This document shows positions 1 to 64,000 of a stretch of 64,000 nt of DNA, piece by piece. This stretch comes from a virus. The DNA lies in IMG/VR virus record IMGVR_UViG_3300006925_000008, positions 1-64,000 of that record; one strand, 5' to 3'. How positions within the stretch are numbered: the first letter of the stretch is position 1; each line of letters opens with the position of its first letter. A program made the position numbers and the translations under genes. The notes below the pieces were generated by a model. That model was not told the DNA's origin. It worked only from the letters and a program-made list of their open reading frames with translations, and ran no database searches.

Positions 1-945
1 CTTGACAAGTATGTCCCAAAGGTCGGTGACGAATGGGCCTTCAGGAGAAAGGTGGAGAAGGACATCGAAGCGTCATTTCATGTTCAACCGCCAAACCAGT
101 CAATGACGAACCGTGCGATATTGTATCATCATTATGACCAACTCGATGAAGTAACACACACTGAAGTGATCAGATGTGAAACCAAGAGAGCAAAGCAGGA
201 ATTGAAAGACGGTGAATGGGTTGAAACAGAACCCGCTGAATACAGACCAGCATTGATTGTATATTTCCCATGCCCTAAGTGTGAAGGTGGCAAAGCGGAG
301 GGATACTCCACCGTGAAGAGTAAGCAAACGATGAACAAGCGTAAAGTTGGTTTCGATGCTGATGTCGGGACTATCGGCAAATGGTCGAAAACACCCATGA
401 CTGTTGGTATTGTTCAATGGCCAAAGGATGATGATGGCAATAACATAGTCAAGTTTGACTCAAGGTTTCACCACCATGACTGTATGGTCTGTGGTAAACC
501 ACACATCAAGTCGGGTCTAGTGCCAGTCATGGCCACAGACGATGAGAAGGACTGGCATGGCATGTGGGTCGGTCAGGACTGTGCAAAGAAGTTTATGGGA
601 TTCATGAAGTTTACAGTGCCTGCGGATGCATGTAAGAAGTGTAATGGCCCTAAATCAAAAGGGATGCTGTTCAAAGAAGTCAGACCAACACCTTCTGTTA
701 TTGAGGACAATGACCTGTCTCAAGAGGAGGTAACTGACCAACTCCATGTAGTGTGGGGCTGTGCCACCTGTGGCAATGAAGGGACACATGAGGAGATGGT
801 GATCGAGTATGACATGGAGACCTATGTCGGCAATGGCCATAAAGTTGAGACTGTCAACTCCAAGGATGTTGGCGAGAAAATCCGCTGGGTCGGATTAGAC
901 GGGTCCCTTGAATTGAACCCGCAGGAGAGAGTTACACCTGAATGA
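1..945 (+). CDS. Multi-zinc-finger protein, 5' end outside window
   Basis: The frame is open from base 1, so the true start lies to the left; the GTG at 52 is only an internal candidate. The visible 314 residues carry four Cys-rich knuckles: CPKC, a DCMVCGKPH motif followed by GQDCAKKF, CKKC, and CATC near the C-terminus. The CxxCG...vGxxCAkkF arrangement is a common zinc module in phage proteins of unknown role. No catalytic motif is visible. It is the first of many zinc-binding proteins in the rightward gene set. Function is unknown; nucleic-acid or protein binding is the simplest guess. Confidence 0.75.
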   Translation, partial: LDKYVPKVGDEWAFRRKVEKDIEASFHVQPPNQSMTNRAILYHHYDQLDEVTHTEVIRCETKRAKQELKDGEWVETEPAEYRPALIVYFPCPKCEGGKAEGYSTVKSKQTMNKRKVGFDADVGTIGKWSKTPMTVGIVQWPKDDDGNNIVKFDSRFHHHDCMVCGKPHIKSGLVPVMATDDEKDWHGMWVGQDCAKKFMGFMKFTVPADACKKCNGPKSKGMLFKEVRPTPSVIEDNDLSQEEVTDQLHVVWGCATCGNEGTHEEMVIEYDMETYVGNGHKVETVNSKDVGEKIRWVGLDGSLELNPQERVTPE

Positions 946-978
946 GCCTTGATATAGGGCTTGTTTAATGGATGAATC

Positions 979-1053
979 GCAGGCGGGGTCAATCAATACC
1001 TGTGGGGGTTTGGTTGTAGGCTTTGTATGTTGGCCTTCACCATCCCCGCCTGC
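979..1053. repeat. Perfect 10-bp inverted repeat around a 55-nt loop
   Basis: GCAGGCGGGG at 979-988 is matched exactly by CCCCGCCTGC at 1044-1053, in the 134-base gap between two genes. The transcript could form a GC-rich stem. The 75-base span resembles a tRNA in size, but there is no T at position 8, no usable T-arm and no anticodon arm, so it is not a tRNA. A 30-codon reading frame (968-1060) also crosses it. It could be a structured leader, a protein-binding site or an RNA processing element. Confidence 0.6.
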
Positions 1054-1079
1054 ACCTTGAGAATGAAGAGATGATAATT

Positions 1080-1562
1080 ATGGCAGAATATGTTGAGATA
1101 GAAATTGAAGAGATGGACCTTTTCCTAGGCGAAGAGGGTTTTGAAAGAATTGAACCTGACGCAGTGGGACACCCGTGCAAAGAAGCGGTGTATGAACGCA
1201 GTTACGATGATTCAGGGTGTCGCATCCGAATCTATTCGTCTGTGGACATTCGCAATTCAGCAGGTCGCAAAGCAGGTTCAGACGCAATACGAGTCGTGCT
1301 GGTTGACCCTGAAGGATACCCTTGGAATAAATCATTCAAGCGTGTGCATCGGGTGGTGAATTGGCGTAACAACTTGTTACAGCGAATCAACCCAGTGATC
1401 GATGAGTATTGGAAATACCCATGGCAAGCACCTAGGGAATGCCCTAAGTGTCAAGGAGGAATACTCCGAACCCGCTGGGGCAAAAAAGGCCCATTCATGG
1501 GCTGTTCAAACTACAACCCAACGGTGCGTGACTCATGTCGTAACACCGAGGCGGTCCAATGA
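1080..1562 (+). CDS. Phage-type protein with topoisomerase-like C4 zinc ribbon
   Basis: The ATG at 1080 is preceded by GAGATGAT (7 of 8 to GAGGTGAT) with a 4-base spacer, so it is preferred over the in-frame ATG at 1071; the product is about 160 residues. The C-terminal third (CPKCQGG then MGCSNY and a final Cys) matches the C4 zinc ribbon of topoisomerase I tails, which bind single-stranded nucleic acid. The N-terminal part, with AIRVVLVD followed by KRVHRVVNWRNNLL, resembles a family of uncharacterised phage proteins. The stop overlaps the next start by four bases (ATGA), implying translational coupling. A role in nucleic-acid metabolism is inferred. Confidence 0.7.
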   Translation: MAEYVEIEIEEMDLFLGEEGFERIEPDAVGHPCKEAVYERSYDDSGCRIRIYSSVDIRNSAGRKAGSDAIRVVLVDPEGYPWNKSFKRVHRVVNWRNNLLQRINPVIDEYWKYPWQAPRECPKCQGGILRTRWGKKGPFMGCSNYNPTVRDSCRNTEAVQ

Positions 1563-2116
1563 ATATATTCATCCTGCATGTAGTAGCGAGGATATGCGCT
1601 AGAATGCACTGCGATGTTCATGTGGTCAAACAGATACTAGAGGCGGCTCAAATGATGGTCGCCGCTTTGGTTGCCAATGGTCATGACCCTGCTGATATGC
1701 CTCTCTCCTCTAGCGGGAGACCATACGGAGTTACGCATAAGAATCATCCATGCACATTATGGGCGGGAGAGTCCAATGCTAACTTCAGGTGGCTAGGCAG
1801 GTTTGGCTTGGCATTAGGGGAGGAGTTTCTGTATAGGAAACGAAGTGCTGACAATAAGCACCCTCTATCAGCCATCGATAAGCCACATCGATGCGTCGAA
1901 GTGATAGAGCAACTGATCGCAATGCACGAAGCAAAGCCGTTTACCGATAAGACTGACGAGATGACTCCATTCAAGCAATGTATGCCTGATGAGTTTAGAA
2001 GCGAGGATACAGTCCTATCCTATCGTGAGTATTACAAGTCAAAAGTGTTCAAGAATACCATATCAGGAAGGCCTGAATGGAACGGCTTACGGCCCGCTCC
2101 TGAATGGTGGTCCTGA
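1559..2116 (+). CDS. Conserved phage protein, MNIF...HCDxHVVK family
   Basis: A 185-residue protein with a pattern I recognise from many phage and large-virus genomes: MNIF start, MHCDVHVVKQILEAAQ, THKNHPCTLWAGES, WLGRFGLALGEEF, TPFKQCMPDEF and a late YREYYKSK segment. The conserved His, Cys and Asp residues suggest an enzyme, but I know of no established activity. The start overlaps the previous stop (ATGA). A 39-base gap follows before the chaperonin. Confidence 0.7.
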   Translation: MNIFILHVVARICARMHCDVHVVKQILEAAQMMVAALVANGHDPADMPLSSSGRPYGVTHKNHPCTLWAGESNANFRWLGRFGLALGEEFLYRKRSADNKHPLSAIDKPHRCVEVIEQLIAMHEAKPFTDKTDEMTPFKQCMPDEFRSEDTVLSYREYYKSKVFKNTISGRPEWNGLRPAPEWWS

Positions 2117-2138
2117 TAGTGAGCCTTGAAATGCTAGA

Positions 2139-2158
2139 CCTCCTTCGGAGGGGTTATG
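2139..2158 (+). promoter_or_regulatory. Hairpin holding the chaperonin Shine-Dalgarno
   Basis: CCTCC (2139-2143), a TTC loop and GGAGG (2147-2151) form a five-pair GC stem in the mRNA just before the chaperonin ATG at 2156. The GGAGG half is itself the Shine-Dalgarno sequence. Folding would hide the ribosome binding site, so the hairpin could limit translation in a temperature- or structure-dependent way. The sequence complementarity is direct; the regulation is inference. Confidence 0.5.
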
Positions 2159-3799
2159 ATGCCCAACGGACAACAGCCGATATTCATAATGCCTGAAGGA
2201 ACAGACCGCACAAGAGGAAAGACGGCACAGGGTAACAATATCGCCGCCGCTAAAGCGGTTGCTGACGCAGTGAAATCAACACTAGGGCCTAAAGGAATGG
2301 ACAAGATGCTAGTCAATGGACTAGGCGATGTCCTCATTACCAATGATGGTGCTACAATCCTGCGTGAAATCAATGTCGAACATCCAGCGGCCAAGATGGT
2401 CATTGAAGTTTCAAAGACTCAAGAAGCACAGTGCTTCGACGGGACTACATCAGCCGTTGTTCTCGCAGGTGCTTTACTCAAGGAGAGCGAAGCACTGATC
2501 GAAAAGAATGTGCATCCGACTGTTATCGCATCAGGATACCGTCTCGCATCGTCTAAAGCATTGGAAACTCTTGAGAAGTGCGTGCTTGACGAAAGACAAC
2601 TGTCCAAGGTCGGTAAAGACCTAGGAGCCATTGCTAAGGTCTGTGCTGAAACAGCATTGACTGGCAAGTTTACTGATACTCACGAAGGAGTCAAGGATGT
2701 CATGTCAGGCATTGCGGGCGATGCCGTCAACAGATTGTCTGACGGGATAAACCCCCCAAACTTAGACGACATCAATGTGATATGTGCAACAGGTGGTTCA
2801 GTTGAAGACTCATACCTGATGGATGGAATTGTCCTAGAGAAGGAAAAGGCTCACAACGGAATGCCAACAGCAGTTGACGGAGCCTCGCTTGCATTGGTTG
2901 ACTTTGCTATTGAAGTTAAGAAAACTGAAGTCGATGCGAGAATCCAAATTACAAGTCCTGATCAAATGCAAGACTTCCTCGACCAAGAAGAAACAGCCCT
3001 GCGAAACATGGTGAAGAAGTTTCAGGATGCCGGAGCAAATGTGGTTCTATGTCAAAAGAAGATTGATGACCTAGCCCTGCATTACATGGCTAAGGCTGGC
3101 ATCATGGCATTACAGTCATGTCGAAAGTCCGAGTTGTCATCAGTCGCAAAGGCGACAGGTGCTGTTGTTATCAGTGACCTTGATGACTTAGTTGATGCTG
3201 ACCTTGGTTCCGCTGGACATGTGATTGAAGAACGAATTGGTGAGAACCTGATGGTTCGTATCGGTGGCGTGTCTGAAGTTGATTCAAGGGCGGTCACAGT
3301 CATCCTGCGTGGTGCAACCACCCATGTCGTTGAAGAGATTGAAAGAGCCTTCGATGATGCGCTTGGAGTAGTGTCTCTAGTCATCAACACCTCACAGATT
3401 GTCGTGGGCGGCGGATGCACATTTGCGGCAATGGCGAAGAACCTGCGTGAATATGCCAGCACTGTTGCTGGTCGAAAGCAGATGGCTATCGAAGCATATG
3501 CCAAGGCACTTGAAGAGATTCCTTCGACCATTGCTGAAAACGCAGGCATGGACCCAGTTGATTCGATCATCGCTTTGAGAGCGGCACACGCTAACAGCGC
3601 ATACACCCACGGAATCCTCGTTACAGATGAGGAGACCGACCTTCTAGTTGACAACCTCCTCCACTATGGAGTGGTTGAACCATTGAGCGTAGTCAAGCAG
3701 GCCTTGATTAGCGCAACTGAAACCTCGACCATGATTCTCCGCATCGATGATGTAATTCAAATGCGTCAAGCGGGGCCTCAAGGCTCACCTATGATGTGA
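2156..3799 (+). CDS. Group II chaperonin (thermosome subunit)
   Basis: A full-length 547-residue thermosome/CCT-type subunit, expected to form an ATP-driven double ring with a built-in lid that folds proteins in the cytoplasm. Visible hallmarks: the GQQPIF N-terminus, [10 protein letters not shown] (43-52), [21 protein letters not shown], the nucleotide-loop DGTT (95-98, with F instead of the usual G before D), the catalytic Asp region FDDAL (399-403) and GGG at 418-420. The C-terminus ILRIDDVIQ is typical, but the tail ends in GSPMM without GGM repeats. The segment around [12 protein letters not shown] and [11 protein letters not shown] resembles Thermoplasma thermosomes. It may fold capsid or tail proteins, as other virus-borne chaperonins do. 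Starts at ATG 2156 or 2159. Confidence 0.97.
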
Positions 3800-4032
3800 T
3801 GGTTATGCCTGTCCACGGCGATTTCACATACGATAGAAGTTGGGTTGAGATTGAGGACATGCTGGATAGAGCCGAGAAGGTTCAGAACCAACATGCGACG
3901 GCTATATCCGACAAGACAATGAACAAAAAGAGGCGAATGCATCACGCTCGCAACTTCAAAGCGTTGGAGGGTGTGGTCAAGACACTTCGTTGGGTGCTGG
4001 GGGACAAAGACATCGAACACCCCTTGGAATGA
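3796..4032 (+). CDS. Small basic protein of unknown function
   Basis: A 77-78 residue protein whose start (GTG 3796 or ATG 3799) overlaps the chaperonin stop, so it is probably co-translated with it. It has a central basic segment (MNKKRRMHHARNFK) flanked by helical stretches such as WVEIEDMLDRAEKVQNQ. There are no recognisable domains, cysteines or membrane segments. The link to the chaperonin is only positional. Confidence 0.6.
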   Translation: MMVMPVHGDFTYDRSWVEIEDMLDRAEKVQNQHATAISDKTMNKKRRMHHARNFKALEGVVKTLRWVLGDKDIEHPLE

Positions 4033-4085
4033 TCATGAAACTGCACGAGCAACCGAGAACATAGTCCATATGAACCTCATAAATC

Positions 4086-4400
4086 TCACGAGCCAATGCC
4101 GTGCCACCACCTGTCCATGAACGCTTTCTCTCGGAGGTATTGCTCCTCCGTTATCACATCGCCGCAATTCATCTGTATCATTGTCTCCCCCAATGGAGCA
4201 TCGTCCTCCACCTCCGTCGAGGGTGTTGGGACTGGGACCAGTATTTTCCGACTATGATGCTGAATGATTTCAGCGGCTTCAGTTGGCTTCAGGCCACCCA
4301 CCCTCGTGATACCACCTCCTTGGATGGTTACGATCATCTCATTAAACACTAGAAGTGTTCCTTCAGGCTCATCTTGCATATCAATTATTTTTCTTGTCAT
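4086..4400 (-). CDS. Small leftward acidic protein, possible early regulator
   Basis: The only leftward gene in the early half. The chosen ATG (4398-4400) has the Shine-Dalgarno GGAGATGA five bases upstream; longer in-frame starts up to 4436 lack one. The 104-residue product begins MTRKIIDMQDE, has a beta-rich stretch (GTLLVFNEMIVTIQGGG) and a helix LKPTEAAEIIQHHSRK, and ends FMDRWWHGIGS. It shares the 4401-4706 intergenic region with the divergent operon, a position typical of regulators, but no DNA-binding motif is clear. A rightward frame over the same bases looks like a shadow. Confidence 0.6.
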   Translation of the reverse strand: MTRKIIDMQDEPEGTLLVFNEMIVTIQGGGITRVGGLKPTEAAEIIQHHSRKILVPVPTPSTEVEDDAPLGETMIQMNCGDVITEEQYLREKAFMDRWWHGIGS

Positions 4401-4436
4401 AGTTTTCATCTCCATTTGTTTTTTGTTCATGTTCAT

Positions 4437-4706
4437 CTAAAGCGGGGATATTCTGAAAATCGGAAAAAACTCTCAACTTTCCCGAAAACTTTCCGAAGTC
4501 TCACAACCATCATCTTTACTCGATATATCTCAAGAATCGGATTATTTTGTCGAAGACGAACATTATATTGTATCATTACCTGCAACTAGGATGTTGATAT
4601 TACGATTTGAATCTCGGACCTCGTGATTGGAATCTTTGCCAATAGTGAGACATTAAATACCCTGACGGCCTCGTAGGTGTTGTCCCCAAGAGGGATTAAG
4701 GTGAGA
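4437..4706. promoter_or_regulatory. Divergent promoter region
   Basis: A 270-base AT-rich non-coding stretch between the leftward gene and the long rightward operon. A TATA-like TTAAATA lies at 4653-4659, about 50 bases before the ATG at 4707. That predicts a short leader carrying the Shine-Dalgarno AAGGTGA (4698-4704). Other TATA-like elements (CGATATATC near 4521-4529, TTATATTGTA near 4563) could serve either strand. The AACTTTCCCGA / AACTTTCCGA near-repeat is near 4475-4495. Confidence 0.55.
4604..4634. promoter_or_regulatory. Paired operator-like dyads GATTnnAATC
   Basis: GATTTGAATC (4604-4613) and GATTGGAATC (4625-4634) are two dyads with identical half-sites, spaced 21 bp apart (two helical turns). 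They end about 18 bp upstream of the TATA-like element at 4653. A third related dyad with half-sites exchanged, AATCGGATT, lies at 4535-4543. The pattern fits a dimeric regulator binding the same DNA face beside the early promoter. The sites are seen; the function is inferred. Confidence 0.45.
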
Positions 4707-6389
4707 ATGATGAGTCGAAAGTTGATTAAAGAGAGTGCTGAAGAGATGGATAATATCCCCGCTGAATTGGGTCCTGCGTTGAAAATGCTAGGAACAATCC
4801 TGCAAGAAGAATACATGAGTCGTGATGGGGTTTACCTCAATACAACCGAGCGTAAAGACAACCCCCAGCCTATTGCACTTGTCGATGATACTGTCATCAC
4901 AGTCAGGGTGGGTAACAAGCGCATTACAATGACTCCATCTGATGCTGACAAACCAGCCGTCCTGATACCAGTCGGTATGAGTGACAAAAGAAACACATGC
5001 TCGATCCCTAGAGACTGGGCTACTGGTGTTTGGGTTGATGCATTGATTGAAGCATTCGATGGAGACCCATCAGTAGCATTTGCATTTGCTGAAAGAGTCA
5101 ATACAGCCATTGACCTTGCTATGGTGGTCGATGAAGAGACTGGCAAAAAGTCAGTCAAGCAATCTGACCTCCCGACTCATCGTCATGCTGTTGAAGTGGC
5201 TGAAATCCTTGAGTCGTTGAAGCGACACTTTGAGGGTCAGTCGGCAGGTTCACCAAAGGTCAACATGGACTTCACCATTGAGGAGATTGGTGCAACACCT
5301 GTTGGGCCAACTGCTGAAGAAGTTGAGATGGCTAATGAATTGGCTAAACTACAACGCACCGAGAAGGTCTTGAACACCCTCGTTCCTAATCCCAATGTAA
5401 CACCCACGCAGGAGACCCCTCCTGTGGCACAGGATAATGTCATCCCCGTTGAGGCATCCCATCCCGAAACTACCGACCCTGTGCCTGTTGTATTGGAGGA
5501 GGAAACCACCCCAGTTGTTGAAGTGGAGGACACTGTGGATTCTGAACCTATTCTAGGCGTTACTGGTCATCCTGAACATATTGAACACTTGATCATCGAA
5601 GCAATCAACACTGCTGATGAAGCCAATGATGGACCTGATGGACAGGTCGGCCCCACATGGGGTCAATTGAAGAAGACATTGAGTGACCACACCCTCCGTT
5701 ATGTGGACACGCCTGATGACATCAGGGATGCACGCAGGTGCTTAGACAAACTTGTCAAGCACGGCCTAGTCAACAAAGAGGGCGCACGAAGAAGCACACG
5801 CTATTACCTGACTGGTTCAGGGCTTGAGTTGCTGGTCGGAATGCCATTGCCTGATGTCATCAGTCAAGACCTTGAAGAAGTCTCAATGGCCCCTAGCGGG
5901 GATTCCGCTGTGGCTGTATCACATGAGCCTCATATCAACGCTGAAGCAGGTGGCATGTCCATGTGGACTAATGACCCTGAAGTGGTCCAAGAAGTCAAGG
6001 ACGAATGGGATGCGATCATTGCTGACAGTGAACCTTGGGACGGACATGTCGAGGACACCTTTGCTAACAACCCTATGCCTATGGCTGTTATACCGCACAC
6101 AGGCTGTGCTAACTGTGACAAGCCGCATAAGTTTGTTTACGAAGACCTCCCAGTAGGCCCACGCAGGTTCTGTTCTGAAAAGTGCCTATGTCACTATGCC
6201 GCCCTAGAATACAAAGGCGAAGGGTATTACATCGAGTCATTGCGAAACCAACCGATGGGTCACTTTGAGGCCCCAGTTGATGAGCCAGTGGATGAAGAAC
6301 CCGTTCCTGTGGCTGGTCCCGCCAGCATGGACACTGGGACGGCTGATGACCCTGCTATGGATTACCTTGGACTAGGAGGTGGTTTCTGA
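4707..6389 (+). CDS. Winged-helix-like and zinc-finger protein, first gene of long operon
   Basis: About 560 residues, starting at ATG 4707 or 4710 just after AAGGTGA. Three parts are visible: an N-terminal globular region (to about 200), a Pro/Glu/Val-rich linker (about 235-290), and a helical region around GPTWGQLKKTL...RCLDKLVKHGLVNKEG...RSTRYYLT. That last pattern resembles a winged helix-turn-helix with its wing. A Cys-rich site follows (CANCDKPH ... FCSEKCLCHY), and the tail is acidic. It could be a DNA-binding regulator or replication accessory protein; no known family was recognised. Leading the operon from a regulated promoter would suit a regulator. Confidence 0.65.
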   Translation: MMSRKLIKESAEEMDNIPAELGPALKMLGTILQEEYMSRDGVYLNTTERKDNPQPIALVDDTVITVRVGNKRITMTPSDADKPAVLIPVGMSDKRNTCSIPRDWATGVWVDALIEAFDGDPSVAFAFAERVNTAIDLAMVVDEETGKKSVKQSDLPTHRHAVEVAEILESLKRHFEGQSAGSPKVNMDFTIEEIGATPVGPTAEEVEMANELAKLQRTEKVLNTLVPNPNVTPTQETPPVAQDNVIPVEASHPETTDPVPVVLEEETTPVVEVEDTVDSEPILGVTGHPEHIEHLIIEAINTADEANDGPDGQVGPTWGQLKKTLSDHTLRYVDTPDDIRDARRCLDKLVKHGLVNKEGARRSTRYYLTGSGLELLVGMPLPDVISQDLEEVSMAPSGDSAVAVSHEPHINAEAGGMSMWTNDPEVVQEVKDEWDAIIADSEPWDGHVEDTFANNPMPMAVIPHTGCANCDKPHKFVYEDLPVGPRRFCSEKCLCHYAALEYKGEGYYIESLRNQPMGHFEAPVDEPVDEEPVPVAGPASMDTGTADDPAMDYLGLGGGF

Positions 6390-6685
6390 TGAAGGACTTC
6401 AAGCCGGTCATTGGCACAGCGGCCTCACGCAACAAGTGGTTGCCAGCACGACTACGCATTGAGCCAAAGTTTGTCCGTCTGACGCAGGTCAATGGACACA
6501 CGGGCATGGTTATCCTTGTTCGGATTTCATCTATCATCTCAATATCACCTATGACATTGGACCCGCTTGAAGGGTCGTTTGTTATGCTCGCTGGCGACCA
6601 ACGCCCAATCAAGGTTTCAGAACCATACGGAATGATCGCTAGTAAACTTGGAATCAAAGCAGTAGTATCTGTGGAGGAGGAGTAA
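6389..6685 (+). CDS. Small beta protein, FlbD-like
   Basis: A 98-residue protein whose ATG overlaps the previous stop. The core (FVRLTQVNGHTGMVILVRISSIISISP, then SFVMLAGDQRPIKVSEPY) has the beta pattern of FlbD-like small proteins, which are frequent in phages and usually lack a defined role. There are no cysteines or catalytic residues. Family assignment is by pattern only. Confidence 0.55.
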   Translation: MKDFKPVIGTAASRNKWLPARLRIEPKFVRLTQVNGHTGMVILVRISSIISISPMTLDPLEGSFVMLAGDQRPIKVSEPYGMIASKLGIKAVVSVEEE

Positions 6686-6687
6686 TT

Positions 6688-7587
6688 ATGACAGGAATCA
6701 AAGCATGGGTAATCACCCACTATCACGGCGGCATACCAAACGGTTCATCCATCTATCTCAATGAGGCTGATGCTAGAGTTGATTGGGATGAAATGTTTGA
6801 TGCTGAAGACATTGCGAAGTATGAATATGAAGACCATGAAGGCAATCTATTGACGGCTCAATCAGCGTGGGACCACGGATGGTGCGAGATGCATAAAGAA
6901 GAGATGCGAGTCGATGAAACAATCATTGAGGGGACAGGAAAACACCACCGCTCTATTACCGATGCAACTGATGTCATTCATCAGACTGTGCTTGAGGAAT
7001 TATGCCACAGGCTAATCGACTCCATGGACGCTCATGCCGACTGTCGAAAGGAGTTTTCTGACTGGTGCGGTTTTACACCCATTGGTCAAAGAGGACTCAA
7101 GGAACACGAGGCTAGGAGAATCCTAATGCCTGAAGACGGCTCAATAGAAACATGGGACCAATACTACAACCTTGAATACAGACCAAGTGATACTATTCAC
7201 CTTGCTGACTTTGTTCACGCATCAATCGAATTGATTGAAGAAAAGGGAGTAGTTGATTTGGATGATTATGACCAACAGAACCTCCTGCATTACTGTGCTA
7301 TGTGGAACATGGAATGCGGCATCAATGATTTGGATGAGGAGGACTTCATTATCGCACAGAACGCCGCACTTATGTTCTATAAGAGGGGCTGGGCAACTAA
7401 GAAACAGTTGCAGGGCTGGGGTGACTTCATCGCTGAAGAAGAGGTCAAGACAGTGACTATTACAATGCCTGAAGACGCATGGAACATATTGTCTGAAGCA
7501 CTATCCATGGACATGGAGTCTAAGCATATCGACCCTGAAATACGAAATGATATTTACGAAGCAATGGATCAGGTGGTGTTTGAATGA
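6688..7587 (+). CDS. Hypothetical acidic protein
   Basis: A 299-residue acidic protein with no recognised domain, rich in Asp, Glu, Trp and His, with scattered Cys. The Shine-Dalgarno GGAGGAG sits 5 to 8 bases before ATG 6688. It ends with a short helical segment after VTITMPEDAWNILSEAL that resembles a dimerisation helix. The stop overlaps the next start (ATGA). Function unknown. Confidence 0.65.
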   Translation: MTGIKAWVITHYHGGIPNGSSIYLNEADARVDWDEMFDAEDIAKYEYEDHEGNLLTAQSAWDHGWCEMHKEEMRVDETIIEGTGKHHRSITDATDVIHQTVLEELCHRLIDSMDAHADCRKEFSDWCGFTPIGQRGLKEHEARRILMPEDGSIETWDQYYNLEYRPSDTIHLADFVHASIELIEEKGVVDLDDYDQQNLLHYCAMWNMECGINDLDEEDFIIAQNAALMFYKRGWATKKQLQGWGDFIAEEEVKTVTITMPEDAWNILSEALSMDMESKHIDPEIRNDIYEAMDQVVFE

Positions 7588-8015
7588 GGTCTGAATGGAT
7601 TTGGATTTCGGCTGATGACAGCGAGGCTATACTATATCCTATCATGGGGCCTAGACTTGAAGACGGACCTCAACGCATTAGGTGGATGCAGGACATGATT
7701 GGTGGCTACTTTACGCCCTTCATCCCAATCTATCCTATCAAGACTGCCGAATTGTTTTGGATGGGTGTCTTTTCTCACCCACAGTTTACAATCGAAGACA
7801 TCAGCAGGTTTGATGAGAACATTCAGAACCTATGGTGTGATGAAGAAGGAGACCTGAAGCAGTTGCCACTGAACAAGCGAGCGACCACTTTAACCGGCAG
7901 ACCTATTGTTGGCAATATCCTGATTGAATTGACTAATCCTGATTGGGATGAAGAAGCGGAGGGCCTGTGGGTCCAGTCTTCTGATGGCCCAGTCTTCGTG
8001 AAGGAGGAGGAATGA
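7584..8015 (+). CDS. Hypothetical protein
   Basis: A 143-residue acidic protein coupled to its neighbours by ATGA overlaps at both ends. It has a hydrophobic segment (YFTPFIPIYPIKTAELFWMGVF) too polar to be a clear membrane span, and a single cysteine. No family recognised. Confidence 0.6.
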   Translation: MRSEWIWISADDSEAILYPIMGPRLEDGPQRIRWMQDMIGGYFTPFIPIYPIKTAELFWMGVFSHPQFTIEDISRFDENIQNLWCDEEGDLKQLPLNKRATTLTGRPIVGNILIELTNPDWDEEAEGLWVQSSDGPVFVKEEE

Positions 8016-8104
8016 TGATGCCCTGCGAATGTGATGAGCCAGTGCCTCGCCATGTCGGATGTCATCCGACCTCCTGCACCAAATGTGAAGAGGTGATCGA
8101 ATGA
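8012..8104 (+). CDS. 30-residue cysteine-rich microprotein
   Basis: A very short frame (ATG 8012, 8015 or 8018) that overlaps the previous stop and, through ATGA, the next start. That is the same coupling used by its larger neighbours, and it fills an otherwise empty gap. It contains CEC near the N-terminus and GCH, SC and TKCE in the second half, enough for one zinc site. GGAGGAGG lies just upstream. Real by context, though its size limits certainty. Confidence 0.5.
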   Translation: MMMPCECDEPVPRHVGCHPTSCTKCEEVIE

Positions 8105-8409
8105 GTGAAGTAAAGGTGGTTCCTATGCCATTCCCGCCATTGGGGAACATCCCCATGAGAATGCTCATAGTTACTGATGAGGACATTGCTAATGCACCGT
8201 CATGTGAAAATTGCATGAAGGTTCGCTTTGACCACCCTGATATGATGGGTGAGCGTAACGACTGGTGTCTTGATTGTAATGATGAGGCACTGAAGGCGGG
8301 GGGCATGGATGATGCTTCGTTTGGCCTATGGGTTCTTGACAATATCAACAAAGGTAAAGTGATTGGAGTCATCCGTAAAGACAGGGGGTCTATCCGTGTC
8401 AAAAACTAG
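8101..8409 (+). CDS. Small zinc-ribbon protein
   Basis: A 102-residue protein with two CxxC knuckles (CENC and CLDC) separated by about 20 residues, a typical zinc ribbon, and a basic C-terminal tail. No enzymatic motif. It overlaps the preceding microprotein by four bases. Probably a nucleic-acid or protein binding accessory factor. Confidence 0.65.
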   Translation: MSEVKVVPMPFPPLGNIPMRMLIVTDEDIANAPSCENCMKVRFDHPDMMGERNDWCLDCNDEALKAGGMDDASFGLWVLDNINKGKVIGVIRKDRGSIRVKN

Positions 8410-8698
8410 GAGAGGCCGAGGCCCTGCTACAACAGTATGGACCCCACAGAACCGACCAAAGAGTCGTCAGCATTCGTCATTGGTATGGCGTGCCGCTGTA
8501 TCTGTATTGGGCTTCCCACCGTCTTGGATGAGGATGGTCCCAGCAAACAGATATGCGGATACTCCTGATGGGAGGGTGTTATTGAAAACAACTCGCTGGG
8601 AGATTGCACGGTCTGAAAACGATAAACACCCGATCATCATATCAGGTCCGGCAAAAAAAGCCGCTGAAGAATTACTGACAATGGAGGTTTCTCAATGA
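8396..8698 (+). CDS. Hypothetical basic protein
   Basis: The start chosen is GTG 8396, with GGGGG about 8 bases upstream; a longer form from TTG 8363 is possible. About 100 residues, with a strongly basic N-terminus (KTRRGRGP) and a C-terminal helix KKAAEELLTMEV. The stop overlaps the next ATG (8695). No known domain. Confidence 0.55.
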   Translation: MSKTRRGRGPATTVWTPQNRPKSRQHSSLVWRAAVSVLGFPPSWMRMVPANRYADTPDGRVLLKTTRWEIARSENDKHPIIISGPAKKAAEELLTMEVSQ

Positions 8699-9333
8699 GT
8701 GCGCTAACAATACCAGTTGCCCCAAAAATACCTATCAGTGTCGTATTGAGGCAGTGGTCAGGTGCGGTGTTAATCATCGATGAGAACACTAGAATTGAGG
8801 ATGTCGTTTCTGAAGAAGGGCCTGATTGGATAGAAGTCCCTGAAGAACATTCTTCGATTACATTATGGAATTACAAAGCACCTTTTGCGCTGTTGCCCTA
8901 TATTGACCTCCCATTTGAGGTGTTGAACAAAAGAGGAATGGCTGTTATCACTGCTGATGGCAGGAGAGGGTGGGTGATTTATGACATGGCAGTAAGCCCA
9001 ATGGCATCAACGGCGATTGAACCTGAAGACTGTCCCGACTTCATTGCTAGTTTAGAAGACAATCACTGGGAGGTTATACCAATGAAAGCAAAAGAAGTTG
9101 ATCAGAAAAAGCACTTCGCAAAAAGAACAGATGACGGTTCTTACGACTTTACTGCCGATGTTATTTGGGAGGGCAAAACCTGTGAATGGTGTGGCCACCC
9201 TCAAATGAAAGACCATGAGGGTCCATGTGAAGCATGTGATGCGGAACCACAGGCATATGACGGGGCAGGAGTTGTTAAAATGGACAAATCAATGCCTAGC
9301 ATTCCCGAACATCAAAGAGAGGACTGGGCATGA
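8695..9333 (+). CDS. Zinc-finger protein of unknown function
   Basis: A 212-residue protein with a beta-rich N-terminal half and one zinc site near the C-terminus (CEWCGHPQ ... CEACD). It is linked to both neighbours by four-base overlaps. Nothing in the N-terminal half is recognisable. Confidence 0.65.
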   Translation: MSALTIPVAPKIPISVVLRQWSGAVLIIDENTRIEDVVSEEGPDWIEVPEEHSSITLWNYKAPFALLPYIDLPFEVLNKRGMAVITADGRRGWVIYDMAVSPMASTAIEPEDCPDFIASLEDNHWEVIPMKAKEVDQKKHFAKRTDDGSYDFTADVIWEGKTCEWCGHPQMKDHEGPCEACDAEPQAYDGAGVVKMDKSMPSIPEHQREDWA

Positions 9334-9698
9334 GCGAGCCAATAGCGTGGTTGAACCCCCTAAATGATGAAGTCTATTACGAGGGGGACTTGATCCCTCA
9401 ATATGCATTTGATATGTCAGGTGCGCTTGTTTACGGCGAAACCTGCGTGGTCCTCAAAGACCCCGGTTTTACAGGAGTTGTAGTGGTTAAGCATAATGGA
9501 CAGAAAAGAGAAGTTGAATATACTCCTATGATTCCGCAGGAGGAAATCGTTGAATGGGTTTTGCCCGCAATAGAACCTGATGAAAAGGTGTTCTTTGTTG
9601 GACCTGAAAGCCCCGGATGGCGTTGGTTTTATGCCCGCCGTGCCACATTAGCATCGAGGTCCCAGTCCATGTCATCAGGAGAAGACATGGTGGTGTGA
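9330..9698 (+). CDS. Hypothetical protein
   Basis: A 122-residue, beta-rich protein (LKDPGFTGVVVVKHNGQKREVEYTP) starting in an ATGA overlap. No family recognised. Its stop is followed by GCCTTGA, a short sequence also seen directly or closely after stops at 945 and 2116. Confidence 0.6.
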   Translation: MSEPIAWLNPLNDEVYYEGDLIPQYAFDMSGALVYGETCVVLKDPGFTGVVVVKHNGQKREVEYTPMIPQEEIVEWVLPAIEPDEKVFFVGPESPGWRWFYARRATLASRSQSMSSGEDMVV

Positions 9699-9731
9699 GC
9701 CTTGAAAAGGCAGACCCCCTTGGCAGTTACT

Positions 9732-9872
9732 ATGCAAGACACTGTTTGGTGCGACGATTGCGACTGTCAAATGGTCAGCAAAGAGGAGATATTTGAATGT
9801 CCAGTATGCAAAGACTACATCAGTTGGGACGCATATTATGAACAAAAAGCCGCCCGTTGGGGGAGGATTTGA
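9732..9872 (+). CDS. 46-residue zinc-ribbon microprotein
   Basis: ATG 9732 opens a 46-codon frame ending TGA at 9870-9872. It encodes a clean zinc ribbon: WCDDCDC near the N-terminus and ECPVCK 14-18 residues later, with a basic tail. The next gene starts three bases after the stop. The paired CxxC motifs and tight packing argue that it is real despite its length. Confidence 0.65.
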   Translation: MQDTVWCDDCDCQMVSKEEIFECPVCKDYISWDAYYEQKAARWGRI

Positions 9873-9874
9873 AT

Positions 9875-10180
9875 ATGTCTGATTGGGACGGACTCGTCGC
9901 TGAACGCAAATATCGAATGGCTATTCAGCCATGGAACGAGGTCATTACCGAATTGAGGGTTGACCGAGGGATGTTGATCGGTAGTAGTCAATTCACCGAA
10001 GACATGACCGGAGTTGAAAGAGTCAACGCATTGACCGTCATTGATGCGGCTATCAAGACAGCAAATGGATGGATTGAGCATTACAGAAAAGACCGAGACA
10101 GAATACAGGGAGGTATTCTGAATGTATTCAAGACCAAGAAAATACAGTCCATGACCGATGAAGAATTAGGTGAGATATGA
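9875..10180 (+). CDS. Hypothetical helical protein
   Basis: The ATG at 9875 is chosen because GGGGAGGA lies 6-13 bases upstream and it fits immediately after the preceding microprotein; an in-frame TTG at 9857 would overlap it. About 101 residues, mostly helical and charged, with no cysteines. No family recognised. The stop overlaps the next start. Confidence 0.6.
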   Translation: MSDWDGLVAERKYRMAIQPWNEVITELRVDRGMLIGSSQFTEDMTGVERVNALTVIDAAIKTANGWIEHYRKDRDRIQGGILNVFKTKKIQSMTDEELGEI

Positions 10181-10332
10181 TGGAGGCCGCTGAAAAGGTC
10201 AATGTCAAATGCCCTGATTGTAAAAACGACTACATGCTAAGAGATGGGGAGAAAATGGATATAATCAACCGCAAGGTAAAACCAGTAATCAAATGCCCTG
10301 TTTGTAGGAGGTGGATGTTTCATGATGCCTGA
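10177..10332 (+). CDS. 51-residue zinc-ribbon microprotein
   Basis: ATG 10177 overlaps the previous TGA; the 51-codon frame ends at 10332 inside the start of the next gene (ATG 10322/10325). It carries KCPDCKNDYM and KCPVCRRW, a textbook two-knuckle zinc ribbon spaced 24 residues apart. Both coupling overlaps and both CxxC motifs support it. Confidence 0.7.
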   Translation: MMEAAEKVNVKCPDCKNDYMLRDGEKMDIINRKVKPVIKCPVCRRWMFHDA

Positions 10333-10855
10333 ACCAACACAGCGAGACATTGAATGGGCTTATCGTCTATGGAATGGTTTGGCTCTCGGAGGCTCGTGGA
10401 CATTGCCAGCAGTAGGCGTATATGTCAGGACAGGTGAGACTCAACTGACGCTGGCTATAATGCACAGTAGTAAACCCGTTGACGATGCTTTTGGCTCATC
10501 TATATTTGACCGACATGATTGGATTGTTGGGCTAAGTGAATTGATTAACTGGAATGTCAATGAGGATATTCATGAAGCATTTGACAATCATGAAGATCAG
10601 ATTATTGTAAAGGATGAAGACATCGGCAATGTCGCATTATGTGACACGGGCTGTGGTGCTATTATCCGTATTGTTGCATTGAATGCAGGAGTCCAATATA
10701 TCCCAATTAGCATGGAGGGCCAATGCCCCCTATGCGGCGAGTTGGAGGCAATTCCTCACGATATGAGGGGCAAGCATGTAGTTGTTGATGATTCAGCGTA
10801 TCTGATGAAACAGCAAAAGGCTAGAGAAGCACCACCTGTCAATGAAGAGGAATGA
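10322..10855 (+). CDS. Zinc-binding hypothetical protein
   Basis: A 177-residue protein beginning at ATG 10322 or 10325, overlapping the preceding microprotein. The C-terminal half contains CDTGC and CPLCG, one probable zinc ribbon. The N-terminal half looks globular with mixed alpha/beta content. No homology recognised. The stop overlaps the next ATG. Confidence 0.65.
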   Translation: MMPEPTQRDIEWAYRLWNGLALGGSWTLPAVGVYVRTGETQLTLAIMHSSKPVDDAFGSSIFDRHDWIVGLSELINWNVNEDIHEAFDNHEDQIIVKDEDIGNVALCDTGCGAIIRIVALNAGVQYIPISMEGQCPLCGELEAIPHDMRGKHVVVDDSAYLMKQQKAREAPPVNEEE

Positions 10856-11157
10856 ACATGACGAAGAAAACAGATTGGGGCCACCTTGAATCTAGGCTGA
10901 TAGGTAAAATCGAGGCTAGATGTCATATGGGGATGGAGTTGCACACTATGACTTCAAAGGGTTTCAATACACGCATTTTGAATATCAGACTTTTCCGAGT
11001 TGTCCCAAACTTTTCAGGACACACGGGCTATACGAAGCAGGGGGTCATGCTAACCAAAGATGAGGTTCGTGATTTACATTCTTATTTGACCGAGGCATTA
11101 GCAAATGACAGTCTTTGGGACGATCAAGAAACAAGCGGAGTTGTTCCTATTGAATGA
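10852..11157 (+). CDS. Hypothetical protein
   Basis: A 101-residue protein starting in a four-base overlap (ATG 10852; ATG 10858 is an alternative). It has a helical N-terminus, a beta central part (NIRLFRVVPNF) and a C-terminal helix (TKDEVRDLHSYLTEAL). No known domain. It precedes the TFB-like gene and may overlap it. Confidence 0.6.
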   Translation: MNMTKKTDWGHLESRLIGKIEARCHMGMELHTMTSKGFNTRILNIRLFRVVPNFSGHTGYTKQGVMLTKDEVRDLHSYLTEALANDSLWDDQETSGVVPIE

Positions 11158-11548
11158 ACAATTTTACGACATTCACTTTGAAAAGGCCGAGCAAATATGC
11201 TCCGCATTAGACCTTCCTCAAGACATTGCCATACTATCATATGACTTATGGATGGCATTACTGATGAAGGTCCCTAGGACTCCTGTGAGGCTTCTATGCG
11301 ATTGCATCTATGTCGTAGCACATATGACCGGCAACAGGCGTTCTGTCAATTCTCTAGCGGATACCGCTAAATCAGTCACCGGCTTCAGGGTCAGGGTTAT
11401 GTCAAAGGACAAGAGGAGGGAGGGGACTAGGTGGGTCCAAACCACCGATTTACAACCTATTGTGTTGAGCGTTATACCTGACCAAGATGCACTTGATTTG
11501 TTGCTATCTGAATACCCCTCCCCTCCAACGGAGGAGGGAGCGGCTTGA
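11105..11548 (+). CDS. TFB/TFIIB-like cyclin-fold protein
   Basis: Residues about 25-95 align by eye with one cyclin repeat of archaeal TFB: EQICSALDLPQDI, a helix ending YDLWMALL, the RTPVRLLCDCIYVVAHMTG helix and the NRRSVNSLADTAK helix that corresponds to the RTLDEIAQ segment. Full TFBs have a zinc ribbon and two repeats; this protein has one repeat and no zinc ribbon, so it would be a truncated or specialised factor. It might redirect host transcription. The start is uncertain: ATG 11105 overlaps the previous gene by 53 bases, while TTG 11150 has GCGGAG nine bases upstream. Confidence 0.5.
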   Translation: MTVFGTIKKQAELFLLNEQFYDIHFEKAEQICSALDLPQDIAILSYDLWMALLMKVPRTPVRLLCDCIYVVAHMTGNRRSVNSLADTAKSVTGFRVRVMSKDKRREGTRWVQTTDLQPIVLSVIPDQDALDLLLSEYPSPPTEEGAA

Positions 11549-13005
11549 ATACATATTCGGATTTACCTTTCAGGTCTCTTGCTGAATGCACTAGACTAAT
11601 GGGTTCATTGAAACCTGAACGCCTGATAGCAAACTGTTTGAATGCGAACAAATCAAATCAATACGCTATTGTTTACTACTTCTATTCTCCTTCTAGCGAT
11701 ACTCGGTTGTCTGATGAAGACTTCAGGGAGATATTCTTTCATCTGACCGATGCACATGCTGATGAGGTCGATGATGACCCTGACCCTATACACTTGTTAT
11801 CTCAATTGTCAGAAGCACATAGCACTACTATGAATGCGGGCCGTGCAATTAGCATTTTGAAAATGGTCCTGACAGCGAGTGATAATGAGTTAAGAGCCGA
11901 ATACATGAGGCCATTGTTTCAAAGGATTGACTCAAGAGACTTACATTCACTGATCATGAGAATGAGTATCAGAACGGGGGTTGCTAGAAGGAGACATATC
12001 ATCGCCGCACTAGCGTGGGCCAATGGAGAGTTGTATTACCAAATCAAAAGAGCATCATACTTAGTGGGTATGGAGAGGACATGTTTTGTATTATCGCAGG
12101 GCGAGGACCTGTATCCGCTCATACAGCCCAAAACAGGCATTGGCATCATAATCCCATCCCCCACCTATGTCGAGTCTCCAAATGATGTCAAGTTTACAGG
12201 CTGTTATATGGAGCATCCTGAAGGGGAGTGGATGAGCCTGCATGTAATGGAGGACACAATCAAATTGTTTGACTCATCAGGTTCCGAAGTTGACATGGAG
12301 GGCGGTTATGAGATATACAATACATTCCCCAATGGCATTTACCTCGTGGAGTATGCATCACATAGAGGTCGGCAACTGCTAGTGTGCGACATCCTCAATG
12401 ACAACAACCTCACCTATGCAAACAGAAGAAAATCGTTGGAAGATACATTACCTAAATGGGCTTTGAAAAAGGTCAAGAAATTATCTGACCCAACAGATGC
12501 AAGCCAGCATATATCGAAAGACAAAGCCGTTATACTGTGGAATGCTGATGGAGTAAACACTTATGAAAATACACATTATGAGATGGTTGTAATGTCAGCA
12601 AAGGTCAAGAAAAAGCCTATTTTCAGGGTGGTGAGTGGCAAATGGGTCGAATCTATTCACGAGTCTCACGCACCATTGGTGGGTAAATGGAGAGTAGCGG
12701 CTAGAGATGGCAACTCGTATTATCCAGTTGGATTGATCGAAGCGGAACCCGATATAACCAAGAAACTGAAACAGATGAACCCGTCATCGGCAAAATTGTT
12801 GAATGATGAGTTTACATTAGCCACCCCTATCTTTGTTGAAGCCGAGGTAAATGCCGCAGGCTGGGGTGACTATGGTCCATACATACACGGGCGGATAATT
12901 TCAATTGTCCATTCCGCTGGCAAGAAAGACTGTGTAGGGATTGAAGAGATAGAGATGCTTTGTGGGATGGATGAAGATGGGACAGAAGAACAACAGATTG
13001 GATGA
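11545..13005 (+). CDS. Divergent ATP-dependent DNA ligase homologue, motif I degenerate
   Basis: A 486-residue protein with the three-part layout of archaeal DNA ligases. The N-terminal helical DNA-binding domain (to about 160) contains GRAISILKMVLTASDNE and MSIRTGVA segments resembling the rK..lL..ll and LRiGv motifs. The adenylation-like region is about 185-355. The C-terminal OB-fold-like part (360-455) includes YYPVGLIEAE and ATPIFVEAEV. Where a ligase has KxDGxR, this protein has EHPEGEW (223-229): the nucleophilic Lys and the Arg are missing. Motif III (near E269) and motif IV (AVILW) are weak. Probably a non-catalytic or mechanistically altered ligase relative. The assignment is by eye. 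Confidence 0.5.
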   Translation: MNTYSDLPFRSLAECTRLMGSLKPERLIANCLNANKSNQYAIVYYFYSPSSDTRLSDEDFREIFFHLTDAHADEVDDDPDPIHLLSQLSEAHSTTMNAGRAISILKMVLTASDNELRAEYMRPLFQRIDSRDLHSLIMRMSIRTGVARRRHIIAALAWANGELYYQIKRASYLVGMERTCFVLSQGEDLYPLIQPKTGIGIIIPSPTYVESPNDVKFTGCYMEHPEGEWMSLHVMEDTIKLFDSSGSEVDMEGGYEIYNTFPNGIYLVEYASHRGRQLLVCDILNDNNLTYANRRKSLEDTLPKWALKKVKKLSDPTDASQHISKDKAVILWNADGVNTYENTHYEMVVMSAKVKKKPIFRVVSGKWVESIHESHAPLVGKWRVAARDGNSYYPVGLIEAEPDITKKLKQMNPSSAKLLNDEFTLATPIFVEAEVNAAGWGDYGPYIHGRIISIVHSAGKKDCVGIEEIEMLCGMDEDGTEEQQIG

Positions 13006-13168
13006 GGTATTTGCTATCGATAATTGGCTAATACGGTGGATGTGGATAATATGGCTTTTGACAATATCAATACTCACGATAATAGCATTGACTCCAATAT
13101 GGTTAGTCATCAAACTGATGGACTTAGCGGATTGGGCATGGATGCGGATATTTCACCGTCACCATTGA
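12977..13168 (+). CDS. Small membrane protein
   Basis: About 63 residues, starting ATG 12977 (or TTG 12998, overlapping the previous stop). One long or two short membrane helices are evident (WLIRWMWIIWLL then ISILTIIALTPIWLVI), followed by DLADWAWMRIF and a basic RHH end. It overlaps both the ligase-like gene and the next gene in other frames. A hydrophobic composition like this is unlikely by chance, but the overlaps leave some doubt. Confidence 0.5.
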   Translation: MGQKNNRLDEVFAIDNWLIRWMWIIWLLTISILTIIALTPIWLVIKLMDLADWAWMRIFHRHH

Positions 13169-13533
13169 GTTATGAGGATTTGACTAGAATCCTATTGGTA
13201 TCAACGATGAGGCCATCAATCACCTGTCAAAAAACAACTTCAAGAGCATGTGGATATATCATTAGGCCTGAAATTAGATTCCCTAGATTTACAGGGAGGG
13301 TGGCTCAATACTTGGAGTCGTTAGGCCTAATCCCTCGTGAGTTATATGCCAAGCCTGAAGAGATAAATAGAATACTTTCGATCACTAGAGGGATGGATGA
13401 GTTTGTCCCAAACCATGAGGGCCTTATGCTTGTCCGTGCATTGAATGGACGGCTCAAACAGCCTAAGAACCACCAAGAAGTTTTAGAGGCTTTACAGATG
13501 ATTGAGGACGCTAGATTGAGTGAGCCTTCATAA
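13099..13533 (+). CDS. Hypothetical protein
   Basis: About 144 residues from ATG 13099; ATG 13138 is an equally good start and would shorten the overlap with the membrane-protein frame. The convincing part is the C-terminal 115 residues: RPEIRFPRFTGRVAQYLESL, then helical EEINRILSITRGMDEF and EVLEALQMIEDA. The regular helices suggest a small DNA- or protein-binding domain. No family recognised. Confidence 0.55.
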   Translation: MVSHQTDGLSGLGMDADISPSPLSYEDLTRILLVSTMRPSITCQKTTSRACGYIIRPEIRFPRFTGRVAQYLESLGLIPRELYAKPEEINRILSITRGMDEFVPNHEGLMLVRALNGRLKQPKNHQEVLEALQMIEDARLSEPS

Positions 13534-13585
13534 GAGAGATGTTGATAGGACATATCCCGCAGAAGCGTAAAATGAGTTGAAGATT

Positions 13586-14908
13586 ATGATGAATGAGACA
13601 CTAAAGAGAATAGGAACAAGCAAAGGATGGTCCGACGAAGAAACAACTAGCAAGTTTGCTGTGTTTGTTCAAGAGTCCTTCCCCGAAGTATGGACACAGA
13701 ACGGAAATAAATTGGACGGCCTAGATGCCGATGATTTGGACTTCTTTTCAGCATCCTTCGATGTCAGCATGAACCGTCGCACTGGCGGCGGCGGCGGCAA
13801 AGGCGAAGAATGGGTTGGCATGATTGTAGCATACAATGGCCGACGAGACACTATGGAGCGACAGCGAACACTTGCTGTTGACAGTGCTGAAGGAAACCTT
13901 GCACAGGCATTGCGTTACGGAATGCAGTATAACGGCAACCCTGTCGGTATTGGCCGTGCATATCTGAATGATGGCGGAGACTGGGTTCTAGTCGATGCTG
14001 ATGACAAACAGGTCCATTCTGAAAAGGCTTCAGACAAACCTCCTCGCTGGGTCATCCCGATCAATGGCGGTCAAATGCACATTGCTATGATTGGCTCAAA
14101 GAACGGTGGCAAATATCCAAAGCCTGCATTCATGCCTAAGCGTGAATGGGTGTTCATTGGCAACAAGAAGGACCTATTCCTTTCAGATGGTCCATTGCCT
14201 CCTCGCACGCTTGAATGCTCCTTTGAATCGGCTGATTTGCACTTACAGATGCATCGCCCAATTCGTTTCAAGGCTGAAGAAGCCGAGGGTTGGCCTGACA
14301 AGACCAAGACTATCCTCCGCACTGGCAACATGACGGCATCATACGACCTAGAATGGGTCCCTGATGCTCAACTGGACAAAGCCACTGCCATCTTCAAGCC
14401 TGACCAATTCATGGCTCAATTCATGGATGTTGTTGATTTGAATGACCTGTGGGAATACCACGATGCAAATGCAACTACTTCTCCAAATGGTAAAACATAT
14501 GGTCCAACCTTCGCCATTTCAGGCGTTGTCGATTACATTGATTATGACGGCAAAGAAGCACCATCCTTCATCGAAGGCGGCTTCAAGCATTCTCTCACTA
14601 TCAGCAGTAACAGTCTCCGCCGAGATAACCCTGATGCCAGCCTTTGGGTCGAATTGACTCGCTACTTGGTTGACAACCATCAGGCTTTGAAGGTTCTGAA
14701 GCAGGACGGCTGGAAGCCTTATGCCCGTGGTTCAAGAGTTTGGATTGTTGTTCGATCACGAACATGGGATGCAACCGATGGCTCTCGCAACATGTCTCTT
14801 GATGGCCTTAGCACCTATGCTATGCCAATGCGTTCAATCGTCGCTCAAGAGCCTGACGCTCAATCAAGTGACCTAACTGGTCTCAACGACTTCAGCGGTG
14901 GTGCTTGA
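13586..14908 (+). CDS. Probable single-stranded DNA-binding protein
   Basis: About 440 residues (ATG 13586 or 13589). A Gly-rich segment (TGGGGGKG) near residue 70 precedes beta-rich regions. The last 120 residues, from FAISGVVDYIDYDG to SRVWIVVRSRTWD and LDGLSTYAMPMRSI, have an OB-fold-like beta pattern. The C-terminus is short and acidic-polar (LTGLNDFSGGA), loosely like SSB tails. It lies directly before a RecA/Sak4-like ATPase, the usual place for a phage recombination SSB. Codon use (more CGC, CTC, GTC, few rare codons) differs from its neighbours and suggests high expression. No sequence match was made, so the function is tentative. Confidence 0.4.
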   Translation: MMNETLKRIGTSKGWSDEETTSKFAVFVQESFPEVWTQNGNKLDGLDADDLDFFSASFDVSMNRRTGGGGGKGEEWVGMIVAYNGRRDTMERQRTLAVDSAEGNLAQALRYGMQYNGNPVGIGRAYLNDGGDWVLVDADDKQVHSEKASDKPPRWVIPINGGQMHIAMIGSKNGGKYPKPAFMPKREWVFIGNKKDLFLSDGPLPPRTLECSFESADLHLQMHRPIRFKAEEAEGWPDKTKTILRTGNMTASYDLEWVPDAQLDKATAIFKPDQFMAQFMDVVDLNDLWEYHDANATTSPNGKTYGPTFAISGVVDYIDYDGKEAPSFIEGGFKHSLTISSNSLRRDNPDASLWVELTRYLVDNHQALKVLKQDGWKPYARGSRVWIVVRSRTWDATDGSRNMSLDGLSTYAMPMRSIVAQEPDAQSSDLTGLNDFSGGA

Positions 14909-15241
14909 ATGGGCTGGTGGCCTTTGGACCTCAAGACTGGGGGTATTGCTTTTGGGGCTGAAGGTCTCAAAGAAGGACTCATGTGGGGCGACTCCGTTGC
15001 CGACATTGTTGATGCGGAGTTGACTTCGTTCCTTCACCAAGTCATCAAGCAAACTAGCGCAGTGTTCACCGCCGAAGTTGGCAGGGAACCAATGCCTATT
15101 GAGATTCTATGCGGTTTGGCATTCAGCCTAAACGCCTGCGAGACTCACGAGCCATTGAACAGTCTATTTCCTGAAGGCATTAAATCAGCACATACGCTGA
15201 AGGTTGAAGTCGGACGGGTTGATCAGGAGGACTTAGAATGA
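14909..15241 (+). CDS. Hypothetical protein
   Basis: A 110-residue protein starting one base after the preceding stop (TGAATG). Mostly helical, with VADIVDAELTSFLHQVIKQ and a stretch EILCGLAFSLNACE. It ends in an ATGA overlap with the RecA-like gene. The position between the putative SSB and the recombinase suggests a partner of one of them; nothing more can be said. Confidence 0.6.
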   Translation: MGWWPLDLKTGGIAFGAEGLKEGLMWGDSVADIVDAELTSFLHQVIKQTSAVFTAEVGREPMPIEILCGLAFSLNACETHEPLNSLFPEGIKSAHTLKVEVGRVDQEDLE

Positions 15242-16431
15242 GCGGAACAGGATTTTTTGACAGCGTTGCATTGGTGGACACCACGAAGGACCCATCTGAA
15301 ATGAAGAAGGTCCCGGTGCAGGAATTGCCATCGACTTCAACAGTTGCGGCCCCATCAAAGGTTATGAACCCAAACCCCCCTTCTGAACCAATCGACTACA
15401 CCAGCCCAAATCCCCCAATCGATTCGCTCATTGAAGAGGTCGTGGCGGAGATGCCAATTCAGGCGGCTCACAGTAGCCAACTGACTAACTGGGACTCACC
15501 GGGGGCTTTCATTGTCAAAGACGCTAGACTATTGGCTCAATATACGCCAACATGCGTTTTAGCCATGATTGCAGGTCCTGCAAAGAGCGGTAAGACGGGA
15601 ATGGTGCTAGATAGCCTCACGCCTGAAGAAGTGGCCAATGGTGCTGAAATATGGCATGTTGATTTTGACTTGGGTGGAGACACCACTAAGGCGGCTCACC
15701 ATTCTGATAAGAAGGACAACATTGTCGTTATCTCTCCGTGGGTCATGGTTCAGAATCAAAGCCGTGTCCCTTATGACTTTCAAGCAACATATCAGCGTGT
15801 GCTGGACATTCTAAACCACGCTCATGAAGTTGCCAAGGAACAGGCTAAGTATTTCATGGAGCATGGGTCAATGCCAAAACCGTATCTGAAGACTCTAGTA
15901 TTCGACGGTGCTGATCAATGGCTGAACATCTGTGGGACCTTGATGAAGGTGTATGACCTTGAATTAGGTCGTGATGGCATTGCCACTACTGGTCAAAAGA
16001 CCACCACCAAAATTGGCCGTTTCAACTGGGAGATTCGTAAGAACAGATACAGGGCGGCTTTGCCTCATGGGATGCAGGAGACCGCTCGTTTGGGCGTTCA
16101 CTGCTATGTGATTACTCACATGAAACCATCCTATGACAGCAATGGCAACGAGATTCTTGGGTCTGATGTCCCTGACATCCTCCCTCGTAGCGAGGGAGAC
16201 TTTCAACAGTTGATTCATGTCAAGGTGTTGCAGGAACGCAATGAGAAGGGCGAGTTGACAGGCAGTAGCAGGTCGCAAGCAACAGTCGTTGAGAACCGCA
16301 CCAGTTTGAAGTGTGGACAGCCAATCGTGCTATTCGTCCGTAATGCCGAAAACCCACAGTGGTATGGCTGGCCGGGGCTTAGGGATGGTTCATTCGATCA
16401 TGGGACCGATTTGATTGGTTATCCTGAATGA
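15238..16431 (+). CDS. RecA-like ATPase, Sak4/AAA_24 type
   Basis: A 397-residue protein with a disordered, Pro-rich first 75 residues. The RecA-fold core has Walker A GPAKSGKT (113-120), a strand ending in the acidic VDFDLGGD, Walker B LKTLVFDGAD (D223) and a later VHCYVITHMKPS strand. The order and the Walker A form resemble Sak4-like single-strand annealing recombinases and related phage ATPases. It probably works with the upstream putative SSB in recombination-dependent replication or repair. The start overlaps the previous stop. Confidence 0.75.
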   Translation: MSGTGFFDSVALVDTTKDPSEMKKVPVQELPSTSTVAAPSKVMNPNPPSEPIDYTSPNPPIDSLIEEVVAEMPIQAAHSSQLTNWDSPGAFIVKDARLLAQYTPTCVLAMIAGPAKSGKTGMVLDSLTPEEVANGAEIWHVDFDLGGDTTKAAHHSDKKDNIVVISPWVMVQNQSRVPYDFQATYQRVLDILNHAHEVAKEQAKYFMEHGSMPKPYLKTLVFDGADQWLNICGTLMKVYDLELGRDGIATTGQKTTTKIGRFNWEIRKNRYRAALPHGMQETARLGVHCYVITHMKPSYDSNGNEILGSDVPDILPRSEGDFQQLIHVKVLQERNEKGELTGSSRSQATVVENRTSLKCGQPIVLFVRNAENPQWYGWPGLRDGSFDHGTDLIGYPE

Positions 16432-16441
16432 GGTGTTTGAT

Positions 16442-16717
16442 ATGAGTGAGAAACACGATGACTGGAAAACAGGCAATGGACGCACATGGTATTTTGATGA
16501 TGCCTTGAATACGAAAGTTACGCTTAACAGCCCTATTGCATTCCTTGCATATCAGGCACAGCAATTCAGAAAGTTGTATCACATGACGAAGCATATTGTC
16601 GATTACAGTGGAGCCGTCGAGGAATTAAGCCTCAATGACATTGAAACTGCAAAGAAGGCGGTGGTCAATCTATTCGTTGACCAAGACATCGATGATGCAC
16701 CGGATGATGAATCATGA
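16442..16717 (+). CDS. Hypothetical protein
   Basis: ATG 16442 is selected because GAGGTG lies about 6 bases upstream; 91 residues. It has a helical core (SPIAFLAYQAQQFRKLYHMTK) and a second helix (DIETAKKAVVNLFV), then an acidic tail. No cysteines and no family recognised. Confidence 0.6.
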   Translation: MSEKHDDWKTGNGRTWYFDDALNTKVTLNSPIAFLAYQAQQFRKLYHMTKHIVDYSGAVEELSLNDIETAKKAVVNLFVDQDIDDAPDDES

Positions 16718-16938
16718 AGCAGGAGTGGCAGTGGATGACAACTCTAAATATCAAGGACGCTGGTGTTGCCGAAGCCTCTAGGACCATGTGTTGGTTCTGT
16801 GGTGGTAAAATGATTTGGCAATGCGATAATGACTTGGATGAAGTTTTCATGACTGAAGATGAAGGGATCGTCGCCACGCTAGTATGCGACTCCTGCAATG
16901 CCACAGCGCAATACATACAGAAGGAGGAGTCCGAATGA
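16714..16938 (+). CDS. Small zinc-ribbon protein
   Basis: A 74-residue protein with two CxxC knuckles (CWFCGGK and CDSCNA) about 35 residues apart, separated by an acidic loop. It overlaps the previous stop by four bases and the next start (ATG 16935) by four bases. Lying between the RecA-like ATPase and the Fe-S nuclease, it may be an accessory to either; this is inference. Confidence 0.65.
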   Translation: MKQEWQWMTTLNIKDAGVAEASRTMCWFCGGKMIWQCDNDLDEVFMTEDEGIVATLVCDSCNATAQYIQKEESE

Positions 16939-17978
16939 GCATTGAGCCATCCGCATCAGGAATCAAAGGAGTCAAGCCTCCGGGTATATACCCCATAGAA
17001 GGTCGAGATGGCTTGTATTCAGGATACGGCTATCACCCTGTTGATGGAGCATCCCCTGACTTTCTATTGAGGGTCAGTAAGTCATCATTGAATACATTTC
17101 AATTCTGCGAACAGCAGTATTTTATCAAATACATGCTTGGTGTTAAGGAGATGCAAAATGATAACATGTTGAGGGGGACAAATGTCCACGATGCCCTAGA
17201 GGACTTCTATGACGCTATTGACCTCGACCATGCTCAAGCCCTGAAAGAGGAGGGGGACATCAATGCCGTTTATCGATACTTTACTGGGTTCATTCCGAAT
17301 GTGAGTAAAGAGAAGGAATACAAAGGGGAGGTAAGCCCCTCAATGCCATTCACCCTAGGCGAGGAGGACCACCTCGACAGGTTAATGCAAATTGAAGCAG
17401 GCCGCTTTATGTCATCAGACCTAGAAAACTTCCTCCCCGTGATCAACGAGGACACACTAGATGCAATCATCGATTTGAATGTCGATGGTAAGACAATTTT
17501 AGTCCATTTGACGGGTATTGTCGATAGGGCGTTTGCTGATGGTGCTGGCAACCTGCATATTCACGAATTAAAGACTGGCCTGTGGAAGCACAGCGACGGC
17601 AAATTAGATTCAATGCGGAAGGAGATGGCATTCTATGTCTATTTGCTCCGCAAGTCCAAGGGACACCCTCTTAGCGGCACTACCGCCACCTATTGGGGCT
17701 GGGACCATACGAAGGGAGATACAGAAGGAAAAGAGTTGTATCGCTTTGTTGAGAATGTCCGTTCAGATTCAATTCAAGATGTGATAAGAGACCTGAAATC
17801 ATTGGTCCGAATGCACTTGAGATATACTGGGAACAACAATGGATGGATGTTTCCTCAAAAACCAAATGGCTGGGCCACTATGAAACTGTGCGAGCCTTGG
17901 TGCGCTGTCAAGGGCTTTTGCCCCAAATATGGGAGGGTATTGATGCCCCATGACATGAAGAAGGAGATAGAAATATGA
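16935..17978 (+). CDS. RecB/Cas4-family PD-(D/E)XK nuclease with Fe-S cysteines
   Basis: ATG 16935 follows GGAGGAG, giving 347 residues. The fold signatures are all present: SKSSLNTFQFCEQQYF, GTNVHDALEDF (His85), Asp197 in GIVDRAF, and HELKTG (Glu211, Lys213), followed by EMAFYVYLL where the QxxxY motif normally lies. Four cysteines (C58, C319, C323, C329) are placed as in Cas4 and AddB, which hold a 4Fe-4S cluster. It should be a metal-dependent exonuclease that resects DNA ends for the adjacent recombinase. There are no CRISPR genes nearby, so a Cas role is unlikely. Confidence 0.85.
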   Translation: MSIEPSASGIKGVKPPGIYPIEGRDGLYSGYGYHPVDGASPDFLLRVSKSSLNTFQFCEQQYFIKYMLGVKEMQNDNMLRGTNVHDALEDFYDAIDLDHAQALKEEGDINAVYRYFTGFIPNVSKEKEYKGEVSPSMPFTLGEEDHLDRLMQIEAGRFMSSDLENFLPVINEDTLDAIIDLNVDGKTILVHLTGIVDRAFADGAGNLHIHELKTGLWKHSDGKLDSMRKEMAFYVYLLRKSKGHPLSGTTATYWGWDHTKGDTEGKELYRFVENVRSDSIQDVIRDLKSLVRMHLRYTGNNNGWMFPQKPNGWATMKLCEPWCAVKGFCPKYGRVLMPHDMKKEIEI

Positions 17979-18391
17979 CTGATGAAGACGAATGGAATGT
18001 ATGCTTGAAGAAAATACCGCATGAATATGCTGTGCTGATCAAAACCTTAGTGAAGGCTTCACCTTTACAGGATGTGTCGGCAATGAAACAGGAATTGCTT
18101 TTGAAAGCAAATACGATTATGTCCGAATTGAATGAAAGAGCAAACAAGACAAAAACATTCAAAATATCTGACTTTCAAAAGGTTGACCCTCCATACGGTG
18201 CTGGCGTGGATTTGGACAAGTATTTCAGACCAACGACACGCTCAAACGATTTCACCCCTAACAAGAACGCTCACAAAAAGAAGAAGGTCGAACCCAAAAC
18301 TAAGAAAGCACCTAAGAAGACAAGAAAGGTTCGCAAAGACAAAGGGGTCAAGCGTGGTCCTCAAAAGAATCGAAAGAAGTCAAAGAAGTGA
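17975..18391 (+). CDS. Protein with a lysine-rich C-terminal tail
   Basis: A 138-residue protein whose start overlaps the nuclease stop. The N-terminal 70 residues are helical. The last 45 residues are extremely rich in Lys and Arg with AxKK/TKK-type repeats, like histone or linker-histone tails, so non-specific DNA binding is likely. It sits between the nuclease and the primase. A frame shifted over the same bases (18132-18440) is considered a shadow. Confidence 0.65.
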   Translation: MTDEDEWNVCLKKIPHEYAVLIKTLVKASPLQDVSAMKQELLLKANTIMSELNERANKTKTFKISDFQKVDPPYGAGVDLDKYFRPTTRSNDFTPNKNAHKKKKVEPKTKKAPKKTRKVRKDKGVKRGPQKNRKKSKK

Positions 18392-18397
18392 TCGTCA

Positions 18398-19498
18398 ATG
18401 GGTTCAATGTTCCGTCATTTCCCTCGTGAGGTCTGTATGAGGACTCGCAGGGTTGTAAAGAATGAGGAACAGTTACAGAAGTATGTCCTAGCCACCAATG
18501 GCAAAGACAACATAACCACCACCGTATATGGGTTCAGGGAGTTGAAGCCGAAAGGCAACCGTGGCGAGTATAATACCGCCATTGTCCCCCACTTCGTAGT
18601 TGACTTAGACAAAGACAGACTTCAGGGTATGAGCGATGCTGAAGCAGGACAGCGATGTTCTGAAGAGGCATGGCGGTTATCAGCGCACCTATTGGAAAAT
18701 GGATGGAGACATGCAGTATGGTTCACTGGCGGTGGTTTTCACATATGGGTCAACCTTGATCAGGAGTATGTCTTAGAACCTATGGAGTTGAATGACCTGC
18801 TTGTATCAGGCAGGGCGTTAATCTCAAAATGGGTCAAAGACATGGACTTACAAACACTTGACCCAGTTGTATCGTTTAGGCCTGACCGTCATATACGGAT
18901 ACCAAACTCATTCAATTTCAAACGAAACATATGGTCGATTCCCTTGTATTTAGGGGGCATCTCCGAGGGTTGGGACCATATTGTCCAAAGAGCCAAAGAA
19001 CCATCAAACATCAGCATGTGCTTAATGGGCGACAAGGGTATGCCCTTAGAAGTAATCAAGCGAGACCCAAATAATCCATTCGGCCCTCAAGGAGGAGGCT
19101 TTGCGAAGCAGGAGTTTAATGCTGAAGAGGTCGAAATAGAGATGAAGCGTATTGGGAATATCCCTATGTTGCCCTGTCTCGCTGAAGCCACATGTGAAAC
19201 TGGTGCAAATCCTCCGCACCTGCCGAGGGTGTATCTGATGATGTATCTGTTGGATTACTTCAACCGATTCGCACGACCCCCATCTAACTCAAAAATATCT
19301 ATCGATGATCGTGTCAATCAGGCACACGCATTCATCGCTCAATTGAAATGGGCTGATTACAAGCCTGATGTAACTCACAAGTATCTCAAGCACGGGGCGG
19401 AAAGGCAATACCAAACACCGACCTGCCCCACATTATATCGTGAAGGATTATGCGTGGGTAAATGTCCATTTTATGATGGCAAAGGAGTTGGAAATTAG
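18398..19498 (+). CDS. Archaeo-eukaryotic primase with fused PriL-type Fe-S domain
   Basis: A 366-residue protein. The catalytic AEP core shows FVVDLDKD (Asp69 and Asp71, metal ligands), the GGGFH motif (His115), and the later DPVVSFRPDRHIRIPNS region. The C-terminal half resembles the PriL C-terminal Fe-S domain: PC at 260, RVYLMMYLLDYF, then Cys343, Cys352 and Cys356 in the TLYREGLCVGKCPFY context. It thus combines PriS and PriL functions in one chain, as in some plasmid and virus primases, and would make primers (possibly DNA) for viral replication. The segment FRHFPREVCMRTRRV looks protein-like, so ATG 18398 is preferred; ATG 18437, preceded by GTGAGGT, is an alternative. Confidence 0.85.
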   Translation: MGSMFRHFPREVCMRTRRVVKNEEQLQKYVLATNGKDNITTTVYGFRELKPKGNRGEYNTAIVPHFVVDLDKDRLQGMSDAEAGQRCSEEAWRLSAHLLENGWRHAVWFTGGGFHIWVNLDQEYVLEPMELNDLLVSGRALISKWVKDMDLQTLDPVVSFRPDRHIRIPNSFNFKRNIWSIPLYLGGISEGWDHIVQRAKEPSNISMCLMGDKGMPLEVIKRDPNNPFGPQGGGFAKQEFNAEEVEIEMKRIGNIPMLPCLAEATCETGANPPHLPRVYLMMYLLDYFNRFARPPSNSKISIDDRVNQAHAFIAQLKWADYKPDVTHKYLKHGAERQYQTPTCPTLYREGLCVGKCPFYDGKGVGN

Positions 19499-19636
19499 AT
19501 GACAAAAGAATGTAAATATATGCATCATAAAATATGCACAGGCGAAGCAACTGAAAGAAACAAATGGAATGTGGCAATGTGTAAATCATGCCTTAACCAT
19601 TGGACAAAATATGGGGGGAAAGCAGTTGTCAGATAA
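19499..19636 (+). CDS. 45-residue zinc-finger microprotein
   Basis: ATG 19499 follows the primase stop without a gap; the frame ends TAA at 19634-19636. It contains ECKYMHHKIC and MCKSCLNH, enough Cys and His for a zinc site, and is basic overall. It overlaps the start of the next gene in another frame. Its position and paired motifs suggest a real gene. Confidence 0.6.
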   Translation: MTKECKYMHHKICTGEATERNKWNVAMCKSCLNHWTKYGGKAVVR

Positions 19637-19928
19637 ATTGCCTGCTTGGAATGCTCGTGCAATGCAAATGCCTGATGGAGGCGTTCAATATGTTATTCTT
19701 CAGGGTGAACAGCCGGTTGCCTTTACAGGCGACCAAAACTTTGCTCGTCTAGTGATCGATTTGTTGGAGACCCATAGGACTCCGATGTTTCAAGAAATCC
19801 TAGGTGAAATTGCTAAAAGGCAGGGCAGGGATTCTGTTGACTTCAATGAAGTGCCTGAAACCGCTGATGACGACCTTGAACGAATGAAGGCTGAACGACT
19901 CGCCAAACTCGATAAAGAGGATGATTGA
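19611..19928 (+). CDS. Hypothetical protein
   Basis: About 105 residues from ATG 19611; alternatively TTG 19626, for which GGGGGG at 19613-19618 would be the Shine-Dalgarno. A beta-hairpin-like N-terminal half (GGVQYVILQGEQPVAFTG) leads into helices and an acidic C-terminal tail (ETADDDLERMKAERLAKL). No family recognised. Confidence 0.6.
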   Translation: MGGKQLSDKLPAWNARAMQMPDGGVQYVILQGEQPVAFTGDQNFARLVIDLLETHRTPMFQEILGEIAKRQGRDSVDFNEVPETADDDLERMKAERLAKLDKEDD

Positions 19929-20082
19929 GTTGCGTCTTACAGTTGTTGTTTGCGTCAACACTGGATGTGACAACAATGTCCGTTCAGGATTCAGGCGGTG
20001 CGTTTCATGCTTGCAGGGCTGGACCCCTGCGAAGAGAAAGGAACAGGCTGACAAAATCAAGGCAATGCAGGAGGAGGAATGA
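19921..20082 (+). CDS. 53-residue zinc-binding microprotein
   Basis: ATG 19921 overlaps the end of the previous gene and the frame ends TGA at 20080-20082 inside the next ATG (20079). Cysteines occur as VCVNTGC and RCVSC, followed by a basic helix KRKEQADKIKAMQ. The tight overlaps on both sides and paired cysteines support translation. Confidence 0.6.
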   Translation: MIELRLTVVVCVNTGCDNNVRSGFRRCVSCLQGWTPAKRKEQADKIKAMQEEE

Positions 20083-20297
20083 TGTCAACAGTCATCGTGT
20101 CAGAAAAAGGCTGGGTTGCTGACTGGGGGGTATGCTCTCATCCTGAATGCAGTAAGCCAGCACATCCCATGTCAGGCACACATTGGCTGTGCGTGAATCA
20201 CTATGCTGATTGGCATAACGGATATGCTAAACACTATGGTTGGTCGATAATCGACCCTAATGAAATACTTCAGGAGGTTGAAGAAGATGCCTGCTGA
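20079..20297 (+). CDS. Small zinc-finger protein
   Basis: A 72-residue protein starting in an ATGA overlap after GGAGGAGG. The zinc ligands are probably CSHPEC and LCVNH, about 16 residues apart. The middle contains HPMSGTHW. It overlaps the first bases of the nuclease gene. Unknown function. Confidence 0.65.
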   Translation: MMSTVIVSEKGWVADWGVCSHPECSKPAHPMSGTHWLCVNHYADWHNGYAKHYGWSIIDPNEILQEVEEDAC

Positions 20298-21000
20298 AAA
20301 GATTCTATTCATTGACAACAGGGAGCGTTCAGGTCTTGAAGCACTTGTCAAAAAGTATCTCGACAAGAACAAGAAACTGAAGTATCAGACCCGACAGAAC
20401 ATGATCACAGACTACGCCTTTGCTAGTGTCGGCATTGAATCAAAGTCAATAGAGGACTACATGCAAAGCCTGCATAGTGGACACTTAGAACATCAATTGC
20501 ATAACCTTGATGACAATTACAATCAAGGCATCCTTTTGATTTGGGGGACTCTTGACAAATATGTAGCCAATGCCAAAAAAGGTGGTCGTAAAATCCCCTA
20601 TGCACGAGCATGGGCCAGTTATGTCGGTTCCTTAGCGAGGTGGGCTGTTGACTACGATATATCCATCATCACATTCCCTGACCGCTCATCGGCGGCTAGA
20701 TTCATCTGTAAGAGATTTGAGAAGCATGACACCATTGGCTCGTCATCGACATATCGTGTTATGAGGAGAACCAACTCCGAGGACATGCGTATGGATGTGT
20801 TGAGAGCGGCAGGTTGTAGTGAAGCAATTGCACGGCGTTTGATCGATGCTCATGGTTCTGTAACTGAAATCGCTGGCTTGACCGCCAAAGAATTGATGCA
20901 GGCCGAGGGTGTAGGAAAGGTTCGGGCGCAAAAAATAATCACTGTGCTGAACAGTGAAGAGGCTGTCCCAAATGAAAAAGTCAAGATGACAAGGGCGTGA
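20287..21000 (+). CDS. XPF/Hef-type structure-specific nuclease
   Basis: ATG 20287 is chosen because GGAGG lies about 9 bases upstream; 237 residues. The ERCC4 nuclease domain shows FIDNRERSG (Asp10), ITDYAFASVGIESKS and D57, corresponding to the ERKxxxD active site with Arg changed to Ser (E51, S52, K53, D57). A tandem helix-hairpin-helix region follows near the C-terminus (LIDAHGSVTEIAGL, AEGVGKVRAQKI). Such enzymes cut branched DNA, for example forks and recombination intermediates. It has no helicase domain, like short crenarchaeal-type XPF. It probably resolves structures formed during viral replication. Confidence 0.85.
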   Translation: MPAEKILFIDNRERSGLEALVKKYLDKNKKLKYQTRQNMITDYAFASVGIESKSIEDYMQSLHSGHLEHQLHNLDDNYNQGILLIWGTLDKYVANAKKGGRKIPYARAWASYVGSLARWAVDYDISIITFPDRSSAARFICKRFEKHDTIGSSSTYRVMRRTNSEDMRMDVLRAAGCSEAIARRLIDAHGSVTEIAGLTAKELMQAEGVGKVRAQKIITVLNSEEAVPNEKVKMTRA

Positions 21001-21049
21001 GTGTTGAAATACTTGACCATCATCCCATAAACTCCACAGGTGTAAAAAC

Positions 21050-22498
21050 ATGCTATTGAGACCAACTACTGATGCTGGCGGGAGAAAGTGGGATGACTAT
21101 ACTCTAGTCAAATCCGACTTTGAAGGCAGTAAATACATACGCAACTACATTTCACGATTCAACACAGTCTCTTTCTTTAACGAATATGCGGGGATGCTTT
21201 CATACTTCTTTGTAGCAGGCCAAGCACTTTCACCATACATGCGAATACCAATACATGGCGCACATGTTGATTGTAGGGTGCATGTCTATTGGATTCAACA
21301 ATCAAGGACTGGTAAATCGATTGCATATGAGTTTACGGCAAAACTGTTGAGAGCGTGCGGTATTGAAACCGAGTCTTTCAGTGGTGGCTCCGATGCTAAA
21401 ATGATCGGAACGGTCATACAACAAGCAACATACGACGATGACGGCAAACCAAACGGTGAGGAATATGTCACGGTCCCCGGTATCCTAAATGGATACAAAA
21501 CGCTTCTATTCGATGAAGCGAGTATATTGCTGAATGATGCAAAGGCATATTTCAGCGACAAAATCCTCTATCTCCAACAAGCGATGGCCCCGATAGGCAG
21601 TGAGACCAATGTATTGGTTAAGCACCTTGTGGGGGGGTCTGTGAGGACTCCATCAGGTGTCTCCTTATGGATGACCACCTATCCGCCAAAGGACATCATG
21701 TCGCATGTCTTAGAGAAGGGATTCTTTCAGCGTGTGTTTCTATATCAAAATGATGTAGGTGTCGAACAGCGTCAAACCACCAGTGAACATCGGATGGGGG
21801 GCGTATATGTCCCCGTCCCCGACAAGGTTTGGTCTTATGAAAACCTAGCCGAGTTTATTTTGGACATTCAAGGCTTGGTTAAGGCACGGTTACTGAAGGC
21901 CGCAGGTCTAACTGATGAGGAATGGGACGAGTTGGAGGAGGGTGTGAAAGAGGAGATTGCCATTCGTCACACATACGACATATTCAACATAGGCCCGTCA
22001 TATCATGCCGCACTGTTGAATGCTGTTGACGACTATTATGCACTGATCAAAGGAATCAACAATGACATCATCAGGGAGACAGCAATGTCATTTATTCCCA
22101 ATGTCGAAAACTACACTATCATTTTCGCCAACATCATTGCCGCCACCATGAAGACATCCGTCATCACAGCCGACCATGTAATGATGGCCACTGAAATCAT
22201 TTATGACAACCTCCATAATCTCATTATTTGGCTTGAACAGAAGCAAGATGTCAAGGCAAAGAAGCGAAGAGAGAATGAGATGCACGGCTGGAAAAAGGCA
22301 TACAACTTATGTGGCAAGTTTGCTCATAAGAAGTCAAACAAAGAAGTCGTGGCTAAGAAGGACCTTGAGAAGAGGTATGCCTCCGAAGCGGCTGTCAGCA
22401 CTAGAACCGCTGAAAGAAGGCTTGACAAGTTGATTGCCAACAGTCAGGCTGAACGGTTGATGGATGGCCGAAAAGCATTCATACACTTGAGTTGGTAA
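21050..22498 (+). CDS. Helicase-like P-loop ATPase next to the primase
   Basis: A 482-residue protein from ATG 21050 with AGGTG 11 bases upstream. Walker A is unusual, QQSRTGKS (83-90); Walker B is LLFDEAS (D155, E156). A sensor-like SLWMTTYPP strand and an FQRVFLYQ segment follow. The last 100 residues contain a winged-helix-like region (KKDLEKRYASEAAVSTRTAERRLDKL). The arrangement resembles phage replicative ATPases of the DUF3987 or MCM/SF3-like kind. It is placed with the primase and nucleases, so a replicative helicase role is the best guess. Family level is uncertain. Confidence 0.55.
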   Translation: MLLRPTTDAGGRKWDDYTLVKSDFEGSKYIRNYISRFNTVSFFNEYAGMLSYFFVAGQALSPYMRIPIHGAHVDCRVHVYWIQQSRTGKSIAYEFTAKLLRACGIETESFSGGSDAKMIGTVIQQATYDDDGKPNGEEYVTVPGILNGYKTLLFDEASILLNDAKAYFSDKILYLQQAMAPIGSETNVLVKHLVGGSVRTPSGVSLWMTTYPPKDIMSHVLEKGFFQRVFLYQNDVGVEQRQTTSEHRMGGVYVPVPDKVWSYENLAEFILDIQGLVKARLLKAAGLTDEEWDELEEGVKEEIAIRHTYDIFNIGPSYHAALLNAVDDYYALIKGINNDIIRETAMSFIPNVENYTIIFANIIAATMKTSVITADHVMMATEIIYDNLHNLIIWLEQKQDVKAKKRRENEMHGWKKAYNLCGKFAHKKSNKEVVAKKDLEKRYASEAAVSTRTAERRLDKLIANSQAERLMDGRKAFIHLSW

Positions 22499-23229
22499 TG
22501 ATGTTTAAGAAAAGTCTAGGAAATTGGTTAGAAGAAAACAGGGTATATACGATCAAGGCATTTTCTGAAACGGATGCCTGCGATTTACCACATGGCTGGG
22601 AAAAGCCTAGCGAGTTTACTTTGAATGCCATCGTAATCAAAGGCGGGCATGGCGAGCATCTAGTTTTCACTGACGAGATATACACAGTCAAAATAAATGC
22701 ACGGACTGTTGAAGTTAGGAACCTCGACACTTTTACTGAATGGGTTCAAGGTTTGCACCCCGAATCAGTAATTGTAGGGTATGGCTCAAAAAACTTCGAC
22801 ATACCGTTGATTGAGTCTGTGTATCCTCTCGCCTTTATTAACCGAAAAGGGGACCTTCTATTTCACGACCTGTTAGAATTGGTTCAGGACATGACAGCGA
22901 AACACTACGACTCATACCCCCGAAGAATATCCTTGACGGCTTTAGCCAGTATGAACAAAATCCGTGATTCTATAATCCCATTACCTAGTATCGTGACTTC
23001 AACCTTACAATTGCTATCAATGTGGCGTTCTAAGAACAAGGCAGGAGTCTTGAAAAACCTCATTGCTGAAGCCCATACAATTGCACGCTTAATGTGGCAA
23101 ATGGACATAGATGATGGTTCGTTGTTGATCAGGGACGAAAGAACGGACAAAAGAGTCAGACTTACTGCTGACGACTTTTCGATTCGTTCCGACACGACTC
23201 CCGAAGACCATCCGAAAACATCCGAGTAA
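22498..23229 (+). CDS. Exonuclease-like (DEDD fold) protein, active site incomplete
   Basis: About 243 residues from ATG 22498. The segment VIVGYGSKNFDIPLIES matches the Exo II motif of PolB-type 3'-5' exonucleases (G-[HY]-N..FD.P). Upstream, where DxE of Exo I should lie, the strand reads LNAIVIKGG with no acidic pair. The expected Exo III Asp is also not obvious in LIAEAHTIARLMW. It may be an inactivated relative or just very divergent. Its 3' end overlaps a leftward gene by 68 bases at the convergence point of the two transcription directions. Confidence 0.45.
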   Translation: MMFKKSLGNWLEENRVYTIKAFSETDACDLPHGWEKPSEFTLNAIVIKGGHGEHLVFTDEIYTVKINARTVEVRNLDTFTEWVQGLHPESVIVGYGSKNFDIPLIESVYPLAFINRKGDLLFHDLLELVQDMTAKHYDSYPRRISLTALASMNKIRDSIIPLPSIVTSTLQLLSMWRSKNKAGVLKNLIAEAHTIARLMWQMDIDDGSLLIRDERTDKRVRLTADDFSIRSDTTPEDHPKTSE

Positions 23230-23356
23230 ACTCCTCGCCGTCCTCGTCTTCTATCTGTATCGGGATGTCTGTAAAATCCATTTTGAATGCTTCAATCATT
23301 ATACCGAATAGCACTAGAACCATTAGGACCCCTGTAAAGAAAAGTAAACCCACCAT
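23162..23356 (-). CDS. Small single-span membrane protein, end of late operon
   Basis: A 64-residue protein with one clear N-terminal membrane helix (VGLLFFTGVLMVLVLFGIMI) followed by an acidic and then basic soluble tail. It is the last leftward gene, 21 bases after the methyltransferase-like gene, and overlaps the converging exonuclease-like gene. Late position and a single helix would suit a holin-like or envelope-interacting protein, but nothing proves this. The start has only a weak ribosome site. Confidence 0.55.
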   Translation of the reverse strand: MVGLLFFTGVLMVLVLFGIMIEAFKMDFTDIPIQIEDEDGEEFTRMFSDGLRESCRNESKSRQQ

Positions 23357-23377
23357 CTGTCTCGATACATGGAGGGG

Positions 23378-24739
23378 TCAGCGGCGCATGAAGTTTTCGA
23401 TTATCTCCCGTGGACTAACCACGGCTTGACCCATTGGTGATTGAGACAGGCCATGCTCTTTTTCAGTTGCTAGGATTGCGTCTAAGCCCTCGCCGTAGGG
23501 AATCAGTGAGCGTGTGAAGTATGCAGGTGCGGTGACATTCCTGCCCGCTCTATTCGTAAACGAGATAGGGCCTAATTCATTGATACCCGCTCTTGCGCCC
23601 GGAGGTGCGGCGGCGTAGTATTGATTCCCGTATCGCCCTGTTCTGATCGATTTAGGTTCCTCCCATTGACCCTCGGATTTACCTCTTGGTTTGGACCTCC
23701 AATACTTTCCGTCAGTCAATTGAGGATAATCAGGCTCTCCGCTTAATTCAGGGGCATGACTCAACCGCTCTTTGAAGTCCTTGCTACCTCCCTGTGAGAG
23801 GAGTTGCTTCAACTCATGGGCCTGCAAGTTTCTTTGTTCACCAGCACCCGGCATGTCATTGTAAAGGACATTACTGCCGTATAGGATGTCATTCAACGGG
23901 TCTTTTGCACCTTTCAATCTAGGGCGTGGTGTCCAGTCTTTAGGAAAATGACCAAATAAATCAGTGGGCTTCAATTCGGGGATGCCCCCTCCGCCCACAT
24001 GCATTCTTTGAGGCAACAGTGGAGAGAAGTCAGTGATACCGAATAATTCAGATGAAGCGGGGTCTTGATACGAAGCGTGTTGAATGTTTGCCATATCCCA
24101 ATCGCCAAAGGAGGTGGGGTGGTATCTCAACACAGACACCGGGTTCTCGATGAATGCTTTCATATCAGGGTTGTATTCACGAAGGTCCTCCATCAAATCA
24201 AAGGTTCTTTGCATTGTCCTTTGACTGTTTATAGCGGCCTCATTCTTTGGTTCCCAGCCTGCCGCTAAGTCTTCAGGGTATTCCTCGTCGGTCCCTCTTA
24301 GCATATTCAATTCACGCTTTAGGTTCCTCCCTCCGAGTTTCCATTGGTCGGGGGTTTTCCATGTATTACCGATTTGTTGCATTGACCATCCTTCGCACGG
24401 TCCACTAGCAAATAATAAATCGATAGGCCCACCAAAGTCATCAATCATTTGATCAGCCGTGAGGTTGAGAATGTTGACTCGCTTATCGGGAAGGATTCCA
24501 ATTGGTTTTCCTTTATGCTGGTCCCAGTCATATCCAATTACATTATGACCTCTATCACGGGCCGCAGTGGACCATCCAGCGTGGACATTTGGCGTGCCAT
24601 CAGGTCCAACGGACCCGCCAACAGCGGAGAATAAATCGGCAACATTCAGGCGATGATCATGAGATTTCATTAAAGCGGCCTCCAAGAGCATCCACCCTCT
24701 CATTGCCTCCTTATTAGATCGCCTATCCATCAATCTCAC
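23378..24739 (-). CDS. DNA cytosine-5 methyltransferase-like protein
   Basis: A 453-residue protein with SAM-methyltransferase motifs in C5-MTase order: NVADLFSAVGG (32-42, motif I), VIGYDWD (67-73, motif II), LLFASGPCEGWS (108-119, motif IV with catalytic Cys115) and AFIENPVSVLR (195-205, motif VI with ENP for ENV). Typical motifs VIII-X are not recognisable; the C-terminal 200 residues are unique. It could modify viral DNA against restriction. Unusually, it lies at the end of the structural operon rather than with the replication genes. The start overlaps the previous stop by four bases. Confidence 0.65.
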   Translation of the reverse strand: MRLMDRRSNKEAMRGWMLLEAALMKSHDHRLNVADLFSAVGGSVGPDGTPNVHAGWSTAARDRGHNVIGYDWDQHKGKPIGILPDKRVNILNLTADQMIDDFGGPIDLLFASGPCEGWSMQQIGNTWKTPDQWKLGGRNLKRELNMLRGTDEEYPEDLAAGWEPKNEAAINSQRTMQRTFDLMEDLREYNPDMKAFIENPVSVLRYHPTSFGDWDMANIQHASYQDPASSELFGITDFSPLLPQRMHVGGGGIPELKPTDLFGHFPKDWTPRPRLKGAKDPLNDILYGSNVLYNDMPGAGEQRNLQAHELKQLLSQGGSKDFKERLSHAPELSGEPDYPQLTDGKYWRSKPRGKSEGQWEEPKSIRTGRYGNQYYAAAPPGARAGINELGPISFTNRAGRNVTAPAYFTRSLIPYGEGLDAILATEKEHGLSQSPMGQAVVSPREIIENFMRR

Positions 24740-25014
24740 CGACTTGTTGATGCACGACTGCCGCCAGCACCTAGTTGCCTTCTCATAGCGGGCCTGACAT
24801 TGCCACGACTCTTGTTTCGTTTGTATCGCCTAGCGGTTTTACCACGCTTGTTTTTGCGGCTTACCGTCCATGCTTTGTTCTTAGCCTGACGCACGGGCCT
24901 GTCTGAAATGTTGTTTTTACTGTATCCTTTGAATCGCCCTTTGTCAAGGTCTTTCAAGACAGCGAGTCCGGCTTCAACTGCACGGCTTTCAACCGAGGCC
25001 TCACTCTCCGCCAT
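24736..25014 (-). CDS. Small very basic protein
   Basis: A 92-residue protein with an acidic, helical first third (MAESEASVESRAVEAG) and a strongly Lys/Arg-rich remainder (SRKNKRGKTARRYKRNK), ending in a Gly/Ser/Arg-rich tail. This composition fits DNA condensation or packaging protein roles. It lies between the tail-tip genes and the methyltransferase-like gene. Confidence 0.6.
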   Translation of the reverse strand: MAESEASVESRAVEAGLAVLKDLDKGRFKGYSKNNISDRPVRQAKNKAWTVSRKNKRGKTARRYKRNKSRGNVRPAMRRQLGAGGSRASTSR

Positions 25015-25157
25015 ATATTAGCGCACAATGGACACTCCCATAGATGTATCCTTTCACGGCTCCCCGCATAAAACCCATTTATACGAATCGCTAAGACCAC
25101 ATTCTTGCATTTCGGGCAATCCTGTGAAATCTTGTCGGTGTATTTTCTAGGTTGGAT
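24954..25157 (-). CDS. Zinc-ribbon frame without a canonical start
   Basis: The 147-base gap between two late genes holds an open frame encoding DCPKCKNVVL and, 29 residues later, ECPLCANIW, a convincing zinc ribbon. The frame overlaps the next gene and stops at 24954-24956. The only standard start codon (a GTG) lies after the first CxxC; before it there are only ATT and ATC codons. It may use a non-standard start, be joined by frameshift, or be a decayed gene. Confidence 0.4.
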   Translation of the reverse strand: MQPRKYTDKISQDCPKCKNVVLAIRINGFYAGSRERIHLWECPLCANIWRRVRPRLKAVQLKPDSLS

Positions 25158-25161
25158 TTAC

Positions 25162-26370
25162 TCACGCCCCAGCATGTGTATATTCAATGATTACATGGTC
25201 ATATGCGAGACCACCAAATACCGGCATTCCGGGGTCAGCAATGATGTTCAATGCTGTGGGCGTAACCGTGTTGATAAGCGGGTGGTCAGCAGGCATTACA
25301 ATAGGGGCTACTTGATCAGGCTGTGCAATTGAAATGAATGTGCAGGTCAATAATCTCAAAGGATTTGGCTGACTCGGAACCGTTGGATTAGCCTCTATTG
25401 CCGCTAAAGGGGTATGTGCTAGTCCAAGTGGGGGAAGCACGCCATAATTCAAAACGAGAGGTCCTGACCACGCAAATATGGCTCTTGATTGACGGTGAAC
25501 AGGTGTTAATTGATACGACTTCAAAGGAGTAGCATCTGTCTGATAGAACAAATGAGTTTCGCCTGTTCCTTCAGGGGCTGGATTTGAAGCGGTTGGGTCT
25601 CTCGCATATAGAAGCCCCATGTCGGTTATGGGGAGATTTGCCGCATTCAAGCCAGCAATCATATCGTTACGGGGGTTCTCATGGTCACTAGCGGAGTCTT
25701 TATCGATCAATGAAGATAATGCCACAGGACCCGGCCTGATGAATGTTCTTTTATCTTCAACTTGATGAATGACAGGATGCGATGCACCTTTTCCTATTCT
25801 TAACCAAGCCAAAACAGTGGTCTGTCTGACTAAGTGTGCAAAGGGCGTTGAAGGGTATTGATTTGAAGTGGTATCGACATATGACCCATAAACCAAACCA
25901 ATGTTTTGAGGTCCACGGGGGTCCACATATACAAGCAAAATTGCTTCATCGCCAGCGGCTACGCCATTGGCTAAAGGAGCCACATTGCCACCTATACCAC
26001 CAGCGGTTCCTCCGGGGTGATAATCAATATGATAATTGGTTGCGGCGGTGATGTCTATCGTAGCACCGCCACCCACGGTGTAATACATCCCGTCAACACA
26101 CACAGTCCCAGTAGCAACTGAAAACTCTTTAGTGGTTCCAACTGAACCAACTGGGCTGATATGACAGTTATCCGACAAAGGGTTGTTACGATCAGAATTG
26201 TTGTAATCGTTTAGACCGACTGGGACCACACCATTACCAAGCAGGTTTTCGGTGATGTTGGTTAAGGTTGTAGTAGTCAAAACATCAGTATCTCGTAATC
26301 CTTCAAACTGATATGAACCCGCTGATGTAGCAGTCTTGTTGTGTCCTTCTGAAAGGTCAGTGTTTGGCAT
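25162..26370 (-). CDS. Tail fibre or baseplate protein
   Basis: A 402-residue protein, Gly, Thr, Asn and Pro rich, of the composition common in tail fibres. After an N-terminal polar stretch, DTDVLTTTTLTNITENLLG is typical of fibre/baseplate attachment regions, followed by beta-rich repeats (FSVATGTVCVDGMYYTVGG). It overlaps the start region of its neighbour by one base, within the tail-tip cluster. It probably attaches at the tip and contacts the cell. No chaperone or enzymatic domain seen. Confidence 0.6.
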   Translation of the reverse strand: MPNTDLSEGHNKTATSAGSYQFEGLRDTDVLTTTTLTNITENLLGNGVVPVGLNDYNNSDRNNPLSDNCHISPVGSVGTTKEFSVATGTVCVDGMYYTVGGGATIDITAATNYHIDYHPGGTAGGIGGNVAPLANGVAAGDEAILLVYVDPRGPQNIGLVYGSYVDTTSNQYPSTPFAHLVRQTTVLAWLRIGKGASHPVIHQVEDKRTFIRPGPVALSSLIDKDSASDHENPRNDMIAGLNAANLPITDMGLLYARDPTASNPAPEGTGETHLFYQTDATPLKSYQLTPVHRQSRAIFAWSGPLVLNYGVLPPLGLAHTPLAAIEANPTVPSQPNPLRLLTCTFISIAQPDQVAPIVMPADHPLINTVTPTALNIIADPGMPVFGGLAYDHVIIEYTHAGA

Positions 26371-26711
26371 CAGCGCACCTCCACTAAGACATCGACACGG
26401 ATTTCATTTGTAGTGTCCTTTGTAATTGGCAAGAAAGAGGCCCTATATGCGGCATTATCCAGTGAAGTCTCTCCATGCATAACAATCTCTTTGATTGTGT
26501 TTGCTGATGTCAAAGTCGTATCAAAAACTGCTGTAAATGAAACGGTTCTATCATCGATTCTTTGTATTGAAGGCGATTGCGTGATTTGAGGGTTGCCCGC
26601 CCCTCCATCTCTTGATGATGCCTCTCCGCCAGTGGACCCTAATGTGATGTTCTTTATCAGGCCCTGTAAATGGTCGGTTAAAGCCGCTTTTATTCCGTCT
26701 AGCGTTGGCAT
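26370..26711 (-). CDS. Small tail-tip protein
   Basis: A 113-residue protein with a helical start (LDGIKAALTDHLQGLIKNITLGSTG broken by Gly) and a beta-rich end (TIKEIVMHGETSLD, YRASFLPITKD, EIRVDVLVEV). The FLPITKDTTNEIRVDVLVEV pattern is like phage baseplate or tail-collar proteins that follow fibres. The stop and next start overlap by one base. Structural role by position. Confidence 0.6.
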   Translation of the reverse strand: MPTLDGIKAALTDHLQGLIKNITLGSTGGEASSRDGGAGNPQITQSPSIQRIDDRTVSFTAVFDTTLTSANTIKEIVMHGETSLDNAAYRASFLPITKDTTNEIRVDVLVEVR

Positions 26712-26725
26712 TTCGTATCTCCTCG

Positions 26726-29700
26726 TTACTTGACCACATATGGCCTGCTCTTGGACATTCCTATCGGTAACGCCCTATATGTGTTGGCAGGGTCTATCGC
26801 CTTTCGGACTCCAATTTGACCCTTTGAGTTGATTATCGACGCACGATGTCCAATGGTCATTCTTGTATTGTTGTTACTTCTAGTGACTATCCTGTGGACA
26901 GTAATCAACTTGACACTAGATGAAAGGGATACCGTGATCGAGTCTTGACTCACTAATTCCTCATTCCCCGCCGAGTTGCCAATGCTGGCCTGTAAGTCTG
27001 AAAGAATGCCGGATATACCTTTTTCGTATTGAGCGATAACAAAATCACTTGTTCCGCTTTCATAGTTATGTGTTGTTTCAAACACTGCAAAAAGACCTTT
27101 CAGGCCGTGCGTGGATAAGTCCACGCTGATTACATCGCCGGGGTGGACTGAAGTTGCATTGACCATGCCGATAACCCTTATCATTGGCGCACCATTTTCA
27201 ATTCGTGATAGTAATGACTTTGCGAGCCTGATAGCGGTCTTTCGTGTTTTCAAGCCGGGGACTTCTTGAGTATAAGACCGGACTACATTCTCATCAGAAC
27301 CAGCACCCGCTTGTAATTTCATCCGCTCAATGTCTTTGACTTCAACCAATACGCTTTCGTTCTCGGCTATTTTGTCCCCCTTGACGGCTACTACATTCGG
27401 TGAGTCGAACATTCTGCTGACTACAATATCTCTAGCACCACTATCCGCACCTATTCGCTTTCCTGTTTCTTTGAATACCTGACTTGAATACAGTAATACG
27501 CCTGATGCTGTATTGATCAGTTGATTGCCATCTATCTGTGAGGAGTTACGAATCACCTCCAATATATTCAAACCACGAGTATTTCTTGAAATGAAATTGT
27601 TGCTATGTTGCATTATATCCGTTAAGCAGGGGTGTCCTCCAATAGCGGATGGAGACACCGATGTTTGAATCATAGTCGTGTCTTTCAAGTTGAAACCAGC
27701 GGAGGATGAAGAGGCATCATTGAGTAAAGTCATTACAGCGTCTGTTGTTCTTATTCCGATAGTAGCATACTGGCCTGCAAAGACATTGCCCACTTCAAGA
27801 CCGGAGTCGGTCAGGGTCAACCCATCCATATTCTTGAAAGTCACATATTTGCCACCAAGGTCGTCTTTTACCTTGTCAACCTTCCACCTTTGCCCTTCGC
27901 TATCGAATATGTAAGGCGGGAAAAAGTTGGAGGTTACTTCTCTTGAGTCTATCATTAGTTTGTTGCTTCTATCGGTGGCACTAATTCGACCTTGATTAGG
28001 ACCATCCTCGATATTGAAGGTTCTTTGAGTCATCATAATGAAATCGTCGGGGTTATATGTCGTCAGGCCTTTATACGACAATCCGGTTCTTGTAGCGGAT
28101 GTTCCATCGTGCTTATACAATGAGGTGGCTTGATACTCCGACAAAACAATAGCGTTGTCGATCAATGAAGGGAGAAGAGGATAGGTCTTGGTGAGGCTTA
28201 TGGTGGCTTGTCCAAGCGAACCATCGGATACGGGGTATCTCTTTGTATTAGTGCTTGCTGAAGTCCCAAATGTCTTTCTTGCATAAAACAGGGTGGTCCC
28301 ATCCCAAGTATGTCCAGCAGGCAGGTCCCCATTCGTTAGTAATGGCGATGTATTAGCAACAACGCTTATGCTCAATATATTTTTGTTCTTTGAGGTATAA
28401 TGTATTGAACCTGAATACCCCGGATACACTAGGTCTCCTGAATCAGGCAACATTGAGGCATCTCTAACAACCATGTAGTAATCAGAACCAATCGAGTAGT
28501 ATCGTTTTATTTCAACACGATTGTAATTCCTGTTTCCGTCGATATACTGCTTTCTGACAGCCTCGTTTGGCCTTTGTTGAGCCGCATGGTCTCCGCCAAT
28601 GTTTGATGATGAGTCGGAGTATCTTGTTTCACTTTGACTGATTACTTCAAAACCTCCGGGGTGTGTCGATTGGGAATAGCGTGGTTCAATTTGAGAATAT
28701 ACCTGACCATCGGGGTCAATTCTGTTTGCATCTGATTTGAAAAACTCAAGCATTGCTGTTGAAGGAATGAGGTGATACACTACATCATGATTATTTGGGT
28801 CCGGCCATTCAATGACAAACTTATCAGCCGCTGACATGATCGGTTCCGTCATACCTTGAGGCTTGTTCATATTCAATTCAAAAATACCGTATCTCTTGTC
28901 TCTATGATAGAAGTTGTCGGATGGCTGGGAGAGGTCGCCCGTATCTAGCGGCAATGGACCCAACATGTAGCCGTCCTGTCCAAGTGCGGCTCCATTTGGG
29001 GCGAAGGGATACATTTTCGATGGTCTAAATGGCCTCACTATGTAATCAACAAATGTCCTTGTGGGGTGTGATGTTGACCCTTTGGTCCCTGAAACCGCAA
29101 GAGTATTGCTCACTGTTGAAAGACTACCTTCACTTTGACGATTCAAATAGGTTTTTCTTAGAATGAATACACCACCCCAAGGCGGTAAATCAGCCCCTCC
29201 TCGGATGTTCCATATATCGTTAGCACCAGCAAATGGCGATGCCTTGATAGTGTCTGATATGGCATCAGGCTCACCCTTTGAATCATTATTATCGACTGAA
29301 AAAATTGGTTTGTCGCCGTAAAGAATGTCTGTTGTGTGAGGGGTATTGGAGACCGTGAATGGGACTCCAACCGTCCCTAATGTATTACATTTGACCGCCG
29401 TTCTCAACTTATTCATGTATGAGGGGGTGATTGGGTATTGCTGTCCAACCATTAAATCAGAATGCAAAGAAGCCGCCTTTGTTGAGGTAATCAGATAATT
29501 GCTATTCTTTTCAATTGTTTCTTCTTTAGTGGTTGTAATGATCAGACCCATCCTAGGCTCGGACCTTGATGATACCTGCCTATGGTCGGCTATTTCAGCG
29601 AGCGGTGTGGGCAATATGTCCTGTCCTGCTGTCAAAGACGAGTCATAACCCCAGCCACTAGATGGGAATGAACCAGTTGCTAAGGCATCATTGGAGTTGG

Positions 29701-32700
29701 TATGTAGCGCATTGCCTATGAGATGCCAAGCCGACCCAAAGTTTGTCGTTTGAACAGTAGCAATCGAATCTGAACCAGTCCCAGTTTCATCGAAAGACGG
29801 GATTAAGGGGTCGCCTCCTTTACTAAGAACCGGCACTTGATTCAAGGCGGTATGAGCCGCATTATATTCATCGACCCACATACCGGCGGGCATGTGAACC
29901 GGCTTGAAAACACCAGCGGATTCCAAACCAAAAGAACGACCAATCCCTAAAGGTTCATCACTAAATGAGGTAATTGGTTCGTTACTAAGCCTGCTATTGT
30001 AGGTCATAGGGCTTCCTTGAATGGTGTGTCCTGATAAAATAATGCCAATAGGAGAAGACCTTTCAACACCCCCAACATCCGTGTTACTCCACATATATCC
30101 GGGGTATGTTGCGGCTAATGCCACCGAGTCATGTTGGCCCCCATCAAAACGACCTTTACCAAAGATAGAACCCTGTGAAGTTTCAGTCTCCATAGGGTCT
30201 CCCGCTAACATGTCAACTGCATTCGATGCTGTTCTTACTCCCCAAGCACGAACAGGTAAACGCCTTCCATGATCAAAACCAACCATTGGTTGTAGTCCTA
30301 GATACAGTTGATGTTTGATATTGAAGCCTGAACCTTGTTTCACACTATATTTTCCAAGTGTAGTTTTGTAGGGGTTTATGCTGTCTCCAATTCCTTCACC
30401 ACGAGTATATCTCTCCCCGTTGTAAACTTTGGGCAACATCATGGTTCCTCTTGCTTCTCTTACGGTTGTATTACCCATCATGACCGCTGAACCGGACTCC
30501 AAAGTCCCCACGCCATGCCCGCCCGCATTCAAGCCGTTAAACCCGTATGACTGAAGCCACTGCAACGCATATATGCGCTCAAACTTCTGTGCTGGCCTCA
30601 TCTGACCATACCTGTAATTAGGATTTGGCGCACCTGCTAGTAAGTCAAAGATTGACTGTGCGGTGTATGATGTTCTATTGATTTGTTCTGTTAAATCCAA
30701 CCTTGAATGGTTTCTCAAAAGCAAACCTCTTGTTGCAGGGAATTGCATTGCTCTTGGCATACCGGCTTCACGGTATCTGAACATCATAAAGTGTTCACGG
30801 ACAGAACCCGTTATTGCCGGATGTCCGTATTCAGCGAGCCAGTGGCATAGGAACGCATCAGGTTTCGCACCAGTATTCGTGTCCGTTTCTTTCAAAATCC
30901 CCCTGTCCCATTCAGAAGCAAAATCGATAGTCATCATGTTAGTGTAATCGGGGTCGTGAACAAACAAAGGTGGGACTGTTGCTAATTCGGTGGCAACACG
31001 GGGGTTAATCCAGCCCCATTCGCTACCTCTTACAAGGTATTGAACCTCTTCATAAACGGCTGGCAGTATATTTGAAGTCGCAGGGTCATGCATGTGTTTT
31101 AGCAGTCGAGTCATAGCCGGTTCAGGCCTGCCCCCCGACAATTGATAGTCACCGATCATGAAACCATTGACCATCATTTCTGATGCGGCGGTATAACGGT
31201 TCCTGAAATTAGGAATATGGAGATTCCCATCGGTGTATTTGAATTGAATATCCGTTGCCGAGGAAATGCCTGAAACAGATAAATCGGTGACTGGCTCACC
31301 AAATGCGACCTGCTCAACAAATCCTTCAACATTAGTATGTTCCTGACCCGGTGCGATCAACCAATCAATCTGTTTACCATCTTGGTTATTGAATTGGTGT
31401 GCATATGCCGCTAACAAAACAGTCTCACGGGTTTCACGGCCATAACCAATAGTCGCTTCTTCTAATGGCAATCCATCAGCGGAGAATGAACCAGTCGCTC
31501 CCGCATATCCAGCAACTCCTTTCAATTCAATACTGTCCAAAGCAAACTTTGAGCCTGCCGCACCTGATGCTGGTGGTTTAGCCTGTTGAAATGCGTGATG
31601 TTTGTTCTCGGTTTCAGCCTCAAACATCAGCGTGTATGCTGAACCATGACTTCTATGCAATTGTCGTCTCATAGCAAAAGGAGTGCCTCTATGAGTCAAG
31701 GGGGTTACAAATGAATGCCCCTGCCTCCCAAACCTCAACCTAGCATGTGGGACCGTAAGCGGCTGGACCGCACCATTCGCTGTCATTGGCAACACGGAAC
31801 CTCTTTCAGCGTGGTCTGTAATCCGATGTGCGGAGTATATCCTAGTGGTTCCACTGGGGACCGCACCGGGCGTTATATCCGTAGCAATTCCCTGTGTTGA
31901 AACCATATCGGGGTGTAGTAAACGCTCACAGTGAAAAATCAACATGCGGTCATGTGTATCGAATTGAGATACATGCCCCTGTTCTATTGCTCCCTCCGTC
32001 GCAGTATTACGAACCCCTAACTCTCCCTCGTCCCTGCCATACAAAGTAGCAACTCTTGACATGAAAGTTGATTCCAAATGGCCGGGGTCGTGTTCTTCAG
32101 GAGGGGCAATTCCACCCATCCCCCATGTTTTGTTTGAATGTGCTTGAATGCGGTCATGAGATGACCGGACAAATATACCGCCCGGTATCTCCTCCGCCGA
32201 AGGCAATGTAAGCCTCAAGTTTGGAGTTGACTTTCCATTGCTTGATGACGGGCCAATCCGTTCCTGACCAGTTTCACTATCAAAAGACTGGTTTTCAACA
32301 ACAAAATCCCTGATTACTGTTCCAAAGGGCGAACCTCCGGGCAAAACAAGAACCGCACCTGAATCATCAACGACTTCAATGTCTTCAAAGACCATTTCTT
32401 CATTTGTGATGGTGAGTCCTTCAACTCTTTCTGTGTTGATCGGGCGTTTTACGAAAAATGGTTGGCTATATTTAGCCCCTGTTTCGCCAGCATAACCTGA
32501 AGATGCTTGGTCATTGATGAGGGTTAAACGAGCGGCATCAAGAGCGGAGTTGTCGGTTATACCTGAAAGTCTATCAAAGCCATCACCATTTTCTAATTGA
32601 TTTGAATTAGTTGCGCCTTCGTTAATCGTTTTACCTTCATAAAGCACTATGTTCTTTTGATTTACATCAGTTGAAGTCGGTTGCTTTGTCCCGTGTTCCA

Positions 32701-33976
32701 TTTTCGCAATCATCAAATGTGTTTCTCCGTTAATATCAGGGAATGTATCGGGATTTGCCGCTGTCATGCCACTGATTGCTGGTTCTGTAATTGTAAAGTC
32801 AGGAGGGGGTATAGACGGCAGTAGCGTTGAGTTTAGTCCTTCTATGCTGAACCGACAAAAACCATGATTCTGTGTATGCATCACAGGAGTCCCACCCTTT
32901 GATTCATAATTCAAAGCGGGCAACCCCATATTGCCCCCATCCAATGATTTAGCGGTCAAATGCCAAACGGGTAATGTTTGACCAAGACCTTGAACCACAG
33001 GCCCACCATTCGCACCGGCCCAATAACCGCCACTAGCGGAGGGATTTGTCGATTCCCACGAGATTACAACTGTATGCTGTGCTGGTGCGGCTTTCAGGGT
33101 CAACTCCGATATTACTCTCGTCCCCGTTCCAGTTGCACCAGTGCTTTCAATCAAAGTGGTGGTATCCATCGTGGTTCCCAAGAGTTTGTCTTTGACCCCG
33201 ATCAAATCAATAGCGGGACCTAAATCGTGGAGAGTTGCGGCGTATGCGCTGGTAAAATTGGACTCATCTTTACCCCAACCTCGGATTGGTTGCCATGAGT
33301 CATAGGTGTAGGTTCTCCCCGCCACAGGGCTGTGTGATGGCGAATGAGTTGAATCGATTGAATCACCCGGTAATGCACCGCCTGCTTGGACGGTAAACTC
33401 ACCCTTTGGAGGTAAATCAGATGGCCCCGCATTTTGAAATAAATCTCTAAAGTGGATTCTTAGCCTTGAAGTTGTAGGTGCTGAAAATGATTGTCCAATG
33501 TATTCACTTTGTCCAGCCATATTGACATATCTAGCCCTCAAATACCTAGACATTCCTCTTTCGCCAACTTGCCTGACCCGCTGGCTGTTAATTTTAGCCG
33601 CAATTACTCTAGCCGCTTCTTCAGAACCGAGGTTATAACCTCCGCCGTTTGCCAAACTATATGCGGCTAGGTCAACAATGATTACATTTGTAGTGTCACT
33701 TGTTGGCTGGGCGGGTATTGAAGCAGGGCCAGCATTTGCCATACAGGTTTTGATCAGAACCTGAAGCCCCTGCCGCCATGATTGGGTGTTTATTCCGTAT
33801 TGCCACCCCCCTGTTCCCGAAGCGGAATGTTCGTCGGTATATTCAGTATCGGGATAGGTGATGTGCATAGAGAACCACCCTGAAGCGGGGTATCCCGATG
33901 GACCGCCGAGCGGTTGAATCGATGCGGGATAGACCTGTTTACGGTCCATGAACCCCCTATCCGCCAATCCCGCCAT
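26726..33976 (-). CDS. Giant tail-tip/baseplate protein with hub-like C-terminus
   Basis: About 2416 residues from ATG 33976, which lies directly after the stop of the preceding gene. Most of the chain is Gly/Ser/Thr/Asn-rich with many aromatic and His-rich segments, typical of large beta-structured tail proteins. The C-terminal 250 residues contain ARDIVVSRMF, KTRKTAIRLAKSLL, VNATSVHPGDVISVD and LFAVFETTHNY. This order resembles the hub domains of baseplate proteins (gp27/gpD-like), where the tail tube joins the tip. It probably forms the central tip and contacts host surface structures. Domain limits cannot be set by eye. Confidence 0.65.
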   Translation of the reverse strand: MAGLADRGFMDRKQVYPASIQPLGGPSGYPASGWFSMHITYPDTEYTDEHSASGTGGWQYGINTQSWRQGLQVLIKTCMANAGPASIPAQPTSDTTNVIIVDLAAYSLANGGGYNLGSEEAARVIAAKINSQRVRQVGERGMSRYLRARYVNMAGQSEYIGQSFSAPTTSRLRIHFRDLFQNAGPSDLPPKGEFTVQAGGALPGDSIDSTHSPSHSPVAGRTYTYDSWQPIRGWGKDESNFTSAYAATLHDLGPAIDLIGVKDKLLGTTMDTTTLIESTGATGTGTRVISELTLKAAPAQHTVVISWESTNPSASGGYWAGANGGPVVQGLGQTLPVWHLTAKSLDGGNMGLPALNYESKGGTPVMHTQNHGFCRFSIEGLNSTLLPSIPPPDFTITEPAISGMTAANPDTFPDINGETHLMIAKMEHGTKQPTSTDVNQKNIVLYEGKTINEGATNSNQLENGDGFDRLSGITDNSALDAARLTLINDQASSGYAGETGAKYSQPFFVKRPINTERVEGLTITNEEMVFEDIEVVDDSGAVLVLPGGSPFGTVIRDFVVENQSFDSETGQERIGPSSSNGKSTPNLRLTLPSAEEIPGGIFVRSSHDRIQAHSNKTWGMGGIAPPEEHDPGHLESTFMSRVATLYGRDEGELGVRNTATEGAIEQGHVSQFDTHDRMLIFHCERLLHPDMVSTQGIATDITPGAVPSGTTRIYSAHRITDHAERGSVLPMTANGAVQPLTVPHARLRFGRQGHSFVTPLTHRGTPFAMRRQLHRSHGSAYTLMFEAETENKHHAFQQAKPPASGAAGSKFALDSIELKGVAGYAGATGSFSADGLPLEEATIGYGRETRETVLLAAYAHQFNNQDGKQIDWLIAPGQEHTNVEGFVEQVAFGEPVTDLSVSGISSATDIQFKYTDGNLHIPNFRNRYTAASEMMVNGFMIGDYQLSGGRPEPAMTRLLKHMHDPATSNILPAVYEEVQYLVRGSEWGWINPRVATELATVPPLFVHDPDYTNMMTIDFASEWDRGILKETDTNTGAKPDAFLCHWLAEYGHPAITGSVREHFMMFRYREAGMPRAMQFPATRGLLLRNHSRLDLTEQINRTSYTAQSIFDLLAGAPNPNYRYGQMRPAQKFERIYALQWLQSYGFNGLNAGGHGVGTLESGSAVMMGNTTVREARGTMMLPKVYNGERYTRGEGIGDSINPYKTTLGKYSVKQGSGFNIKHQLYLGLQPMVGFDHGRRLPVRAWGVRTASNAVDMLAGDPMETETSQGSIFGKGRFDGGQHDSVALAATYPGYMWSNTDVGGVERSSPIGIILSGHTIQGSPMTYNSRLSNEPITSFSDEPLGIGRSFGLESAGVFKPVHMPAGMWVDEYNAAHTALNQVPVLSKGGDPLIPSFDETGTGSDSIATVQTTNFGSAWHLIGNALHTNSNDALATGSFPSSGWGYDSSLTAGQDILPTPLAEIADHRQVSSRSEPRMGLIITTTKEETIEKNSNYLITSTKAASLHSDLMVGQQYPITPSYMNKLRTAVKCNTLGTVGVPFTVSNTPHTTDILYGDKPIFSVDNNDSKGEPDAISDTIKASPFAGANDIWNIRGGADLPPWGGVFILRKTYLNRQSEGSLSTVSNTLAVSGTKGSTSHPTRTFVDYIVRPFRPSKMYPFAPNGAALGQDGYMLGPLPLDTGDLSQPSDNFYHRDKRYGIFELNMNKPQGMTEPIMSAADKFVIEWPDPNNHDVVYHLIPSTAMLEFFKSDANRIDPDGQVYSQIEPRYSQSTHPGGFEVISQSETRYSDSSSNIGGDHAAQQRPNEAVRKQYIDGNRNYNRVEIKRYYSIGSDYYMVVRDASMLPDSGDLVYPGYSGSIHYTSKNKNILSISVVANTSPLLTNGDLPAGHTWDGTTLFYARKTFGTSASTNTKRYPVSDGSLGQATISLTKTYPLLPSLIDNAIVLSEYQATSLYKHDGTSATRTGLSYKGLTTYNPDDFIMMTQRTFNIEDGPNQGRISATDRSNKLMIDSREVTSNFFPPYIFDSEGQRWKVDKVKDDLGGKYVTFKNMDGLTLTDSGLEVGNVFAGQYATIGIRTTDAVMTLLNDASSSSAGFNLKDTTMIQTSVSPSAIGGHPCLTDIMQHSNNFISRNTRGLNILEVIRNSSQIDGNQLINTASGVLLYSSQVFKETGKRIGADSGARDIVVSRMFDSPNVVAVKGDKIAENESVLVEVKDIERMKLQAGAGSDENVVRSYTQEVPGLKTRKTAIRLAKSLLSRIENGAPMIRVIGMVNATSVHPGDVISVDLSTHGLKGLFAVFETTHNYESGTSDFVIAQYEKGISGILSDLQASIGNSAGNEELVSQDSITVSLSSSVKLITVHRIVTRSNNNTRMTIGHRASIINSKGQIGVRKAIDPANTYRALPIGMSKSRPYVVK

Positions 33977-33978
33977 AT

Positions 33979-36900
33979 TTACCACACTAACCTAGATGCA
34001 TACAATCCTTGCGCTTCTAAAACCGTAAAAGCACGGTCCCACACGCCAATATGGGCCAGCGAACCATTCTTCAGGAATATCGGACCCACATCGTTATGAC
34101 CATCGGTGGCCGGAACAACTTGAGGAGTCCCATAAGTCGAGGAGCCAATAACGCTCGGAGCCTGATCGAAATAGTGAGACCCATTATGGGGCGCACCGTG
34201 TAAGGCAACGCCAACAGTAGCCATGCAATTCCCCCTGACACCTTTCGTAGGGTCAACTGTCGATGGTTGTCCGTTTTCCAATGGGACATAAGGATGGTCA
34301 GCAACTCCCTCGGATGTTGGTGAGCCTTGATGTTCATGCCGAGGGTATTTTGAGCCACCTGATGTTGTTGTGCGACTATTTGGTGCAGTGCCATCATAGA
34401 GAGCATCTTGGTCTGTCACCAAGAACGCCGATAAATCAACTCCGTCGATGATCAATTTACAAGTAGCCATTGACAAGCCTGATTGGTTGCCGTCATGAAC
34501 GAAAACACAGTGATGCCATTCATTATTTGTAATGTATAACGGCGAACCTCCGTGAGCGGCCATATATGCGGCAACATCAACATATGCGAATCTAGGTTGG
34601 CCGCTGGTTAAATCGGCATAGTGCAACGCAAAGTTGTATTCTTGATTCAAAGCCGAGGTATTTGCACCCCCCATCGAAACCCCCCAAGGTAAACCACTCG
34701 CATCAATTCCGTGAATTATTGGCCCTGACATCGCATCCGGTCCACCATTTATTGACATAAAAAAGAATGAAACTGTAAATGGCTTCGACGCTGATAGCGG
34801 CCTATTCACCTCGGATGAAATCTCGCCTCCAATTCCACTTCTAGGCCCAAGGTGAGGCAGGGATGCAAAGGCCTCTCCGACACCCGTATTGTCCCAGTCA
34901 TGACACACCAAGTATGGGTATCCGGTGGTTGGCCATGGCCCCGCACCTGTATGTCCTATGAATTGAATAGGCCTAAACTTAGTGTGGCCTGTGGGCGAAG
35001 TTGCTGTCAGCGTTGCTTTTCCTGCGGGAACGCTTAACTTTTGATAACGACCATAAATCTCCTCTTTTAACACAGTTTCATCGTTTTGAGGATATGCCGC
35101 AGTGTATTCAGTCGTGTAACTCGCCGCATAGGGCAACGGGTTCTCTTCGACCATTGAAAGGTATAACAAGCAATCGTCAATAGGTTGACCAGTGGATGGT
35201 CTTATTCGTGATTTATGATGCAACCCTATGTATGAGTTTTCATTGATCGTATCGTGGTCTTTAATCAGCGTAAAGTCGAGGACCGCTGAAGCCTTATTCG
35301 TTTCATGTAAGTTTTGCATTCCTGCGAAGCCGGTGGGACCTTTTGAGTAGTGATGCCTGTATGAGTCGCTATAATCGTTTGAAGAACCATCGCTGACATC
35401 GACCATCACCCCCGTATGCCCGCCTCCAAAGAATAGGATTCCTTTTGAGTTGACCAATGGCCAAAGTATCTCCACGCTCAATCCTAGAGCGTCTGTTTCA
35501 ACCCCTAAACTGTCTTTAATGAATAGACTGTCGTAAAACTTCTCAATTTCAACCCATGGGGTGATATTTCGCAGGAGAACGCCATTTGTAATTCTCAATC
35601 CTTTGTTGCTCAACTGACTAATTCCTTCAAACCAAAACATCCTGCCATTTACCCTGCCAATCCCTCTATTTGCCGCACTGATCTCCGAGCCAAGCGTCAG
35701 AAGGCCTTCATATGCACGATTATCAACAGCGATATAGTCTATCGGGGGGGAGTTGGCGGCATTGAAACCTGCCAATGCGTGAAGACTCCCAAACATCGTC
35801 TGTCCGGTTGTAGGCCTTCTTGGGACCACCATTTTGATGTAATCGCCTGTTATTGTCGTGTCCTCGTCATCATCACTAAGAGTCGGTTGAATCGTTGTTG
35901 TTACAATTGTTTGGCCGACCCCTGTATAAGACCGAATCTGCTCGTTATATGGTGAAAGTAAACGCCCATGAGACCCGCCGGTAAATGTAGTGATAGGAAC
36001 AAAGGTTTCACCATCAGAACCGATTGGTAAAGGTGCAGGGAATGAGTTTGCTTGATAATGAAGGCTATTTGTCGCCAATAGACCCCCTGAACCAATACAC
36101 GCAACCGGCTGATAGGGGTATGGGCTTCTGTTATCCAACCATATTGCGAAGTTACGAGCCGTAGCCCCCGGTATGGTGCTGTGAATTACAATTGTTTTGC
36201 CCTTTTCGCCGTTTCGACTTTCAACTTCTTTACCTTCAAAAGCCCTCACATAGCCCATATGAGAGCCGGTGTTACCCTCTCCAAGGTGGTCGAGGTCGAA
36301 ATGATTTGGTGCGTCAAAAGCACTGAACCCGATGTCGTTTTTAGCGGCGGGGTGAGCCGCCAAGTTGATTTTTCTGATTACTTCATCAAAGCATGAATTG
36401 AAGTCCTTCTTTGTAGTTGCTATTCCATTGAAATCTAAATCCATAGGCCTAATGTATTTTGTTGAAAGTCCATCGCTAGATTTGCCTTGAAGAGACAAAG
36501 CCGATGGTTTACAATCGACACCCAAAACCAGCGGGCGATCAGAAAAGGAATACAACGCCTCATCGCAATCATAATCAAAAGCCTCCATAGAAGGAACCCC
36601 TCTTAGCCAATACTTGTTCACATTTGTCTCGTCACGAGTAATGTCTTGGCCCCCTGTTGCTGAAACTCCCCGTCCAAACAAAAACCCAATTTTATGTGCA
36701 ATTGAATAAGCGATGTCCTCCTTTGTATGAGAATTGTGAGCCGAAACCGCTAGATTCCACGAGTCTGTTGCCAAGGAGGTCATACAAACATAACCGCCTA
36801 AGACAACAGTCATCCCCGGAGTAATGTCATTCAAACTCGCCGCCGCAATTGACGATGCCTCCGTTATACGGTCTGTTTTTGACATCGACCAAAGTGCGTC

Positions 36901-39858
36901 AATAGTAAAGGTATTCCCCACTCTTGTAACCTTGGCAACATAACCCATTTTACCTCCAAGTAGCCCCTCTCCAATTGTTATGCAATGTATGCCTGTCAAT
37001 GGCAAGTCGTTTAGTTGTAATCCTAATTCTGATAAAGAGTCCCAGCCATCCGCATTATCCACGGTAATCGTGCTAGAAGGTCCATCAACGCTTTCAACAA
37101 CCGCTGTAACGCTTGGGCGTTGGCATCTGATCAAAGGACGGTGGCGGGCCACTTCAGCCAATGCCCCATAAGTCGATACGGTCAAACCGGGCTGACCACC
37201 GTCGCCAGTGGGTAAGGAATGCTTGTAAATTGAGTCTGTAACTTCAAAAGAGGACGCATATGCGTCAATACCCCAGTCAATAGAAAAACGGCCCTCTTGA
37301 TTCTTCATTTCAGGCCGGTTCATTGCCGTCATCGTGCAATCAATGGTCATGCCAAATCCTTTTTCTGTTGGCAATGGTTGATTGTCAGCATCGGGATAAA
37401 GAATCTTCTTTGTATCGTAAAACATCGAAGGGAATAGAGGCAATTCAACCAATGCTCTTGTCGATGCATAATATGTTGAGGACTGTTTATCGTTTCTTAC
37501 AGATGCATTCCCCGCCCCAACTATCCTGTCCTTCCATCCGGGGAAAATAGGGTGTTGTATTCGTGAAGGTTTTACATCAATAGCCCCCTGACCCGGACCT
37601 CCTAATGACAATGAAACGGTTGGCGTGCCTAAATCACCAATCTCTTTGAGGGGGGTCCCCTCCGACAATTTGAAGTCCCTTTCTGTTTTCTGATCGGACA
37701 AATCCATGAGTAAAGAGCGGCCTCTAACTGTTATACCCGCACTCGCAGAAGTGCTAGTCCCCGGTTCAATTTCTTCGATTCGTCCTTTCATGAGGGTATA
37801 TTCCAAATGAACGAGGTGAGACTCGCTAGGGTTTGAAGGTTCAGTTATCAAACCGTCTAAACCGCCTCCAATCCCTCTTGAAGTCGGATGAACCAAGACT
37901 AGCAACTCTTCACTGGTAATGTCGTTATCAATGACATCAAACGCTCTATTTGATGCCGACGAGAACACACTGCTCTCTTTCTTTTTGATGTAATCTGATG
38001 ACCCCGCACTCGATGACACCCTTAGAAGGTGGTAATCCGCCGAAGTGTCAGGGTCGGGGACCACCGTGCTGGGTATTGCCTTTGGACGGCCAAATCCTCG
38101 GTATGAATATCGATTATTGACAAGACAGTCATCAAGGTTGATAAAGGGTGAAGGAGTTATTTCACCACTAGGAGCCGAAGTCAACACATTTGATTTTAGT
38201 GGCTTGTTTAGATTTTTAGCGGGTATCGATACAATACCGCCGGGTGCAATAATCTGAAAACCAATTTCAGATGCGGCTGGTGTTGCCCCTGAAATATCCC
38301 AAGGCCTCTTTAGAAGGTCAGCAAGTGGCCTGATTGCCCCTGTTGACATTTCATAGGCTTGACTTCCCGCTGGGAATGTTTTTCTGACAACTAAATGCCC
38401 TTTATGCTGACCGTCTCCTGTAATCCAAGGCTTGGCGTAATCATTTACAACAGTGTGCGGGTTTGCTATACCCGTCCCTGCAACAACTTCGCCCGTCAAG
38501 TCAATAGCGTCATAATGAACCTCGATGATTGGAGGGACACCATTTGCGACTAAATATGCGGGGGTTGTGATCAAAGCAACTCTTGTGTTTTTGTCAGGAG
38601 TCAGGTGTTTGATATAAGCCTCGTTTGTAGGGATATATTTCACTGTTTCATTTGGGCCAATGTAATTCCCTGTTTTATGCTCTCTAAATTGAGCGTTATG
38701 GTTTATGTCTAATGACTTTAACATGAAAGGCTTGATGTCATCAACTGCAATAGCAATGATGTCATCACAGGTGGATGAGGATAAATTGTAACCCCCCGCT
38801 CCAACTTGTTGAAACGCTCCTGATGAGTATTCACTAATTACCCTGTTATATGGAGAGGCGGGGGCTAGACCCATAGTGCCAACAACAGATGAAGACTTAT
38901 TCATAACACGATTTACTTCACCTTGATACACCATTTCAGTTACTTTCACCATATCGCTTTCGTTTATGATGCTGTTAAGAGAGAGGTCATCTGATTCATA
39001 AGTGAAAGTGTCCGATATTCCTTGAACCGTCTTTTTCACATATTGAGCATCAGGCTGGGGCAATGATTTGAGATAAAACTCACCTTCAACAATTGAATAT
39101 GATGTTACTCCCCCCATCGCCCCATAGGTCAATTCCGAATCGGGTTCGATCAGGACTCCCGTGTCGTCGGTTACTTTCATACCAAGGCTTGCGGGCGCAC
39201 TCGGAGCATAGGGTGGCGGTGAAGGTTCTTCGGGTGGGGGTTCAGGGGGGTCAAACGGTTCTTCGGGGTCAGGGCCAATAGGGGGTGTTACAGGTGTGGA
39301 TGTAGGTGGTTCTTCGGGTTCTTCAGGTGGTTCAGGTGGTTCAGGTGGTCCTTCGCCCCCCTCAAAATTGTAAGTGCCTGTCATTAACGCCGCCATTATA
39401 GCATCAGGGTCCAGCATAAAGAGAGATTCAGCATTAGCAATGTTCCAATTTGATTTATCTTGGGGGTTCCCTCCAACTGAAGGAACGGCATGTGAAAGGT
39501 ATGTTTTGTCAGGCGAGGTGGAGTCGGATGAATACCGAACCTCCAACTCCTCTATTGCGAATGCGCTGTTGCCAATTTGTTCTGAAATCATTCCCGCCGC
39601 TTCTGCGGGGGGGACTCCAAGACCTGATTCTTCATCGACCATGTAAGCGGCTAAACTGCCCAAACAATGCCCTAGATGTGTGAGGTCAGTGCTGACTATA
39701 TCTCTAAAAACATCATCATTCAATTCCGCCCAGTTGACCGGCAACTGATGAGGGGCCTCGGCTGACATGAAAATACGACTGAAGTATTCCGTGAATATAG
39801 TAGGGAACAGCGTAGGTTCAAGTTGTTGGAGTTGTTGTTTTGTAAAAGCAAACGCCAT
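33979..39858 (-). CDS. Giant tail protein with Pro/Glu linker and LamG-like C-terminus
   Basis: A 1959-residue protein. After about 165 residues comes a Pro/Glu-rich linker (about 167-223; PPEPPEPPEEPEEPP-type), then a long beta-rich body. The last 270 residues have a LamG/concanavalin-like lectin pattern: KPFTVSFFFMS, GLPWGVSMGG, NEWHHCVFVHDG and CKLIIDGVDLSAF, ending DRAFTVLEAQGLYAS. LamG domains bind sugars or proteins, so the C-terminus is a good receptor-binding candidate, with the linker acting as a flexible or extended spacer. It shares gene order and composition with its neighbours. Confidence 0.7.
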   Translation of the reverse strand: MAFAFTKQQLQQLEPTLFPTIFTEYFSRIFMSAEAPHQLPVNWAELNDDVFRDIVSTDLTHLGHCLGSLAAYMVDEESGLGVPPAEAAGMISEQIGNSAFAIEELEVRYSSDSTSPDKTYLSHAVPSVGGNPQDKSNWNIANAESLFMLDPDAIMAALMTGTYNFEGGEGPPEPPEPPEEPEEPPTSTPVTPPIGPDPEEPFDPPEPPPEEPSPPPYAPSAPASLGMKVTDDTGVLIEPDSELTYGAMGGVTSYSIVEGEFYLKSLPQPDAQYVKKTVQGISDTFTYESDDLSLNSIINESDMVKVTEMVYQGEVNRVMNKSSSVVGTMGLAPASPYNRVISEYSSGAFQQVGAGGYNLSSSTCDDIIAIAVDDIKPFMLKSLDINHNAQFREHKTGNYIGPNETVKYIPTNEAYIKHLTPDKNTRVALITTPAYLVANGVPPIIEVHYDAIDLTGEVVAGTGIANPHTVVNDYAKPWITGDGQHKGHLVVRKTFPAGSQAYEMSTGAIRPLADLLKRPWDISGATPAASEIGFQIIAPGGIVSIPAKNLNKPLKSNVLTSAPSGEITPSPFINLDDCLVNNRYSYRGFGRPKAIPSTVVPDPDTSADYHLLRVSSSAGSSDYIKKKESSVFSSASNRAFDVIDNDITSEELLVLVHPTSRGIGGGLDGLITEPSNPSESHLVHLEYTLMKGRIEEIEPGTSTSASAGITVRGRSLLMDLSDQKTERDFKLSEGTPLKEIGDLGTPTVSLSLGGPGQGAIDVKPSRIQHPIFPGWKDRIVGAGNASVRNDKQSSTYYASTRALVELPLFPSMFYDTKKILYPDADNQPLPTEKGFGMTIDCTMTAMNRPEMKNQEGRFSIDWGIDAYASSFEVTDSIYKHSLPTGDGGQPGLTVSTYGALAEVARHRPLIRCQRPSVTAVVESVDGPSSTITVDNADGWDSLSELGLQLNDLPLTGIHCITIGEGLLGGKMGYVAKVTRVGNTFTIDALWSMSKTDRITEASSIAAASLNDITPGMTVVLGGYVCMTSLATDSWNLAVSAHNSHTKEDIAYSIAHKIGFLFGRGVSATGGQDITRDETNVNKYWLRGVPSMEAFDYDCDEALYSFSDRPLVLGVDCKPSALSLQGKSSDGLSTKYIRPMDLDFNGIATTKKDFNSCFDEVIRKINLAAHPAAKNDIGFSAFDAPNHFDLDHLGEGNTGSHMGYVRAFEGKEVESRNGEKGKTIVIHSTIPGATARNFAIWLDNRSPYPYQPVACIGSGGLLATNSLHYQANSFPAPLPIGSDGETFVPITTFTGGSHGRLLSPYNEQIRSYTGVGQTIVTTTIQPTLSDDDEDTTITGDYIKMVVPRRPTTGQTMFGSLHALAGFNAANSPPIDYIAVDNRAYEGLLTLGSEISAANRGIGRVNGRMFWFEGISQLSNKGLRITNGVLLRNITPWVEIEKFYDSLFIKDSLGVETDALGLSVEILWPLVNSKGILFFGGGHTGVMVDVSDGSSNDYSDSYRHHYSKGPTGFAGMQNLHETNKASAVLDFTLIKDHDTINENSYIGLHHKSRIRPSTGQPIDDCLLYLSMVEENPLPYAASYTTEYTAAYPQNDETVLKEEIYGRYQKLSVPAGKATLTATSPTGHTKFRPIQFIGHTGAGPWPTTGYPYLVCHDWDNTGVGEAFASLPHLGPRSGIGGEISSEVNRPLSASKPFTVSFFFMSINGGPDAMSGPIIHGIDASGLPWGVSMGGANTSALNQEYNFALHYADLTSGQPRFAYVDVAAYMAAHGGSPLYITNNEWHHCVFVHDGNQSGLSMATCKLIIDGVDLSAFLVTDQDALYDGTAPNSRTTTSGGSKYPRHEHQGSPTSEGVADHPYVPLENGQPSTVDPTKGVRGNCMATVGVALHGAPHNGSHYFDQAPSVIGSSTYGTPQVVPATDGHNDVGPIFLKNGSLAHIGVWDRAFTVLEAQGLYASRLVW
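39322..39348. repeat. Tandem 9-bp repeat encoding the Pro/Glu linker
   Basis: TTCAGGTGG occurs three times in a row (39322-39330, 39331-39339, 39340-39348), within a larger low-complexity zone (about 39205-39360) with related TTCTTCGGG units. On the coding (minus) strand it yields PPE repeats. Such repeats can change number by replication slippage, which could vary the linker length. Confidence 0.7.
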
Positions 39859-42402
39859 CTAAATCACTCCGTATTTTTCAAGGAAATAAGCGTTTACCTC
39901 GACCATTTCAGTATCTGATAACGCTTTATCATAAATCATCCATTCGGCTATTCTAAAGTCCGTCACTGCACCAAAATTAGAGGTTGTAGCAAGACCTGTT
40001 GCGGGGTCAACCGCACTTGCATTGCCCAATAAACTGAATATCTGATCGTGAAAGTCAACAGCCGTCGCAATCGAACCATCACTAATTTGGTTATCCAACT
40101 TGACCCCGTGCGTCCATTCCTCGACTTTACTCGTGACTCCCGTTCCACTAATCCGAATACAAAGCAATTGTGTTTGATTGGCGGAGGGAATCGGGAGAGC
40201 GGGCGGTATAACTCCGGCTGACGCATTTGAAAAGGTTCTGCTATTTGTCGGGAGGAGGTAATCAAGTGAAGTGAGGTTGGTCCCTCCCTGAACCGAAAAG
40301 ACACGCAGGTTTGATGTAATGTCGTAAACAGGGTTTATCATCATAAAAATAGTGTATGAATCAGTTGGCGATGTCGTGAGTTTATTTGTTGTCGATGACC
40401 CGCCATTTACTAAGACCTTACCGTTTACGGAGGAACCTTGGACTTTGTAACAGGGTTGCCCATTGAATAGGGTGTTACTAGACTCCCACGCCCAATCCCC
40501 GCCGTTTGTATCTCCAAAGAAGTCCATCTTGTTGCCTGAAAGGTCTTTGAAATGCCTGCAAAAAACACCACTGTAATACAGTTTATGAGCGGCATTATGC
40601 CAAAAAATGAGATTCTTTTTTGGGGGGTCCTGACCCGCCGGGTTGTAATTTGTATCCCCCGCAGACATCCACATCTGTGGCTGATTAAGGTGCGAGGGTA
40701 TTACCTTGGGTGATCGACTTTGAATTGAAACCCAAAAAGCCTCGTTCTTATTCCCTGAAACATCCTTAAAACGCTGGCCCTGTGAAAACACAGCACGAGT
40801 ATATGCGTCCTTTGGTCGTGTTTTTTGGCCCGGATTTGTGACCAAATCTGTCTTTTTCTCTCCGTCATCGAAAACCAAATCTCCATTGCCTAGACAAATC
40901 CAAACAGGGGTGTCGTCATCATGGTGATACTTGAAACTAGAAAATCCGGGTCGGTTTTCAACGCCGCCGATACCGCTTGAACCGTTGGCGGTTTCATCAC
41001 TAGCGGCATGGGTGGACACGCATAAAACCACATTTTGGGTGAAATCAATACCAATCACCCTGACTCTTTCAGTTGGGTTCGTCATTGGGTCTAAATCAGT
41101 GTCAACCCCCTTCGCTAATACTCTCTCAACCAAATACAATTCACTGCTTGGGGTGGTCGTGGGGTCCATGTATGGCATCCGTAGTGAACCCGTTGAACCT
41201 TTGTGATATTTAGTGTCAGGGTGAGTCCCTGAATGATTTATGATCAAGTTTAGGTTTGATTGAGGGATTCCCTGTAAAGACCCTGCGGGGTCAAGGTAAT
41301 CAAATACATTAGAATTGCTTTGACCGCCTGTTACAGTAGTCTCGGAGGAGAATAACAGGTTCCCTCCAACATACCATGACTGTTCTCTTATTTCTTCTAA
41401 AGGAATACCAGTGAATAAGGATGCCAACTTCTCCGTTGCTGAATATATGTCTTCTGTGGTTGAAAGGTTACGAGGCAATTCCCTCACTCTAAAGGTTCCG
41501 AGGCCTGACGGGTTCCCAGCGACACCAATTGTTTTGAAATCGTAACCAATCATTACTAGAGGTATGTCAAACATACCATCATCGGTTCCGGGTCCATCCC
41601 TCCCTTGAGTTGCACTCCCTGACTTTGAATTACTGAAAAACTTGACATCAGGAATCTCTATGTCATCATTGAAATCCCAAAAGCCAATGCATTCGTCAAT
41701 GTTTGTCAAAGGTTCAAGTTTAGGGGCCACTGTTCCACGGCTGATACGAATGCTTTCGATCAGGCCACGATATTCTCCTCCTTTGCCTCCAATGAAAAGG
41801 TCTGAAGACTTTTGGTCCATTAGTCGTGAGTCCCCCCCAAATGACAATTCAGCGACTAAAGCAGTGTTCATGAATAGTTTGAGGCCATGGGTATTAAACT
41901 GTGCTGTAACCATCATAAGTGGTTGCTTATTGAATGTGTAGTCCTGTGGCTTAAGCCGGTTGTCTCCATATTTATGCATGGTTGATGGGAGGAATGTGTC
42001 AATTGAAAAACTGGTTTCGACTGTAAAAGAATTGCCACCTGATATAATTGTGAATGAGATAGGCCCCGCTTGAGTCCCATTTACAGGGTCATATACTCCA
42101 AACGGGTTGCCAACTTGTAGTGAAAACTGGCCGTCTTTGGATACCACCATCCCGCCCATGTCAGGAACCACATAAGCGTCTATGGTGAAAGCCCCTCTAA
42201 GTGTGTTCAATGGATTTGTTTCATTCGGGATATGTTCACGCCCCGTTCTTGTCGAATTACTATATTCGGTGGTGGGCGAAAACGAATAAGCAGGTCTATT
42301 CTTCTTTACACCCCGTTCTTTGAATGCCCCAGTTGGGACGACTAAGCCATCAGTAGTGCCATTCATACGAATAGACTTGCCATAAAAACGATGAACACCC
42401 AT
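39859..42402 (-). CDS. Tail protein with two LamG-like domains
   Basis: An 847-residue protein. A first lectin-like region (about residues 60-240) has RGAFTIDAYVVPDMGG, FSLQVG, LKLFMNTALVAELSFGG, DLFIGG and YRGLIESIRISRG. A second at the C-terminus has DSYTIFMMINP, RVFSVQGG, FGAVTDFRIAEWMIYD and a final helix TEMVEVNAYFLEKYG. The concanavalin-like motif order (beta sandwich ending in the IAEWMIYDKALSD helix segment) is characteristic. It probably binds host surface glycans. The adjacent genes are other tip proteins; overlap with the next start is close (stop at 39859). Confidence 0.65.
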   Translation of the reverse strand: MGVHRFYGKSIRMNGTTDGLVVPTGAFKERGVKKNRPAYSFSPTTEYSNSTRTGREHIPNETNPLNTLRGAFTIDAYVVPDMGGMVVSKDGQFSLQVGNPFGVYDPVNGTQAGPISFTIISGGNSFTVETSFSIDTFLPSTMHKYGDNRLKPQDYTFNKQPLMMVTAQFNTHGLKLFMNTALVAELSFGGDSRLMDQKSSDLFIGGKGGEYRGLIESIRISRGTVAPKLEPLTNIDECIGFWDFNDDIEIPDVKFFSNSKSGSATQGRDGPGTDDGMFDIPLVMIGYDFKTIGVAGNPSGLGTFRVRELPRNLSTTEDIYSATEKLASLFTGIPLEEIREQSWYVGGNLLFSSETTVTGGQSNSNVFDYLDPAGSLQGIPQSNLNLIINHSGTHPDTKYHKGSTGSLRMPYMDPTTTPSSELYLVERVLAKGVDTDLDPMTNPTERVRVIGIDFTQNVVLCVSTHAASDETANGSSGIGGVENRPGFSSFKYHHDDDTPVWICLGNGDLVFDDGEKKTDLVTNPGQKTRPKDAYTRAVFSQGQRFKDVSGNKNEAFWVSIQSRSPKVIPSHLNQPQMWMSAGDTNYNPAGQDPPKKNLIFWHNAAHKLYYSGVFCRHFKDLSGNKMDFFGDTNGGDWAWESSNTLFNGQPCYKVQGSSVNGKVLVNGGSSTTNKLTTSPTDSYTIFMMINPVYDITSNLRVFSVQGGTNLTSLDYLLPTNSRTFSNASAGVIPPALPIPSANQTQLLCIRISGTGVTSKVEEWTHGVKLDNQISDGSIATAVDFHDQIFSLLGNASAVDPATGLATTSNFGAVTDFRIAEWMIYDKALSDTEMVEVNAYFLEKYGVI

Positions 42403-42407
42403 TCATA

Positions 42408-43667
42408 TCACAGTCCCACAAGTTGCTCAACCGCCGCCATCGAAAGGTCGTAATTCCATACAGAATCACCTGCTGAATATGATGGGTCAAATGAGGTTAC
42501 GATTGCTGGGATAGCAATACCCTGTTGTAAGAAGGGATTTGGCCTGACCGTTTCCCCGTTTACAATGTCAACTGGGTCATACACGGAGGTGTTGGACTCC
42601 GCTGAAAAGTCGGTCCCCGGACCCGCAGGGATTAAGAATTGTCTCAAAACTTGTTGCCCGTTTGGGTCTGAAATGATCGACTCGTAAGGAATCCTGATTC
42701 CTATAATGTATTTTTGAACGGCTTTACTTTCACTTATTCTTAAAAATTGGGCAGTATCAACTGAAGCAATGGAGTCAGGTAAATCGATAAGACTCCCCGT
42801 CAGAACCTGTGGGCTGATGAGCGCACCGCCGGGACTAGGGTTTGAAATCATATTCATCAGGTCTTGCAGTTTGTCTCCTTTTGTCATTTTCAATGCGGCC
42901 ACGCCGCCCGTGAGGTTGGATATGAGGAATGGATTTGGCCAGTCTTGGCCAGCACCGCCAATGGTCGAATCTGACTGTTTGATGACAGTATGATTGCTAT
43001 GTGACCCTGTTTTTACATTTGACAGGGTAATCTTTTCACCTGTCGTGAAATTACCTTCGACGCTGTTCTGTGCGTGATACGAAATAGCATCAGCCTGCCC
43101 TAAACCTTGAGCCACTGTCATTTCAGATGTGAATAAAACCGGAATAGAACCAACATGTATTGATGCGGCATTTAGTGCCAGTCTGATCGCAGTTGCCACG
43201 GTTTCAGTATCGGTGGTCGAAGAGACATCGACATTGATAATCGACTTGTTTGCGATTGTATTAGCCACTGCGCCATTAGTGAAGCGGATAGTAAAGTTTT
43301 CATTGAGTCCGGCGGCTAATTGGCCAGCCGTTGAAGCGACAACCTCTTTTCCAAACAACAAACCTTTTGCATAATTCCACGAGGGGGTCCTAAGTGAACC
43401 AAACCATGTTGACCCAAGTGAGGACCCACCCGACAGGGACAGGTCAAGCATCATAGAAGAACCAACGCCAGCAGAACCGTTTGAATCGTCTGATAGAATG
43501 CCAGTTACTTTGATTATGATGTTTGTTTGATTTAGGTCAAGAGCGGCACGAGTTGCTAAGACAGGTAATGCATGAACAGCAACCATCCTTTGAAAACTGA
43601 ATGCAATCTCCTCGGCTTCTAACTCAATGACACTGCCGTCTCTCCTAATGAGTTGAATCTTGGGCAT
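42408..43667 (-). CDS. Distal tail or tail-tip assembly protein
   Basis: A 419-residue protein directly after the tape measure, the usual place for the distal tail protein. The N-terminus (MPKIQLIRRDGSVIELEAEEI) resembles the short beta start common to such proteins. The interior is beta-rich with many Ser/Thr/Asn residues. Function is assigned by position and composition only. Confidence 0.5.
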   Translation of the reverse strand: MPKIQLIRRDGSVIELEAEEIAFSFQRMVAVHALPVLATRAALDLNQTNIIIKVTGILSDDSNGSAGVGSSMMLDLSLSGGSSLGSTWFGSLRTPSWNYAKGLLFGKEVVASTAGQLAAGLNENFTIRFTNGAVANTIANKSIINVDVSSTTDTETVATAIRLALNAASIHVGSIPVLFTSEMTVAQGLGQADAISYHAQNSVEGNFTTGEKITLSNVKTGSHSNHTVIKQSDSTIGGAGQDWPNPFLISNLTGGVAALKMTKGDKLQDLMNMISNPSPGGALISPQVLTGSLIDLPDSIASVDTAQFLRISESKAVQKYIIGIRIPYESIISDPNGQQVLRQFLIPAGPGTDFSAESNTSVYDPVDIVNGETVRPNPFLQQGIAIPAIVTSFDPSYSAGDSVWNYDLSMAAVEQLVGL

Positions 43668-45154
43668 TACATTACACCTCTCCCATATCCGCCTGAACGA
43701 GACCTCGTTCTAAATGCTCTTTGAACCTCTTGACTTACTTTGTCGGCTATTTCACGAGCATTGCCCCCGCCACTGACGGAGATGTTGATGTTGTTGGTGT
43801 CACCACCGCCGCCGCCGCCCATACCTTTCACGGTGACTGGGATGCTACTGCCGTCAGGAAGAGGGACAACTGCTTCGGTCCCGTGTAGCGTGGCTAAATA
43901 TCCTGAATCAGGTCCACGGGATACACCGCCCGAATCGAAAAGTCCACCCACAAAGTCTGCCGTTCCACCGATGAATCCGCCAACGCCGTCAACAATTCCC
44001 TCTATCGTATCAACAATAGGGGATAAGAAGTCCATGATGTCATCAACCCATCCTTCGACATAACTCCAAAGTGCATCAAAGGTGTCTATGAATATATCAC
44101 CGAAGCCTACGATCAAGTCCCAAACCTTACCCCAGTCCCCGGTGAAAACCGCTACAATGATTCTGATAATGTTGACTATAACTCTCATTACGAACATGAA
44201 AAGAGCAACTGCAACTTGAAATGCTAACTTGAAACCAAACCACAGGGGCATAAGGAACGGAATGATAAACGCCACGAGATAAACGACAATGGCTATGATA
44301 ACTCCGATTACCCTGACTACAATAGCCGCCACTTCAAAGAGCATCATACCTATTTCAACTATGAAATCAATTATGCCACTGGATATGAGGAAGTCAACAA
44401 AGCCACTAATTGCCCCTGTAATGAATGATGTTACACTTGCGAAGTCAACACCTACATTGTTTAATGCCCCGAATACGATGCCAAAGGCGAACATTACCGC
44501 CTCCATTAAACCACCAATCGCATCAATCATCCCCTGTAAAGCACCAGTATCCGACAGGTGTTGAAATATCATTACAATCGATTCTATTACTGCGGCAACT
44601 ATGGTGGTCCACATGGTATATGCTTGGATAATACCCGCAAATATGACCATCCCTGCGGCCATCAAAGGTTCTATTATGGGCATAAAGTCTAGCCCCATGA
44701 TTATCCCAATCAATTGCCCCACCGAGCCTATTATGCTCATGAAATTATCAATTATCCCCCCTAAAGCGTCTTGAATACCGGGGAGCATATCGCCAAAGCC
44801 GCCCATTCCGCCCCCTAAAAGACCCAACGCCATCATTAAAGCGAGGCCAATACCTATGGCCATAGTGAATGTCATTACAATTTTGGTCATCCCCGAACCC
44901 AACATGCCAATTGTTTTGGTGATCGGTGCGGCGGCTTCGTCCATGGTTTCAAACGCCTCACTGACATCAGCCATGACTTCAGTGGCTGTTGCCATTACCT
45001 GTTTTGACTTAATCCACAGGTCATAGAATGGGCCGAATGCCTTGTTATACATCTTGGTATAAAGAGCGGCGGATTGGACATTCTTAGTGAAACCGCCAAT
45101 AGCAATGCTTGCCGCCGCTATTTCACTTGTTGCCGCCGATGCACCTTCCGCCAT
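43667..45154 (-). CDS. Tape measure protein, short
   Basis: A 495-residue protein with a helical N-terminus, a long hydrophobic central part with several membrane-like segments (about 90-350), and a C-terminal region with YLATLHGTEAVVPLPDG, a Gly-rich stretch, NNINISVSGGG and AREIADKVSQEVQRAF. This C-terminal pattern is typical of tape measures. It follows the G/GT chaperone pair, as in most tailed phages. By the usual rule (about 0.15 nm per residue) the tail would be roughly 70-75 nm; the estimate depends on no processing. Confidence 0.85.
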   Translation of the reverse strand: MAEGASAATSEIAAASIAIGGFTKNVQSAALYTKMYNKAFGPFYDLWIKSKQVMATATEVMADVSEAFETMDEAAAPITKTIGMLGSGMTKIVMTFTMAIGIGLALMMALGLLGGGMGGFGDMLPGIQDALGGIIDNFMSIIGSVGQLIGIIMGLDFMPIIEPLMAAGMVIFAGIIQAYTMWTTIVAAVIESIVMIFQHLSDTGALQGMIDAIGGLMEAVMFAFGIVFGALNNVGVDFASVTSFITGAISGFVDFLISSGIIDFIVEIGMMLFEVAAIVVRVIGVIIAIVVYLVAFIIPFLMPLWFGFKLAFQVAVALFMFVMRVIVNIIRIIVAVFTGDWGKVWDLIVGFGDIFIDTFDALWSYVEGWVDDIMDFLSPIVDTIEGIVDGVGGFIGGTADFVGGLFDSGGVSRGPDSGYLATLHGTEAVVPLPDGSSIPVTVKGMGGGGGGDTNNINISVSGGGNAREIADKVSQEVQRAFRTRSRSGGYGRGVM

Positions 45155-45155
45155 T

Positions 45156-45473
45156 TTATTCCCTCATTTGCTGATTTACTCGCTCAAAGTAGTCCTCGTC
45201 GCTAGTAGTGCGTAGTGGTCGCCCACTTTTATTATTCGCCCCTTTACTCATGTTTTTGTGCATTTTATCCATTTCAGACTTGGTTATATCCTGTGCGGCA
45301 CGCATGAATATAAAATCAAGCATAACGCTCTCATGCGATTGATCGTCCCAAGAATGTGGTGGACATTTGAAATAAGAACCGAGAGCAAAAGTTACGGTCT
45401 TATGAGCCAAAATTGTCTGCTGTGGAGGCGTAAAAGGATTCTTCTCGCCATCAGATGAAATGTAATCTATCAA
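45156..45473 (-). CDS. Tail assembly chaperone T extension (made as a GT fusion)
   Basis: The frame is open from upstream of the slippery site at 45491-45497 to 45156, but has no ATG or GTG start before 45473; only a TTG (45473) is available. This is as expected if it is translated by -1 frameshifting from the G gene. The predicted GT product is 121 residues of G followed by 111 from this frame (232 total). The T segment includes HSWDDQSHESVMLDFIFMRA and a basic end. In phage lambda, GT binds the tape measure and tail tube; the same role is inferred from the order here. Confidence 0.75.
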   Translation of the reverse strand: MIDYISSDGEKNPFTPPQQTILAHKTVTFALGSYFKCPPHSWDDQSHESVMLDFIFMRAAQDITKSEMDKMHKNMSKGANNKSGRPLRTTSDEDYFERVNQQMRE

Positions 45474-45484
45474 ATCGGAGAAGG

Positions 45485-45511
45485 TTATACCAAAGGGTCT
45501 GCTTCACCGCC
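45485..45511 (-). promoter_or_regulatory. -1 programmed ribosomal frameshift site CCCTTTG
   Basis: On the coding strand the G frame reads GAC CCT TTG GTA TAA. The heptamer C CCT TTG (45497 down to 45491) fits X XXY YYZ. Slipping back one base gives CCC TTT and continues GGT ATA ACC into the T frame, which is open and lies in exactly that -1 frame. GGCGGTGA (45511-45504), six bases upstream, resembles an internal Shine-Dalgarno and could stimulate slippage. All of this is visible in the sequence; efficiency is unknown. Confidence 0.8.
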
Positions 45512-45853
45512 GGATGCAAACTGTTGCATGATGTCCGTCAATGAAGGAAGAACCGCTTGGATGGCGTTGCCAACTTCAGGTTTTAGATTGAATAGGTCTT
45601 GTTTGCTCAATGCTGGTTCTGTTCTGTCAACGCATCGTGCTAACACATAACGCCAGTAACCTCCGAGGTCGATTGAAGGCGATGCCTCACCGTCAATAAC
45701 CTTGAAGTCAACGAATTGAGACATTGCCTCCTGCTGTTCAATCCATGATAGTGGTTTAACATAGACAATCAATGTGCCATCAGGTGTCTCCACCTCATGA
45801 CGATTGGCACTGCGGCTCAATACAAACCGATGATTATTCTGATCCTGTTGCAT
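45485..45853 (-). CDS. Tail assembly chaperone G
   Basis: A 122-residue protein from ATG 45853, inside the end of the preceding gene; longer in-frame starts up to 45946 would give a basic leader and are less likely. It has RFVLSRSANRHEVETPDG, a helical YVKPLSWIEQQEAMSQF segment and the C-terminal NLKPEVGNAIQAVLPSL. It sits directly upstream of a -1 shifted frame and the tape measure, which is the standard arrangement for lambda-type G chaperones. Confidence 0.7.
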   Translation of the reverse strand: MQQDQNNHRFVLSRSANRHEVETPDGTLIVYVKPLSWIEQQEAMSQFVDFKVIDGEASPSIDLGGYWRYVLARCVDRTEPALSKQDLFNLKPEVGNAIQAVLPSLTDIMQQFASGGEADPLV

Positions 45854-46232
45854 CGTCTTCCACCTCTTCAACAGTTTCTTCAGCCGGGGCTTCAGCCGGG
45901 GCTTCTGTCGAGTTTCCTTCTGTTTCAGCACTTTCGTAACGCTCAATCAAATCCTTTTTGTTGCCATAAATAGGCAATCCCTTCTCCTTCAGCATAAGGC
46001 GAAGGTCGGTAACAGTCAAATCCCAAAGTCCTCCGGTTGGGTTTTCGACTACATTGGCTTCAGCCATTACCGATGTTCCGGTTGAGTTTGTATAATCAGG
46101 CAATGACACATGGACCTTTACCTCATCGGCACTTAGTCCGGGGCCAGCATTCACTGATGTCCCTGTAATTGTCCAGTCAAGGGGCGTTCTTACCCCGTTT
46201 AATGTCACGAATCCTGATAGTCGCATAGCCAT
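45834..46232 (-). CDS. Tail-region protein with SAP domain
   Basis: A 132-residue protein (ATG 46232 or 46226). The first 80 residues are beta-rich (MRLSGFVTLNGVRTPLDWT, EVKVHVSLPDY), resembling a small tail-tube or minor tail domain. Residues about 75-105 (DLTVTDLRLMLKEKGLPIYG, NKKDLIERY) form a SAP motif, usually a DNA-binding helix-turn-helix of two short helices. An acidic Ala/Glu/Pro tail follows. Its role in a tail gene cluster is unclear. Confidence 0.6.
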   Translation of the reverse strand: MAMRLSGFVTLNGVRTPLDWTITGTSVNAGPGLSADEVKVHVSLPDYTNSTGTSVMAEANVVENPTGGLWDLTVTDLRLMLKEKGLPIYGNKKDLIERYESAETEGNSTEAPAEAPAEETVEEVEDDATGSE

Positions 46233-46266
46233 CCCACTACGGTATAACGCTTAATCATTACGCTTC

Positions 46267-46671
46267 TTATTGAAATCTAGGATGGCCTTCAAACTTCATC
46301 TGATCGGCAATTGCTTGTAATTCCTTTAGCCGTCGCTGGCTTTCTTCATGACTTTTGACTCTCCCTTGTATTCTTTCGGTTGCCGCTGTTTCAGGCATAT
46401 TGCCCAGTGATTCTAAAGGAAAATCGGGGTCGCCTACATTAGCGGCCACAGTCCCTTGCATGTTGGCCGCATTAGACATGTAATCCTCCGCCCAGCCTTC
46501 AGGGTCTCCTTTGTAAGGGGCGGGTATAGGGCTTTGCGAGACCGCCTGTGCGGTTTCTTGACCTCCAAGCATCTGAAGTTGTTGCATGTCCTGCTCATAA
46601 TCCCCCTTCAAGAATTGACTCCATGCGGAGTCCAATGCCTGCTTGTGAATCATGGCTTCTGTTTTTGGCAT
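46267..46671 (-). CDS. Late protein sharing the MPKTExMIHKQALDSAWS leader (B)
   Basis: Start chosen as ATG 46671 (AGGTGA is about 5 bases upstream; longer starts to 46680 exist). 134 residues; the first 17 are nearly identical to those of the adjacent gene, but the rest is different: a helical, Gln/Met-rich chain with no cysteines, ending in FEGHPRFQ. The leader may be a shared targeting or assembly tag. Function unknown. Confidence 0.6.
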   Translation of the reverse strand: MPKTEAMIHKQALDSAWSQFLKGDYEQDMQQLQMLGGQETAQAVSQSPIPAPYKGDPEGWAEDYMSNAANMQGTVAANVGDPDFPLESLGNMPETAATERIQGRVKSHEESQRRLKELQAIADQMKFEGHPRFQ

Positions 46672-46672
46672 T

Positions 46673-47317
46673 TTACTCACCTGAATAGGTCAGTTGTCGG
46701 TTGCGGGGCGGGGGGAGTTGTCCTTGTGGCTGTGGCCTCTCTAACTCCATTCCCTTATCAGCAAAACGGTCATAGAACATGGGATGAATCTCATCCGCTC
46801 GTTGTCCGGGGTTTACCAGCCATTCAGGGATGCCCTCCATGGGTGACTCTCCCGTTCCTTCTGTTCTAATACTGCTCTCTCCTTCTGCGTGTTCAGGGTT
46901 CTTCACCGTGTCTTTAGTTGAAACACGCATTTCACTGTTTTTGTCAGGTAAGGCATAACCCTGCTTCCTGTCATAATTCGGATGAGACGGGTCTAAAGCA
47001 CCTCTTTCGTAGTGTTCGGGTCGGGGGGCCATTACTTCTGAATCTCCGGGCCTTCTTTTTCTCCGGTCATATAGGTCGGGGTTTCCTGATGTAGCACTTA
47101 GCATATTTGCTCTTTCGTCCCTCAAGTTGCTCCTCACTTTTCGCTCATATTCCGTCACTACTGGCTGATCAATTTGGTCATCAAGATGTTCTAAATCTCG
47201 CCTCAAATTATCAGCGTGCGCTTGATGACCATGCGGTGCATATGAGCCGTAAAACTTCATCAGACTCCATGCGGAATCTAGGGCTTGCTTGTGAATCATG
47301 TCTTCTGTTTTAGGCAT
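46673..47317 (-). CDS. Late protein sharing the MPKTExMIHKQALDSAWS leader (A)
   Basis: Start chosen as ATG 47317; upstream in-frame starts to 47359 overlap the tail-tube gene end. 214 residues: a leader almost the same as in the adjacent gene, then a hydrophilic, Arg/Asp/Glu/Pro-rich chain with low complexity and probable disorder. It follows the tail-tube gene and precedes the tail chaperones. The DNA around both leaders is also alike, indicating duplication of this end. Confidence 0.6.
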   Translation of the reverse strand: MPKTEDMIHKQALDSAWSLMKFYGSYAPHGHQAHADNLRRDLEHLDDQIDQPVVTEYERKVRSNLRDERANMLSATSGNPDLYDRRKRRPGDSEVMAPRPEHYERGALDPSHPNYDRKQGYALPDKNSEMRVSTKDTVKNPEHAEGESSIRTEGTGESPMEGIPEWLVNPGQRADEIHPMFYDRFADKGMELERPQPQGQLPPPRNRQLTYSGE

Positions 47318-47327
47318 AATAATCAAC

Positions 47328-49775
47328 TCATAGGGTATAATATGGATTAGTTTCTTCAATCTTCAAGTGTCGGACAATGCATTCAACTTCAGCGGTGACT
47401 GGTCCCTTGTCATCAGGCATTGGATGATTTGCTTTGACGATGGTGTAGTCTTCAAGCGTGATTACTGTGCTTTGTCTTGTAGCCGCTGAACCTGTCTTGT
47501 TCATTCTGAACACGATGTCGTTTGAATTAGTGTGATGCTTTCTAGTCCTCATTTCAGTCCAATAGCGGTCATCCTCGACAATGGCCGAGAAGTTAAACTT
47601 GTATTCTCTCATTGCTTCTGTGATGTCAAGTGCCTGATGTGTTCCGCCGTGTTGAACCTGATCACCGTCAAGCGTTTGACCTTCAAATCCACGAACATAC
47701 CAGCGAGCGGAATTGTTGTTGGCGAGACTAAACTCAAATTGAGTCCCACGGAGGACAGGTGTGCCAAATGCTTCAACGCTCAAGTCTTGGAATAGGTATG
47801 GCTTTTCACCATCAACTGCAACACCTGAAACCAATCGGTTGACAAAAGTGTTCGCTGTATTTTCAAACATACGGTGTGGGACAAACTTGTTGACAGTATC
47901 CGTGTAGTGGCGTGTTGCCTCATACTCCATTGTCAGTTTGCATTCTCCTTCACTATCAGCCGCTAGTTTAGCGGATTGCACTTTGCATCCATTGAAGAGT
48001 CGTAGCATTTGTTCACGGCCCGGAGTTGCGTTTGTTTGTCTAAAAGACTGTTCGATCATAAATGTCGGAACATGAGTATGCCCGAATAATGTGTGAGATA
48101 CACCATGGGCCAAAGCACCACCAGTGCCAATCATTGGGGTCCCTCTTCGACCATCCTTGACAGTCAAAGCACCAGCCGTTGAATGCACATAGCCCATTCT
48201 TTCAATGCCACATGATGCGGCGATGTGGTCAAGTAGCCATGGTTCTTCGATATACAACTCGGTGTTTGCATTGTTCTTGCCGATAATCCTGCGGATTTCA
48301 TTCTTGAACACAGTTGGCAGTGTTGAGTCAGCACCCGGAATAGAATGGGTGTCTTTGTCGTAAATCTGAATATAGTCGCCAGCGGAGTATTTCGCACCTA
48401 GGGTCGCACTAACCTTGACAAACACATCGCCTGAAGCAATGCTCGCAGTTGGCGAACCAAGAAGTTGGACCGGGACATCGACAAGTTTGACTCGTGCTTG
48501 CACACCCGCATCGATGTCGGCAACGGTCTTGTGAGCCGGTGCATCAACAAGGACTGAAGTGGATGCCGCAAATGAAGCGGAACCAGCACCGCTAGTGACA
48601 GTGATTGTCACTGTTGGATAGGAGGTATATCCGCTACCCGGTTCAGTGATTACGATTGCGTCTAATGTTCCTGTCGCAGTGACAGTCCCAGTGGCTTGAA
48701 CGCCCCCTGTGAGGTCGGGCGCACCGAAGACTACATCAGCGGAGTTTATCACTCCTGCTTGAGTTACATCGCCCATAGCAGGCACGCCAACCGCTGAAAT
48801 GCCAGCGGCGAATGAACCGATCAAGACTTTACCGTCAGTGCCAAGAGTTTTGATAATTCCGGCAGTTGGAACCGTAGCATGGGAAGTAGCAAAAGAGCCG
48901 ACACCCATTACATTCCCGGTGTCCGTAGCAATAGTCCTAGCACCAAGGAGAATGGTCTGACCATCAGCACCACCAGTGAGGCTGGCGAGACCAGCCGCCC
49001 CTAGTGTCGTTAGGTCTGTGACATTCACTTTATTGGTTGACCCATATGCTTGAACCGCCCAAATGTCAGTTGCACTGTCTTTGAGGTTCAATGGATTCTC
49101 GGTTAATATGGTTGCACCTGAAAGACTGTTAATGCTAGACAATTCGCCATCGCTCTTTGAAACACAGCCGCCAAGTGCATATTTCATCCACTTCAAGGTG
49201 TGTGCGTTTGACTCCATGCTCCCACCGGCCAGTGTTTCACGGCCACTGGTCAATACATTGACATCTCGACCCATGCCAATGACATGTTGCTTTCTGACAT
49301 CAATTTCAGGTTCAGGCAATCCAAATGTGTTTAGCAATCCAATGAAACCATCGCTCTTTACTTGAGACGATGAATCCGTGCTTGCCGCATCAATGGTTGG
49401 ACAGCCAATGCTGTCAAGAGTAAAAATATCTGACGCTTTTGCATTGCCCGTAGTAGCCATTGCAGGTTGAACATTGATCGTGTTAGTTGAACAGTCATTT
49501 GCAGTGATGTAATAGGTGCGGCGTGTTGCTGAATAGTCATCAGACGAATAGACATCTCCACCCGCTACACGAAGGATACAACCCACGAGAACATTGTCAG
49601 GAACCGCATTATGGAACCATGCATTGCTACCGTATGTAATCACGGAGGTATTTGGCAATGTAGCGTGTGCCGCCACTGCCCAACCATCCGCACTGTCGTC
49701 GCCTTCTAGTCTCAATCCTGTTTCTTTGCCCCAAGATACTTCTGCTAAGTCGCCCTTGAATACTGTGTTTACCAT
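47328..49775 (-). CDS. Major tail tube protein
   Basis: An 815-residue, Gly/Thr/Ser/Ala-rich protein from ATG 49775, with GAGGTGA about 10 bases upstream. Key segments: FGLPEPEIDVRKQHVIGMG, TSGRETLAGGSMESNAHTLKW and the C-terminal TVITLEDYTIVKANHPMPDD and AEVECIVRHLKIEET, which fit tail tube proteins. It is longer than most (usually 150-500), probably because of inserted domains in the middle. Codon use is more regular than in the surrounding genes, consistent with a highly expressed protein. Confidence 0.7.
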   Translation of the reverse strand: MVNTVFKGDLAEVSWGKETGLRLEGDDSADGWAVAAHATLPNTSVITYGSNAWFHNAVPDNVLVGCILRVAGGDVYSSDDYSATRRTYYITANDCSTNTINVQPAMATTGNAKASDIFTLDSIGCPTIDAASTDSSSQVKSDGFIGLLNTFGLPEPEIDVRKQHVIGMGRDVNVLTSGRETLAGGSMESNAHTLKWMKYALGGCVSKSDGELSSINSLSGATILTENPLNLKDSATDIWAVQAYGSTNKVNVTDLTTLGAAGLASLTGGADGQTILLGARTIATDTGNVMGVGSFATSHATVPTAGIIKTLGTDGKVLIGSFAAGISAVGVPAMGDVTQAGVINSADVVFGAPDLTGGVQATGTVTATGTLDAIVITEPGSGYTSYPTVTITVTSGAGSASFAASTSVLVDAPAHKTVADIDAGVQARVKLVDVPVQLLGSPTASIASGDVFVKVSATLGAKYSAGDYIQIYDKDTHSIPGADSTLPTVFKNEIRRIIGKNNANTELYIEEPWLLDHIAASCGIERMGYVHSTAGALTVKDGRRGTPMIGTGGALAHGVSHTLFGHTHVPTFMIEQSFRQTNATPGREQMLRLFNGCKVQSAKLAADSEGECKLTMEYEATRHYTDTVNKFVPHRMFENTANTFVNRLVSGVAVDGEKPYLFQDLSVEAFGTPVLRGTQFEFSLANNNSARWYVRGFEGQTLDGDQVQHGGTHQALDITEAMREYKFNFSAIVEDDRYWTEMRTRKHHTNSNDIVFRMNKTGSAATRQSTVITLEDYTIVKANHPMPDDKGPVTAEVECIVRHLKIEETNPYYTL

Positions 49776-49786
49776 ATTTCTTCACC

Positions 49787-50218
49787 TCATACTGCCACTA
49801 ATGGCTTGCTAAATGTAATGACCTCGGCCTGCATAGTGTAGCGGAACATCCTCTTACTACGGTCTGACAAGTCGGTTCGGGTTTTGAATATAACCCTGTC
49901 AAAGTTGGTCCCATCTCCTTTTCGATGGAGGTGGAGGATACGCCGGACTTCATCACGAATTGCACTTAAACGCTCCCGGCTCTTTACGGTTCGCACATCG
50001 ATGGTCAAATTGATATGCTCGTTAATGAAGTCGAAAAGCAATTCAGGCTGTGCTTCGTTGTGTGCTGTTTCAAACACACGCACTACATCCTTATCCTGCA
50101 TACGGACTCTTTTACCTTCGCCACGATCAAGAACAGCAATGTCCTCAATGCTTGGTTTAGGGGATAAAGTCCAGTTTGAGTTGAGTAAATTGACAATTGC
50201 TATAATGGCATCAGTCAT
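49787..50218 (-). CDS. Tail terminator or neck protein
   Basis: A 143-residue protein located between the connector genes and the tail tube, where tail terminators normally sit. It has an alpha/beta pattern: helical start (DAIIAIVNLLNSNW), beta NLTIDVRTV, helix ERLSAIRDEVRRIL, and a final beta hairpin (FRYTMQAEVITFSKP). That layout resembles gpU/neck proteins. Assigned by context and fold pattern. Confidence 0.55.
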   Translation of the reverse strand: MTDAIIAIVNLLNSNWTLSPKPSIEDIAVLDRGEGKRVRMQDKDVVRVFETAHNEAQPELLFDFINEHINLTIDVRTVKSRERLSAIRDEVRRILHLHRKGDGTNFDRVIFKTRTDLSDRSKRMFRYTMQAEVITFSKPLVAV

Positions 50219-50220
50219 CC

Positions 50221-50499
50221 TTAAATCCCCCTGTATAATTTGTCTTTGAGGTGATTAAACTTCATTCGGTGAGGGTTTGTCGGCAGTTGAATATCAACAA
50301 CATGCTCAATTTCGGCCTCGGACATGTCTAGCCCATCCAATTCAGACATAAGAGATTCACGCATGATTTGACCATCTCGCCAGTCTATCTCATTGGCGGG
50401 CAACTCTTTAGCGCATACATCCAACTGTTTGGAGATGGCTGTCAAAGACATCAACCATTCTTCAGTAACAGGGAACAGTTTTTCAGCCATATCAGCCAC
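50221..50499 (-). CDS. Small neck-region protein
   Basis: A 92-residue acidic, helical protein in the connector gene cluster, overlapping the connector stop by eight bases. It has DWRDGQIMRESLMSELDGLDMSEAE and ends with a short basic tail. No family recognised; a neck accessory is inferred by position. Confidence 0.55.
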   Translation of the reverse strand: MADMAEKLFPVTEEWLMSLTAISKQLDVCAKELPANEIDWRDGQIMRESLMSELDGLDMSEAEIEHVVDIQLPTNPHRMKFNHLKDKLYRGI

Positions 50500-52132
50500 C
50501 CATGCCCGCTACAATAATTGATTCTTGGAATGGAACCAGCAACTGTTTTGCTTCTGTTTCTAACCTTTGCACCTTAGCGTTAAGGTCTATTCCTTGAGAG
50601 CCTTCAGGGAACATAACGGAGTAATCATCAGCCATCAATATGTCAATGACAACCAATTTGGTGCAAGCGTCTTCGATCATCTTATCGACATACCTTTCGC
50701 CATACACATATGAAATCTTTAGGCTGTGGTTCTCAAAGAACGGGTATTGGTTGTTAAACATGATTGCCCCGTTGTCCTCCATTGACCACCAATCTGTTTG
50801 TCGTTCTTCGGAGGTGGCATCGCTATTGAATCGGTGTTGCGTCAAAGTGTCTGTCGCTAATACATTATCGCCAAAAGTCCCTGATAAGTCAGTGACGATA
50901 GTGAATGTATTGCCCACACGGGTGCATAATGCCACATGATTCCCTGAACATACAATACCATGGCCCTCCGTAAAAGTCCCAGCATCATCAACAACAAACC
51001 CGGTAATTGGTGAACCACCAGTCACTGATGTGATTGTAGTCGAATGTGTTGCCCCTAAAGTGAATGTGAATGAATTGGTGTTTGTAACGCCGATGGTGGC
51101 ATTCTCCCCCTCCTCCGTTGAACGCATACTGCTGATCATAATTTTGCCATCTCCATCGTCGCTGTTTGCTGTTGCCAAAAACTCATGGCTGACATTCAAT
51201 GGTTTAGGGACTCCGTTTGGGTCTGTCCCTTCAGTCAAAGAGCCTATCTGTATTGCTGTTTTTTCAGCGGCGGCATCCATGTTTATCAGATTTGAAATCT
51301 GTTGAGCAATGGTTTTTATCCCGAAGTCTTTACTCCATTGGTTATTGCCAACCCCTTGTTCAAGCGTTGCTGTTGCATTTACTCCACCGGGGCATAGGAA
51401 AAACTTGTCAGATGCTTGTATCTGTATGGGGTTTGTAATTGACAGTTTGATACGAGACGCACCTAACTCTCGATAGTAATCCCCTTGCCAAACCGAAAGC
51501 CGTAAAATGCGTTGAACCGCTCTATTCTTCAGATATACCGCACCTACATAATCGGTGTAATATCTCCTTCGATATGGTTTGAAAGTGGTGAAGTTTTGAT
51601 ACTCGTCAGATACAAGACTTGGCCTCCATGACATACGGGTGGTCCTGTCAATGTAATCCTGTCTTTGCCTGATCAGGTCCTCAACATGAGACTTGCTCAA
51701 GCCTCTTTCTTTGCTGTTGCTTATTGAAGAGTTGGCTTGGACAACAGCACCTTGAGCGGTTGTATATGCAACTCCGGGGTCTTCAGCAATGAGGTTTACT
51801 TTTCCCCCAGTCCCTGCTGATTTGACCAAGGATACGCTTAGAGTTGAACCCATTGATTCAACATCATCATACACAGTTATGCTGTCGCCCGCTGAAAAGC
51901 CCCAGCGTCGATAGTCAGCCCCCCCAATGGGGATTAGAATGTAATTTGTTAAAGCAGTTAATGAAGCGTCAATGTTCGCACCAGTATCAACGGTGGTGTC
52001 TCCCGCTAAAATCACAGGTTCAGGAAGTGGCAATTGTAGGTATTCGCTTACTTTTTGGACGGTGGTGTAAACCAAGTCATCAGGATATAACGGCTGACTA
52101 GGCCGATGACCCGGATGAAAGACTCTTGGCAT
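50492..52132 (-). CDS. Head-tail connector/adaptor protein with inserted beta domain
   Basis: A 546-residue protein. The N-terminus contains a helix SKSHVEDLIRQRQDYIDRTTR and the C-terminus VDKMIEDACTKLVVIDILMADDYSVMF and VQRLETEAKQLL, a helical pattern seen in head-tail adaptors (gp6-like), which ring the portal. A large Thr/Gly-rich beta region between them is an insertion compared with the usual 100-residue adaptors. Assigned by helix pattern and position between head and tail genes. Confidence 0.55.
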   Translation of the reverse strand: MPRVFHPGHRPSQPLYPDDLVYTTVQKVSEYLQLPLPEPVILAGDTTVDTGANIDASLTALTNYILIPIGGADYRRWGFSAGDSITVYDDVESMGSTLSVSLVKSAGTGGKVNLIAEDPGVAYTTAQGAVVQANSSISNSKERGLSKSHVEDLIRQRQDYIDRTTRMSWRPSLVSDEYQNFTTFKPYRRRYYTDYVGAVYLKNRAVQRILRLSVWQGDYYRELGASRIKLSITNPIQIQASDKFFLCPGGVNATATLEQGVGNNQWSKDFGIKTIAQQISNLINMDAAAEKTAIQIGSLTEGTDPNGVPKPLNVSHEFLATANSDDGDGKIMISSMRSTEEGENATIGVTNTNSFTFTLGATHSTTITSVTGGSPITGFVVDDAGTFTEGHGIVCSGNHVALCTRVGNTFTIVTDLSGTFGDNVLATDTLTQHRFNSDATSEERQTDWWSMEDNGAIMFNNQYPFFENHSLKISYVYGERYVDKMIEDACTKLVVIDILMADDYSVMFPEGSQGIDLNAKVQRLETEAKQLLVPFQESIIVAGMGG

Positions 52133-52148
52133 ACATTACCCCCCCTCC

Positions 52149-52700
52149 TCAATAATCGTCTCCGATTTCAAGATGTCTTACTTTTCCGCCTTGTCTGCGT
52201 TGTTGTTTTCCGGCATGTCTCGACTCGGCTCTCCGGCGTGAACATGTTGAAGGGACTTCACCAGCGGCACATTGGTCAGGGGAGTCCGTTGACATAGCAC
52301 CGCACCCTCTTACTGAACATGGCTGTGCTTTGATCAGGGACCAACCGCAGTCACCCGCTTCTTGAATTGCTTTAGCGAGTTTAGCCTTCTTTGGGTAACA
52401 GTTTTCACATGCATTGCCGTCAGTGTCCGTCCCGTCCGAGCAATTCATACAATTCATATTCTTGTATGCCTTTTCATCACTCTTAGCAACTTTCTTGTTG
52501 CCATCCTCATCCATGTCCAATATATTGACGGCATTAGGTGAAGAATCCGTGACCTGCTTAGGAACGCCACACTTTTGGTTACATTCGCTTTTCTGTGCTG
52601 GTGTGCATTCAGAATAATTGCAGTTGAAATGTTTCTGACAGTATGCGTTCTTTTCATCCATGTCGGCTCTCGCCTTCAAAATTAACTCATTTAGATTCAT
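52149..52700 (-). CDS. Cysteine-rich late protein
   Basis: A 183-residue protein with at least fourteen cysteines, in clusters such as HFNCNYSEC, SECNQKCG, MNCMNCS, NACENCY and PCSVRGC, separated by acidic loops, and a basic C-terminal tail (RRRAESRHAGKQQRRQGGK). Several zinc sites or disulfides are possible. It is unusual for a structural cluster; the adjacent gene also binds zinc. Its role in the virion or as an assembly helper is unknown. Confidence 0.65.
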   Translation of the reverse strand: MNLNELILKARADMDEKNAYCQKHFNCNYSECTPAQKSECNQKCGVPKQVTDSSPNAVNILDMDEDGNKKVAKSDEKAYKNMNCMNCSDGTDTDGNACENCYPKKAKLAKAIQEAGDCGWSLIKAQPCSVRGCGAMSTDSPDQCAAGEVPSTCSRRRAESRHAGKQQRRQGGKVRHLEIGDDY

Positions 52701-53038
52701 GCTATTTGCCTCGCTTTTGAATTATGATGGCTACCTAAATTGTAGTCCATAGGACCGCTACATACAGCACAGGAGGGAGTCCAGCAAAAATGTAGCATCC
52801 CACAGTCCAAGCATCTAGTGCCTGAACCAATGCTTTGGATGTCCATTCTTTCATTGCCTTTAATCTCCATTCGTATATCGGTGGAATTGCGTGCCAGCCA
52901 CTCTTTGCTGAATGGGGCAATAGATTCGTGAACGGATGAGTTATGAGAGTTTGCTACTTCTAGCATTCGACTATTGCGCCTCTTCTCAATTTCAAACGCT
53001 TCGTCAAGATCGACTGAATCAACAGATAGTCTTGCCAT
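52697..53038 (-). CDS. Zinc-finger late protein
   Basis: A 113-residue protein with a charged N-terminal helix and CLDCGMLHFC and CAVCSG knuckles near the C-terminus. The start overlaps no neighbour; the stop overlaps the next start by four bases. Together with the following Cys-rich protein it makes an unusual zinc pair in the connector cluster. Role unknown. Confidence 0.6.
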   Translation of the reverse strand: MARLSVDSVDLDEAFEIEKRRNSRMLEVANSHNSSVHESIAPFSKEWLARNSTDIRMEIKGNERMDIQSIGSGTRCLDCGMLHFCWTPSCAVCSGPMDYNLGSHHNSKARQIA

Positions 53039-53052
53039 ATTGGACAGCCCCT

Positions 53053-53406
53053 TCAGGCTCGCCCGCCGGTAATCATGATTCTAATGATGAGGCCTGTTCC
53101 TAGGAGAACATCGCCGCTTAGGTCAAGTCCTGTTGCTTCAATAAGTGCAACATTTGCACCGCCACCGTCAGCGGGGTCGGTTTGAACATACGCCTTGATA
53201 GTCTTAGTTGCACGGTCATATTCAAAGACATAACCGCCGGTGTTTTCAATGTGAACCATATCAGGGTTCGCTACATAGGAGGTTGCATCGAAAGTTGCGC
53301 CGCCTGCGTCCCATGAGGTGTCTGCTGTTGATGCACTAAGGGATACAGTCAATCTGTTGCCCGATACATTGGTTCGCCCTGCTTGAGTAACTGTAAGAGT
53401 CGTCAT
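53053..53406 (-). CDS. Small beta-rich head/neck protein
   Basis: About 117 residues from ATG 53406 (GGATTGAT nearby as ribosome site). It is a compact beta-rich protein (TTLTVTQAGRTNVSGNRLTV, GYVFEYDRATKTIKAYV, LLGTGLIIRIMITGG), Gly and Ala rich, resembling decoration or cement proteins of capsids. No cysteines. Position after the capsid-related genes suggests a virion component. Confidence 0.5.
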   Translation of the reverse strand: MTTLTVTQAGRTNVSGNRLTVSLSASTADTSWDAGGATFDATSYVANPDMVHIENTGGYVFEYDRATKTIKAYVQTDPADGGGANVALIEATGLDLSGDVLLGTGLIIRIMITGGRA

Positions 53407-53455
53407 TGCTATCAATCCGTTCAGTATGTCTTTCCTTATAACAATAACTTACTAT

Positions 53456-54049
53456 TCAAGAATAGTAAACTATGACTCGGATTGGCCCTGTGGAAGTATG
53501 AAATGTGTTTGCACTTAGGAATTGAAGAACAAACTTGACACTGCCACAGACTCTCCCGGTCCATGGTTGAACACTGCCGACCACTCTAGGGGTTCCGCCT
53601 GCATCAGCGACATTAGGGGCCGCTGGTGTGCTATGCCCTGACAGCCCAGTCCTAACACTCAATGCAATATCCATTGTAGTCCCGTTCTGTGCCGCACCTT
53701 CATTGGTTTGAAATTGATAAAAGGTTTCAGGGTTTTGTCCTGTGAAGTCAACGCCTCCAATAGGTGTGAAGAGGTTTTCTTGACTACCTGACATGGTAAA
53801 GAAGTCACCATTGACCATACTGAATTGTCCTTTAGTGGTTTCAACATCAGACTGTGTAGTAGCCAGCGACATACCCACATCAAGTTTAATCGTATGGATT
53901 TCACCGTTGATCGGAATCTTTGCTGATTCAACCATTGGGTTTGACGCTAAATCAGCCTCATCGAATTGATAGACTAGACGATTGACACGAGTCCTAGAAG
54001 CGTATCGCCCATCACCATCATCAATGGTGTGTTCAATAATACCCATCAA
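53456..54049 (-). CDS. Beta-rich virion protein
   Basis: A 197-residue protein. Mainly beta strands with Gly/Thr/Pro turns (RVNRLVYQFDE, GEIHTIKLDVGMSLA, RVCGSVKFVLQFLS, TGPIRVIVYYS). The compact, beta-rich chain in the head gene cluster suggests a decoration or fibre protein. Overlaps the preceding stop by four bases. Confidence 0.5.
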   Translation of the reverse strand: MMGIIEHTIDDGDGRYASRTRVNRLVYQFDEADLASNPMVESAKIPINGEIHTIKLDVGMSLATTQSDVETTKGQFSMVNGDFFTMSGSQENLFTPIGGVDFTGQNPETFYQFQTNEGAAQNGTTMDIALSVRTGLSGHSTPAAPNVADAGGTPRVVGSVQPWTGRVCGSVKFVLQFLSANTFHTSTGPIRVIVYYS

Positions 54050-54513
54050 GCATCAACCCCTGCATTGAATGCAAGGGCCTTTTCAATCAAAGTGGCTTTG
54101 GTATCCTTCGTAACCGTAGGAATGCCTTTACTTCTGCACCATGACATCATTTGCGCTCTTGACATTGATTCACTGAATTGAGGTCCTTCTTCGATTGCAT
54201 CAATCATTGCTTGAGACTGTTCAGTAGTGGCAGGTGGTGTTTCAACCACTGTTTCAACTACTTCTTCGACAACTGGGGTTTTATCCTCAACTGCGTCAAG
54301 CATTGCTTTTGATTTGTCTTCAGGTTCTGAATCCGATACTGTCCACATTGAAGCACCATTGTCGATCATCGGGATGATGACTTCTTTGATGAATGCTTCA
54401 GGGACATCTGTTCGGGCCTCGCCACGAGCGAATCCAAACTTAAGTGGATGCAATTTGAAGTGCGTCAATTCAGCGTAAGGCCTTGCACCTGTGTAGGTTA
54501 AGGTTAGAGTCAT
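54046..54513 (-). CDS. Head-cluster protein with C-terminal SAP-like motif
   Basis: A 155-residue protein with a beta N-terminal third (LTLTYTGARPYAELTHFKL), an acidic Val/Glu/Thr-rich middle and a C-terminal helix-turn-helix (MSRAQMMSWCRSKGIPTV, KDTKATLIEKALAF) of SAP or LEM-like type. A similar motif is found in the tail-cluster protein near 46 kb. It may tether to nucleic acid or protein; unproven. Confidence 0.5.
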   Translation of the reverse strand: MTLTLTYTGARPYAELTHFKLHPLKFGFARGEARTDVPEAFIKEVIIPMIDNGASMWTVSDSEPEDKSKAMLDAVEDKTPVVEEVVETVVETPPATTEQSQAMIDAIEEGPQFSESMSRAQMMSWCRSKGIPTVTKDTKATLIEKALAFNAGVDA

Positions 54514-54524
54514 AAAGACTCACC

Positions 54525-54914
54525 TCAAGCATACAAGAAGCAAAGTCGGTGCGTATCGCCAGCGGTTCCTGAACCGGAGGTGAAGTTGATCACAGCGTTG
54601 TTTGTTCCTGAAAGGTAAACTGCTGTTGGGACTTCAAAGCCACCGGACATGTTGTTGACTGAAAGAATTGCTAGTCCGTGGGTCCCACTGACTCCGACAA
54701 TTCCTGTTGAGGTCAAGTCGATTGCTGATGCACCTGCGGCTGTGCAGACTACATCAAGAATCATCATCTTGACTCCGCCTTCCGCTTGTGAATCTGCGGC
54801 AACACCTGTAATGCCTGCCAACCATGCGGTTGAATCATTTCGGGTTCCCATCCAAAGACCTTCGTCTAGGACTACGCTTGCTGTTGTTTCTTCGATATTT
54901 GTTACTACTGCCAT
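54525..54914 (-). CDS. Capsid decoration protein candidate
   Basis: A 129-residue protein, Gly/Ala/Ser/Thr/Val-rich and without Lys-rich regions, immediately after the major capsid gene. GAGATGAT lies about 5 bases before the ATG, a strong ribosome site. The beta-rich sequence (ASVVLDEGLWMG, VKMMILDVVCTAA, NNAVINFTSGSG) is like trimeric decoration or head fibre proteins. Placement and codon use suggest abundance. Confidence 0.6.
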   Translation of the reverse strand: MAVVTNIEETTASVVLDEGLWMGTRNDSTAWLAGITGVAADSQAEGGVKMMILDVVCTAAGASAIDLTSTGIVGVSGTHGLAILSVNNMSGGFEVPTAVYLSGTNNAVINFTSGSGTAGDTHRLCFLYA

Positions 54915-54951
54915 CTAAATCATCTCTTTAATTTTCATTTCTCCGTTGAGA

Positions 54952-56121
54952 TCAAGCACTTAGGTCCCTCACCTTGCCGTGTGCGCCATAGAACAGTTGC
55001 CATAGGTTGCCCATCGTGTGGAACATTCCCATTTGACCTAGACGGTTGATACCGAATGGGTCTCCTGTCTCAATGCCTGATTCGTGATAGAGAGTTGGTT
55101 TTGCAGTGCAGAAGTAGGTGTAATCAGTATCCATGTAGTATAGACGGCTGATTCCTGCTCCTCCTTCGTTGTGAACATCCTTAGAAGGAATAAGAGGCAC
55201 ACCGTTGTATGTAGCAACGATAAACCCTGCCTCCATACCCGGAACACCTTTCACGCCGTTGACACCCGGAACAACTTTCTTCATTTCAGTGAAGCGTTGT
55301 TGAGGTTGTAGCAACTGTTGAATCTTCTCAAGAGTATCGTATCCAGTCATGATGACCTTTGGTTGTCCACCACGCTCCCAAATGTTGCGGAACATGCCAT
55401 CGAGGATGTTCAGTGTAAGTGGGCGTTCATCACCATTGGTTCCCGCATCAACATTTGCATCAGACCATTCTTGCGTTGCCGCTTCAGGTCGGCTGATGTT
55501 GTATTGGTCGTGGTCGCCTGCCGATACATCGCCAAAGGTTGAAGCCTTCTCGATCTTAGCGGATGAAGTAATACGGTCAATAGAGTCAAAGTCATTCAAT
55601 GTGGTGCTACGGTAGGAAATATCCTTTAGAAGCATTTTGTTGATGGTTTCAGCGTGGTGCTTGGCCATCTCCATTTTCATGACAGCACGAGCATCACCAA
55701 GACCGTCATCCTTGTCAGCAAGGAACATTGCGGTTTCAGTGAGGTCAAAGGTGTGAGCCACTGTGCGTGGTTTGTCATTGACATGCAAGAAAGTTGGTTT
55801 GCTTGTTTCAGGCAGTGTTGCGTTTTCAGGAACGCCGCCACCCTTGCTAGAATCAGGCTTGCCAGTGACGACTCGCCATCCACTCTTTTCCCATGGTTTC
55901 TTTGGCATGATTGAAAATGCGTTAAACTCTTGGTTCAACTGTGACCAAACCTTACGGCCAAAAATAGCCTGATAGGTTCCGCTTGTAGTGGACATCAATG
56001 GAGAGTCAGCCTTCAATAGGTCTGTTCCGCTGTATGCCCATGCGTTGTTTCCTGCTCCTGCACCGTAATACAGTCGCTCCATGTCTTCAATTGTTCGTAG
56101 GTATCCTCGTGATCCGCTCAT
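54952..56121 (-). CDS. Major capsid protein, HK97 fold
   Basis: A 389-residue protein directly after the protease/scaffold gene, with a strong ribosome site (GGAGATGA) before ATG 56121. It has a helical N-terminal arm, then KVWSQLNQEFNAFSIMPKKPW, TVAHTFDLTETAMFLADKDDGLG, a spine helix region, NILDGMFRNIWERGGQPKVIMTGYDTLEKIQQLLQPQQ, FIVATYNGVPLIPSKD and a final DPFGINRLGQMGMFHTMGN. That order matches HK97 major capsid proteins of tailed archaeal viruses. It forms the icosahedral shell. Confidence 0.85.
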   Translation of the reverse strand: MSGSRGYLRTIEDMERLYYGAGAGNNAWAYSGTDLLKADSPLMSTTSGTYQAIFGRKVWSQLNQEFNAFSIMPKKPWEKSGWRVVTGKPDSSKGGGVPENATLPETSKPTFLHVNDKPRTVAHTFDLTETAMFLADKDDGLGDARAVMKMEMAKHHAETINKMLLKDISYRSTTLNDFDSIDRITSSAKIEKASTFGDVSAGDHDQYNISRPEAATQEWSDANVDAGTNGDERPLTLNILDGMFRNIWERGGQPKVIMTGYDTLEKIQQLLQPQQRFTEMKKVVPGVNGVKGVPGMEAGFIVATYNGVPLIPSKDVHNEGGAGISRLYYMDTDYTYFCTAKPTLYHESGIETGDPFGINRLGQMGMFHTMGNLWQLFYGAHGKVRDLSA

Positions 56122-56161
56122 TTCTTTTCATCTCCTTTTTTCAAGTTGTATTTTGAAAGGA

Positions 56162-57490
56162 TTATTCTCCTCTCAAGGCCCTCCGTGCCAAGTCTTCAGC
56201 CGCAAGCCATCCATCGACACCATTGCCCATTGCGTTAAACTCGTCATGGGTTGGCACACGAACAGATGTTGTTGCAGGTTCAGCAACGACGGACTTCTGC
56301 AAGTCAGTGTTTTCTTGCTTCAATGAGGCAATCTCATTTCGCAGGGAGTTGATTTGTCCACCAAAGTCATTTTGCTTTTGGATGGCCAATGCATTTTCCG
56401 TTTCAGCATTGTAACGGTCTTTCCACTCTTTTTCAACAAGGGATTTGACTGCTTCTTCATCACGAATGGATGCGTAAGCGTGGTATCCTCGTTCAAGGGA
56501 TTGAGGTGAAAGGTTCAAGCCGCCTTTGATAACCTGCTTGTTACCTGAAGGTGCATTCATCTTCATCGAGCCAGTTTGCTTGATGACATTCTGATTGCCG
56601 CTTGCTGATGGCAAACTTGGGTAAGATGGTTCAGAAGCGGATTCTCCACTTCCTTCAGCATCTCCTTGACCACGGTGACTGTATCCGCCACTGCCTTCTT
56701 GGAGGTAAGCCTTCTCAAGACCGAAGTGGTTACGGAGGGAATCAAGGTTGACTCCACTCTCGTGAGCAAACTTCTCAAGCGTATCGATGTATGCAATTGC
56801 ACTACTATCGGCATGTTGATCAGTCTTAACAACTGGTTCATTTGCTGGTTCTTCGTCTTCAATGTGCTTTAACACACGGCTTAGGCTGTCTCGTATTTCG
56901 CTCAATGCTTCATTACTCATTTCTTGTTCACTTCCTGTATTGTCCATTTTAAGGATTGTATATCGGGCTTCCGGGTTGATGCCCTTTTTGCACAAGGTAA
57001 TCTCGTGCAATTCTAAATCGGTAATCTCCCTGTGTGTCCCATGTTCAGGGGTGGTTTTGGTTACACGGAATAACGCTTGACCACCGATAGAGAATGCTTT
57101 GAGGTCGCCACTGCGAACCTGCTTTTGGACTTCACGAGCCTTTTGGATGTCGTCACGGACACGGCATACGACAAAGAGTCCATGCTCGTCCACTTCTGAT
57201 TTCCAAACTCGTCCTTCCGAATCTGTATAATTGTCAACTACTTCACCGACTTGAATGCCGCTATGTGCTAGTTGAACATTTCTGAATGCCTTGTTACCCA
57301 TAAACTTCGTGAATGCCTTTGACAATGCAGATGCTGGGATTCGATCACCCTGCTTGTCAACCATGTCCACACTTGCATATCCCGCAATGTATAGGTCACT
57401 ACCTTCTGACGCTTTCAGAATAAAATCGCTTCCAACAGCCGAGAACCCTGCGGTTCTGACAGTAGGATTAGCCATTATACTGGTCGCCAT
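56162..57490 (-). CDS. Prohead protease with scaffold-like C-terminus
   Basis: A 442-residue protein. The N-terminal 180 residues carry the HK97-type prohead protease triad: AHSGIQVGEVVD (His76), AFSIGG (Ser134) and LHEITLCKKGINPEA (Glu163). The C-terminal half is scaffold-like: acidic, Gln/Glu-rich, with a coiled coil (LRNEIASLKQENTDLQKSV) near the end, as in fused protease-scaffold proteins. It would organise and then mature the procapsid. The ATG at 57490 lacks a Shine-Dalgarno but has a TATA-like element 26 bases upstream, fitting a leaderless transcript. Confidence 0.85.
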   Translation of the reverse strand: MATSIMANPTVRTAGFSAVGSDFILKASEGSDLYIAGYASVDMVDKQGDRIPASALSKAFTKFMGNKAFRNVQLAHSGIQVGEVVDNYTDSEGRVWKSEVDEHGLFVVCRVRDDIQKAREVQKQVRSGDLKAFSIGGQALFRVTKTTPEHGTHREITDLELHEITLCKKGINPEARYTILKMDNTGSEQEMSNEALSEIRDSLSRVLKHIEDEEPANEPVVKTDQHADSSAIAYIDTLEKFAHESGVNLDSLRNHFGLEKAYLQEGSGGYSHRGQGDAEGSGESASEPSYPSLPSASGNQNVIKQTGSMKMNAPSGNKQVIKGGLNLSPQSLERGYHAYASIRDEEAVKSLVEKEWKDRYNAETENALAIQKQNDFGGQINSLRNEIASLKQENTDLQKSVVAEPATTSVRVPTHDEFNAMGNGVDGWLAAEDLARRALRGE

Positions 57491-57510
57491 GAAATCCGAG
57501 AATCATGTCT

Positions 57511-57552
57511 TTCTATATGAAGGGTGTGCATTATCAGTTGATCTAATATATT
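57511..57552. promoter_or_regulatory. Divergent TATA boxes for two leaderless transcripts
   Basis: On the plus strand TAATATATT (57544-57552, centre 57548) lies 25 bp before the ATG of the lone rightward gene (57573). On the minus strand the TATATG/CATATA element (centre about 57516) lies 26 bp before the protease ATG (57490). Archaeal TATA centres are typically about 26 bp from the transcription start, so both mRNAs would begin at or next to their start codon. Neither start has a clear Shine-Dalgarno. Confidence 0.5.
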
Positions 57553-57572
57553 GAATGTGTATGGGTCTAAAT

Positions 57573-57785
57573 ATGTCAGACGAGGAACATGAATGCAGTA
57601 TATGTGGTGGGGAGTTTAATGGTGAAAATGGACGACTGGCGTTCATTGGGGGTGTTTTAATCAAAATAGGACCGTGGTGCATATCTCCTATCATGGAGAT
57701 GTTCAAAGACCAAATTATTGGGGATTTCATAGAAGACCTCCCCGATGCACTTAGAATAGAGATTGAAAAACACTCAAGCGAGTAA
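57573..57785 (+). CDS. Lone rightward zinc-binding protein within the late region
   Basis: About 70 residues from ATG 57573 (57555 possible). Begins MSDEEHECSICGGEF, then IGPWC and a helical acidic end DQIIGDFIEDLPDALRIEIEK. One zinc site at most. It is the only rightward gene in 41 kb of leftward genes, overlaps the end of the large 1161-residue gene by 12 bases, and has its own TATA box. A regulatory or host-takeover role independent of late transcription is possible. Confidence 0.6.
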   Translation: MSDEEHECSICGGEFNGENGRLAFIGGVLIKIGPWCISPIMEMFKDQIIGDFIEDLPDALRIEIEKHSSE

Positions 57786-60700
57786 TTCATCTTCTTCAAG
57801 TTGGTCAGTGGCTTCAACCTTAGTCCTTACTTCTTCTTCAGTTGCCTGTGCTTGAGGAGTCCTCAATGGATAGGAGAGTTTGGCCCGACCCATTTCAATA
57901 TCAATACTAGCGGGTCCGTCTTTCTGTGGGTCCATACTAATTTGCAGGTGGTATGGCTGTTCCACCTCCTCCTCCGGTTCTTCATCATTCAAATTAGACA
58001 AAGCACCTATTGTTGTAGCATCATCGTCGGTCAACTCCGTTGGACCTCTTGGTGCGGTAATATCTGCTTGCATTCCTGACCATGCGCCGCCATCAGGCGA
58101 AGCACCATTCATACGAGGATATACGAAGTTTTCAATGATGTCATCATCAATTGCCTCATTTACGGTCCACTTATCTCCCTCCTCGGTTCTTTCAACACCG
58201 TATTCAGGGCCAAAAACCTCAATCATTTTAGGGGTCAACCCCTTGACAGCAGTGCATAACTCATCTGAAGTCATTGCTTCTTCAGCATCAGACAACGCCC
58301 TGCGTGCGTGAACCATCATGTGAGACTTTTCTTCACGATCACCGCTGTCATCAAGTAATTCAGGCGCACGGAGAATCAAATCGTCTTCTGTATTGACACG
58401 CTTACGAGGTTTCTTTCTTTTAGAAGGGGCTGAATGTATTGCGGAATGTGTCCCGCCTGTTGTTGACGACACCGTGCCAGCACCACCAGCACCAGCACCA
58501 GCACCAGCACCACCGCCGCCAGCCGCACCTTCTTTCAATAAGGCAATAGCAACTGGACCCCATAGTTTCAGTTGAGTCCTCGCATGTTTCACTAGCGTGG
58601 TGGTTCCCCTATACAGGTCGATGTCCATAGCATGTCTGCCATTGAATTGACCTTTAACGATAACTGGCTCTAATAACCCCGGATACTCCAAAATGATGTC
58701 CTGTCCTTTCACCATTACTTCAGGCAGTGGTCCATATGGGACTGTCTTAGCAATTTCTTCATCAGCAAAGTGAACCCATTTAGGGTGCATCTCTTTACCT
58801 TTGATAAAAGTCGAGGTGGCATCCCTAATCAACAAACCAGTGCCGCCCAATTCGTCCACTGCCTTTGCTAAACCATGCTCATCAGTAGTGATACATGAGT
58901 TTGGCATTGGGAAGTGAAGGTATTCATCTGAATGATAAAGTGTTCTTAGAGCGTTCAATCTGTCTTCTAAAGGCTCCATGTGAAGGTCTGTTCCTTTATG
59001 GACTAGGAGGTCAACCACATTCAGTTTGTCTCCTTTCACATATGCATCAACCGTAAAGTCACCTTTACGCTCTTTCAATGCTTTTTTGACCTTTGATGGC
59101 AAGTCGATTGGGTCAACTCTTTTACCCTCTTTCTTAACAAGCATTCTCTTACCTTCAGGCATTTTCTGAACAACCCACTCACCACTAAATCCTTTGATAG
59201 TGGATAGGTCATCTAAATCGTAAACCGTGTGGGCTGGCTTGATCATCGTTTCAAACACACCAGTCGGCTCATAGTCATCCGCTTTTCGCAATGAACCTGT
59301 TTGAAGAGGTGCATACCCGCTTTGGTCAACTGAAGAGATTGCATTGATGTCCTTTGTTTTAGGCGATAACTTTGACATTGGACCCATGAGAGCAGGGGAT
59401 ATTGCCCTCACTAAATCAGCATGAGCCGTTCTTTGGAGTATGTTGAAAGGGGCATCAGCAATGTTGTATGCGTATCCCTGTTGTTCCGGGTCATAACGCC
59501 ATGTTAAGGTGGCGGGCATGTCATGCCCCCAAGCGTCAGTATCGCCACTCACATAAGTTGGGGGAACGATAGCATGGGAATCAGGGGAGACTGGCCCCAC
59601 TGAACCCATAGTCGAAGACATTTCCGCATTCGGTGCTAGAGTTTTGTAGGACTCGCCCATTTGCATACGAAGTAATGAATGGTTTGCCGCCGCCGCTATT
59701 TGTTGAAGGTTGCCTCGACAAATAGTATGCATCATCTCATCATCAGAACCCATTGGATTCAAAACTTGAGGACCAAATTGAGCAATCACCTTTTGAGCAT
59801 GTTGTTGCATAACACGAGACATATGACTGTTTGAGGCCCTAAAGTGTTCGTTATGGTGACTCCAATAGTCATCAGTCGAAAACGGATGCTCCTCTCGCCC
59901 ATAGCCGGTTCTAGGTCCCCCCATGTCGGTTTGAGCGGCTAATGCACGCCCTAGACTGGACATCATCAAAGCGTCATCGGGGACATCAATACGACCACCG
60001 CTCAATTCTGAAGGGTGTTCATGTAACCTGTTTGATGCCGCTGAATACATTGCGAGCCTCTTTTGATAATCATTGTCAGGGTCGAAGGTTGAACCCAATG
60101 CGGCCCTGCCGGGGTGGTCCGGCTCCATTTGATTAACAGCACTAGGAAAATGAGTCCCACCTTGATTAAACGAGCCAGCCTCTTCTAAGTCATGGTTGAT
60201 CAGATGTTTATTCATCCAACCCCCATTGAATATATCAGGGTAAGACTGACTTAATATGCTATCCAATGAATCTATACTCCTGCCAACTCCCCCCCAATAC
60301 TGGTATGGTTCCCAATGATGGTAATTCATTGAAGGCTCGATACCTGACTCACTTGATACCCAAGGAGACATGTAATGCTGTAAGTCTCCCCCCGGATGTG
60401 GTTCTGTTGGCCCGTGTCTATCAGGGGACCTTTGCCACCAAGACGACATTGGCTTGAATCGTTCTCTCCAATTTCTCAATGCACGCCCCCAAGAGATGCC
60501 TGCCTTTTCTTGAAATTGATTCTCTATTCGTTTTGCATCAGGCGAACCCTCTTCGGTCATTGCCATTTGTCCCATAAGGTCCATGAAATTACTACGCTGT
60601 CCTTCAGTAATCCATTCTAAACCAAACAACTGTGGCAACATGCCAAACGAGGTGGACAACTCCTGTCGCTTATTGTCGTGATATTCCTCATCGCTAAGGA

Positions 60701-61259
60701 ATGAATTACGATTCCGATCACGAGTATAAAGGTCATGTTGGCTCTCAATAGGCAGGCCTAGATAATTGACAACTGACATCTCACTGGTTGGGACCTTTGC
60801 TTTAGCCTTTTCATTTTCAGCCATGATTGGCAGTTGCTCAATAGAACGCATGATGTGATGAACATATTCAGGGTCTCCATGTGCCGCACCATGCAATAGA
60901 GGGTGGCTATTTGATTTCATGCCAAAGGGATGGTGTTCACCAAATGGGTTATCCTCCTTCGCCTGTGGCCAGTCTTGAGTATAATCGGTTGTAACCTTTG
61001 CATGACCTGAAAGGTAATTCTTGAGGTTTTCAGGGATTACCATGCTAGTGGCCGAGACTGGGCTATTCAAATCACGCATCGAATATGCCGGTGTCGATTC
61101 AGCCACGGCTAATGTCGAAGCCAAAGCCTCATCTTCAGGCGTGGGCATACCCCCCTGCATTGCTTCGGTATAGGAGGGAATGTCAACATCCTTCAACAAA
61201 AGTATTGACAGGACGGTATCGGTTCTTTTGAGAATCAACTCTTCCTGTTCTTTAGACAT
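57774..61259 (-). CDS. Large late protein with embedded ligase-like nucleotidyltransferase domain
   Basis: A 1161-residue protein between portal-side genes and the protease. Residues 1-660 are hydrophilic, His/Met/Gln-rich and unrecognised. Residues about 665-835 follow the order of an ATP-dependent ligase adenylation domain: motif I region QKMPEGKR (698-705), FTVDAY (735-740, motif III), VVDLLVHKGTDL with EPLEDRL, GTGLLIRD (806-813, motif IV) and HPKWVHF (825-831, motif V). Motif I is K-x-x-E-G-x-R instead of K-x-D-G-x-R, with one extra residue. A Gly/Ala linker (912-929) and a C-terminal acidic region follow. It may be virion-associated; activity is uncertain. Confidence 0.6.
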   Translation of the reverse strand: MSKEQEELILKRTDTVLSILLLKDVDIPSYTEAMQGGMPTPEDEALASTLAVAESTPAYSMRDLNSPVSATSMVIPENLKNYLSGHAKVTTDYTQDWPQAKEDNPFGEHHPFGMKSNSHPLLHGAAHGDPEYVHHIMRSIEQLPIMAENEKAKAKVPTSEMSVVNYLGLPIESQHDLYTRDRNRNSFLSDEEYHDNKRQELSTSFGMLPQLFGLEWITEGQRSNFMDLMGQMAMTEEGSPDAKRIENQFQEKAGISWGRALRNWRERFKPMSSWWQRSPDRHGPTEPHPGGDLQHYMSPWVSSESGIEPSMNYHHWEPYQYWGGVGRSIDSLDSILSQSYPDIFNGGWMNKHLINHDLEEAGSFNQGGTHFPSAVNQMEPDHPGRAALGSTFDPDNDYQKRLAMYSAASNRLHEHPSELSGGRIDVPDDALMMSSLGRALAAQTDMGGPRTGYGREEHPFSTDDYWSHHNEHFRASNSHMSRVMQQHAQKVIAQFGPQVLNPMGSDDEMMHTICRGNLQQIAAAANHSLLRMQMGESYKTLAPNAEMSSTMGSVGPVSPDSHAIVPPTYVSGDTDAWGHDMPATLTWRYDPEQQGYAYNIADAPFNILQRTAHADLVRAISPALMGPMSKLSPKTKDINAISSVDQSGYAPLQTGSLRKADDYEPTGVFETMIKPAHTVYDLDDLSTIKGFSGEWVVQKMPEGKRMLVKKEGKRVDPIDLPSKVKKALKERKGDFTVDAYVKGDKLNVVDLLVHKGTDLHMEPLEDRLNALRTLYHSDEYLHFPMPNSCITTDEHGLAKAVDELGGTGLLIRDATSTFIKGKEMHPKWVHFADEEIAKTVPYGPLPEVMVKGQDIILEYPGLLEPVIVKGQFNGRHAMDIDLYRGTTTLVKHARTQLKLWGPVAIALLKEGAAGGGGAGAGAGAGGAGTVSSTTGGTHSAIHSAPSKRKKPRKRVNTEDDLILRAPELLDDSGDREEKSHMMVHARRALSDAEEAMTSDELCTAVKGLTPKMIEVFGPEYGVERTEEGDKWTVNEAIDDDIIENFVYPRMNGASPDGGAWSGMQADITAPRGPTELTDDDATTIGALSNLNDEEPEEEVEQPYHLQISMDPQKDGPASIDIEMGRAKLSYPLRTPQAQATEEEVRTKVEATDQLEEDELLA
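58481..58513. repeat. (ACCAGC)n tandem repeat encoding a Gly/Ala linker
   Basis: About five six-base ACCAGC-type units in a row. On the coding (minus) strand they encode GAGAGAG, the flexible linker after the ligase-like domain. A candidate for length variation. Confidence 0.6.
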
Positions 61260-61273
61260 TCAAAAACCCCCTT

Positions 61274-61729
61274 TCACAGGCGGTTCTCAATTTGTTTGAG
61301 CAATGCCTCTATTTCATTGATGACTTGAATATCTCCGGCATCAGCGTTTTTCTTGATCATTGTCAACTTAGACATTTTATCCTCAACAGAATCTCGATAC
61401 ATCCCTTTGGTGGTTCCGCCATCATTCATGTGCATGTGCAATGATGAGCCTTTTACATCGTATCCGGTTTGATATGATGCGGGCATTGAATATACCTCGC
61501 TAATTGGTTTTGATGCCGGTGCTGAATCTGAAAAATGTGGGTAAACTTGGTTGGTTGTATAACCCGCCGCCGCTTGAACGGGAACGCCACCAGCGTGGTC
61601 CATAAAAGTAGGAACAGCATTATCGCCGGTTGGGTCCTGCTGATATTTCAAAAGGTCTAACTCCATGGTTAGGATGTCTTTCAATAAACTGCCTTCGGGG
61701 GTATTGGAGGGGTCGTGCCATTCAATCAT
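61274..61729 (-). CDS. Small late protein, portal cluster
   Basis: The ATG at 61729 overlaps the upstream stop by four bases (ATGA) and is preferred to 61762; 151 residues. It is hydrophilic, with a disordered middle and a helical C-terminus (VEDKMSKLTMIKKNADAGDIQVINEIEALLKQIENRL broken into two helices). No family recognised. Position after the portal suggests a head assembly or internal protein. Confidence 0.55.
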   Translation of the reverse strand: MIEWHDPSNTPEGSLLKDILTMELDLLKYQQDPTGDNAVPTFMDHAGGVPVQAAAGYTTNQVYPHFSDSAPASKPISEVYSMPASYQTGYDVKGSSLHMHMNDGGTTKGMYRDSVEDKMSKLTMIKKNADAGDIQVINEIEALLKQIENRL

Positions 61730-62064
61730 TGTCGCATCACCGTCTGTTCTGCTTGCTTCCACTCTTCTAATTCATCGTGTCTCGATTGCTTTTGAAAAGT
61801 GTCCCCAGTCCCATTAAATGGTCCTGAAAAGGATTGAGAATTGTCAGATACATCCCTTTGTAGGGGGTCGTAGGCCTCATCAGCCATTGGAGTTATTACT
61901 TTCAACCACCCTGCTTTCTTCATCATGGTTTCAGGGTCATCGAGAGATTTGGTTAGCATGGTGTTCTGTGTTTCTAATGAGACCACACGCTGGCGCAATT
62001 CCTTGATTTCAGTGACCATCTCTTTCATCAGGTCGATCTTGGCTTGCTCCTGTTCGTCACTCAT
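61726..62064 (-). CDS. Coiled-coil protein, portal cluster
   Basis: A 112-residue protein with an N-terminal coiled coil (LMKEMVTEIKELRQRVVSLETQNTML as regular heptads, about residues 10-40), then a polar, Asn/Asp/Ser-rich region and a C-terminal helix. Coiled coils this close to portal genes are often scaffold or core proteins. Function inferred only from position. Confidence 0.55.
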   Translation of the reverse strand: MSDEQEQAKIDLMKEMVTEIKELRQRVVSLETQNTMLTKSLDDPETMMKKAGWLKVITPMADEAYDPLQRDVSDNSQSFSGPFNGTGDTFQKQSRHDELEEWKQAEQTVMRQ

Positions 62065-62070
62065 TTCAAA

Positions 62071-62592
62071 TCACATCGCTTGAGAGGGGTTCATAGTTGC
62101 CGCATCTTGTGGTGGCATTGGTTGAGGCATATTCATTGGGTCTTGTTGCATTGATGCCGCCGCCATTGGGTCATTTACAGGTGGTCCGTGTTGACCTAGT
62201 GATGCGTGCATCTCCTTTATCATGGCTAAATCCTGCAATAGGCTCAATTGCTTTTGCCTCATTTTTTCAACATCACCCTGCATTGCTAAAGTGGGTTCAG
62301 GGGCAATGCCTGTTGCTCGACTTTGTGAAAGTAATTGTCCAACACTAGCAAACATGTCAGCGAGGCCTTGAATGCCCGAATCCATTTCATCAAGCATACT
62401 TCCTATTGCCGATTTAGGAGGTGCGGGTGGCATACCCATTCCCGGCATACCCGCTTCCATTCCCGGCATTTGACCGGCTGGTGAAGGCATTGGAGGCATC
62501 ATAGCCTGCTTGATGATCAAGCCGTTGTATGCTTCGCCTTCATGACGGAATCTAGGAGATACCGCTTTACTGTTGCCTTCATCCCAATACAT
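62071..62592 (-). CDS. Met/Pro-rich late protein
   Basis: A 173-residue protein with Met/Pro/Gly-rich segments (MMPPMPSPAGQMPGMEAGMPG near the N-terminus, and a Met/Gln/Pro tail) around a helical core (MLDEMDSGIQGLADMFASVGQL, EKMRQKQLSLLQDLAMIKEM). The low-complexity ends suggest disorder. It follows the portal-proximal gene and could be an internal head protein. Confidence 0.5.
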   Translation of the reverse strand: MYWDEGNSKAVSPRFRHEGEAYNGLIIKQAMMPPMPSPAGQMPGMEAGMPGMGMPPAPPKSAIGSMLDEMDSGIQGLADMFASVGQLLSQSRATGIAPEPTLAMQGDVEKMRQKQLSLLQDLAMIKEMHASLGQHGPPVNDPMAAASMQQDPMNMPQPMPPQDAATMNPSQAM

Positions 62593-62602
62593 TCTAAACG
62601 CC

Positions 62603-62977
62603 TCAAAATACTCGGTGTGGTCGCATTATTGTTGTTGAGCGGCCTTTGCGTGAAACACCAGTCACTTGTTGGTCTTGGGTTCCATCGTAATCTGAATCTG
62701 TTGCTTTGAATTGGTATAGATTGCCAGCCGACTTTTGAAGTTGGCTAGAATCTGTTGCCGAGGTAAAGGATTTGGCGAGTCGGTCATGTAGGTCGAGGTC
62801 AGATTTCAATTGCGAAAGTGCGTTTTGAGCCGCCTCTAAATGCTTGGCAATATCATCACGATTGTTGTGCTGTATTGCTGTTTGCATTGCTTCTAGTTGC
62901 GCTTGCGCTCGACGGGCCATAGGGTCCATCTTCGTAATAATTCCAAAATCTCCAATCGTTTCGCTCATCTCGACCAC
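62603..62977 (-). CDS. Helical late protein downstream of portal
   Basis: A 124-residue protein, mostly helical (RRAQAQLEAMQTAIQHNNRDDIAKHLEAAQNALSQLKSDL as regular helices), with a basic Arg/Thr C-terminus. It lies immediately after the portal gene. No family recognised; a portal-associated or scaffold-like role is possible. Confidence 0.55.
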   Translation of the reverse strand: MVEMSETIGDFGIITKMDPMARRAQAQLEAMQTAIQHNNRDDIAKHLEAAQNALSQLKSDLDLHDRLAKSFTSATDSSQLQKSAGNLYQFKATDSDYDGTQDQQVTGVSRKGRSTTIMRPHRVF

Positions 62978-63001
62978 TCCATCCCATGCATAGGTTGCGT
63001 A

Positions 63002-64000
63002 TTATCGTTGCCCCTTTGAACCGGCTCTCCGCTCGATTTGTTTGATTCTATCGTCAACCGCCCTCTCGCTCGATGACTTCATGTCTCTTTTGTCTCCCTT
63101 AGTGGATGACAAAGCCGCCTCACCGTCAACTCGTTTGATGTGGTCGGGGGATTGACCGCCGCCTGCTCTATCGCCCATTTGACTGTCGCCAATGGTTCTC
63201 AAAGAAGGGAGGTCATTCGCCGCATTTACCGCCGCTGATTCAGGGATTACCATTGAACCCCCTCTATTCGGTGTAAACTCGGTTCGCTTGAATAACATTT
63301 CAGGGGTAATCTCCAACTGTTCAACACTGGTCTGAACCGGACCTCCACCCTGCTGTCCACCCTGCTGTCCACCCTGCTGTTCAGCCGCCGCCGCTTGTTG
63401 AGCCGCCGCTACTTCTTGAGGGTCAGGTTGCTTGTAATCAAACTCTAGCATTTGGTTGTCCGTGCCGTCTCTTAGGTTAGCATCGAAACCTGCCTGCTTC
63501 ATTTGCATCATGTTTCTAATCGCCATTTCATCTCGGCGTAGCGTCATGATTTCATCCTCTTCTTCGTGTGGACTCAAAGTCAAGGTCCACTCGCTGATCG
63601 TAAATGCCTCCATCAATGCGGGGAATAGAACCGTATTGTAAATGGATTGCGAATAAGCAACTGACCTGTTACTGACCACGATTTGCATACCTTCATTGTT
63701 TAAGCCTCCACCTGAAACATCGTTCATGAATACATTTGAAACACCAAAGAATGCGGCTATTCGCTGACGGATGTCATCCTTGATTGGGATATACTGCAAC
63801 TCTTCTAAAGTGTCCATCATACGGACATATTCAAGACCGCCTCTTCCTGATTCGGTTTCAACACCAACAGTCGGAATGTAATTTGGGTCTCTTTCAAGAT
63901 GCTCTTGGATATTGCGTGCTGTTCTCTCAACTGTTTCAAGGTTCGATGATTTGATGACCATCACACCACGAGGCATCCTTCGCTTCTGATATGCGGAATA
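63002..64000 (-). CDS. Portal protein, N-terminal part outside window
   Basis: The frame is open to the right edge, so the N-terminal part is missing; at least 332 residues are visible. IPIKDDIRQRIAAFFGVSNVFMND, SGGGLNNEGMQIVVSNRSVAYSQSIYNTVLFPALMEAF and the DEIMTLRRDEMAIRNMMQ region match the C-terminal half of phage portals (stem, wing and crown helices). A Gln/Gly-rich stretch with three copies of GGQQ follows, then a basic tail. The portal forms the dodecameric vertex for DNA entry. It heads the virion gene order here. Confidence 0.8.
   Translation of the reverse strand, partial: YSAYQKRRMPRGVMVIKSSNLETVERTARNIQEHLERDPNYIPTVGVETESGRGGLEYVRMMDTLEELQYIPIKDDIRQRIAAFFGVSNVFMNDVSGGGLNNEGMQIVVSNRSVAYSQSIYNTVLFPALMEAFTISEWTLTLSPHEEEDEIMTLRRDEMAIRNMMQMKQAGFDANLRDGTDNQMLEFDYKQPDPQEVAAAQQAAAAEQQGGQQGGQQGGGPVQTSVEQLEITPEMLFKRTEFTPNRGGSMVIPESAAVNAANDLPSLRTIGDSQMGDRAGGGQSPDHIKRVDGEAALSSTKGDKRDMKSSSERAVDDRIKQIERRAGSKGQR
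63345..63380. repeat. Tandem 12-bp repeat in the portal gene
   Basis: CCACCCTGCTGT occurs three times exactly (63345-63356, 63357-63368, 63369-63380). On the coding strand it gives repeated GGQQ. Number changes would alter a flexible linker in the portal C-terminal part. Confidence 0.75.

Follow-up and report, generated by a model that had tools for sequence, protein, structure and literature searches.

Our analysis showed that a virus DNA from IMG/VR encodes a DNA ligase homologue that has lost its catalytic residues and is nevertheless kept intact by selection. The protein, P0001, is well supported as a three-domain DNA ligase homologue and is predicted from its motifs to be a catalytically dead one. 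A non-catalytic, DNA-bound role, one of the possibilities raised in a preliminary description of this DNA, is the leading idea for its function. The sequence analysed, called the window, comprises 64,000 nucleotides, corresponding to positions 1 to 64,000 of a virus record of 97,368 bases (G000). The gene and its landmarks are as follows, in window coordinates.

11545 to 13005, plus strand: pseudo-DNA ligase P0001, 486 aa, supported by the ORF call, AlphaFold2 and Foldseek, hhalign and a joint alignment; its approximate domains are DBD (residues 1–195), NTase (196–355) and OB (356–486)
11530 to 11538, plus strand: GGAGGAGGG, a Shine-Dalgarno-like sequence 6 nt 5′ of the TTG start of P0001, read from the sequence
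12211 to 12231, plus strand: motif I relic EHPEGEW, residues 223–229 of P0001, with His224 (codon 12214–12216) at the nucleophile position
12334 to 12390, plus strand: motif III to IIIa of P0001, residues 264–282, with Glu replaced by Gly264 and a spacer of 17 instead of 39–40 residues

The start codon is TTG, and the end of the upstream ORF (11548) overlaps the start of P0001 by four bases. Single-sequence searches with P0001 against Pfam, PHROGs and PDB sequences gave no ligase match, so its identification as a ligase comes from comparing structures and profiles. Relatives were sought in viral contigs by two scans, which gave 49 IMG/VR loci at 32–100% identity; 42 family sequences were aligned, and a 28-sequence alignment was used for AlphaFold2. 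No relatives were found in INPHARED phages, and a search of genome_contigs returned none of P0001 and none of the window chaperonin.

The AlphaFold2 model of P0001 (pLDDT 82.5, pTM 0.70) has the three-domain DBD-NTase-OB fold. Upon Foldseek search against PDB, archaeal DNA ligases were the top matches over the full length (3rr5, E 5e-21; 6wbo, 5e-20; 2cfm, 6e-20), and the BFVD list was headed by viral DNA ligases. The ligase architecture of N-terminal domain, middle domain and OB-fold end that had been read from the sequence alone is therefore upheld, and a fold other than ligase, which would have spoken against it, was not what structure prediction gave. The TM-scores against ligase structures were low (0.3–0.4), which in our view comes from a difference in how the domains are arranged; the claim thus covers a chain of domains and not one rigid shape. 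P0001 is similar to the archaeal LigI-type ligases of Thermococcus sp. 1519 (3rr5), P. furiosus (2cfm) and A. fulgidus (3gde) in domain order and full-length fold, and it keeps the ligase motif landmarks G227, H233, D282 and Y340. Unlike them, it lacks the catalytic residues of motifs I, III, IV, V and VI, its III–IIIa spacer is about 22 residues shorter, and its NTase and OB domains are acidic.

To compare the motifs, 24 pseudo-ligase representatives were aligned jointly with 36 intact ones. In all 36 intact ligases, motif I has its Lys, Asp, Gly and Arg, motif III its Glu, motif IIIa its Phe and Asp, motif IV its Glu and Lys, and motif V its Lys; R, D and K of motif VI are kept in 35. G227 and H233 are invariant in both groups, and in this register KYDGNR pairs with HPEGEW. 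Motif I of P0001 had earlier been described as EHPEGEW with Glu in place of Lys and Trp in place of Arg. The absence of Lys and the change of Arg to Trp229 hold, but the register was one off: the nucleophile position is occupied by His224, Glu223 precedes the motif, Asp is replaced by Glu226, and Gly227 is kept. Elsewhere in P0001, the motif III Glu is Gly264, the motif IIIa Phe is Cys281 while Asp282 is kept, the motif V Lys is Ser351, and R, D and K of motif VI are Val, Ser and Ala. The second Lys of motif V is present as Lys353 but is not conserved across the family. In motif IV, Glu is replaced by Asp335 and Lys is deleted, the exact pairing here being dependent on gap placement. The motif III Glu is Gly, and the motif IV Lys is deleted, in every one of the 24 pseudo-ligase representatives. 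The III–IIIa spacer has 17 residues in the four pseudo-ligases measured versus 39–40 in the three intact viral ligases measured.

Lys was found at the motif I nucleophile position in none of the 42 aligned family members; the residues there are I (16), T (7), S (6), N (3), H (2), E (2), P (2), R (2), Y (1) and V (1). Since the whole family is without this Lys, a sequencing or assembly error as its cause is ruled out, and no member of the same family appeared with an intact KxDGxR, which would have pointed to such an error. The earlier view of P0001 as catalytically dead is thus extended to motifs III, IV, V and VI and to its relatives. A displaced nucleophile was also considered: many relatives have a Lys five residues upstream (position 219), but this residue is G in P0001 and the position is not conserved. 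That P0001 is still a nucleotidyltransferase-type enzyme with an altered nucleophile or chemistry appears very unlikely to us. The gene is conserved, and Gly and His are retained in motif I, as such an enzyme would have it; however, ten different residues occupy the nucleophile position, and the motif III and IV changes are uniform, although an active site elsewhere in the protein would still be compatible with these losses.

The intact counterparts of P0001 were found in sister viruses. One IMG/VR contig (L093) encodes a ligase of 519 aa with intact KYDGNR and Pfam DBD, NTase and OB domains. From its relatives in viral contigs, the best 80 of 428 stretches were kept and 56 were used for profile comparison. 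The pseudo-ligase family aligned with these 56 intact ligases end to end by hhalign (Prob 93.6, P 2e-7, 433 columns), whereas unrelated family pairs gave P 0.03–0.5 under the identical procedure. A small profile of five archaeal ligases gave no significant match to the family (P 0.28 and 0.13), and significance was reached only with the deeper ligase set from sister viruses. In the tree, the pseudo-ligases group as a single clade (support 100) that branches close to the base of the intact viral ligases; a branch length of 6 and long-branch warnings make this placement uncertain. P0001 is a homologue, and very probably the orthologue, of the ATP-dependent archaeal-type ligase in the replication operon of related viruses. 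The magrovirus-like ligases of these sister viruses (L093, L096 and relatives) have in common with P0001 the full-length profile homology and an operon with RecA-like and SSB-position genes. They differ from it in that all 36 representatives retain KYDGNR and the remaining motifs, and in that they sit with RFC and PolB.

The genes around P0001 belong to the same neighbourhood, of which three types (A, B and C) could be distinguished. The window is of type C.

10322 to 11548, plus strand: three conserved upstream neighbours (177, 101 and 147 aa), predicted ORFs, in an order shared by most type C loci and partly by type B
13024 to 13533, plus strand: conserved downstream neighbour of P0001, 169 aa; in the type B contig L062, RFC lies between this gene and the SSB-fold gene
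13577 to 14908, plus strand: 443-aa protein with an SSB/telomere-end-binding (OB) fold by AlphaFold2 and Foldseek (2cwa, 1e-5; 1ph1, 1.5e-5)
15238 to 16431, plus strand: RecA-like P-loop ATPase, whose sequence shows the Walker A motif GPAKSGKT; hhalign P 3e-39 to the type A counterpart at the same place
16884 to 17978, plus strand: PD-(D/E)XK nuclease (PF12705, 2e-21)

The 443-aa protein matches the 412-aa gene that occupies its position in type A viruses (hhalign P 4e-8); its label "RPA-like" first came from position, and the SSB/OB fold was later supported by structure prediction. The RecA-like protein had no match in Pfam or PHROGs. In all 32 type A loci, an intact ligase is followed by RFC, the 412-aa gene and the RecA-like gene, and a clamp-like gene and PolB were present in all 30 whose sequence extends that far. 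Type B, found in five contigs (L062, which is the same as L205, and L201–L204), has a pseudo-ligase with motif I VIRGER, then RFC, the SSB-fold gene, the RecA-like gene, the clamp-like gene and PolB, so that the last two separate the RecA-like gene from the PD-(D/E)XK nuclease. PolB and AAA/RFC were identified by Pfam in L062. The gene at the clamp (PCNA) position had no confirming Pfam or PDB match and hence is called clamp-like only. In the 35 type C loci, the order is pseudo-ligase, 169-aa gene, SSB-fold gene, RecA-like gene and nuclease, with a gap of 32–85 bp before the SSB-fold gene where type B has RFC. No RFC or PolB match was found in these 35 loci or in the window. The homologues at the SSB position and the RecA-like homologues thus lie downstream of the ligase gene in all three types, and RFC and PolB in types A and B.

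At genome scale, PolB (PF00136) was found in all 14 intact-ligase records and in the one type B record searched, but in none of 12 type C records, and the L062 PolB used as a query likewise had no match in the 12. No member of the pseudo-ligase family was present in the 14 intact-ligase records. No PF01068 match over the cut-off was obtained in 16 pseudo-ligase records, some of which are fragments. One of the 16, a record of 96,627 bp (G011), carries a 98-bp direct terminal repeat, situated within the pseudo-ligase gene (contig ends L190 and L191), and is therefore probably a complete genome. Type B viruses have a dead ligase together with PolB, which indicates that the loss of ligase activity did not need the loss of the polymerase. 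On the simplest reading, ligase activity may have been lost before the polymerase.

Our estimates further showed that the pseudo-ligase gene is maintained. Against a relative of 91% identity (L010), P0001 had dN 0.046 and dS 0.93, and other pairs were alike; the dN/dS of about 0.05 indicates that the protein is under purifying selection and is not decaying. A decaying relic without function might be suspected, because catalytic residues and a segment have been lost in a lineage in which RFC and PolB also go undetected. Such a relic is contradicted by the selection estimate, by a full-length open frame in nearly all pseudo-ligase loci recovered, by the conservation of family-specific residues and by the retention of the pseudo-ligase in type B viruses too, and we consider it hardly credible.

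Several other genes of these loci deserve mention. At 18398 to 19498 (plus strand) the window encodes a 366-aa protein with the archaeo-eukaryotic primase-looking motifs VDLD, GGGFHIW and FRPDRHIRIPNS and with no Pfam match; it is kept in type C viruses, being 55–57% identical among those compared. A 245-aa protein at 22492 to 23229 (plus strand) has a PolB-exonuclease-like stretch, GYGSKNFDIPLI, and a weak match to a PHROG 'DNA polymerase' (E 0.08), and could prompt a false PolB annotation. Most family B polymerases have GDTDS as motif C; in L062:16647-18974 and L093:19654-20586 this motif is GHTDS.

A second ligase-like domain lies in a late protein, P0002.

57774 to 61259, minus strand: late protein P0002, 1161 aa, with a degenerate ligase-like domain, between portal and prohead protease
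58545 to 59318, minus strand: ligase-like NTase domain of P0002, residues 648–905, with the motif I relic K-M-P-E-G-K-R

The domain was recognised by a weak PF01068 match and by hhalign (P 1e-4 to 6e-4). It is degenerate, having lost the motif III Glu and the lysines of motifs IV and V; P0002 has M where the nucleophile would be, and some of its relatives have K there. P0002 homologues were present in 13 of 13 pseudo-ligase records searched. In its type A counterpart the ligase domain is intact (PF01068, E 1e-31), and the gene directly precedes those for protease and capsid in each of the three loci examined; five of these counterpart sequences were read and three regions were scanned with Pfam, the remainder being similarity matches only. 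In L198:5710-8289 (plus strand), L199:6106-8661 (minus strand) and L200:6505-9015 (plus strand), the intact PF01068 domain is part of a head-module protein of 837–860 aa. These viruses bear PolB, and the protein, which adjoins the prohead protease and the major capsid protein, is possibly a virion-associated ligase.

Like P0001, the P0002 domain is a degenerate ligase-like NTase with a shortened III–IIIa segment. Unlike P0001, it belongs to a separate late gene by the head module, has no evident DBD or OB, and keeps the motif I Arg. Recent paralogy of the two proteins was considered and rejected, as their profile similarity is weak (P 0.01–0.06) and each has its own intact counterpart. A PEG core had been proposed as a signature common to both, but in the P0001 family only the G is invariant and the E nearly so (41 of 42), and in the late-protein family the pattern is P-x-G-x-R, where x is E, Q, K, S or L. 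The preliminary description had also taken only one of the two ligase relatives as dead and had suggested a split of function. Judged by their motifs, both viral ligases are degenerate in this lineage, and both proteins are kept. Both genes exist in intact form in other viruses; the pattern therefore resembles a parallel loss of activity within a single lineage and does not support a split.

The source is probably a virus of marine archaea. Among the products encoded in the window are a thermosome, a portal-like protein, a prohead protease and an SU10-type capsid protein, a gene content in keeping with a tailed virus infecting marine group II (MGII) archaea. The head genes, thermosome and related operons agree with published MGII viruses, a possible placement being Magrovirales with a host among Poseidoniales. 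The thermosome, a group II chaperonin at 2156 to 3799 (plus strand; PF00118, E 3e-154), has been described in the literature for one clade of MGII viruses. An HMG-CoA lyase-type enzyme has been described for magroviruses, and L176:13603-14496 (minus strand) encodes a 297-aa protein of this look, with EVGPRDGLQ near its start.

P0001 is predicted to be dead and yet is kept intact by selection across the lineage, which suggests that it probably has a non-enzymatic job in viral DNA copying or repair. The charge of its domains bears on what this job may be. The median charge in pseudo-ligases versus intact ligases, with shared ancestry ignored, is +2 versus −3 for the DBD, −9.5 versus +1 for the NTase and −6 versus −3 for the OB domain. 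The acidic NTase and OB domains argue against a classic ligase clamp round a nick and for an adaptor anchored by the DBD. The best explanation, to which we give somewhat more credence than doubt, is that P0001 is the dead ligase of the viral replication operon, now serving as a non-catalytic DNA-binding adaptor. As its fold suggests, the DBD would hold duplex DNA at a nick, gap, end or recombination junction. The charge shift suggests that the DBD may have kept this contact while the former catalytic face became a docking surface. The acidic NTase and OB domains, without an adenylate site, could then form a docking arm for the SSB-fold protein, the RecA-like protein or the host ligase, and the sealing of nicks would, we assume, be left to the host ligase.

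A dead ligase might instead act as a protector, binding nicks or ends and keeping host ligase, nucleases and repair proteins off, for example so that ends or concatemers remain available to be recombined or packaged. By its shape the ligase fold is one that binds nicks, and P0001 adjoins recombination-type genes (SSB fold, RecA-like and PD-(D/E)XK) in viruses in which no sealing enzyme of their own (PF01068) was detected. However, nick recognition by ligases requires the NTase and OB faces, which in P0001 are acidic, and motif VI is gone; we regard protection as unlikely. A protein-only scaffold or allosteric partner that does not bind DNA, and that either forms part of a viral complex for replication or recombination or modulates the host ligase or clamp, is doubtful, though less so than protection. 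It would fit the acidic domains and also the invariant residues GWGD and RLSDEDFRE, which are specific to the pseudo-ligase family and missing from intact ligases. RLSDEDFRE, in the DBD, is the strongest family signature, and since most of it is missing from intact ligases, the function of the DBD may also have changed. On the other hand, the DBD keeps its helical layout and is slightly more basic than that of intact ligases.

There is a laboratory parallel to the DNA-binding adaptor that we prefer. In yeast, Dnl4 that has lost catalysis still supports imprecise end joining, likely via Cdc9 (PMC3694833). Catalytic mutants of DNA ligase IV, among them yeast dnl4-K466A, illustrate that a ligase without adenylation can keep a role in DNA repair (PMC3694833); a non-catalytic role is proposed here for P0001 too. 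These are laboratory mutants of a eukaryotic end-joining ligase, whereas the P0001 family is natural, fixed and much more degenerate.

Types A, B and C suggest successive stages by which a virus gave up replication machinery of its own; that the dead ligase is more than a by-product of polymerase loss is shown by type B. In a broader scenario, which we offer tentatively and hold to be possible rather than probable, a widespread lineage of marine archaeal viruses made both its replication and head-module ligases non-catalytic, with PolB and RFC first kept (type B) and then lost (type C), and the pseudo-ligase became a DNA-anchored adaptor that hands viral DNA to the sealing and copying enzymes of the host. 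In published accounts, magroviruses are listed with an ATP-dependent DNA ligase, and independence from the host has been inferred. A gene of the present lineage annotated as ligase by its fold would not seal DNA, and we do not equate the ligase named in the ICTV profiles with P0001. We know of no natural pseudo-ligase family that is fixed across a virus lineage, and our literature search for one found none. If our reading is true, the ligase scaffold has a selectable use without its chemistry, an idea that so far has rested on engineered Lig4 mutants.

Follow-up and report, generated by a model that had tools for sequence, protein, structure and literature searches.

A tailed virus of marine archaea, related to the magroviruses, encodes, between its portal and prohead protease genes, a 1,161-residue protein (P0001) with an internal domain that is modelled with the fold of ATP-dependent DNA ligases and mRNA-capping nucleotidyltransferases (NTases), and in which catalytic residues of these enzymes have been replaced. 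We put the probability at about 0.68 that P0001 takes part in head morphogenesis, being built into the prohead and cut by the prohead protease, and that this pseudo-ligase serves in it as a non-catalytic binding module.

A head-operon protein of an archaeal tailed virus

The DNA analysed here (the window) comprises bases 1–64000 of a 97,368-nt virus record. We found that the 1,161-residue open reading frame described in an earlier note at 57774–61259 is real, and that it lies on the minus strand, a detail missing from that note. In the direction of transcription, the genes encode the terminase, a 489-amino-acid protein, the portal, four small open reading frames, P0001, an S78-family prohead protease and the major capsid protein (MCP):

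66247–67662 (full-record coordinates, beyond the window): terminase
63002..64000 in the window, 63002–64843 in the full record, minus strand: portal (phrog_18178, 3.2e-20; full open reading frame)
57774..61259, minus strand: P0001, head-module protein of 1,161 amino acids with an internal pseudo-NTase domain (open reading frame; same place in all relatives checked)
56162..57490, minus strand: prohead maturation protease, S78 family, the next gene downstream of P0001 (Pfam PF04586, 2.6e-10; phrog_23555, 1.9e-22)
54952..56121, minus strand: MCP, SU10-like, with a conserved LLKAD site at K37 (Pfam SU10_MCP, 1.7e-9; phrog_24667, 8.5e-44; alignment to the HVTV-1 MCP)

Both this gene order and the relatives bear out the placement of P0001 between the portal and protease genes of a capsid-assembly operon. 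The prohead protease follows the P0001 homologue at all 150 loci with enough flanking sequence, and the portal precedes it at 71 of 71 loci of the A2 clade, to which the window belongs. When loci were gathered separately by MCP, the NTase protein again came before the protease in nearly every marine lineage whose flank was long enough; none was seen at this place in lineages L206, L207 and L263 or in the haloarchaeal lineages of that collection. The Mu gpF-like domain (PF04233) was not found in five records searched for it. In one related contig, a subtilase gene lies two genes before the protease.

The MCP is 31% identical to those of HCTV-1 and HVTV-1, the capsid and protease are related to those of Druskaviridae, and the record encodes a thermosome-family chaperonin. 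A thermosome-type chaperonin together with a Druskaviridae-related capsid has been reported for viruses of Poseidoniales (PMC5332604, PMC8651126). On the basis of capsid, protease and chaperonin, we regard the source as an archaeal tailed virus related to magroviruses. Full-length P0001 has no relative in a collection of named phages, where only chance-level pieces of phi29 were returned. Bacterial and archaeal genome contigs likewise contain no relative, and we therefore found no provirus or host copy.

A ligase fold without the ligase residues

Full-length P0001 had no usable match in Pfam, PHROGs or the PDB sequences, and we therefore turned to relatives, family profiles and fold search. 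Relatives comprised 6 close homologues, 80 kept of 185 matches to a profile of the domain, and 80 kept of 246 matches to a profile built from four distant relatives; proteins of this distant group are larger, at about 1,800–2,200 amino acids. The Pfam profile DNA_ligase_A_M matches 58 of 67 diverse relatives (best 3e-8), and the window sequence alone weakly (E = 0.013). The profile of the snurportin m3G-cap-binding domain (PF21974) matches 20 of the 67 at E ≤ 1 (best 8.9e-7) and also all four members of clade A5, but not the window sequence on its own; that of the mRNA capping enzyme matches 5 of the 67. A profile built from the distant clade A5 only, with the window left out, recovers P0001 at E = 1.1e-38, against a best score of 0.7 among 2,000 shuffled controls, so this similarity is not due to chance.

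As the earlier note had proposed, we predicted the structure of the domain and compared it with ligase and capping folds. The AlphaFold2 (AF2) model of residues 640–908 (pLDDT 88.1, pTM 0.81) has archaeal ATP-dependent DNA ligases as its top PDB matches in Foldseek (4eq5, E = 8.6e-10, probability 1.00), followed by LigIV, LigD and mRNA guanylyltransferases. Together with the family profiles, this upholds the claim of a ligase-like domain with motifs in the order I, III, IIIa, IV and V: on the model, residues ~675–835 of P0001 are an NTase fold of the DNA-ligase and mRNA-capping type. The full-length AF2 model (pLDDT 72) and the alignments delimit the following parts, all on the minus strand:

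59340..60971, minus strand: N-terminal body, residues 97–640, helical and then beta, acidic (full-length AF2, mostly pLDDT 85–96)
59277..59291, minus strand: candidate prohead-protease site LRKAD, residues 657–661 (motif counts; low-confidence linker, 658–669)
58755..59237, minus strand: NTase (ligase/capping) core, residues 675–835, catalytic residues lost (AF2, Foldseek, residue counts)
59145..59168, minus strand: motif I region QKMPEGKR, residues 698–705, with Met700 in the canonical Lys column (HMMER alignment to 4eq5 and 2hiv; column counts)
59040..59048, minus strand: motif III region DAY, residues 738–740, with Tyr for the catalytic Glu (Glu in 0/152)
58764..58841, minus strand: motif IV–V region, residues 807–832, TGLLIRDATSTFIKGKEMHPKWVHFA, with RD...ST[FY]...H.kW kept and the motif V lysines lost (alignments, column counts)
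58524..58754, minus strand: beta and helix module after the NTase domain, residues 836–912 (AF2 secondary structure; sequence comparison)
57774..58523, minus strand: acidic tail, residues 913–1161, partly disordered (net charge −27, pI 4.4; stretches with pLDDT < 50)

Among the Foldseek matches listed for the full-length model, all of them NTase proteins, the N-terminal body has no PDB match of its own. In the larger relatives, a segment that we assigned by eye as OB-like lies between the NTase domain and the beta and helix module; sequence comparison did not find it in the window clade.

P0001 shares with archaeal ATP-dependent DNA ligases (Thermococcus 4eq5, Pyrococcus 2cfm, Archaeoglobus 3gde; PF01068) the adenylation-domain fold, the order of motifs, motif IIIa and the stretch LLIRDA.STF..G....W between motifs IV and V. 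Unlike them, it has its NTase domain embedded in a 1,161-amino-acid head protein, with no DNA-binding domain seen and, in the window clade, no OB domain seen; it has Met in the catalytic Lys column and has lost the Glu of motif III and the Lys of motif V.

We counted residues at the active-site positions in 152 non-redundant relatives (116 in an earlier count). In HMMER alignments with 4eq5 and 2hiv, the catalytic Lys of the ligases falls on column 700 and D-G-x-R aligns without a gap. Motif I of the window therefore carries Met at the Lys position, and what had been described as an extra residue between Lys and the acidic–Gly pair is a substitution in the Lys column rather than an insertion. 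Column 700 is Lys in 45 of the 152 relatives; in the other 107, including the window, it is W, M, F, Y, Q, H, I, V or L, and the clade of larger proteins has Lys here in no member. On a tree of 54 representatives this column gains or loses Lys at least 4 times, and thus selection for catalysis does not maintain it. The Glu of motif III (DGE) is present in none of the 152. In the Lys-x-Lys of motif V, the first Lys occurs in 1/152 and the second in 2/152; Arg takes the second position in 75/152, mainly among the larger proteins. Motif IV is less clear-cut: a Glu five residues before R812 was found in 14/116 (the window has Thr-Gly), and a gapped profile alignment gives an acidic residue in 98/152 and Gly after it in 3/152, a count that depends on the alignment. 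A complete set of catalytic residues was found in 0 of the 152 relatives, and catalytic residues are lost in every lineage sampled. The suggestions that the domain seals genome nicks during packaging or adenylylates proteins thus find no support here.

An active enzyme of a non-canonical kind would transfer AMP or GMP by means of a shifted Lys699 and other residues, for example in nick repair at packaging or in protein modification. In its favour, and against the pseudo-ligase reading, column 699 is Lys in 107/152, and the larger relatives retain D-G-K-R in motif I together with a basic residue, the Arg noted above, in motif V. Gly703 is invariant, Arg705 is present in 136/152 and purifying selection is strong. 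Also counting against the pseudo-ligase reading, many relatives have acidic residues near the motif IV Glu position, depending on how they are aligned. Loss of catalysis read from residues can also mislead, and an unusual active site could exist. However, column 699 is A, H, I, S, L, V, Q, R, E, T or D in the other 45 relatives, and the motif III Glu and the motif V lysine pair are missing. Lys699 as the catalytic Lys, followed by an inserted residue, is rejected on the basis of the 4eq5 and 2hiv alignments and of this replacement. In the modelled secondary structure, Lys699 is the last residue of a strand, one before the catalytic position, and so probably faces the other way. We consider an active NTase highly improbable.

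Constraint, binding and processing

The NTase domain is the most constrained part of P0001 and under the strongest purifying selection: its dN/dS is 0.015 against lineage L003 and 0.030 against L006, the latter near saturation, whereas that of the N-terminal body is 0.049 and 0.039, respectively. The domain has also been kept in every lineage sampled, which argues that it has a current job. Of the earlier idea of a structural relic, then, one half stands, in that catalysis looks lost; the other half is contradicted by this constraint and retention.

Such a job could be purely structural, the domain being a ligand-free block of a scaffold or core protein in which only shape and protein contacts matter. 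P0001 is encoded in the head operon and is acidic (pI 5.1) with a disordered acidic tail, the NTase domain itself has a net charge of −4, and some conserved residues, such as H825 and W828, lie outside the classical motifs; all of this suits a block. Yet among the best-conserved positions are G703, R/H705, D738, D750 and R812, which, from knowledge of ligase structures, we take to line the nucleotide pocket; a simple building block would have no use for them. (Across the 152 relatives, Gly703 and Trp828 never vary, and Asp738, Asp750 and Arg812 are almost invariant.) A role as a block alone seems unlikely to us.

We instead favour a mechanism in which an NTase fold derived from an ATP-dependent DNA ligase would have lost adenylylation and joining, and its cleft would have been reused for non-catalytic binding, much as snurportin holds an RNA cap. 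The best precedent, by analogy, for binding by an inactive NTase fold is snurportin-1: its m3G-cap-binding domain is a non-catalytic NTase fold and shares the motif I pattern W.V...P.GKR with relatives of P0001 in the alignment. It differs in being a eukaryotic nuclear import adaptor that binds an RNA cap, whereas P0001 is a viral head-operon protein. Coating or binding of bulk DNA is unlikely, because the NTase domain is slightly acidic; a bulk DNA-binding role, considered as a candidate, is not favoured for a domain that is not basic. More plausible putative ligands than bulk DNA are a nucleotide, the end of a nucleic acid or a partner protein of the head.

Protease-type motifs of the head module suggest how the domain may be processed. 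Enrichment of the motif hydrophobic-hydrophobic-Lys-[ASDEG] is confined to the head module (36 observed against 13.3 expected, reached in 0/200 shuffles); it is not seen in the tail (9 against 6.9 expected) or early (14 against 9.9 expected) proteins, and control motifs that substitute Arg or Glu for the Lys are not enriched among the head proteins. Just before the NTase domain, [LIMV]xK[ASEDG] occurs in 139 of 150 relatives, against 22% of random windows in the same proteins; these 150 are not independent samples, and they span lineages at about 25–30% identity. Variants of this site include DLHKSD, GSLRKAD and LLVKAG. The LLKAD of the MCP is of the same type as the LRKAD of P0001, its KAD is invariant in four aligned MCPs, including those of HVTV-1 and HCTV-1, and MCP homology begins near it. 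From these motif patterns, the prohead protease likely cuts P0001 just before the NTase domain, although the conservation of K659 could alternatively have a structural reason. Candidate sites at the N and C termini of P0001 are shared by some family members but not by others. In the mechanism favoured here, P0001 would be built into the prohead and cut ahead of its NTase domain at a site of the type hydrophobic-x-Lys-[Ala/Ser]-acid; the MCP may be cut likewise.

In the haloarchaeal Druskaviridae, whose MCP and protease are homologous to those of the window, the corresponding slot a little upstream of the prohead protease and MCP genes is taken by HVTV-1 gp115 and HCTV-1 gp109. These proteins are similar in size to P0001 (1,210–1,313 amino acids) and also contain an enzyme-like domain, here a zeta-toxin domain with a P-loop kinase fold in place of the NTase fold; that of HVTV-1 has an ADP-ribosyltransferase domain at its end. 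Homology between P0001 and the slot proteins was examined and rejected (probability 0.3%).

Because a zeta-toxin-domain protein holds this slot in HVTV-1 and HCTV-1, some weight is gained by another reading, in which P0001 is internal cargo: it would be packaged into the head, released by protease cleavage and delivered along with the genome into the host, where it would act. The ADP-ribosyltransferase domain of HVTV-1, the subtilase of the related contig and the protease-type motifs with which many head-module proteins begin point the same way. The ejection proteins of SPN3US are a further parallel for injected head cargo. Phage P1 DarA is likewise trimmed by a protease and ejected (PMC12810830). 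The lack of detectable homology between the HVTV-1 and HCTV-1 slot proteins and P0001 weakens the comparison, and we regard an injected effector as doubtful. A more specific form of the binding-module reading would make the NTase domain a snurportin-like head module, freed inside the particle by the protease, with a particular nucleotide or nucleic-acid end as its target, which could serve, for instance, in sensing of packaging or in ejection with the genome; this is speculative, and we give it little credence.

The magrovirus replisome ligase

An ATP-dependent DNA ligase is listed in the replisome of magroviruses (PMC10768690, PMC12999244, PMC10160649), and a sentence in PMC7318539 places the ATP-dependent DNA ligase gene of the group A magrovirus next to that of the prohead protease. 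We searched 20 records for ligases. The profile of the domain itself finds one gene per record, always the P0001 homologue; the ligase profile PF01068 matches in 13 of the 20, again always the P0001 homologue and no other gene; and the RNA-ligase (PF09414) and NAD-ligase (PF01653) profiles match nothing in the 20. TIGR00574, searched in 11 records, finds only the P0001 homologue and no second ligase. Family B DNA polymerase (PolB) was found in nine of the 20 records, and these nine are precisely the ones that encode the larger form of the protein; in them no ligase is detectable besides the P0001 homologue; PolB (PF00136) was not found in the record of the window or in ten others of its clade, records that may be incomplete.

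Because no other ligase is detectable and because of the reported place beside the prohead protease, the published ligase of the magrovirus replisome is probably a pseudo-ligase of the P0001 type, the identity of the gene resting on that one sentence of PMC7318539. The published protein is assigned to the replisome, whereas P0001 reads as a head protein without the catalytic residues.

Magroviruses are reported to be widespread and abundant marine viruses. If their published ligase is indeed the pseudo-ligase of the head operon, these viruses would depend on the ligase of the host, and a repeated annotation of a replisome ligase would need correcting. P0001 would also be a case in which strong selection has maintained an enzyme fold beyond the loss of catalysis, within a capsid-assembly protein, and the site before its NTase domain offers a concrete candidate for the recognition site of the prohead protease of archaeal tailed viruses.

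Genes ahead of the prohead protease in related viruses

The position just ahead of the prohead protease, occupied by the NTase protein in the window clade, is taken in Druskaviridae by a zeta-toxin-domain protein of 1210-1313 aa, and the HVTV-1 protein adds a C-terminal ADP-ribosyltransferase domain. The related contig L207 shows no NTase domain; in it, a gene for a subtilase-family protease lies two genes ahead of the prohead protease.

L090, 6458-10399: zeta-toxin-domain protein
L091, 5672-9304: zeta-toxin-domain protein
L207, 3305-5560: subtilase-family protease

Genomic company of the two protein forms

The larger form of the NTase protein (~1800-2000 aa, with an OB-like segment) co-occurs with viral PolB in nine related records (L086, L087, L089, L099, L115, L132, L160, L169 and L170); no PolB was detectable in records whose protein is the shorter, window-clade form. 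A thermosome-family chaperonin gene occurs in 17 of the 20 related records, and amid the late-strand genes of the L009 genome record lies an HMG-CoA-lyase-like gene of a kind also reported for Aoguangviridae.

Window, 2156-3799, plus strand: thermosome-family chaperonin (PF00118, 2.8e-154)
L009 genome record, 93103-93996: HMG-CoA-lyase-like gene (PF00682, 2.3e-20)

Candidate signals in virion proteins

About ten late ORFs in a row in the L009 record have near-identical starts (M-T-A-F-D-x-A-W-x-L-L-K), downstream of which their sequences are unrelated; this pattern looks like a common N-terminal targeting or processing signal of virion proteins. A variant of this AW..LK signal, MIHKQALDSAWSxxxK, opens two ORFs in the window.

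L009 genome record, 85715-95162, minus strand: late ORFs with the common start
Window, 46267-46680 and 46673-47359, minus strand: ORFs with the variant start

The window MCP (54952-56121) and its relatives conserve LLK[AS]D near residue 37, a candidate maturation cleavage site that aligns with SKAD at residue 102 of the HVTV-1 MCP.
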